This document shows positions 1 through 28,174 of a DNA stretch of 28,174 nt, one piece after another. Made by a program: the position numbers and the translations under genes. Location of the stretch: contig OMIW01000125.1 in NCBI GenBank assembly GCA_900299205.1, positions 1-28,174 on the forward strand, in the 5' to 3' direction. Within the stretch, counting starts at the first letter, position 1. The number at the start of each line of letters is the position of its first letter. This stretch comes from Pseudomonadota bacterium (lineage in GTDB: Bacteria > Bdellovibrionota_C > UBA2361 > OMIW01). The notes under the pieces were generated by a model, which was not told the DNA's origin, made no database searches, and saw only the letters and a list, made by a program, of their open reading frames with translations.

Positions 1-664
1 CGATTTGTATCGCTTGCTCAGTGTTCGGAATCGTGGACGTGGTGAGGGTGTTGTAGGTCGAGATGGCGGTGTTGAGCAGGTTAGTATTTTCGTTTGCCAA
101 CCCTGAGAGTGTGCTGACCGTTGTTTGAGTGATTGGGCTGTTAAGGACCGTCGAAACATTATTAAATAGCCCGCTGGCAAGGTTATTGAACCTGTCCAAC
201 TGGGATGAGGATAGCTGTCCGATCGTCGCCTGAATGTCTAAATTCTGGGGTTCGGCCGCCATCATCGCAACGCCGGTCGCCCGCGCAGATAACTGGCCGG
301 AGGTCGCTTTTATGCGAGCCGCACGAGCAGCCAGAAACTCTTTGACAAATTCGGAGGAGTTCAGCTCCTGAACAACCGGCGCAAACTGTGGTCCGAAGTG
401 GATGAGGACCTTTCCAGCCTGGAGATTGGCCTGGTCATCGAGCTGTTTTTTTGTTTCGGCAACGTCATCAACGAGCTCTGCATGGAATTTTGTCACCTCC
501 TTGACCAGCGCCGACTGCTGATTTTTTACGACCCGCTCCATGGCCCTGAAGGATGGAAGGGTTTCAGAAGAATCCGCAGCTTCAGAGGGGAGAGCTCGGA
601 AAATAAGCGAGAACGAGGTTAAAACGAGCACCGCTCGGCCAATGGTGTTTCGTGTGTGAGCCAT
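1..664 (-). CDS. Secreted protein, partial (C-terminus beyond window)
   Basis: An open frame reads leftward from an ATG at 662-664 to the window edge without a stop, giving at least 221 residues. The N-terminus is a Sec signal peptide (basic start, then a hydrophobic stretch around residues 13-24, cleavage likely near the SEA/ADS residues). The mature part is rich in Ala, Ser, Thr, Gln and Asn and looks helical, with segments such as KKQLDDQANLQ and many NT/ST dipeptides toward the visible end. AGGG lies about 7 bases before the ATG. I do not recognise the family. It is divergent from the putative conjugation-like secreted genes at 1092-4571, so it may belong to the same exported machinery, but that is inference from position only. 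Confidence 0.75.
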   Translation of the reverse strand, partial: MAHTRNTIGRAVLVLTSFSLIFRALPSEAADSSETLPSFRAMERVVKNQQSALVKEVTKFHAELVDDVAETKKQLDDQANLQAGKVLIHFGPQFAPVVQELNSSEFVKEFLAARAARIKATSGQLSARATGVAMMAAEPQNLDIQATIGQLSSSQLDRFNNLASGLFNNVSTVLNSPITQTTVSTLSGLANENTNLLNTAISTYNTLTTSTIPNTEQAIQI

Positions 665-1091
665 AATCGCCCTGCCGTCCTTTCCTAAACCCCAATTCAT
701 AAAGCGCCTCCTCCTCACGCCGCCGTCCTCTCAACCCCACAAGCCGCCCCCGGCCTGCTTAGCCCACCCGCTCGAAGTCTCCGTAAACTATGTTCCTAGA
801 GTTATGCTCCTTCCACCTTGGTGAGTGCGCTAAGGCGGTTCTCTGTAAATACTATCCACCTGTCGAGAGGTTACCCTGTTTTTCGTTGCTCCGGTCGCGC
901 TGAGAGGGTACCTTTGATCATGGGTTACGTACAGTTTCTGGTTGCCGTGCGCATAACCCGGGGACGGGGCTCCGGCGACGGCTGGGGGGGGGCGGTACAA
1001 AGGGGTGAGAGACTGTCGGAGGTGGGGTTGTGAAGAGTAGTGCGTGGGTCAGTATGCCGATACAGGGGAATTCTCAGGGATGGAGCGGGTG
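665..1091. other. Divergent intergenic region, 427 bp
   Basis: This gap separates the leftward partial gene from the rightward secreted-protein genes and must hold promoters for both. It contains several short G runs on the plus strand around 958-990. I could not pick out a convincing -35/-10 pair on either strand. Short frames in it have no signal sequence, recognisable motif or good ribosome site, and I treat them as noise. Confidence 0.4.
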
Positions 1092-1814
1092 ATGATGAGA
1101 GCGCGAAGGCATCTGGTGGCACTGGGAGTGGGAATGCTCGTTTTGTCCTCATTCGCAGAAACGGTCTCTGCGGAACCCCTCGAGGAACTTCTCGACGAAC
1201 GACCTTCTCCGGAATCGCTCGATTTTCGCTCGAAGATGGAGCGATCGGTGAATGAGGCAAGGGAGGCGGCGGGGCGGCTTTCTCCCCAGTATCCCGCAAC
1301 TATTCGCCATTTACGCTTTGAGGGTGGTGTCCCATTTGCCGATGCTCAGGTCTCGAAAGAGATGATGGAAAAGATGAAGAAGGCGGCCATCGAGCGGGGT
1401 AAAGAAACGTACAAGGAGCTGATAAAGACGGCGGAAAAGCGGGTGAAGGAGTGGGAGAGCCCACCCGAGTACGAAGAATGCGAATCATCGAACGAGGAGA
1501 AGATAGACTTCGCTCTTGAGGACCTCACCGGAGAGGAGCAGGTCGTCGGGGACATTCTTTTTCTGGCGGAGAACCCGCCGCTCAATTTCGAAGAAAAGTT
1601 TGGGGAGAACGTACAATTACAGGTACTGAATCAGAAATCATCTCCAGTAGCGCAAGGCTTCGCCGAAAGTTTACAGCTTTCCTGCTTACCGTCACGCATT
1701 CGACTGACCAATCGAGCGTTGTACCGGTATCAGGGCGATGCCGCTCTGGAGCGTTTTGAGTCGAAGGGGGCCGGTTCATCGACTCGGATGCCGACCCCGT
1801 CCTCGAAGAGGTGA
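1092..1814 (+). CDS. Exported protein of a putative conjugation/T4SS locus
   Basis: A 240-residue protein. The ATG at 1092 is chosen because GGAG sits 6 bases upstream and the product then begins with a clean signal peptide (MMRARR, a hydrophobic stretch at residues 8-21, cleavage near VSA/EP). An upstream GTG at 1044 would only add a hydrophilic extension. Residues about 75-115 are Lys/Glu-rich and probably helical (KEMMEKMKKAAIERGKETYKE). Near residue 205 there is CLPSRIRLTNRALYRYQGDAALERF, the most ordered-looking segment. The C-terminus is Ser/Arg-rich. I do not recognise the family with confidence. Two further exported proteins follow on the same strand, one of them TraU-like, so a periplasmic role in a conjugative or type IV secretion apparatus is the best guess. 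Confidence 0.65.
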   Translation: MMRARRHLVALGVGMLVLSSFAETVSAEPLEELLDERPSPESLDFRSKMERSVNEAREAAGRLSPQYPATIRHLRFEGGVPFADAQVSKEMMEKMKKAAIERGKETYKELIKTAEKRVKEWESPPEYEECESSNEEKIDFALEDLTGEEQVVGDILFLAENPPLNFEEKFGENVQLQVLNQKSSPVAQGFAESLQLSCLPSRIRLTNRALYRYQGDAALERFESKGAGSSTRMPTPSSKR

Positions 1815-1939
1815 TGTTGGATTTTGTCGATGTGGCGGGTCATCAGGGGTGTGGTTGAACATTTGGTTGGCGGCAGGGAGGGCCAGCGTTCACTGCGAGC
1901 TGAGTGAGGAGAGGCTGTGTTATCAGGAAAGGGGGCGTG

Positions 1940-3610
1940 ATGAGTGGCAGAGGGCGACCGGTGATTTCTCGGATACAGCCGATGGAGATGTCGCATGGGA
2001 TGCGGAGACTCGCGGGATTCTTCATGGGATCAGCCACCGTGGTGGGGGGATGTGCTGGGGGTATGGGTCGCTTTGCTCGGTCCCGATTTGGTCTTTTAAG
2101 AGGCCTAATGCTGCTGACTGTTTTAATATTTGTTTTTGCGACCCCTGGTCATGGAACCCCACTTAAGGATGAGGAAAAGCGGCTCAAGAACTGGCGTCTT
2201 GGCTACGGCAAAGGACAAGTTCTTTCGGGTGCCCCGGCATCGGTCAAAATAAACGACCAGAATTACTCAGGGTATCTCGCTGGTAACTATCTCGGAACGG
2301 ACGTCGCGAGCGGAATAGTCAATTACGGGATAGTTGATACGGGCAAGGAGTTTGCCAATTTTTTCCAATGCATGGATTTTCGAATAATCCCAGGATGTTG
2401 GTGTGGTTTTAGGGTGTTTGGAGTGTGCATCCCCCTTTTTCCCGCATACGAGTATCGAACACCAGTTTCTCGATATGAGGTAACGCGACAACCCTTCCAG
2501 AGCGATTACTGGCCCACCCCCATCATGGCCGTTTTTAGGGGGTTAAATCCGAATCCTGGCGTGAGCTTTCTCCTCACGTTTCTCCGAATGTCGGTGGTTA
2601 AGCTCGCGTTTGCTGTTCGGGGGGTCAACATAGAGTCACCCGGAAAGGAGGTGGAGAATGTCCTGAAAGCTGCCATTTCGACGGCACTCCAACCGAGTCA
2701 TGACGCGAGTGACAGGGGACGTGGTGCTGCTATCACGGCAGGGAGAGAGGCGAGCGTCAATTTACAGATGTCTCCCTTGAGGTTGCTGTCCGAGGTTCCA
2801 GGATTAAGCCTGATGTTGGTAAAGAGTCACATTACCGATGGGGCTCGGCTCAAGTTCATCCCGAGTTGGTCAGCCGATCCGGTGCACTTTCTCCTTTCCC
2901 GGGCGCCTGCGACCTCTCTATTCGTCATGCCGTTTTTCAATCCCATCTACGCTGTGATGGGTATGATTACCCAGGTCCTCAACCTCGGTGGGCAGATTAT
3001 CGGCAAGATCAATAACCTTGAGAGCACTTTCAGTAGCTCGCTAAAGATTACGACCGGTATGGCGGGTGATATTTTTCCAAAGACCCTTGATGCCGTCGCT
3101 CAGAAGGCAGCGGAGACTGCGGTTAAAAAGCTCGGCTTCAAGTTCCCCCAGCTTAAATTAACCCTTCCGAGTTGGTTTCCATTCAACCTTCACCTGAATA
3201 CTCTCTCGGAGCCGATGGCCGCGGTGGGAGCGGCTCTCCGGGTCGGGAAGAGTGATTGTAACATTCTTGGGTATCCTGACCTGCATGCATTGGGTGACAC
3301 AGATGGTGTCGGGGATGACCGGATGCAGTATTTACGGGGTGACGAGCTGGGCAGTTTCAATTGTGAATATCCGGAGCTCGGGTTCGAAGAATTTGGGAAG
3401 GCGAATGTCCTTGAGCGCCCCGCGAAGGTAATCACCATGTCACACTGGAAGCGGTACTCGGGTTGTCCACCCTGGACCTGTATCGATGGGTCCTGTCCAT
3501 TCGCAAAGATTGATAAGCAGGATCAGTGCAACCCAAATGTTAAGAGCCGTGACGATGACAAGATCAAGAACGCGAGTGTTCCTGGTTGGCCATGGGAAAA
3601 GCCTAAGTGA
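1940..3610 (+). CDS. TraU/ICE-type conjugation-like exported protein
   Basis: A protein of about 556 residues. The ATG at 1940 has the strongest ribosome site (AGGAAAGGGGG just upstream) but leaves about 40 residues before MGRFARSRFGLLRG and the hydrophobic stretch LMLLTVLIFVFATPGHG; an ATG at 2063 would give a normal signal peptide, so the start is uncertain. Shortly after the signal comes a Cys-rich block, CMDFRIIPGCWCGFRVFGVCIP, followed by YRTPVSRYEVTRQPFQSDYWPTP. This resembles the CMDWRxxGxCxW...VRTSxKVxHY pattern I associate with TraU-like and integrating-conjugative-element (PFL_4710/TIGR03756-type) proteins. Further Cys residues and HWKRYSGCPPW lie near the C-terminus, suggesting periplasmic disulfides. 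The family match is from memory of motifs only, and the protein is longer than F TraU (about 330). Confidence 0.6.
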   Translation: MSGRGRPVISRIQPMEMSHGMRRLAGFFMGSATVVGGCAGGMGRFARSRFGLLRGLMLLTVLIFVFATPGHGTPLKDEEKRLKNWRLGYGKGQVLSGAPASVKINDQNYSGYLAGNYLGTDVASGIVNYGIVDTGKEFANFFQCMDFRIIPGCWCGFRVFGVCIPLFPAYEYRTPVSRYEVTRQPFQSDYWPTPIMAVFRGLNPNPGVSFLLTFLRMSVVKLAFAVRGVNIESPGKEVENVLKAAISTALQPSHDASDRGRGAAITAGREASVNLQMSPLRLLSEVPGLSLMLVKSHITDGARLKFIPSWSADPVHFLLSRAPATSLFVMPFFNPIYAVMGMITQVLNLGGQIIGKINNLESTFSSSLKITTGMAGDIFPKTLDAVAQKAAETAVKKLGFKFPQLKLTLPSWFPFNLHLNTLSEPMAAVGAALRVGKSDCNILGYPDLHALGDTDGVGDDRMQYLRGDELGSFNCEYPELGFEEFGKANVLERPAKVITMSHWKRYSGCPPWTCIDGSCPFAKIDKQDQCNPNVKSRDDDKIKNASVPGWPWEKPK

Positions 3611-3761
3611 GGTTGAATCGCTTCCCCAAAAGGTGGCCTGTCCTGAATTTTTTAAGGGTGGGAATGGTAACGAAGGGTGGAGAGGGGCAAGATAAGCTAA
3701 TGAACGACAGAATCTGTTGGATCTGGGAAAACAACTGAATTGGGTACAGCCGGGGAAGAAG

Positions 3762-4571
3762 ATGAAACCGATCCGAGCATTATCGCCGAAGGGAGGGGCT
3801 GTATTGGGGGGCGCCTTGATTGCAGTCGTGTGTTGTCAGGCATTCGCGCAAGATTCGATGAAGTCTCCGGGCGATTTCTTCTCTCCTAATTTCATGAATG
3901 AGGAGCGCTCAGAGGAAACGAACAGAGAACCGATGCATACACCCTCAGCATCATCGAAAGAGAACCCCGAAGGGGAGCTTATTGACGGTCAACCTGATTT
4001 TTTTGGTACCCCGACCGAGGTGACACCGACCCCAACCCCGACAAAGGGGGCAATCGTTGGCGAATCTGAGCAAAAGGTGATATCGGTCAGTGGCTTTATA
4101 GCCGGAAAGTCGATAGGAGAGGCGCTTGTGGCGGTAGCCGAGATCGGACGATTTTTAAAGGATCGGGAGATTCCCGTCCGTCATTTTTCGGTAGTTTGCA
4201 ACGTTTTCGACTATACGAAAGCGGTGGGTGATTCGTTTAAACGGGTCGGCGAGAAGCCTGAACTTCTCGATGGATTCAACTGGATAGCTCCAAACCTTCG
4301 CATGATTCATGAGGTGCCAAAACGGTACAAGGTGACGCACTCTCCAGTGTGGTTGATTGAGACCAAAAAGGGGGAGACGATAATCGAAGGAGGCGCTCCT
4401 CCGCTCGAAGAGTTAATCAGCGAGCAGGGGCTTTTTGAGGTTCCCCAAGGAGGAGAGGAGGTGAAAGAGCTTCCCCCGCCTCCGGCGTTCATCGGCAACA
4501 CCTCCGAAGCCCCCGCGGGCTCGGCCACGCCCATTCCCTCCGTCATTCCCTCCCCCTCACCCTCTCATTAG
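3762..4571 (+). CDS. Exported thioredoxin-fold-like protein, possibly TrbC/TIGR03757-like
   Basis: A 269-residue protein. The ATG at 3762 follows GGGGAAGAAG at normal spacing; an upstream TTG at 3717 is much less likely. A signal peptide spans residues 1-29 (hydrophobic VLGGALIAVVCCQAFAQ). A Pro/Ser/Thr/Glu-rich stretch with TPTPTPT occupies roughly residues 30-105. The ordered region is about residues 110-225: VISVSGFIAGKS begins a strand-helix pattern, and YKVTHSPVWLIETKKGETIIEG looks like the cis-proline strand of a thioredoxin fold, as in TrbC-type and ICE TIGR03757-type conjugation proteins. There is no CxxC pair, so redox activity is unlikely. The C-terminus is again Pro/Ser-rich. It is the last of three codirectional exported proteins. 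Confidence 0.65.
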   Translation: MKPIRALSPKGGAVLGGALIAVVCCQAFAQDSMKSPGDFFSPNFMNEERSEETNREPMHTPSASSKENPEGELIDGQPDFFGTPTEVTPTPTPTKGAIVGESEQKVISVSGFIAGKSIGEALVAVAEIGRFLKDREIPVRHFSVVCNVFDYTKAVGDSFKRVGEKPELLDGFNWIAPNLRMIHEVPKRYKVTHSPVWLIETKKGETIIEGGAPPLEELISEQGLFEVPQGGEEVKELPPPPAFIGNTSEAPAGSATPIPSVIPSPSPSH

Positions 4572-4650
4572 GTGTATTCAATTCACCCGTTGTGCCTCTC
4601 ATTCCTTCCCGCTAGCGTGCCCCTAAATTAGTTTTTTGGGGGTAGAGCAC

Positions 4651-5655
4651 ATGGATACTGGAGTAGGGGGTGGTAGTCTTTCGGGGCCTGCACCTCGTCA
4701 TCAGGATAGCTCGTCGGTCGTCGCGGGCGTGGCGGATTTTACCCAGCTTTCCCTGCCTTGGGGGGAGGAGGCGGGTCAGGAGATCGCGGATGCGATAATT
4801 CACGATGACTTGGGCGCCGACTTTTTCCGGCCGCGCTCTCGACGAGCAGATCCACAATTCTTGCACCTTGTGGATGCTATGTACGCTGGAGCGCTATACG
4901 CACTCGCGCTGCGCGGAGAGCCACCGGAGGAAATAACAGCGCGCCGGGATGATCTTATCTCCTTTTACCGCGCTGCGGCTGATATTCCGATGTTGAAGGT
5001 CTATGGATCGGCTCGGGATCCAGTCTGGCATCCAGCACTCGAGCTCTTTACTGATGAGCTCGCTCGATTGTCAGTTGAGAGGGGGATATCCCTCGGCAAT
5101 GGGGGTGGGGCGACCGGCGCTATGGGTCGAACCATTCATGCCTGGGAGCGTCATCTGGAGGGGAAGAAGGACCCGGTGGCGAAGATCGTTTGTGTTCCGC
5201 TCCAGTTTCTTGAGGAAACATTCGAAGCGCGGATCGAGGGAGTTAATGCGATGATGGCACCAGGTACGCCAGCGCTTCCCATCCGCACAAGCCTCCTTCA
5301 TGTGGTCGGTAATACGCTCGGTAGCCTCTATTATCCAGGGGGGTTCGGAACTATCGAGGAGTTGTTCGTCGACCTCGTGGGTCGACAGCTGTCGAGGCCG
5401 ATTCACACAGTCCACAGTCATCGCGAGTCACTGGGAGCGATCTGGCTTGTTAGTCCAGAGATAGTTGAGGGGCGAGGGGGGTGGTACGAGGGGTTACGTC
5501 AATTTCTGGAGGGTTCCCAAGCCGGAGGTGCGGTGAGCCATCCGGATCTTGCCCGGGTTAAGCTTCTGACACTCGAGGATCCGCAAGCTGATGCGCGGCT
5601 TGTCGTGAATGAAGCGTTGGTATGTCGAGATACGACCGGATGCCGCTTTGGATGA
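4651..5655 (+). CDS. LOG-family phosphoribohydrolase-like protein
   Basis: A 334-residue protein starting at the ATG at 4651 (GGGGG upstream). The Rossmann-like LOG core begins near residue 115 (LKVYGSARDP), continues with GNGGGATGAMG at about 149-159, and contains the family signature YYPGGFGTIEELF at about 227-239 (PGGxGTxxE). Family members release the base from nucleoside 5'-monophosphates, classically cytokinin riboside monophosphate or AMP, and bacterial relatives are often annotated TIGR00730 or as lysine-decarboxylase-like in error. It carries about 110 extra N-terminal residues compared with the usual core of roughly 190-200 and a longer C-terminus. It is the first gene of the rightward block that includes pentose-phosphate enzymes, so a link to ribose-phosphate salvage is plausible but unproved. 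Confidence 0.8.
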   Translation: MDTGVGGGSLSGPAPRHQDSSSVVAGVADFTQLSLPWGEEAGQEIADAIIHDDLGADFFRPRSRRADPQFLHLVDAMYAGALYALALRGEPPEEITARRDDLISFYRAAADIPMLKVYGSARDPVWHPALELFTDELARLSVERGISLGNGGGATGAMGRTIHAWERHLEGKKDPVAKIVCVPLQFLEETFEARIEGVNAMMAPGTPALPIRTSLLHVVGNTLGSLYYPGGFGTIEELFVDLVGRQLSRPIHTVHSHRESLGAIWLVSPEIVEGRGGWYEGLRQFLEGSQAGGAVSHPDLARVKLLTLEDPQADARLVVNEALVCRDTTGCRFG

Positions 5656-5687
5656 CCGGGCAGAGCGAGACGCTGTTTTGTGTTATC

Positions 5688-5701
5688 TGAAAGCTCTTTC
5701 A
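5688..5701 (+). promoter_or_regulatory. Inverted repeat immediately before the tal leader ribosome site
   Basis: TGAAAG-CT-CTTTCA is a perfect 6+2+6 inverted repeat that ends at the AAGGAGG ribosome site of the first leader ORF. It could fold into a small RNA hairpin or be a protein-binding operator. Nothing decides between these. Confidence 0.3.
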
Positions 5702-5714
5702 AGGAGGAAAAAGT

Positions 5715-5774
5715 ATGTCTCCTGGTAGCCCCTTCCTACAATCGTGTAGTAACCTTTCCGCGGTCCCCGCATGA
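5715..5774 (+). CDS. Short leader ORF 1 upstream of transaldolase
   Basis: A 19-codon frame (MSPGSPFLQSCSNLSAVPA) with a textbook ribosome site, AAGGAGG, placed 7 bases before the ATG. Its TGA overlaps the ATG of the next short ORF as ATGA at 5771-5774. It matches no family I know. The strong ribosome site and the exact stop/start overlap suggest a translated leader that passes ribosomes onward, but an ORF of this size can arise by chance. Confidence 0.4.
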   Translation: MSPGSPFLQSCSNLSAVPA

Positions 5775-5860
5775 TAAAGGTGGTCGTCGATGCGCTGGGG
5801 GGGCCTTCTAAAGGACACCGCATCCAGAGGGTTTTTCTTCTTGAGAGTATTCTCGTATGA
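5771..5860 (+). CDS. Short leader ORF 2, overlapping the tal start
   Basis: A 29-codon frame (MIKVVVDALGGPSKGHRIQ then RVFLLESILV). It has no ribosome site of its own, but it begins inside the stop of leader ORF 1 and its TGA (5858-5860) overlaps the tal ATG (5857-5859) in a second ATGA junction. This layout is that of translational coupling. The function, if any, is unknown. Confidence 0.35.
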   Translation: MIKVVVDALGGPSKGHRIQRVFLLESILV

Positions 5861-7005
5861 CAACTTGTTCGCCCCATATCGCTGCACTCAATAACGTCGG
5901 ACAGTCTATCTGGTACGATAATCTCTCCCGTGACGTGCTCCGCTCTGGGGAGCTCGCTCAGCTGATTTCTCGGGGGGTGTCGGGGCTGACGAGTAATCCC
6001 ACCATCTTTCAAAAAGCGATAGGAGAGTCGAGCGATTATGATGATGCCATTCGTGCGCTCCTGCCTCGATATAGCCCTCACATCTCGGACGAGGAGGAAA
6101 GGGTTGCTGAGCATGTTTGTGAGGATCTTTTCGTCGAGGATGTAGGGTCTGCTTGTGACCTTCTCAGGTCGGTGTATGAATTCACCGATGGTGGTGATGG
6201 CTACGCGAGTCTCGAAGTTTCGCCCACACTAGCCCATGATACTGCGGGAACGGTGGCCGCCGCTGAGCGATTGTGGGGCCGACTAGCGAGGCCAAACGCT
6301 ATGATTAAGGTGCCCGCGACTGAGGCCGGGATACCCGCTATTCAGCGGCTTCTTGCCCAGGGTATCAACGTTAATGTGACCCTGATCTTTTCAGCCTCTG
6401 TGTATGGTCGGGTCATGGAGGCGTATCTTTCTGCCTTGGAGGATCGGGTGGCGCGTGGTGAGCCAATCAAAGGGATCTCATCAGTAGCGAGTTTTTTTGT
6501 TTCGCGGGTGGACTCTGCTGTTGAGAAAGAGCTCGCGTCCCGGGGGCGTTCAGATGTACTCGTCGAGGTACTCGGAAAGGTTGGGATCGCAAATTCGCGC
6601 CTCGCCTACCATCGATTCCTCGAAACCTTTCACGGTGAACGGTGGGATGCCCTCAAGCGAGCGGGAGCTCGCGTCCAACGTCCTCTGTGGGCGAGCACGG
6701 GAACAAAGAATCCTGCATTCTCGAAGGTTCTTTATGTCGAGGCCCTTGCCCGGAATAATACGGTAAACACAGTTCCTCCGCAGACGCTCGAGGCAATTTT
6801 TGAAGGGGTACAGCTTACCTCGTCGGGAAGTGAGGGGTTAGACGAAGCATCTCGGGTGATGGGAATGCTCAGTGGAGCCGGGATCGACGTTGAACGAGTG
6901 CTGTCCGATCTGCAGGTAGCTGGGGTTGCAGCATTTGCGGACTCATATCAGGAGCTGCTTGCGGCGGTGAAAGAGAAGGTTGCGCGGTTGCGGGGCTCTT
7001 TGTAG
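5857..7005 (+). CDS. tal: Transaldolase
   Basis: Transfers the dihydroxyacetone unit between sedoheptulose-7-phosphate and glyceraldehyde-3-phosphate in the non-oxidative pentose phosphate pathway (cytosolic TIM barrel). The 382-residue length and sequence fit the longer actinobacterial/cyanobacterial-type transaldolase (TIGR00876-like). Visible landmarks are GVSGLTSNPTIFQKAI at residues 40-55, EVSPTLAHDT at 120-129, the Schiff-base lysine in NAMIKVPATEAG (K151), NVNVTLIFS, and TGTKNPAFSKVLYVE near 285-300. The start is the ATG at 5857 with GAGAG 9 bases upstream; it also sits in an ATGA overlap with a short upstream ORF. zwf and opcA follow on the same strand, the order tal-zwf-opcA seen in actinobacterial pentose phosphate operons. 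Confidence 0.95.
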   Translation: MTTCSPHIAALNNVGQSIWYDNLSRDVLRSGELAQLISRGVSGLTSNPTIFQKAIGESSDYDDAIRALLPRYSPHISDEEERVAEHVCEDLFVEDVGSACDLLRSVYEFTDGGDGYASLEVSPTLAHDTAGTVAAAERLWGRLARPNAMIKVPATEAGIPAIQRLLAQGINVNVTLIFSASVYGRVMEAYLSALEDRVARGEPIKGISSVASFFVSRVDSAVEKELASRGRSDVLVEVLGKVGIANSRLAYHRFLETFHGERWDALKRAGARVQRPLWASTGTKNPAFSKVLYVEALARNNTVNTVPPQTLEAIFEGVQLTSSGSEGLDEASRVMGMLSGAGIDVERVLSDLQVAGVAAFADSYQELLAAVKEKVARLRGSL

Positions 7006-7119
7006 AAATCTCCAGAGAGGTGGGGGGGCTTCCGCTTTGCCGAAATGAGCGGGCTTTTGTTGAGTGGTCACTGCGCGGTGATCGGAGGATGAACCAAGTA
7101 ATCAATGGGTGAGAGGGAT
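7006..7119 (+). promoter_or_regulatory. zwf leader, resembles the opcA leader
   Basis: By eye this spacer parallels the one before opcA (8653-8754). Shared landmarks are a TCTCC box just after the upstream stop, a GTTGAG block, TGATCGGAG versus TTATCGCAG, and AAGTAATCA followed by a GAGAGG ribosome site. It also contains two tiny frames (7045-7092 and 7089-7112) joined by ATGA. The repeated layout suggests a common regulatory element, but I cannot compute significance. Confidence 0.4.
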
Positions 7120-8652
7120 ATGGTAAATCCGTTTGCTGAGGGGGAAAATCGAACCCTGAAACCGCCTGCGACGGCGTTAGTGATCTTCGGCGCATCGGGG
7201 GATCTCACCAATCGAAAGCTCGTTCCGGCTCTGGTCAACCTTGCACAGGACGAATATCTGCCTCCCGGATTCATCGTGATCGGGGTAGCGCGTCGGTCCC
7301 TTACACACGACCAATTTCGGGAATCCCTCTGGGAAGGGGTTAAGAAGTTTTCCCGTCGGACGATTAGTCGTGAGGTGTGGGACCGTTTTGCCCAGTCGGT
7401 ATTCTATCAATCTCTTGATGCGGGTCGTGAGGAAGATTTTGTTGCGTTGCGACGGCTCCTTGAGGAGCTCGGTCAGCAACGGGGGGACCACTACAATTAT
7501 CTCTATTATCTGGCGACAGCTCCCCACTTTTTTGGACCTATTTCGCACAATCTGCGGGTCGCTGGCCTTGTTGCAGAACCGGTTGGAGGGATTCGAGCAA
7601 CCTCATTGATCGTGGAAAAACCATTTGGCCATGATCAGGATTCTGCGGCCGAGCTTAACTCCCTCCTCAGAGAGAGCTTCGCGGAGGAGCAGATTTATCG
7701 TATCGATCATTACTTGGGCAAGGAAACGGTTCAGAATATTCTTGTCTTCCGCTTCGCGAATGGGATATTCGAGCCCCTCTGGAATTCGCGGTATATCGAT
7801 CATATCGAGATCTCGGTTTGCGAGGATATTGGAGTTCTCAATCGCGCCGAGTATTTCGATCAGAACGGAATTACGCGCGACATAGTTCAGAATCATGTCT
7901 TGCAGATGCTCTCTCTTCTCTGCATCGAGCCACCAATATCACTTTCTGATGCTGATAGTATTCGGAACGAAAAGGTAAAAGTATTGCGACTCATTCGGCG
8001 GATGACTCCAGATGAGGTCGCTCTCAACACCGTACGCGCGCAGTATACCCGTGGATTTATCCAGGGAACCGCTGTGAGTGGGTACCTCGAGGAATCCGGG
8101 GTCGCGCATCACAGTACGACCGAGACCTTTGTGGCGCTTCAGTTCGAGGTTGATAACTGGCGATGGGCGGGAGTCCCTATTTACGTACGGGTTGGGAAAC
8201 GGCTACCCAAACGGATCACTGAGATATCGGTTTTTTTCAAGGAGGCACCTCTGTCGCTCTTCAAGGGGCGACAGATCGATGAACTCCCCCAGAATGTGCT
8301 GACGATTCAGGTACAGCCAACCGAGGGAATCTCGCTTTCAGTGAACTCAAAGCCTCCTGGTCCGCGGATGCGTGTGCGGCGGGTGGAGATGGATTTTAAT
8401 TACGATCACTCGTTTGGGGTTGCGTCTCCCGAGGCGTATGAGCGATTGCTGCTCGATGCGATGAAGGGAGATGCGACGCTTTTCACCCGGAACGATGAGA
8501 TTGAGGAGGCGTGGAATCTTCTGGCACCCCTCTTTGAGGCATGGGAATCAGATCGGGCACCGCAGCTTTATAGCTACGAGGCTGGATCGTGGGGTCCTGC
8601 GGAAGCGGCTGCCTTACTGAGGAAGCGGGGTCATACCTGGCGGCGGTTGTAG
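7120..8652 (+). CDS. zwf: Glucose-6-phosphate 1-dehydrogenase
   Basis: Oxidises glucose-6-phosphate to 6-phosphogluconolactone with reduction of NADP+, the entry step of the oxidative pentose phosphate pathway. About 510 residues, normal for the family. The N-terminal Rossmann fold carries GASGDLTNRK (about residues 24-33). The active-site signature RIDHYLGKETVQN is near residue 195, and EKPFGHD and the NSRYIDHIEI region are intact, as is GVPIYVRVGKRLPKR. An ATG at 7105 is also possible; 7120 is preferred because its GAGAGG spacing matches the opcA start. It lies between tal and opcA, and the OpcA-like product is the expected assembly partner. Confidence 0.95.
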   Translation: MVNPFAEGENRTLKPPATALVIFGASGDLTNRKLVPALVNLAQDEYLPPGFIVIGVARRSLTHDQFRESLWEGVKKFSRRTISREVWDRFAQSVFYQSLDAGREEDFVALRRLLEELGQQRGDHYNYLYYLATAPHFFGPISHNLRVAGLVAEPVGGIRATSLIVEKPFGHDQDSAAELNSLLRESFAEEQIYRIDHYLGKETVQNILVFRFANGIFEPLWNSRYIDHIEISVCEDIGVLNRAEYFDQNGITRDIVQNHVLQMLSLLCIEPPISLSDADSIRNEKVKVLRLIRRMTPDEVALNTVRAQYTRGFIQGTAVSGYLEESGVAHHSTTETFVALQFEVDNWRWAGVPIYVRVGKRLPKRITEISVFFKEAPLSLFKGRQIDELPQNVLTIQVQPTEGISLSVNSKPPGPRMRVRRVEMDFNYDHSFGVASPEAYERLLLDAMKGDATLFTRNDEIEEAWNLLAPLFEAWESDRAPQLYSYEAGSWGPAEAAALLRKRGHTWRRL

Positions 8653-8754
8653 GAGTCTCCCCGGATTAGGGATTGCGGTTTCCATCGCGTCGTTGAGGTA
8701 GTGGTGTTATCGCAGAAAATCACCGGGCAGAAGTAATCATTGGGAGAGGCACCT
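8653..8754 (+). promoter_or_regulatory. opcA leader, resembles the zwf leader
   Basis: A 102-bp spacer between zwf and opcA that shares GTTGAG, an ATCG-AG block, AAGTAATCA and the GGGAGAGG ribosome site with the spacer before zwf. The spacer before the downstream SDR (9826-9951) shares only GAGTCTC and GGGAGAGG. This may be a processing or regulatory element within the operon. Confidence 0.35.
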
Positions 8755-9825
8755 ATGGCGATTGTCATTCCATCAGTGTGTGTAGAGATGGGTCAACTGG
8801 GCTCGGCACTGTCCCGCGCAGTGCGTTCGATTGAGGAACTAGGTTATCTTCGTGCCGCCCACTCGAATCTTCTCGTTTTTCATCACGACCTCGGGTCTGA
8901 TGAGTTGGGAAAATGGATAGATTCCCTCACCTTGGTAAATCCGAGTCGAGTTTTTGTAATATCGGTCAAGGATGATGCGGCGGATATATCGCTTGATGTT
9001 GGTGGGAGGTGTCATCGGGTCTCTCCCTCAGTTATCCTTTGCTCTGAGGTCGCTCAGATTACCGTTCCTCGTCACCGCATTGCGGAGCTACCCAGCGTTT
9101 TGCGAGCCCATATGTTGTCGGGAGCGCGAATTGAGGCTGTTATCTTACAGGAGTCGATTGCCGATTGGGTTGAACATCTCACCGGGGCTTTGGCGCAGAC
9201 GGTCTACCTCGATAGTCGGGTAACTGCGGGTGCGGCTCAGGCGGTCCCGCGATTCTGGTACCGAAAGGAGCGGGTCATTGATTGTGCATGGATGTGGCTC
9301 ACCCCCTGGCGTGACAGTATCAAGCAGGCGTTCGATAGGGTCGATTTGCGGGAGCGGCTCTCTGCAGTAAGCCGGATCGTTTTTCGCATGACGCCGGGCG
9401 AGGACGTATCGCTTCTCTCTCTTCTGCTCCTTCCCGGGTGGATTCAGGGGAGATTGGGGCTCGAGGTTCGGGAGGTGCGTGGGGATACAGTTGCGTTGGC
9501 TACTGAGAATGGCCGCTCCGTCGAGTTTGTCTTCGAGGGGGCCTCCTGCGGAGAGGGGGAGCTCGCCTCGGAGGGGATCGTGGGAGGAATCTCCTTCGTC
9601 GGAAGGAGCGGGGAGCCGTTCTTGCAACTGAGGCGATCAGGAAGCCTTCTTGAGGGGCAGTTTGAGGAGCGAGGATGTTGGGCCCCGCTGCGCCGTTACG
9701 ACGGGCAGGAGAGTCGCGAGTTACTTGAGCGTTACTTTTTGATAGGAGCCTCTATGACTCACTATCCCTCATCGTTTCGGAATGCAGTCCGTTTATTGGA
9801 AGGGGGTGTTTTAGCGCTCAGTTAG
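8755..9825 (+). CDS. opcA: OpcA-type glucose-6-phosphate dehydrogenase assembly protein
   Basis: A 356-residue protein beginning at the ATG at 8755 with GGGAGAGG upstream; an earlier TTG at 8740 is unlikely. The pattern fits OpcA: an N-terminal alpha/beta part (RAAHSNLLVFHHD, VNPSRVFVISV, CSEVAQITVP, with SVLRAHMLSGA), a middle portion with VYLDSR and a long helical ARVW-like segment (WMWLTPWRDSIKQAFD near residue 178), and a C-terminal beta-rich part. OpcA binds and allosterically activates or assembles G6PDH in cyanobacteria and actinobacteria. Position directly after zwf supports the call. No enzymatic motif is present. OpcA is uncommon outside those phyla as far as I know, which makes the context informative. 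Confidence 0.85.
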   Translation: MAIVIPSVCVEMGQLGSALSRAVRSIEELGYLRAAHSNLLVFHHDLGSDELGKWIDSLTLVNPSRVFVISVKDDAADISLDVGGRCHRVSPSVILCSEVAQITVPRHRIAELPSVLRAHMLSGARIEAVILQESIADWVEHLTGALAQTVYLDSRVTAGAAQAVPRFWYRKERVIDCAWMWLTPWRDSIKQAFDRVDLRERLSAVSRIVFRMTPGEDVSLLSLLLLPGWIQGRLGLEVREVRGDTVALATENGRSVEFVFEGASCGEGELASEGIVGGISFVGRSGEPFLQLRRSGSLLEGQFEERGCWAPLRRYDGQESRELLERYFLIGASMTHYPSSFRNAVRLLEGGVLALS

Positions 9826-9895
9826 GTGGTGCTAAAAGGCCCAGCCAAAGGTTTCAGAGTCTCGCTTCCATTTGTAAGATCAATTCTTTACCGAG

Positions 9896-9905
9896 CTTAC
9901 GTAAG
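9896..9905. promoter_or_regulatory. 10-bp palindrome before the SDR gene
   Basis: CTTACGTAAG is a perfect palindrome 46 bases before the SDR start codon, in a 126-bp spacer. It could be a small operator; a 10-bp palindrome may also occur by chance. Confidence 0.25.
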
Positions 9906-9951
9906 GGGTCCAGCCGGTCTCGAGGCTCTTTGATCTAGGGAGAGGCAAGCA

Positions 9952-10734
9952 ATGGAGATTGCACGAGGTACTCGGGTGGCCGTGTTTGGGGCAACGTCCG
10001 ACATCGGCGCCCAGTTTGTAGCTGAGTGTGCTCAAAGGGGAGCCCGTCTTTTCGTGGTTGGTCGCAATCGTGATGCCCTTGAGCGGATCGCCGATGATGC
10101 CCGGGTGCGAGGCGGCGGGTCGGCCGAGATGGTAACAACAGAGGAGTTCGATTTTTCCTGTCTTTCCGAGATTGAAGGGCTTGGTGAACGGGCATGGATG
10201 GCGCTTGGTGGGATCGACGTTGCAGCGATCTTTTATGGTGTACTATCGCCTTCGCCTGCTGAAAGAGGACTCGCGCCGGTTGAGCTCGAGGAGCAGATCC
10301 GGGTAAACTTCACGAGTCCAGCGGCGCTGCTTTCCACCATCGGAGCGAGGATGGCTGAAGCTCACCAACAAGACGGCTCTGTCAGAGGAGTGCTTGTTGC
10401 GGTGACATCGGTCGCAGGTGATCGAGGCCGGGGGAGTAATTATCCCTATGGAAGCGCCAAGGCAGGTTTGAGTGCATATTGCTCGGGACTTGGTCAGGCA
10501 TTGGCTCCGCGGGGAGTTTCGGTGATTGATGTGCGACCAGGATTCGTCGCCACAAAAATGACGAGACACCTGAAGATAACCCCTCTATTTGCGAGTCCCG
10601 AATCAATCGCGCGGGGGATGGTTCAAGCCATACATCGAGAGACTCCTGTCGTGTATCTTCCGTGGTTTTGGCGATTAATCATGGGGGTCATTGTCCGCAT
10701 TCCGAGCCGGATTTTTCGGAAGTTATCGATCTAG
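9952..10734 (+). CDS. Short-chain dehydrogenase/reductase, DprE2-like
   Basis: A 260-residue NAD(P)-dependent SDR. It has the cofactor loop GATSDIG (residues 13-19), the NxxxG-like segment at 90-96 (VAAIFYG), the catalytic Ser in VTSVAGDRGRGSNY (S153) and YGSAK (Y166, K170), followed by DVRPGFVATKMT. The block SVAGDRGRGSNYPYGSAKAG and the hydrophobic C-terminus (WFWRLIMGVIVRIPSRIF) resemble DprE2-type reductases that act with DprE1 on polyprenyl-phospho-pentose. No DprE1 partner is in the window, so the substrate is open. Start: AGGGAGAGG lies 7 bases before the ATG. It follows opcA and precedes a lipoprotein gene in the same direction. Confidence 0.8.
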   Translation: MEIARGTRVAVFGATSDIGAQFVAECAQRGARLFVVGRNRDALERIADDARVRGGGSAEMVTTEEFDFSCLSEIEGLGERAWMALGGIDVAAIFYGVLSPSPAERGLAPVELEEQIRVNFTSPAALLSTIGARMAEAHQQDGSVRGVLVAVTSVAGDRGRGSNYPYGSAKAGLSAYCSGLGQALAPRGVSVIDVRPGFVATKMTRHLKITPLFASPESIARGMVQAIHRETPVVYLPWFWRLIMGVIVRIPSRIFRKLSI

Positions 10735-10787
10735 CCGAGTCAGGCGGTCGAGAGGTTAGCTGCAGTTATCATCTCAGAGCGAGTGTT

Positions 10788-11741
10788 GTGTTTTCTCTTC
10801 TTCCTCGATTAGTCCCTTTCGTAATCACTTTTGTGTGGATTGTCGGCTGTGCGCTGCCTCCCCGGTCCTTCGAGGGGCCGCTTAAGGGGGGGATCGAGCA
10901 AAATGAGGTAAAGGTCGCGACCCTCACTGAGAGAGGTATGGCAGCGTTCCGCGCTGGAAACGGTGAAGAGGCGGTTGAACTTTTCAGGATGGCGTTTAGG
11001 CTCGCTCCCGAGTCAATTCCAGTAGCGCGTAACCTAGGTACCTCCCTCCTTCAGATCGGGGCATTCGAGGATGCAGAGCGGATATTTTCCTCACTGATTG
11101 AGCGCCGTCCTCAGGATCCCGACCTATTGTTCTCTCGAGCAAATGCCCGTCGAGGTCAACATCTCTTTCGACAGGCACTCGATGATTATCGACAAGCGCT
11201 CGCTTTTGCTGAGGAGCTTGTGCCCTCTGACGAGAAGGGGCGAGGTCGGGCAGCAACGATCGCACGCACACTCGCCGATGCGCTGTTCCGGGTTGGATTG
11301 TTGGCTGAAAGCCGGTGTACATCCGAGCGGGTTTTGTTGTTCTCTTCCTCGAGAGACGATATTCGTCGCCATGCCCGTCTCCTTCGCGGAATGGGGTTAT
11401 ACATCCTCTCCCGTCAGGTGATTGAGGGGCGACTTACTCAGGCAGAGTTGGCTCAAGAGCCAACGCTGCTATTCGAGCTTGCTCTGGCCGAATTTGCGCT
11501 CAACGAATCTGATCGGTTTGAGAAACGGAAGGCAGAAGCGCTCTCCGCCGCAGCGGGGGACCCACTTCTCAGCGAGCAGTTTAAGTCCGTTTTTCAGCTT
11601 GCAGACGAAACCGCAGAACCTGATCTCTCAAAAGGTGCGGCATTTCTCGTTTCGGAGCGGCTTTTTCTCCCCGATATCATGGCGGAGCGGTTAGTCACCT
11701 TAACCGAAGTACCCTCAAACCAACCTGAATCAGTACCATGA
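10788..11741 (+). CDS. TPR-repeat lipoprotein
   Basis: A 317-residue protein if it starts at the GTG at 10788, which gives a short lipoprotein signal (MFSLLPRLVPFVITFVWIVGC, lipobox IVGC with Cys as residue 21). The frame stays open back to a GTG at 10662 that would overlap the SDR gene, but that start spoils the signal peptide. Residues about 48-145 show tetratricopeptide-like helical pairs (MAAFRAGNGEEAVELFRMAFRLAPES, NLGTSLLQIGAFEDAERIFSSLIERRPQDPDLLFSRANARRGQ), with further helices to residue 260. TPR lipoproteins act as periplasmic scaffolds; no partner is evident. The stop overlaps the next start (ATGA), so the two are probably translationally coupled. Confidence 0.75.
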   Translation: MFSLLPRLVPFVITFVWIVGCALPPRSFEGPLKGGIEQNEVKVATLTERGMAAFRAGNGEEAVELFRMAFRLAPESIPVARNLGTSLLQIGAFEDAERIFSSLIERRPQDPDLLFSRANARRGQHLFRQALDDYRQALAFAEELVPSDEKGRGRAATIARTLADALFRVGLLAESRCTSERVLLFSSSRDDIRRHARLLRGMGLYILSRQVIEGRLTQAELAQEPTLLFELALAEFALNESDRFEKRKAEALSAAAGDPLLSEQFKSVFQLADETAEPDLSKGAAFLVSERLFLPDIMAERLVTLTEVPSNQPESVP

Positions 11742-12370
11742 CGGAGCACATCTTCACCTTCGAACCAGGAAGCGACGAGGTCGCCCCTCTATTTGTTTTT
11801 GTTCATGGAAGAGCAGGAACGGTGGGGGTGATGAACGGATTTTCGCGCTCTATTCCCGTGGGTATGGCTCGGCTGTTTATCCAGGCGCCGATTCCCGATC
11901 CAATTGGAGGTTTTCCGTGGTGGCTGGTAGATGATGCAAGTGCGGATCCTTGGAGGGCTTCGTATCTTCTCGATGATATCCTATCATCGGTGCTCACCAA
12001 ACTCGGGATAAAACCTCGATGCATGATCGCGCTTGGCTTTTCTCAAGGGGGGGCGGTCCTTGCAATGGCTCTTCAGCGAAATCCCACGCTCTTTTCCGGG
12101 TTAGCGATGCTTGCCAGCTTTGTTATTCGCTCTCCCATTCCTGTGCCTTTGGGCGGTACCCCAGATATCTTCATTGCACACGGCGAGCACGATGAGGTCG
12201 TGTCCCTCGCGGCTGCGGAGGAGGGTGCCCAGTATCTGAGCGGGCTCGGGTGGCCCACCACCATGGTCGTTGATTCGGTCGGTCATAAAGTGGGGGTACA
12301 GGGGATTCGAGGGCTTCGTGAGTGGGCAACGCGGGTTGCGTGGGATGGGATTATTCGGGAACAAAATTAA
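11738..12370 (+). CDS. Alpha/beta hydrolase, phospholipase/carboxylesterase type
   Basis: A 210-residue esterase-like protein. Strand and oxyanion segment FVFVHGRAG lie at 19-27, the nucleophile elbow GFSQGG at 100-105 (Ser102), the acid in AHGEHDEVV (Asp152), and the catalytic His in VGHKVG (His183). Length and motif order fit the phospholipase/carboxylesterase group that cleaves short acyl esters. No signal peptide is present, so it is probably cytoplasmic. Its ATG overlaps the stop of the TPR lipoprotein by four bases. The natural substrate cannot be told from sequence. Confidence 0.85.
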   Translation: MTEHIFTFEPGSDEVAPLFVFVHGRAGTVGVMNGFSRSIPVGMARLFIQAPIPDPIGGFPWWLVDDASADPWRASYLLDDILSSVLTKLGIKPRCMIALGFSQGGAVLAMALQRNPTLFSGLAMLASFVIRSPIPVPLGGTPDIFIAHGEHDEVVSLAAAEEGAQYLSGLGWPTTMVVDSVGHKVGVQGIRGLREWATRVAWDGIIREQN

Positions 12371-12382
12371 GGGACCCTGTTT

Positions 12383-13213
12383 ATGCGAAGATTAAATTTT
12401 CTGATGGCGCTCTGTTTCGCTGCATTTTGTACCGCGTGTGGCGGCGGCGGAGGTGATAGCGAGCAGAGTTCAAATGCATGTGGTGCCATCGGGTTACCGA
12501 CAAAGATAATTAACGGAGACTCGTGCACAGATATCGGGCGCTCCCCGATTGTTCGTGTCGGTGCCCTGGTGCAGAGAGGGCAGGGAGTCGAGTTATCTTT
12601 ATTCTGCACCGGCACGATGATAGCACCTGATGCGGTGCTTACGGCGGCGCACTGTTTTTTGGGGAACGATTCGAGAGTTAGTACAGGTATCATCTTTGGA
12701 GAACAGGGAAGCGCTGAATACGTGCGGGCGACGCAGGTTTCGCTTGCTCCCGGTTTTACCCTAAATGGAGAAGTTGACCGCCTTTTCAATGATGCGGCGG
12801 TGATGAAGCTTGAACGTGCGCCCGGTCTTCCGACCCTTCCTCTCCTCGCATCCCGCTCCCCAGCAGTTGGAGAGCTCGGCTTTGTGTATGGGTACGGTTT
12901 GCGGAATGTCAACGATGAGAAGGGTGAAACCGGCGATTTTATTTCGCTGGAGGCGGGGACTATGACGGTAGATACGGTCACCCCGGACCATCTGTTCGTT
13001 CTCTTCGGAGGGGGTGGCGTGAACGTCTGTAATGGTGATTCGGGAGGTCCACTCCTTGTGCCAGTGAATGGACGACTCGCTATCGCCGGTGTTGTTTCTC
13101 AGGGGAACGTTGAGGGATGCGCGGCAGGGGATTTTACGACCTACACAAATCTTCAGTCGCCTGCGGTAAGAACATGGCTGGATGGTGTCGCGCCGACCCG
13201 GGATCAAGCGTAG
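12383..13213 (+). CDS. Trypsin-like serine protease lipoprotein
   Basis: A 276-residue S1-family peptidase. It begins with a lipoprotein signal (MRRLNFLMALCFAAFCTAC, Cys19) followed by a flexible Gly/Ser run. The catalytic triad is visible: His90 in LTAAHC, Asp137 in NDAAVMKL, and Ser220 in CNGDSGGPLL. The activation-like segment KIINGDSC is near residue 41 and extra cysteines suggest disulfides. It should sit on the outer or inner membrane facing the periplasm or exterior. AAGGGA precedes the ATG by about 8 bases, and only 12 bases separate it from the hydrolase gene, so it probably ends the rightward transcript. Specificity is not predictable from the visible residues. Confidence 0.9.
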   Translation: MRRLNFLMALCFAAFCTACGGGGGDSEQSSNACGAIGLPTKIINGDSCTDIGRSPIVRVGALVQRGQGVELSLFCTGTMIAPDAVLTAAHCFLGNDSRVSTGIIFGEQGSAEYVRATQVSLAPGFTLNGEVDRLFNDAAVMKLERAPGLPTLPLLASRSPAVGELGFVYGYGLRNVNDEKGETGDFISLEAGTMTVDTVTPDHLFVLFGGGGVNVCNGDSGGPLLVPVNGRLAIAGVVSQGNVEGCAAGDFTTYTNLQSPAVRTWLDGVAPTRDQA

Positions 13214-13229
13214 TGCCGGTGCATCGAGG

Positions 13230-13265
13230 TATCGAGAATGGCTAGCGTATCGAGAGGTGGCTAGC
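13230..13265. repeat. Imperfect direct repeat, two 17-18-bp copies
   Basis: TATCGAGAATGGCTAGC (13230-13246) and TATCGAGAGGTGGCTAGC (13248-13265) lie one base apart and differ by a substitution and a one-base insertion. They are located just after the protease stop codon. Confidence 0.6.
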
Positions 13266-13295
13266 TTAGGGGATCTGACAGGGGAAGGCTGGTCT

Positions 13296-13339
13296 CCCAA
13301 GAAGATCCCAAGAAGATCCCAAGAAGATCCCAAGAAGAT
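13296..13339. repeat. Four exact tandem copies of an 11-bp unit next to the tRNA 3' end
   Basis: The unit CCCAAGAAGAT is repeated four times without error and ends one base before the tRNA CCA end. On the minus strand this is the region immediately downstream of the tRNA (ATCTTCTTGGG units). Tandem arrays here may vary in number between strains, and a tRNA 3' end is also a usual integration site. Confidence 0.85.
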
Positions 13340-13340
13340 A

Positions 13341-13417
13341 TGGTGGCCCCGGCAGGACTTGAACCCGCGACCTACCGGTTATGAGCCGGCTGCTCTAACC
13401 AACTGAGCTACAGGGCC
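13341..13417 (-). tRNA. tRNA with CAU anticodon (Ile2 or Met)
   Basis: A 77-nt cloverleaf with encoded CCA. The acceptor GGCCCTG pairs with CGGGGCC, the D arm is AGCTCAGTTGGTTAGAGC, the anticodon loop is CTCATAA on a GCCGG/CCGGT stem, and the T arm is GCGGG-TTCAAGT-CCTGC. The CAU anticodon could be elongator Met, or Ile2 if C34 is modified to lysidine. Positions 4 and 5 of the acceptor are C-G pairs, which TilS prefers in E. coli Ile2, so I lean to Ile2. It is not a typical initiator. A possible -10 (TAATAT) lies upstream on the minus strand near 13470. Confidence 0.95.
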
Positions 13418-13540
13418 ACACTCCCCCTACTGTGCCACCAAAGGCCGGAGGAATCTAGGGGGTTGGTTCCATATTATTTCGTTTAGTTTGAGGCCCCCCC
13501 CTGCCGAGTCGAGAGGCCTTTGGGTTGAAAGGACTAGGGA

Positions 13541-13570
13541 AAAATGGGCTGGTGCAAAGGACACCAGCCC
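13541..13570 (-). terminator. Intrinsic terminator of the 67-residue gene
   Basis: GGGCTGGTG (13546-13554) pairs perfectly with CACCAGCCC (13562-13570), with a 7-nt loop, and is followed on the minus strand by ATTTTT. It begins 5 bases after the stop codon of the small gene. The stem core matches the terminator at 13854-13887. Confidence 0.85.
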
Positions 13571-13575
13571 TGGAG

Positions 13576-13779
13576 CTATCCGTCGACCCGAGGGGGACCC
13601 GGAAGCATGTGGAACCCGAGGCGAATCATCTCGTCAGCTTGTCGTTCAAGCCGCCGCTGTTCAAGTAGCTGTCTGAGGGATTTAAACCACCCAGTGGGGA
13701 GTGTATCTCGGTGCCTCAGAAGTTCCTCTGCTGAATCGAAGCACCTGAGCCCTGACCTTTTGAGAGTTTCGCCTTCCAT
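13576..13779 (-). CDS. Small protein, 67 residues, unknown function
   Basis: Reads MEGETLKRSGLRCFDSAEE and onward. It has no signal peptide or membrane segment. The middle (residues about 30-55, WFKSLRQLLEQRRLERQADEMI) is a strongly amphipathic basic helix. The case for a real gene is its surroundings: promoter-like boxes upstream (13806-13835) and a strong terminator 5 bases after the stop. AGG lies very close to the ATG, so the ribosome site is weak. I do not recognise the family. Confidence 0.6.
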   Translation of the reverse strand: MEGETLKRSGLRCFDSAEELLRHRDTLPTGWFKSLRQLLEQRRLERQADEMIRLGFHMLPGPPRVDG

Positions 13780-13805
13780 AACCTAGGCACAAACGCTGTT
13801 CCCCT

Positions 13806-13835
13806 AGAATATCCTTTCGCCCCCCCGTTCGTCAA
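13806..13835 (-). promoter_or_regulatory. Sigma-70-like promoter for the 67-residue gene
   Basis: On the minus strand TTGACG (13830-13835) and TATTCT (13806-13811) are 18 bases apart, and the start codon lies 26 bases further on. The spacer contains a run of G. Confidence 0.55.
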
Positions 13836-13853
13836 CGACGATGAGCGCGCAGG

Positions 13854-13887
13854 AAAAAAAACAGCTGGTGAGTTTTGTCACCAGCTG
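13854..13887 (-). terminator. Intrinsic terminator of the 76-residue gene
   Basis: CAGCTGGTGA (13862-13871) and TCACCAGCTG (13878-13887) form a perfect 10-bp stem with a 6-nt loop, followed on the minus strand by eight T. It lies 23 bases beyond the stop codon at 13911. Confidence 0.9.
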
Positions 13888-13910
13888 GGGTAGGGGAACC
13901 GCTGCCGTTT

Positions 13911-14141
13911 TTACATCGGCGAAATTGGAATGAACACGGGTGCTGGGGGGGGAGATGACTCACACCGACTCGGCATCATCAATGCCAAGTATCCTAGCTC
14001 CTCTGTCTGATCGGCCTGCAGTCGAAGGAGCCAAGCCCGAATCACGCCGAAGGGCCGCTTTTGCGCAAGGGAGGCCCTTTCGCGAAGCCGCGTCGCCTCG
14101 GCGAAGAAGGGCTCGGCGATTGCGATCAGCTCGTCTTCCAT
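13911..14141 (-). CDS. Small protein, 76 residues, unknown function
   Basis: Reads MEDELIAIAEPFFAEATRL, then a helical stretch RERASLAQKRPFGVIRAWLLRLQADQTEELGYLALMM and a Pro-rich tail (SSPPPAPVFIPISPM). There is no signal peptide. AAGG sits 5 bases before the ATG at 14141. Promoter-like boxes lie upstream (14166-14195) and a strong terminator follows, so this is a complete single-gene unit. The family is unknown. Its architecture parallels the next small gene (13576-13779), although the proteins show little clear similarity. Confidence 0.65.
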   Translation of the reverse strand: MEDELIAIAEPFFAEATRLRERASLAQKRPFGVIRAWLLRLQADQTEELGYLALMMPSRCESSPPPAPVFIPISPM

Positions 14142-14165
14142 GAAACCTTTGGTGAATCTTCATTG

Positions 14166-14195
14166 TGGATACCTCGAGAGAGGCTTCTGTGTCAA
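14166..14195 (-). promoter_or_regulatory. Sigma-70-like promoter for the 76-residue gene
   Basis: On the minus strand TTGACA (14190-14195, a perfect -35) is 18 bases from TATCCA (14166-14171, a weak -10). The start codon is about 24 bases downstream of the -10. Confidence 0.5.
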
Positions 14196-14314
14196 GGATA
14201 TGAGTTCCGCAAGTACGATCCTTTCGCCGCTTGAGAAGGGGATCTGTGATTGTTGATGAAGGTGTAGGTCTCTTTTTGTGGGACAGCATGGGTGGAGATG
14301 GGTTTCGACCGGTA

Positions 14315-14749
14315 TTATCTTCCGTACACAATAACCGTACGCGAACTGTACAATCCTCCCAGTACCGATATTCGTTTTTGGTCGCACCCAAAAACCTCCT
14401 TGATACCAAATCGCTGAGCGATATCACCGATTCCGCGGGCATCCCACTCCGCGGTTACATCTATTCTGCCGGTGGGAATACTTACCCGCCTGGTGGCAGC
14501 GCTCGCCTGAAGGGGGCCTAATGGAGTACTCCGGAGGTTAGTGCAGTAGGGTGTCTTGATGTTGGTGTAAATGAAGCCGGGATTGCACCCCGTTGCGATG
14601 AAAACGAGCGAGGCAAGGAGACGAGTTGCTGCACCCCGTCCAACACGAGAGGAATCTATTCGAACACGGCGGGCGGATATCCTCTGCCGTAATCGATGGG
14701 ACGAAATTCCGCACCCCGCAATAAATCCCCCGAAGTGGCTAATCCCCAT
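14315..14749 (-). CDS. TRL-like lipoprotein, divergent paralogue
   Basis: Up to 144 residues from the ATG at 14749, which overlaps the end of the upstream TRL gene. The conserved part follows a lipobox, LVFIATGC, then GFIYTNIKTPYCTNL, ST-PLG, a variable stretch, DVTAEWDARGIGDIAQRFGIKEV, and ISVLGGLYSSRTVIVYGR. The IYTxIKTP opening and the terminal ILGxY...TVxVYGE pattern are those of the TRL-like family of small lipoproteins. About 40 unusual Arg-rich residues precede the hydrophobic signal, so the true start may differ, but no better start codon lies closer in frame. Role unknown; expected in the cell envelope. Confidence 0.7.
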   Translation of the reverse strand: MGISHFGGFIAGCGISSHRLRQRISARRVRIDSSRVGRGAATRLLASLVFIATGCNPGFIYTNIKTPYCTNLRSTPLGPLQASAATRRVSIPTGRIDVTAEWDARGIGDIAQRFGIKEVFGCDQKRISVLGGLYSSRTVIVYGR

Positions 14750-15050
14750 AGACAATCGTATCCCGCCGGGTATAAGCCCCTGCCAGATATGAGGTTATCC
14801 CTAAGTCCATGTGGTGAACGATGGAGATATTACCTGCATCAGCGGCATCTTTTGTTCCAGCACTTCCCCAAGCGAACAACCAAAGAACGGAATGAGTCGA
14901 GGCGATGCCGGTCTTACTGCCTAGCTTCGTCCCCCACACGTCATCATCCAGCGGGACGCGAATTTTGGTGTACACGCAGCCAGTAAGTGGCAGCATCAGA
15001 ATGGTGTACAGCATGAGCAGGGCTCTCCGAGGTGCCGGTCGCCGGGCCAT
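14739..15050 (-). CDS. TRL-like lipoprotein
   Basis: About 103 residues from the ATG at 15050 (MARRPAPRRALLMLYTILMLPLTGC, a clean lipoprotein signal with Cys at about residue 25). The frame is open upstream to 15131, but that would bury the signal. The mature part, VYTKIRVPLDDDVWGTKLGSKTG, then STHSVLWLFAWGSAGTKDAADAGNISIVHHMDLG and GAYTRRDTIVYGD, follows the TRL-like family pattern (VGTKxG, SIL-LxxxGDAS, ADAGNI-KIHHVD, TxVYGE). Family members are small envelope proteins without a defined activity. A second, more divergent copy follows at once with a slight overlap, so the pair is probably one transcript. Confidence 0.85.
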   Translation of the reverse strand: MARRPAPRRALLMLYTILMLPLTGCVYTKIRVPLDDDVWGTKLGSKTGIASTHSVLWLFAWGSAGTKDAADAGNISIVHHMDLGITSYLAGAYTRRDTIVYGD

Positions 15051-15220
15051 GGGAGTGTCGTCTTTCGTCTGGCGAAACAGTATCATGGGCGTAATCTGCG
15101 GATGATCGGGGAACCGCTCTTGGCACAGCAAAGGCTCTGCGCAGTACCACCTTAAGGGTGACGCAACATTTTTGAACTAACTCTCGGTTACCCTAGCACA
15201 CTCTCCTAGGAGTCGATACT

Positions 15221-15287
15221 AAAAAAAGCCCCCTCACCAAGTGTGGACCGTTCTCCAAAGAGGTGGGAGACGTTGTGAGACGGGCTT
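15221..15287 (-). terminator. Intrinsic terminator of the glutamate dehydrogenase gene
   Basis: On the minus strand AAGCCCGTCTCAC (15287-15275) pairs with GTGAGGGGGCTT (15237-15226) with one bulge, enclosing a 37-nt loop, and is followed by seven T. It starts 10 bases after the gdh stop codon. The long loop is unusual for an intrinsic terminator. Confidence 0.65.
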
Positions 15288-15296
15288 CGCCTGATT

Positions 15297-18200
15297 CTAG
15301 ACCCCGATTCCGCGGAGATGTTTCGCCAACACTCCGACCGCCGCCACCGAGGGGGTCCTGCTTCCATTAATTTCCTCGACGATATTCGTGAGCATCTCAT
15401 AATTCGGGCTGCGACGAATCCGCTCTGAAACATCCCCTGGAGAAAGTATTCCCATCCCAACAAGCCTTTCCGTAAGGTATGAAAGTTGGCGACGAATATC
15501 ATCGTAGGTACTGAGCAGCAGCTGATGTTCCCACTTATCCTTTGTTTCAGGGAGTCGAGTGACAATCGCATACGGTGCAAGCGATAGCTCTGCGATGATC
15601 TGGGCATCGACAGCCGATATGAGTCCGACCGATGTGCCAGTGCGTTGCGAGATTCGAATCATCTCAAGCAGATTTACGATTACCGGGATGATCGCAATCC
15701 GACGCGCCACGCCAGCGTCAAGTCGCCTTTCAAGTAACCCTCGATACCGGTTGTCGCAGAGCGCACGATTTTCTCCTACCAAGATATCGTCACTTTGGTC
15801 AACGCAACCAAGAAACGCGGCTCGATATTGAGACACCATACCCTCGAGCGAAAGCTCGTGCCCATGACGGGCGATCAGCCAGGCGGTTACATCTCGGAGG
15901 CTACCACTCACCTCACGTCTGGAAGTGAGAAAAAAAGTGTTGTCATCGGAATTGTCAAACGTGGAGAGTGCTGCCCGAATTTCGCTCAGCCCCAAAATTT
16001 CATCTGCCGCGAGGGCACACTTGATCACCGTTAATGGAGGGACAGAGTGATTGGTGCACATGCGGTGCACAAAGGTTATTCCGACCGCATCAACGAGCTT
16101 GCTCGTCACCTCTGTTGCAATAATATGGTTCCACAACGGATGCCTGAGAATCTCCTTGGAGAATCGGTGACGGATCGTCGTGGGGAAATATTCGGCAAGG
16201 TACCGCCGGAATATCGGATCTTTTACTAAATTTGAGCTTCCTAGGATATCCTTTATCCACATCTTGACGCTGGCCAGGCAAACAGAAAGCTCGGGGCGTG
16301 AAAGTCCTAGGTGGCGTCTGTCACGCTCCTCAAGGGTTGCGTCATCGGGGAGGACAAGATGACGTCTGCTGACGTACCCGAGTCGCGAGAGGTGACGGAG
16401 AAGGGAGGTGACGTATGACAGACTCTTCTTTGATCGATTGACCGAAAGTGAGAGCATAACCGCATGACTGCGGTTGTGATCGAGTACCTGCTGAGTAACC
16501 TCATCAGCGATCTCCAGCATTAACGAATCGCGCTGTTCAAGGGTTATTGTTCCCTCCTGAATCAGACCAGCAAATAGGATTTTGAGGTTAACCTCATGGT
16601 CCGAGAGATCTACGCCAGCTGAGTTGTCAATCGCATCAGTATTGAGAGCAACCCCCGCCATACCCGCTTCCACTCGGGCACGTTGGGTAAGACCGAGATT
16701 GCCCCCTTCACCGATAACACGCGCGCGGAGTTCATTTGCGTTAATCCGTACCCGATCATTGTGACGGTCGCTTACATCGCTGTGCGACTCTATCGAGGCC
16801 TTCACATAGGTGCCAATTCCACCGTTCCAGAGAAGATCGCAAGGTGCCTGAAGGATGAGATTGATAAGCTCTTCGCCGTTCAAAGTCGTTGGAGTTTCCT
16901 CCGGTATCGCGAGAGCAGCCCGAATCTCCGGAGTAAGGGTTATTTCTTTATCAAAGCGTCCAAAAACCCCACCACCTGCACTAATTAGTTTCTTGTCGTA
17001 ATCAGTCCAGTTTGATCGAGGTAATTCGAATAGCCGTATTCGCTCTTTGAATGATGCTTCAGGGTTTGGGCTTGGATCGATGAATATATGGATGTGGTTG
17101 AATGCAGCGATCAGCTTGGCTTTGTCGCTCATCAGGAGTCCATTCCCGAAAACATCGCCACTCATATCACCGATGCCGACTACCGTGAACGGGTCTCTCT
17201 CGTAGTGAATGCCGAGGTCATGAAAATGCCGTCGGACACACTCCCACGCTCCTCGCGCCGTGATGCCATAAAGCTTGTGGTCGTAGCCTTTGGAGCCCCC
17301 AGATGCAAAGGCATCGCCAAGCCAGAACTGGTATTCATTGACCGCTATTTCATTCGCGATATCGCTGAAGGTCGCGGTACCCTTGTCAGCGGCAACAACG
17401 AAGTACGGGTCTGGATCATCGTAGATGACAAGTCCCTCTGGATGGACAATCGTGTCGCCCACCCGATTGTCGGTGACCGACAAGCACGCCCTGATATATT
17501 CGCGGTAACATTGCTCGACTGTTCGATATACCTCCTTTTGATCTTTGGGAAGATATCGAATAGCGAATCCCCCCTTCGCCCCGTTCGGAACAATGACGAC
17601 ATTCTTGATTCGCTGGGTGTTCATCAAACCGAGGACCTCAGTTCGATAGTCATCGTTCCGTTCGCTCCAGCGGATTCCACCACGAGCGACAGAATCGGCG
17701 CGGAGGTGTGTTCCCTCGAACATTGCGGACCGGATGAACAGTTCAAATTTTGGTCGTGGCTGGGGGATGATATCAATCTTTTCTGAGTGGAGCTTTAGGG
17801 TAAGGGCACGCCCCTGTCGATGGAAGAAATTGGTACGCACGGTGTGCTTAATCAACGAGAGGAGTGATCGCAAGATACGGTCTCTGTTGATCTCGCGAAC
17901 GGAGGCAAGATGTTCAATGCATCGCTGTTCCAGTGATTGAAGAGCGGGGATACGATCCTCCAGAGCGCCAAGCGTCGGGTCAAATCGGGTGACAAAAAGG
18001 CGCCAAAGTAAAACCGCCACCTGTGGCTCGGCGACGAGAGCTTCGAAGATAGCTCCTCGGGTCGCAAATTTAATTAGCTGCCAGAGAAGGCAAGAATAGG
18101 CCCGAAGAAGACCAATTGCTTCGATGTTGAAACTATCGGAGATGGGGGCCGAGCGAATGAGAAGAGCGTTAAGAAGATCATTCTCCGCCCGTCCTGCAAT

Positions 18201-18767
18201 AATGTCGCAGAGACCGTTCGACACCGACGAAGGTAGTGCGAGTGATGAGGACTCAGGTGATGAAAACGAAGAAGATTCGGGTTCTGTATCAAACTTAGGT
18301 CGCACGAGCATACGGTGGATCGCTACCCGATTAAGTTGGTCGGGTACAATCTCAACCGTCGAGACGGTGAGCACCTCAAATCCGATATTCTCGAGAATGG
18401 GGAGCGATTTACTAAGAGGAATATCTGCTCCTTGATTGTAGAGGACGACCGTTGCAGTCGCTGTCTCCTCATTAGAACTGCCGGTTGCCGGAGAACGAGG
18501 TTGCCGTCGCGGATCAATGCGGGCGGTCAGGGGTGACTCCTTAGTCAAGGTGCTCATAATCTCGAGGTCAGCGACACACTGCTCCACTGAGAAGGTTGCC
18601 TGATACTCGGGCGGAAATGCGGATATATACCGTTCGACAAGGACATCGCTGCTCGGAAGCTGAGGGTGAGCAACGATGGCGGATCGGAGGTCTCGTCGCC
18701 AGGTCTCAGAGAGCTGTTCGAGCGAGGTGCGTACGGCGGACCTTTTTGAGTTCGATTCTGTGGCCAT
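15297..18767 (-). CDS. Large NAD-dependent glutamate dehydrogenase
   Basis: Oxidatively deaminates glutamate to 2-oxoglutarate and ammonium with NAD+. The 1156-residue protein has the core of the large bacterial GDH family: GGIRWSERNDDYRTEVLGLM and IVPNGAKGGF near residues 365-400 (substrate site), DTIVHPEGLVIYDDPDPYFVVAADKGTATFSDIAN, the NAD fold with VVGIGDMSGDVFGNG, LWNGGIGTYVKAS, GEGGNLGLTQRARVE and NTDAIDNSAGVDLSDHEVN, then a helical C-terminal region with LSRPELSVCLASVK. It is shorter than the usual 1500-1600 residues, lacking much of the N-terminal regulatory part, and is closer in size to the GDH115 class. The start is the ATG at 18767; GAGGG lies about 13 bases upstream, which is far. 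Monocistronic with its own terminator. Confidence 0.93.
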   Translation of the reverse strand: MATESNSKRSAVRTSLEQLSETWRRDLRSAIVAHPQLPSSDVLVERYISAFPPEYQATFSVEQCVADLEIMSTLTKESPLTARIDPRRQPRSPATGSSNEETATATVVLYNQGADIPLSKSLPILENIGFEVLTVSTVEIVPDQLNRVAIHRMLVRPKFDTEPESSSFSSPESSSLALPSSVSNGLCDIIAGRAENDLLNALLIRSAPISDSFNIEAIGLLRAYSCLLWQLIKFATRGAIFEALVAEPQVAVLLWRLFVTRFDPTLGALEDRIPALQSLEQRCIEHLASVREINRDRILRSLLSLIKHTVRTNFFHRQGRALTLKLHSEKIDIIPQPRPKFELFIRSAMFEGTHLRADSVARGGIRWSERNDDYRTEVLGLMNTQRIKNVVIVPNGAKGGFAIRYLPKDQKEVYRTVEQCYREYIRACLSVTDNRVGDTIVHPEGLVIYDDPDPYFVVAADKGTATFSDIANEIAVNEYQFWLGDAFASGGSKGYDHKLYGITARGAWECVRRHFHDLGIHYERDPFTVVGIGDMSGDVFGNGLLMSDKAKLIAAFNHIHIFIDPSPNPEASFKERIRLFELPRSNWTDYDKKLISAGGGVFGRFDKEITLTPEIRAALAIPEETPTTLNGEELINLILQAPCDLLWNGGIGTYVKASIESHSDVSDRHNDRVRINANELRARVIGEGGNLGLTQRARVEAGMAGVALNTDAIDNSAGVDLSDHEVNLKILFAGLIQEGTITLEQRDSLMLEIADEVTQQVLDHNRSHAVMLSLSVNRSKKSLSYVTSLLRHLSRLGYVSRRHLVLPDDATLEERDRRHLGLSRPELSVCLASVKMWIKDILGSSNLVKDPIFRRYLAEYFPTTIRHRFSKEILRHPLWNHIIATEVTSKLVDAVGITFVHRMCTNHSVPPLTVIKCALAADEILGLSEIRAALSTFDNSDDNTFFLTSRREVSGSLRDVTAWLIARHGHELSLEGMVSQYRAAFLGCVDQSDDILVGENRALCDNRYRGLLERRLDAGVARRIAIIPVIVNLLEMIRISQRTGTSVGLISAVDAQIIAELSLAPYAIVTRLPETKDKWEHQLLLSTYDDIRRQLSYLTERLVGMGILSPGDVSERIRRSPNYEMLTNIVEEINGSRTPSVAAVGVLAKHLRGIGV

Positions 18768-19439
18768 GACTAATGGATATCCCTCGAGTTTTAGGGGAAA
18801 TAAATCTGTGGGAATACGCCCCGCCTGATGAAAAATAATGTCAAGTATCAGAGGGCGTTAAGGCTGTCTGGAAGATAAGGGGTACAATACCGAGAATAGA
18901 TAAGATTCAGCGGAGATGGATTCCGCAGCGGATCGCTACGAACGAAAAATATTGGCGCGAGCATACACGGTTTTTATCACATGAACCACTGGATGGATTG
19001 GTAAAAAATAATATTCGGATTTGGGTATCCCGGGGCGGGATGGTGTTTGATGGCTTCCTAGTTGAAGGATCTCGTTTGAAGGATGGCGCTTGCCGTCAGG
19101 TGCCTTTCCGGATTGGGCGAAAAGAAGATGCGGCTCGCGCTATGGACGGAGTTGAGAACGGAGAAGGTGCTGGCGGTGTGAGCGGTGGGGAACTGAGCGA
19201 GAATGCCTTGTGGCAAAAATGGCCTGAGGCCCGTCAAAAACCACGCCTTCGGCCCTCCGCAAATTTTGCAGACAGTGTCGGCAGTTTGGACATGGTGCTT
19301 GAGTCTTTTTTTAAAGTAACAGGAAAAAAGTTTTTCCGAAATACCTCTTTTGCTCTTTGTCTCGTGTAACACCCCGAAATAATTAGATCGAAAATCTGCC
19401 GTTTTTTTGGTGCCAAGGGGTTGACAGCCGTGGATCAAC
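18768..19439. other. Long divergent intergenic region between gdh and the sigma-54 activator
   Basis: About 670 bp without a gene I can defend. A -35-like TTGACA lies on the minus strand near 18838-18843 for gdh, but I see no matching -10. On the plus strand TACAAT at about 18892 could be a -10 with a poor -35. A frame from 19040 to 19369 (MVFDGFLVEG and onward) has a fair ribosome site but no recognisable content and is mirrored by an open frame on the other strand, so I leave it uncalled. GTTGA/TCAAC at 19420-19439 is an inverted repeat adjoining the sigma-54 promoter. Confidence 0.4.
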
Positions 19440-19455
19440 TGGCACGGGTGTTGCC
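19439..19455 (+). promoter_or_regulatory. Sigma-54 (-24/-12) promoter
   Basis: CTGGCACGGGTGTTGCC matches the RpoN consensus YTGGCACG-N4-TTGC at every conserved position, with GG (19441-19442) and GC (19453-19454) the required 12 bases apart. Transcription would start near 19466, about 40 bases before the ATG of an AAA+ sigma-54 activator, so the activator may drive its own expression or be driven by another activator. Spacer and orientation are correct for the plus strand. Confidence 0.88.
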
Positions 19456-19505
19456 TTGTTGACGGTCGTCGGGATTTTCGATTTGGTTCTTGTTTGGGAG
19501 GCACA

Positions 19506-20648
19506 ATGGGTCTGGCAGAGTTCGAGAGCGGAAAGGGAGTGGCTGATCGGTCAGGCATTCGAAGCGGAAAAACTCAGGTGTCGTTCATGGGAATGGCGAG
19601 CCAGTGTGAAGATATGCACCGCATCTTTTCCATCATTCAACGCGTTGCAAGCACGAGCTCAACGGTCCTGATATTGGGCGAAAGTGGCACCGGAAAAGAA
19701 TTAGTCGCCCGAGCAATCCACAAAGCAAGTGGTCGATCTGGCAAGTTAGTGCCGGTAAATTGTGGAGCGATTCCGGAGGATATCCTCGAAAGCGAGCTTT
19801 TTGGTCACGAACGGGGCGCATTCACGGGTGCGGTCACCTCAAAGGTAGGGCGTTTTCAGCTTGCCGATGGAGGAACCATCTTTCTCGATGAGATCGGAGA
19901 GATGAGCCCAAAGCTGCAAGTGAAGCTGCTTCGAGTTTTGCAGGAGCGAAAGATTGACCCGGTTGGGTCAACCCGTTCAGTCGACGTGAACGTAAGGGTG
20001 GTCGCTGCGACTCATAGAGACCTGCGCGAAGAGGTCCGTCAGGGTCGTTTCCGAGAGGATCTCTTCTATCGGCTGCACGTAGTACCAATTTCTCTCCCCC
20101 CCCTTCGGATGCGAGGAAACGATGCTGTATTGCTTGCCCAGTCGTTTATTGATGGAGCCTGCCGTCAGAGTGGCAGAGAGCTCAAGGTGTTCTCTGATTG
20201 CGCTACAGAGTCTCTTTTGCGCTACGAATGGCCCGGCAACGTACGAGAGCTCCAAAATCTGATCGAGCGGATTTCGGTGATGCACGAGGGGCGGATAATT
20301 TCGTCGGCGGACCTCCCTGATTATATGGTTGACATGGATTCACCGATAGCCACAGCTACCTCGACTGAATCCGCTGAAAGAGGGGAACATCCGGCCGGTT
20401 TTGTGCTTCCGGAGGGTGGAGTCGATTTCAATGAAATGATCGATCATCTTGAGACGTCTCTCATCGTGTCGGCGCTCGAACGTACCGACGGCAATAAAAA
20501 AGCTGCTGCAGACCTCTTGCGCCTGAATCGGACAACTCTGGTAGAGAAGATCCGGAAGAAAGGGCTTGATTCGTCAGTTCCGCGACGGTTGTCAGAGAGG
20601 TTGGTCTCAGTATCATCCATCGCTCAGATTGATGGCGACATCGCATAA
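19506..20648 (+). CDS. Sigma-54 activator without an input domain, FleQ/FlrA-like
   Basis: A 380-residue bacterial enhancer-binding protein. GGGAGG lies 4 bases before the ATG at 19506. Only about 26 residues precede the AAA+ domain, which has Walker A GESGTGKE (58-65), the sigma-54 contact loop GAFTGA (104-109), Walker [12 protein letters not shown] (122-132), [11 protein letters not shown] and the arginine-finger region [14 protein letters not shown] Fis-type helix-turn-helix ends the protein; [25 protein letters not shown] is close to the FleQ/FlrA recognition helix (RTTLVEKMRKxG). With no receiver, GAF or FleQ domain, activity must be controlled by expression or a partner, as with PspF. 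It sits directly behind a sigma-54 promoter and 12 bases before an exported TPR gene. Confidence 0.92.
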
Positions 20649-20660
20649 GGATTAGGTGGC

Positions 20661-21605
20661 ATGAAGGGCTCCTTTCTCCGAGATATTGCGTGCTGGTTTG
20701 TCGGGACCGCCCGGGCGATCATGCCTGTTATATCGATCCTTGTCGTCGCGGGGTTAAATAGGGAAGACGCGTGTGCGCAACACGCGATAGAGGTACAGCG
20801 ATTGCATGCCGATGGAAAATATCTGGAGAGCTTACAGGAGTATGATAGAATTCCGAAACGACGGGTGACGGTTGATGCAGTCGTGGCTGCTGGAAAAAGT
20901 GCGTGGGCTCTGGGTTTACCAACAAGAGCGCTGCAAGAATTTGATTCAGCTTTGCGAGGACGGGGGCTCGATTCATTGCAGCGTGCTGAGGTGCTTCTTT
21001 CGGAGGGCATCATCCATTTCCAGGAAGGTGAGTTAGAAGTGGCGCTCCACTATGCAGAGAGGGCCGCCGAAGTTGTTCCGCGCCCTCACCTGCTCCGCGC
21101 ACGGGCTCTGTTGCTCGGAGCTGAATCGCTGACTAGGCTTGGTCGGAACGCAGAGGCTGAATCACGATATGGTCAGTCTCTCGAGGAATCCACGGCAGAA
21201 GATCGCCATAATGCGCTGTTTGGACTTGGGACGGTTAGATTACTACTCGGCAAGACCAAGGAGGCACGAGAGGCGTTCGAAGCAATCCCGACAGAGAGTG
21301 AGCATGCCGCCCATGCGGTACGTCATCTCGCTGAGCTTGAGTTACGTGAGCGGAATGTGAAGAGGGCTTACCAGTGGTTGATGAAGGGTCAGAGGGAGCA
21401 TGCCACCTTTTTCCTTGATAGCTGGGTTCAATATGCGCTAGTCCGATGTGCAGTCGCTCAGAACGATCTCAATTTAGTGCAGGATCTGAGACGGGTGGCC
21501 AATGAGCGCTTTCCTCCCTCCGATGGGTGGGTCACCCTTCTTAATGCAGAGGCAGAGAGCTTTATCTGGAGTCAGACCAGTGAAAAAAACCGAGGCGGAG
21601 GCTGA
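20661..21605 (+). CDS. Exported TPR-repeat protein
   Basis: A 314-residue protein with a signal peptide (hydrophobic IMPVISILVVAGLN, cleavage likely near ACAQ/HAI at residue 40) after a longish N-region. From about residue 45 to 290 it is built of TPR-like helical pairs: VEVQRLHADGKYLESLQEYDRIPK, AGKSAWALGLPTRALQEFDSAL, LSEGIIHFQEGELEVALHYAERAAEV and ALFGLGTVRLLLGKTKEAREAFEAIP. AGGTGG precedes the ATG. It lies between two sigma-54 activators in the same direction, 12 bases after the first, so it is likely cotranscribed from the sigma-54 promoter. A periplasmic scaffold or sensor linked to the regulators is possible but not shown. Confidence 0.75.
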   Translation: MKGSFLRDIACWFVGTARAIMPVISILVVAGLNREDACAQHAIEVQRLHADGKYLESLQEYDRIPKRRVTVDAVVAAGKSAWALGLPTRALQEFDSALRGRGLDSLQRAEVLLSEGIIHFQEGELEVALHYAERAAEVVPRPHLLRARALLLGAESLTRLGRNAEAESRYGQSLEESTAEDRHNALFGLGTVRLLLGKTKEAREAFEAIPTESEHAAHAVRHLAELELRERNVKRAYQWLMKGQREHATFFLDSWVQYALVRCAVAQNDLNLVQDLRRVANERFPPSDGWVTLLNAEAESFIWSQTSEKNRGGG

Positions 21606-21709
21606 AAGTGGCGCGAAAAAGTGTGCTTTTGCTCGATGCCGTCGTGTGAAATGAAGGTATAGAATTAACCAAACTCTCTCGGTTGAGAGGTTATGAGGGG
21701 TGATACGGA

Positions 21710-23257
21710 ATGCCGCTTATCCTTGTGATTCAAGATGACCCGCAGATGCAGAAGGTGGTGACCCTTGTTCTGCAACGGGCAGGATTTCAGGTTGCCGCAT
21801 ATCCTGATGTCGAATCAGCGGTCGATCGCCTTAGTGATGAGGAAGTTCATGTGGTGATAGGGGACGCAGCGACCCCGACGGCTGCCCATCACCTACTAGG
21901 AGCGCTCAATGGCCGGTCTAGCAGGGTTCCCGTGATTTTGGCGCTGGCTGGCGCAACGGTTGCTTCAGCGGTCGAGTTGATGCGCGGGGGAGTCACGGAC
22001 ATTCTTACGAAGCCTTTTTCGGGGGACGATTTGGTGCGCGCCGTCTCACGAGTGGTGGAGGGGAGAGTCACCCCTGGGATGGTATCAAGTCGGCAATCCT
22101 CGCCCAAGCGGGCGATTATTACCCGCGATCCGCTTATGATTCGCACTCTTGAGATCGCCGGGGCGGTCGCAAGGAGCGATGCAACGGTCTTAATCCAGGG
22201 TGAATCGGGAACGGGGAAAGAGTTAATGGCGCGGCTTATCCACGATTCGAGTCCTCGCCAGCATGAGCCGTTCGTTGCCGTAAATTGTGCGGCTTTGCCG
22301 AGTTCATTATTGGAAAGTGAGCTGTTTGGTCACGAGAAGGGCGCATTTACTGGAGCTCATGCTCGAAAAATTGGGAAATTTGAGTTGGCTCATCGGGGGA
22401 CCATTCTTCTTGACGAGGTTTCCGAGATGGAGGTGCTTCTTCAGGCGAAATTGCTCCGGGTGCTTCAGGAGCGAGAGGTTGACAGAGTTGGGGGCCGTGA
22501 ACCGGTGGGGGTTGACGTGCGCGTCGTCGCGACAACGAACAGAAACCTCGCCGAAATGGTGCGCTCGGGGGGGTTTCGCGCCGACCTTTACTATCGATTA
22601 AATGTGATTCCCCTTACGCTGCCATCCTTGCGTAAACGTCCCGGAGATATTGCGCTTCTTGCGGAATATTTCATGCGCCAGATCCTTGGAAAACAAGCAC
22701 CGCCATTAACCCCGGATGTAATCGCAATGTTACAACAAGCACCGTGGCCCGGGAATATTCGTGAATTGCGAAATGCGGTTGAGCGAGCTGCAATTCTTTC
22801 CCAAGGAAACGTACCTCGCCAAGAGGATTTCTTGATGGAAATTAGTGATATTGAGAGTAATGAGTTAATCAGACTTACCCAGATTTCGGGAGAATTGTCG
22901 GTCGGTGATTCAGAAGGGGATGCGATTGTCGACCCTCTTCACCTGTCGGCTCCGCGCCCTTCAGAGCAGCCTTTATTCGGCTCCCGGCAGAACAGTTCCC
23001 CCCTGATGAGTGGACAATCTATCAATCGAGAGGATGAATCCCTCATGATTCGCTCCGGCATGACCGTGCACGAGGTCGAAAAAACCCTCATTCTGGAAAC
23101 TCTCCGGTCAACCCGAAACAACCGAACCCAAGCTGCAACTCTTCTTGGCATCAGTGTTCGCACCCTGAGAAATAAACTTGCCGAATATCGACTCCCTGAC
23201 GAAGAGGAGCACGGGGAGGTCCTCGATGTGGTTCATGCTGAAGCGTCCTCAGGGTGA
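21710..23257 (+). CDS. NtrC-family response regulator, FlrC/FleR/FlbD-like
   Basis: A 515-residue three-domain sigma-54 activator. The receiver domain (1-118) keeps the acidic pair D9/D10, the phospho-acceptor D52 (VVIGDAATP) and K101 (TKPF), but the usual Thr/Ser switch position reads LALAGA. The AAA+ domain has GESGTGKE (164-171), GAFTGA (211-216), GTILLDEVSEM and FRADLYYRLNVIPLTLPSLRKRPGDI. The C-terminal Fis HTH, with GMTVHEVEKTLILETLRSTRNNRTQAATLLGISVRTLRNKLAEYR, is typical of flagellar class regulators FlrC, FleR and FlbD. A linker of about 70 residues (about 385-455) separates the two. GAGGGG lies about 9 bases before the ATG. No histidine kinase is adjacent. A terminator follows. Confidence 0.9.
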   Translation: MPLILVIQDDPQMQKVVTLVLQRAGFQVAAYPDVESAVDRLSDEEVHVVIGDAATPTAAHHLLGALNGRSSRVPVILALAGATVASAVELMRGGVTDILTKPFSGDDLVRAVSRVVEGRVTPGMVSSRQSSPKRAIITRDPLMIRTLEIAGAVARSDATVLIQGESGTGKELMARLIHDSSPRQHEPFVAVNCAALPSSLLESELFGHEKGAFTGAHARKIGKFELAHRGTILLDEVSEMEVLLQAKLLRVLQEREVDRVGGREPVGVDVRVVATTNRNLAEMVRSGGFRADLYYRLNVIPLTLPSLRKRPGDIALLAEYFMRQILGKQAPPLTPDVIAMLQQAPWPGNIRELRNAVERAAILSQGNVPRQEDFLMEISDIESNELIRLTQISGELSVGDSEGDAIVDPLHLSAPRPSEQPLFGSRQNSSPLMSGQSINREDESLMIRSGMTVHEVEKTLILETLRSTRNNRTQAATLLGISVRTLRNKLAEYRLPDEEEHGEVLDVVHAEASSG

Positions 23258-23351
23258 GAGGAGGGATGGAATATTTGAGGGTAGTTTGCTCATTCTCCTC
23301 CCGCTGAGGGTCATGGACCTTCGTCAAGGTGGATAAAAAATTTTATTGAGA

Positions 23352-23377
23352 GGGGGCAATGTGCCCCCGAATTTTTT
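23352..23377 (+). terminator. Intrinsic terminator after the response regulator gene
   Basis: GGGGGC (23352-23357) and GCCCCC (23363-23368) with a 5-nt loop are followed by GAATTTTTT. It separates the rightward regulator gene from the convergent surface-protein gene whose stop is at 23376. On the opposite strand the hairpin is followed by TCTC rather than T, so termination in that direction is weaker. Confidence 0.8.
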
Positions 23378-24869
23378 ATTTGGCACCCGAACTCGCTCGG
23401 CATATTCGGCATTGGGTATTCAGGCTTCCTACTTTATCGACAAGATCACGAAGCCGATTCTCGGTTCGTGGAGCACCTCCGGGACGGGAGGATTCGGAGG
23501 CGCACCGTACGACGTCGCGGGCCAGCTTACCTGCGTCAGTTGCAAATGCCGATATCAGCTGTTTAACAGAGTCGACCTCCCGATTGAAATTTCGCACAAT
23601 GCAGGAATCGGCACACACTCGCACCGGTTTGAGGAGGTGACGGTTTATTGCATTTCGAACTCTTGCAACATGGCGAGCGCTCTGCGCTTCGAGCGGTTGA
23701 TCGGCGACTGCTCGGCATCCCCGATTGACTCGTGCTCTCTTTGAATCAGCGGACCATGACGCTGCAACACCTGCTGATGCCCCTTTTAACTGAGCTGCAA
23801 TTCGCTTCATCTTATCGGTCGGTTTGACCATTACACACGGTAATGAGGTCGGGGTCGGGCAGACGCTCATAGAGATTTGAAGGTCCCCTGAGGAGTGGTC
23901 AATTGTTGACATCTGCACACATCCCTCGGGGGAAATCGCAGTTGGCTCGGGGCTTGGCGTCGGAGTAGCTGTTGCTGTTGGCGTTGGAGAAGGTGTGGGG
24001 GTTGGTGTGGGTGTGGCAGTGGGAGTCGGTGTCGGTGTCGGAGTAACGCACCACGATGCGAGGGTAAGGAGCTCTCGTTTGAATGAGAATCCGATAAGTT
24101 GCGCGGTGGGGGGGAAGTTCGTTGGATCAAACCCGTCCGCAATAAGCTGCTCAGGGGTCAAGGGAGTAATCGGACCAGCATAGGTGCCCGAAGCTATGAC
24201 GTTAAGGCTGACAGAGGGGCCAAAGTAATTCTTGTCGATTGAGGTGTTCGAGCAGACTGGCCCGTAATGCACGGCCCCCCCCCGCGCAACAACGAGATCC
24301 TCGTACATCTGAAAGCTCGTGGGACCACTGTTCGCTGCTGCAACACTCTTCGCGCATACATCACGGTACACTCCGACTGAAGACACACCCGCGTCATTCG
24401 CTGGCGCAAATCGGACGGCGAAGAGGGTCCCACTCCCGCTTGCCTCGGGGAGAGATTGACCAGAGAAATTGAGAAAGAGGTCGCCCCAGGCAACGGTACC
24501 ACTTGCGACGTTGGCGGGGTTACCGGCAAGCGGAATGCCCCCTGCCACGACGATGGTAATATCAGAGGCTCCCTCCTTGAGGGCAAGTCCGTAAGACTCA
24601 TAGTTCGCGCCGAGTCCCATCCCCGATAGGCCGTCCGGCCCTCCATCGGGCGCATACCGCCATCCATCTGCTGCTACTCCATCATCGCACCTTCCATCGA
24701 AGGCGGTTGAATCATTGATACACTCAGCAGAGAGAGATAGCACTGATGTCGATATGCTCTCTGGACAGAGCGGAAAACCGCAAAGCCCTCCGAGAATCGA
24801 AACGAAAATAGAGGCAAGGAGGAGCGGAAACGTACGGGCGTTACGAACAAGGCGCATCGGGATGACCAT
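23376..24869 (-). CDS. XDD3-family surface protein with Pro-Thr linker and Cys-containing tail
   Basis: A 497-residue exported protein. A signal peptide occupies about residues 1-32 (hydrophobic TFPLLLASIFVSILGGLCG). Residues about 45-275 match the exosortase-dependent surface domain XDD3: GWRYAPDGGPDG, NYESYGLALKEG, VAWGDLFLNFSG, LFAVRFAPANDAGVSSVGVY, CAKSVAAANSG, DKNYFGPSVSLNVIASGTY and LIADGFDPTNFPP. Residues 276-309 are a Pro-Thr/Ala linker (TPTPTPT). The last about 180 residues form a basic region with several Cys (RGCRAV, VRVCADSC, TQCRICR). No PEP-CTERM-like sorting signal is seen at the C-terminus, where family members usually carry one. The start is the ATG at 24869 (24857 also possible); no clear ribosome site. 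Confidence 0.85.
   Translation of the reverse strand: MVIPMRLVRNARTFPLLLASIFVSILGGLCGFPLCPESISTSVLSLSAECINDSTAFDGRCDDGVAADGWRYAPDGGPDGLSGMGLGANYESYGLALKEGASDITIVVAGGIPLAGNPANVASGTVAWGDLFLNFSGQSLPEASGSGTLFAVRFAPANDAGVSSVGVYRDVCAKSVAAANSGPTSFQMYEDLVVARGGAVHYGPVCSNTSIDKNYFGPSVSLNVIASGTYAGPITPLTPEQLIADGFDPTNFPPTAQLIGFSFKRELLTLASWCVTPTPTPTPTATPTPTPTPSPTPTATATPTPSPEPTAISPEGCVQMSTIDHSSGDLQISMSVCPTPTSLPCVMVKPTDKMKRIAAQLKGASAGVAASWSADSKRARVNRGCRAVADQPLEAQSARHVARVRNAINRHLLKPVRVCADSCIVRNFNREVDSVKQLISAFATDAGKLARDVVRCASESSRPGGAPRTENRLRDLVDKVGSLNTQCRICRASSGAK
23950..24050 (-). repeat. Low-complexity tract encoding the Thr-Pro linker
   Basis: On the plus strand this reads as runs of GGTGTGGGTGTGG and GGTGTCGG, encoding about 30 residues of TP, AT and SP dipeptides in the XDD3 protein. 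Such hexamer-like repeats are prone to length change between strains and to assembly error. Confidence 0.75.
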
Positions 24870-25031
24870 CGGAGAACAGATTAGGATCGGCCCGATGGGG
24901 AGCTGCCCACGTTAAAAGGACCGATGGGGGATCTTTAATCCAAAATGCCCCCGAGATAAATACCTAAAATGTTCACCTTTCGGCCTTTCCTTTCAGAAGT
25001 CCTTCTTTTATCCCGATGGTGGGGAGGGCTC

Positions 25032-26447
25032 TTATTTTTTCTCGCCCATCGATTGTCGGAGCAACTCGAGGGCCCGTTCCTCATCGGATCGCCCATCCGA
25101 GGGAGCCCCCTGACCTTGACCCACCTCTGGGACTCCGGGTTTTAACAGTTCGGGGGGCAGGGTTACCGAGTCTTTGGACTGGCTCTTTGGAGCCTGACGA
25201 ATGGGAGTTATCGATCCATCCTCGCCGAAAGCCAAGTCCTGACCAGCTACCCAGACCCGAATTCCTTGTGGTGTGAGCACCCGATACCAACCCCCTGTTT
25301 CTCGCTCCACGGTAACCCGAGCCCCTCGAGGGAGTCGTTCGATAACGGGGGAACCGCCGTTGGGCTCCTCCCGACCGAGCGCTGGTCCTGCCACGACCGA
25401 GGCGATTGGTACATCCCGATCCGCTTGGAGGGAGCCTGCCGGAGCACGACGGGCGGGCATCGGAACAACCGCAGAGGAGGCCGGATATGCAGACGGCGAC
25501 GAGCGCTCCGAGGTCGGGTACTCCATCTGCTCATTTCTTCGCTGCTCCATACGTCGTGGCACATATCGGGACGGACTGTATGAAGAGTTTGAAGACGGCA
25601 TACCACGGGGCTGTGTTTGAGATCGACTCCCTTCGCCGTAACCGCTATTGAGATAGTTGTTGCCCTGCTCGCCGAGGAACTCATTTAATCGCTCTACCTC
25701 CGTTTCAGCGGTCACCAGCTGACGGCGCAGCTCCTCGAGCTCGAGTTCAACCTCTCTGTTTCGGGAGGTAAGTATCGAAACCTGCTCTCTCAGGAGGAGA
25801 AGCTCAGCATCGTTGGGTTTCGGAGTGGGAAGGGGGGTATTCGTCTTTCGGGCAGGTACCGGGGTATGAGTTGGCGTGCGTGATTTCGGTACAATCGCCG
25901 AAGAGGCGGCAGTTGGCTTCGATGTCACGACCACCTGTGGAGGGGGCACCCTCGTGGGGGACACCGGGACCTGTATCGAAGCCCCGGCAGTTGGACTTAC
26001 CTGGGGAGAAACCGACTTCTGAGGAGAGGCGGAGGGTATGGAGGTAGTAGTTGGTCGTGGTTGTGGTTTGGTCGATTGTGGGTTTACTGGAGGTGGGGTA
26101 ATGGGTTGTGTCTGTTGGACCTTCTTGACCGGCGCTGGTCCCGATTGTGGGGTCTTCCCCGGAGACGGCACCGCTCGAACAGAAGCCTGCTGGGGCTGCG
26201 CCTTTGGCGCCACTTTTTTCAGAAGCTCCTCCTCCTGCCGACGCATCTCCTGCTCTTCTCGCTGCAGAGCCGAAAGCGACAGCTGCTCTGGAGAAGAAGG
26301 ATTCTTTTTCGCTTGAGAAGTAACTCCCCCCTTGGCCGGCTGTGCGATAACGGATGGGATAGGCGTGGCCTTATCAGCCGCTCCTGCTAACTGGGGGAAA
26401 CCAAGAAACACGGCCACAGCCACCCATTTTTCCATTCGGTTGCCCAT
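25032..26447 (-). CDS. Exported Pro-rich, coiled-coil, SH3-domain protein
   Basis: A 471-residue protein starting at the ATG at 26447, chosen because AAAGGGGTGAC precedes it and gives a clean signal peptide (MGNRMEKWVAVAVFLGFPQLAGAAD). Residues about 27-210 are low complexity, rich in Pro, Gln, Ser, Thr and Lys, with TPTHTPVPAR and PTPKP; a short Gln/Glu helix lies at 55-80. Residues about 212-262 form a coiled coil (NDAELLLLREQVSILTSR, ELELEELRRQ). After a Ser/Tyr/Arg-rich linker a bacterial SH3 domain occupies about 346-409 (PIASVVAGPALGRE...GGWYRVLTPQGIRVWVAGQDL). The tail ends in a charged helix. SH3b domains usually bind the cell wall, so a periplasmic, wall-linked scaffold is the best inference. 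Confidence 0.75.
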   Translation of the reverse strand: MGNRMEKWVAVAVFLGFPQLAGAADKATPIPSVIAQPAKGGVTSQAKKNPSSPEQLSLSALQREEQEMRRQEEELLKKVAPKAQPQQASVRAVPSPGKTPQSGPAPVKKVQQTQPITPPPVNPQSTKPQPRPTTTSIPSASPQKSVSPQVSPTAGASIQVPVSPTRVPPPQVVVTSKPTAASSAIVPKSRTPTHTPVPARKTNTPLPTPKPNDAELLLLREQVSILTSRNREVELELEELRRQLVTAETEVERLNEFLGEQGNNYLNSGYGEGSRSQTQPRGMPSSNSSYSPSRYVPRRMEQRRNEQMEYPTSERSSPSAYPASSAVVPMPARRAPAGSLQADRDVPIASVVAGPALGREEPNGGSPVIERLPRGARVTVERETGGWYRVLTPQGIRVWVAGQDLAFGEDGSITPIRQAPKSQSKDSVTLPPELLKPGVPEVGQGQGAPSDGRSDEERALELLRQSMGEKK

Positions 26448-26572
26448 TGTCACCCCTTTGAAAAATGGAGGTCTGATTGACTCTCGATATTCTCTCATCC
26501 GTACCTCTGCCTCATTGGACCTCTTTTGCGATATCTTTTCAAAAACGCTCTTAATCGCTCGAAGACGTTGCC

Positions 26573-27124
26573 TTATGGGAGCTCTTCACCCCGATCTTTT
26601 CTCGACACACTCTGTCTTTTATCCCGTTCGAGCTGAACGACTTGCCGAAAATGGTAGGGCGCGGCGATCCCACTCATAATGATTTCGGTATCACTACTCG
26701 CCGCTGTGCTTATCTCGACCTTCCCGATGTCGAGAAGCCGGTCCAAAACCGACTGCCGCACCTCGATGGCCCGGATATCCTCATATCGAATTCGTACTGC
26801 AACCTGGGACATGCTCAATACGCCGTGCCGAGCCTCGAGTCCGCGGGGATCGAGGGCATATTTGACATTGTAAATCCGATACATTCCTTGCGACAGCGCC
26901 CCGAGGGGGAGAAAGATCGCCAGGGGAAGACTGAGGTTGATCCGAACCCCAAAAAGGTCAAAAAGAGGCCCTGTAATGATGGTTGAGGGAAAGGTCAGCG
27001 TCAGAAGGTAAGCGACGGGACAGAGCAAAGTGAAGGCGATAGCACTGAGTGCCTCAGAGCGCCACGATTTTGGAATGGTTACGACTCCCCCGGCCATCTG
27101 TTCCGTTCCTTCCGACCATGTCAC
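26573..27124 (-). CDS. bPH2-domain membrane protein
   Basis: A 183-residue protein from the ATG at 27124, with GAGGGGTGAC directly upstream. Two hydrophobic segments at about 28-50 (AIAFTLLCPVAYLLTLTF) and 60-82 (INLSLPLAIFLPLGALSQG) form a membrane hairpin. The rest is the bPH2 (DUF304, YdbS/YdbT type) fold: YRIYNVKYALDPRGLEARHGVLSMSQVAVRIRYEDIRAIEVRQSVLDRLLDIGKVEISTA, then IIMSGIAAPYHFRQVV. Family members are inner-membrane proteins with a cytoplasmic pleckstrin-like domain and no known enzymatic role. It follows the acidic single-pass protein gene in the same direction, separated by 109 bases with a tandem repeat. Confidence 0.88.
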   Translation of the reverse strand: MTWSEGTEQMAGGVVTIPKSWRSEALSAIAFTLLCPVAYLLTLTFPSTIITGPLFDLFGVRINLSLPLAIFLPLGALSQGMYRIYNVKYALDPRGLEARHGVLSMSQVAVRIRYEDIRAIEVRQSVLDRLLDIGKVEISTAASSDTEIIMSGIAAPYHFRQVVQLERDKRQSVSRKDRGEELP

Positions 27125-27139
27125 CCCTCATCGGCACAG

Positions 27140-27177
27140 CGGCCGCTCAACGATATGGCGGACGCTCAACGATACGG
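27140..27177. repeat. Tandem 19-bp direct repeat
   Basis: CGGCCGCTCAACGATATGG and CGGACGCTCAACGATACGG are head to tail with 17 of 19 bases identical, in the gap before the bPH2 gene. They could be paired binding sites or a small duplication. Confidence 0.8.
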
Positions 27178-27233
27178 AGGTGAAAATATGTAAGCAAACA
27201 AAGGACTCACGGATTATCGTCTGAGGAGGTTCC

Positions 27234-27629
27234 TCACTGCAAGCCAAGTTCTCGCTCGATATCATCAAAACCACCCTTGGCCTCGTCCTCGAAGGCATCT
27301 ACCTGTTCGTCTTCTCTCGAAGGGGCAACAACGCCATCGAACGGGCTCACTTCGTCCTCTAATAGCCTTGTTCGCCCGGACGGCTTCGCCACCGCTACCG
27401 GAGCTCGAGATGTCGGTATTTCTTCATCATCTTCGTCCCAACTTAACACTGGTTTTTCGGATGAGGTCGACGCTTTCGCCTCTACGGACCGGATGGGGGT
27501 CACCGAGAGGTTCATACCTCCCCCTACCACGCGAAATACTGCAAACATCCCAATAGCGAGTGTCATCGATACGATGTGGGTCCTACTACGAAATGGAGCC
27601 TGAAGATCCTGAATTTCAATCATCGCCAT
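27234..27629 (-). CDS. Small single-pass membrane protein with acidic tail
   Basis: A 131-residue protein with an N-terminal helix RTHIVSMTLAIGMFAVFRVVGGGM (about 16-39) preceded by basic residues, so probably one membrane pass with the rest outside the cytoplasm or, if reversed, inside it. The remainder is disordered and very acidic, ending in DAFEDEAKGGFDDIERELGLQ, with repeated DE/DD clusters. I do not recognise the family. GGAG is about 11 bases before the ATG, which is far. An extended -10 promoter lies upstream (27676-27684). Confidence 0.65.
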   Translation of the reverse strand: MAMIEIQDLQAPFRSRTHIVSMTLAIGMFAVFRVVGGGMNLSVTPIRSVEAKASTSSEKPVLSWDEDDEEIPTSRAPVAVAKPSGRTRLLEDEVSPFDGVVAPSREDEQVDAFEDEAKGGFDDIERELGLQ

Positions 27630-27675
27630 ATAAGCACGTTCTCCACGGTGATCGTACCGAGCCTAACCCTTGAAA

Positions 27676-27684
27676 ATTATATCA
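27676..27684 (-). promoter_or_regulatory. Extended -10 promoter
   Basis: On the minus strand TGATATAAT is a perfect TATAAT with the TGn extension, which can act without a good -35; no convincing -35 is seen. It lies 47 bases before the start of the acidic membrane protein gene. Confidence 0.55.
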
Positions 27685-27794
27685 ATAAAGGGATGAGGAG
27701 GGGAGGTACAAGCTCACAATTCCTCCCTCTTAGAGCTAAAAGCCCAACAAAACTCCTCCGAAAGGGATATGGAGGCCCTCGACGATTCCGTGGC

Positions 27795-28082
27795 CTAATC
27801 GGATGTTTTCGACGAAGCGCTAAATCGGCCGAGGGCCTCGAACAGTCCGGCAAACGGTGGCGCAGGAAGAAGGATAATGTGTGATGGGTCAAACCGGAAG
27901 AGGCGGTCATCCGGGTGGTGCGGAAGCGCATCTCCCAACTCGAACAGATATTCAAGTGCGGCGTGCGCTCGGTTGCCCTGACGGAGCTCACCATCGACAG
28001 AATAGGCGCTGGAGTCGCATTGGTAATAACGAATGAGGAGGTTGGTAAAATCGCTCACGCTCAGGTGAGTGCGTCGCGCCAT
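27795..28082 (-). CDS. Unrecognised 95-residue protein
   Basis: Starts at the ATG at 28082 (AGGGG just upstream) and ends at 27795. It reads MARRTHLSVSDFTNLLIRYY, then a central part QGNRAHAALEYLFELGDALPHHPDDRLFRF and a Ser-rich end. There is no signal peptide or membrane segment. The frame could extend to 28112, but that stretch is the loop of a palindrome, so the start is doubtful. The first 76 bases of the gene fall in the left arm of the terminal inverted repeat. If that palindrome is an artefact, the true upstream DNA is missing and the start may be further away. Confidence 0.45.
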   Translation of the reverse strand: MARRTHLSVSDFTNLLIRYYQCDSSAYSVDGELRQGNRAHAALEYLFELGDALPHHPDDRLFRFDPSHIILLPAPPFAGLFEALGRFSASSKTSD

Positions 28083-28174
28083 CGCCCCTATCTGAGCGCT
28101 GGCGCGACGCACTCACCTGAGCGTGAGCGATTTTACCAACCTCCTCATTCGTTATTACCAATGCGACTCCAGCG
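28007..28174. repeat. Perfect 75-bp inverted repeat at the window end
   Basis: The last 75 bases (28100-28174) are the exact reverse complement of 28007-28081, separated by an 18-nt loop (28082-28099). No mismatch was found on reading. An exact palindrome of this length at the end of a sequence is typical of a fold-back artefact from amplification or assembly, but could be a real terminal hairpin. Confidence 0.95.

Follow-up and report, generated by a model that had tools for sequence, protein, structure and literature searches.

In the Pseudomonas and Vibrio models of flagellar gene control, sigma-54 drives the genes that stand below the flagellar master regulator. FleQ binds the consensus GTCaNTAAAtTGAC (PMC6120874), and the FlrA region at Vibrio cholerae flrBC holds the repeat GTCA-N6-TGGC (cited in PMC4641369). 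Autoregulation is already known as a prediction for one sensor-less activator of this kind: DVU2894 of Desulfovibrio vulgaris, which is FlrA/FleQ-like and lacks the N-terminal domain, is proposed to act on itself through the same box, yGTCA-N6-TGACr (PMC4641369). In Cereibacter (Rhodobacter) sphaeroides, expression of the enhancer-binding protein FleT needs FleQ and RpoN2 (PMC11999139). In this work, we analyzed a stretch of 28,174 nucleotides (the window) in which the master gene itself appears to be sigma-54-dependent and has its own predicted site. What is new is (i) that a sigma-54 promoter is conserved at the master gene, with a box fused to its -12 element, and (ii) that the operon comprises four genes and also exists in a kinase-less variant.

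The activator (19506-20648, forward strand; 380 aa) was classified from its Pfam domains, its best match among solved structures and its position in a tree. Pfam identified only Sigma54_activat (PF00158, 236 bits; residues 32-195), the lid and HTH_8 (residues 315-351), with no match to an N-terminal sensory domain, including the REC-like FleQ domain; the absence of a sensory domain proposed in a first-pass annotation of this DNA is thus borne out. The AAA+ domain has Walker A and B motifs and the GAFTGA loop and is followed by a C-terminal Fis-type HTH (315-351), as in sigma-54 enhancer-binding proteins of the NtrC/NifA type. Walker A begins about 57 residues into the protein, and the N-termini are likewise short in nearly all orthologs of the phylum; in most homologs from other phyla about 170 aa lie ahead of it. 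The best solved match was FleQ (8p53, E 3e-92, activator residues 27-355), and the HTH motif RTTLVEK is common to both proteins. In the maximum-likelihood tree, the activator and its orthologs group with gammaproteobacterial FleQ/FlrA homologs in a clade supported at 99/95, outside of which fall the FlrC-like response regulators of the operon described below. Of the c-di-GMP ligands of FleQ, R144, R151, R185 and R334 (PMC10723142), only R185 is kept in the alignment, the other three being replaced. The activator is most probably the flagellar master regulator of the phylum, of FleQ/FlrA type and without the FleQ N-terminal domain. FlhG/FleN is a known partner of FleQ, and flhG/fleN is encoded together with flhBA in this genome. 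Constitutive competence of the sensor-less activator is plausible; partner proteins can restrain such activators, as PspA does PspF (PMC4641369). A sensor-less homolog was also observed in another lineage (L066, labelled Myxococcota); its gene too is preceded by a sigma-54-like site (9/11), and a further activator gene follows after about 2 kb.

Upstream of the activator gene, the sequence TGGCACGGGTGTTGC (19440-19454, forward strand) matches all 11 fixed positions of TGGCACGN4TTGC, as expected from the consensus -24/-12 element reported at first pass. With the C of the -12 element at 19454, +1 is predicted at about 19466; from there it is 40 nt to the ATG at 19506, so that the earlier estimate of about 40 bases holds as well; the coordinate 19439 then given as the start fits the promoter, the open reading frame itself being 19506-20648. 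A Shine-Dalgarno-like GGGAGG precedes this ATG; translation might instead begin with a TTG at 19494, though with lower likelihood. The 738 bp upstream are intergenic, and beyond them lies a divergent gene for a large NAD-glutamate dehydrogenase (PF05088, 15297-18767). Elsewhere in the window, three consecutive ORFs at 1044-4571 resemble by eye conjugative-transfer (TraU-like) genes, with no Pfam match, and transaldolase-like, glucose-6-phosphate dehydrogenase-like and OpcA-like genes stand in a row at 5857-9825, where the domain check covered OpcA only.

Pattern scans on their own would be compatible with a chance -24/-12 match and transcription of the activator gene through a housekeeping sigma factor: with two mismatches allowed, the window held four matches against 3.3 expected, which is no enrichment, and with one mismatch the genome held 29 against 25 in the control, which is no clear enrichment. 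The significance of the site therefore rests on its conservation. Orthologs of the activator (E<=1e-100) were found in 32 of the 45 genomes of the same phylum, and 28 loci had enough upstream sequence for a site to be sought within 450 bp before Walker A; at least 9 of the 11 positions were matched in 27 of these 28, with 0.59 expected in shuffled sequence. As the distance between promoter and start codon is variable and the sequence between them divergent, this conservation reflects more than close relatedness. It refutes a chance origin of the site, and since a consensus search of the region upstream of the activator also found no basal sigma-70 promoter, transcription through a housekeeping sigma factor is hardly credible. 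The 2.45 Mb genome encodes one RpoN and five strong activator matches, and contains two exact TGGCACGN4TTGC sequences, the one outside the window lying inside a 408-codon open frame. The consensus by itself did not yield an informative genome-wide sigma-54 regulon, most matches being inside ORFs. Besides the window site, only the flhB site on contig C127 is an intergenic sigma-54 site that has both a box and a closely following gene.

Ahead of the promoter, at 19412-19425 (forward strand, approximately -54 to -41), lies a FleQ/FlrA-type box with half-sites GCCA and TGAC, GCCAAGGGGTTGAC (box 1), which matches GTCA-N6-TGAC at 7/8 positions and whose half-sites are the reverse complement of those of the V. 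cholerae flrBC repeat. It is imperfect, and its distance from the polymerase is shorter than that of a classical enhancer. Boxes of this type, which equals the published FleQ consensus, are what the HTH of the activator would lead one to expect. The orthologs show the same arrangement: of 27, 24 have a box of at least 6/8 in the 70 bp that precede the -24 element, against a null mean of 5.5 and a maximum of 10. Gaps of other lengths give 5-12 orthologs. In most of the 24, the box starts 28-29 bp before the TGG of the -24 element. Judged from these sites, it is highly probable that the activator binds the predicted boxes, and very likely that it controls itself through its predicted own site at the sigma-54 promoter.

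A second box (box 2) overlaps the -12 element in most relatives. In 25/27 activator promoters (L150-L178), the G of the -12 GC is also the first base of an exact GCCA-N6-TGAC, so that the element and the box are fused as TT-GCCA-N6-TGAC; none of the 27 flhB promoters has this fusion. A TGAC is found 8 nt downstream of the -12 TTGC in 26/27 activator promoters. The 27 flhB promoters have none within 25 nt of it, an absence on which we rejected TGAC as a general initiator at the start site. Because the half-sites are constant and the six middle bases vary freely among the activator promoters, box 2 looks like a protein-binding site, and because it overlaps the -12 element, an activator bound there would be expected to exclude the polymerase. 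Repression from FleQ boxes that lie upstream of the start site and over it is described for P. aeruginosa pel (PMC10723142). The exceptions to an in-register box 2, which in the orthologs lies 41-42 bp from box 1, are L156 and the window. In the latter, the TGAC is 3 bp closer, box 2 matches only 4/8 in register, and a degenerate relic, GTTGCCTTGTTGAC (19450-19463, forward strand), matches 6/8 when shifted by 3 bp. Whether box 2 is a brake on the activator promoter is, in our judgement, an evenly balanced matter; the ancestral design was probably self-activation with self-limitation, or else outright repression.

In relatives, the activator heads an operon in the order activator, tetratricopeptide repeat (TPR) protein, histidine kinase and response regulator, which amounts to FlrA-FlrB-FlrC in compact form. 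The window holds the TPR gene (20661-21605, forward strand), whose product has a hydrophobic N-terminus and is kept across the phylum, and an FlrC/FlbD-like response regulator gene (21710-23257, forward strand). These genes are about 100 bp apart, and the gap (21606-21709, forward strand) contains no remnant of the HisKA/HATPase kinase gene that the relatives checked carry at this place. Relocation of the kinase within the same genome was rejected, the best match having 29% identity and 71 bits against 122-328 bits among full-length orthologs; as the assembly is fragmented (206 contigs, 89.75% complete), it may not include a kinase gene located far from this locus. The receiver of the response regulator has decayed (identity 0.36 versus 0.52-0.63 in relatives), with loss of the switch Thr and the MP motif and retention of the phospho-acceptor Asp and Lys, and its AAA+ domain is normal (mean identity 0.78). 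Loss of the kinase and decay of the receiver fit each other, and the cascade of the window species is likely to be phosphorylation-independent. An apparent absence of the activator in five relatives was traced to contig ends, as their contigs begin within or just after the activator gene and keep the rest of the TPR gene, the kinase and the response regulator. In several relatives small flagellar genes follow the operon: in L198, two of the products are by Pfam a flagellar rod protein and FliE, the operon adjoins flgB-flgC-fliE-fliF-type genes, and, by sequence, the same order continues into a FliF-like frame in L276/L278.

The same two elements recur at the flhB promoters, where a sigma-54 site of at least 8/11 is present in 28/29 (3.25 expected) and a GTCA-N6-TGAC box of at least 7/8 in 19/27 relatives, against a null of 0.9 and a maximum of 3. 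Several of these 19 boxes are perfect. These boxes lie mostly farther upstream or downstream than at the activator promoters. In this genome, the flhB-flhA-flhG-fliA cluster (C127, L199; 7345-12668) has an intergenic sigma-54 site at 7345 and two FleQ-type boxes at the flhB promoter, GGCAACCTTTTGAC and GTCAGTAGTCTGGC; no separate flhF frame was found between its flhA and flhG. A second FHIPEP (FlhA/type III export) homolog occurs on C55 (L200; 2096-4051), matching in two pieces of one frame. As FleQ/FlrA-type boxes stand both at the activator's own promoter and at the flhB promoters, the predicted flagellar control with self-regulation is well supported. It might still be argued that the regulon of the activator is not flagellar but concerns, for example, secretion or exopolysaccharide, and that its flagellar neighbors in relatives are incidental, given that no flagellar structural gene adjoins it in the window and that FleQ also regulates biofilm genes in Pseudomonas (PMC10723142). 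However, both this genome and the phylum at large keep the box and the sigma-54 site before flhB, the operon adjoins flagellar rod and basal-body genes in relatives, and the partners of the activator are FlrBC-like, all of which makes a non-flagellar role very improbable.

We propose the following model. Sigma-54 RNA polymerase would transcribe the operon from 19440-19454, and the activator bound to box 1 (19412-19425) would most likely drive its own operon, creating a feedback loop, along with flhBA and further early operons of the flagellum. Where the second site lies on the -12 element, as in most relatives, high levels of the activator should shut the promoter off. In this species, where that site is displaced, the kinase gone and the receiver decayed, control has for these reasons probably moved to the level of the activator and to partners such as FlhG. 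The first-pass annotation had predicted positive autoregulation or a cascade; it did not recognize a flagellar master regulator at the head of an FlrABC-like operon, nor the missing kinase. Autoregulation or a cascade is supported by the boxes before the -24 element in 24/27 orthologs and at the flhB promoters; the word positive stands only in part, as box 2 in the -12 element of 25/27 orthologs points to self-limitation, although out of register here.

As for the direction of the regulation, the activator probably activates its own operon. The opposite possibility is that it represses the operon and that another enhancer-binding protein fires the promoter, for example the response regulator of the operon, which could in principle act there. 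Several features of the relatives would suit such repression: the promoter is flanked by box 1 and box 2, whose spacing of 41-42 bp is about four turns of the helix, and 25/27 orthologs, but none of the flhB promoters, have box 2 over the -12 element and the start site, an arrangement resembling the repressing FleQ boxes of pel (PMC10723142), and the flhB boxes are mostly placed elsewhere. The window itself argues otherwise, since it keeps box 1 while box 2 is out of register, and the proposed alternative activator is encoded in the very operon that it would have to fire, with a receiver that has decayed here. Besides, FleQ also activates from near promoters without looping (PMC6120874). Overall, we consider repression of its own operon by the activator unlikely, and self-activation the better reading of the locus.

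Altogether, the whole is explained best, and with fairly good probability, by a FleQ/FlrA-type master regulator in a sigma-54 feedback loop, with a putative brake in its relatives and a species-specific loss. A bolder and more tentative view is that of a phylum-wide self-limiting switch: the -12 element would at the same time be one half of the operator of the regulator, a single sequence thus serving the polymerase as well as the shut-off of the promoter, and the window species would have a broken brake and a lost downstream kinase and thus an unbraked, phosphorylation-independent cascade. The locus would offer a clean and testable example of a protein that first switches on its own sigma-54 promoter and later restrains it, and the window species is a natural experiment in which a kinase and a receiver were lost and the motor domain of the response regulator was kept.

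Compared with the described systems, the locus shares with P. aeruginosa FleQ the AAA+ and HTH domains, which align over residues 27-355 of the activator and include the RTTLVEK motif, the GTCA-N6-TGAC box, targets of flhA/flhB type with sigma-54 promoters, and FleN/FlhG encoded with flhA. In contrast to FleQ, the activator lacks the N-terminal FleQ domain and the arginines equivalent to R144, R151 and R334, and its own gene lies behind a conserved sigma-54 promoter, in one operon with an FlrBC-like pair. The FlrA-FlrB-FlrC system of V. cholerae likewise combines a master activator, a kinase and a response regulator, and its flrBC repeat (cited in PMC4641369) has the half-sites of box 1 on the other strand. 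Here, however, the genes form one operon with an added TPR gene, and the FlrB-like kinase is absent in this species; because activator, kinase and response regulator share one operon, the master gene itself comes to stand behind the sigma-54 promoter. In the case of DVU2894, no conserved sigma-54 promoter was found near the gene (PMC4641369), and the part of that paper used here describes no overlap of a second box with a -12 element. The FleQ/FleT pair of Cereibacter also shows feedback inside a flagellar hierarchy; FleT, however, has no DNA-binding domain and is not the master regulator, whereas here it is the master gene that has the promoter.
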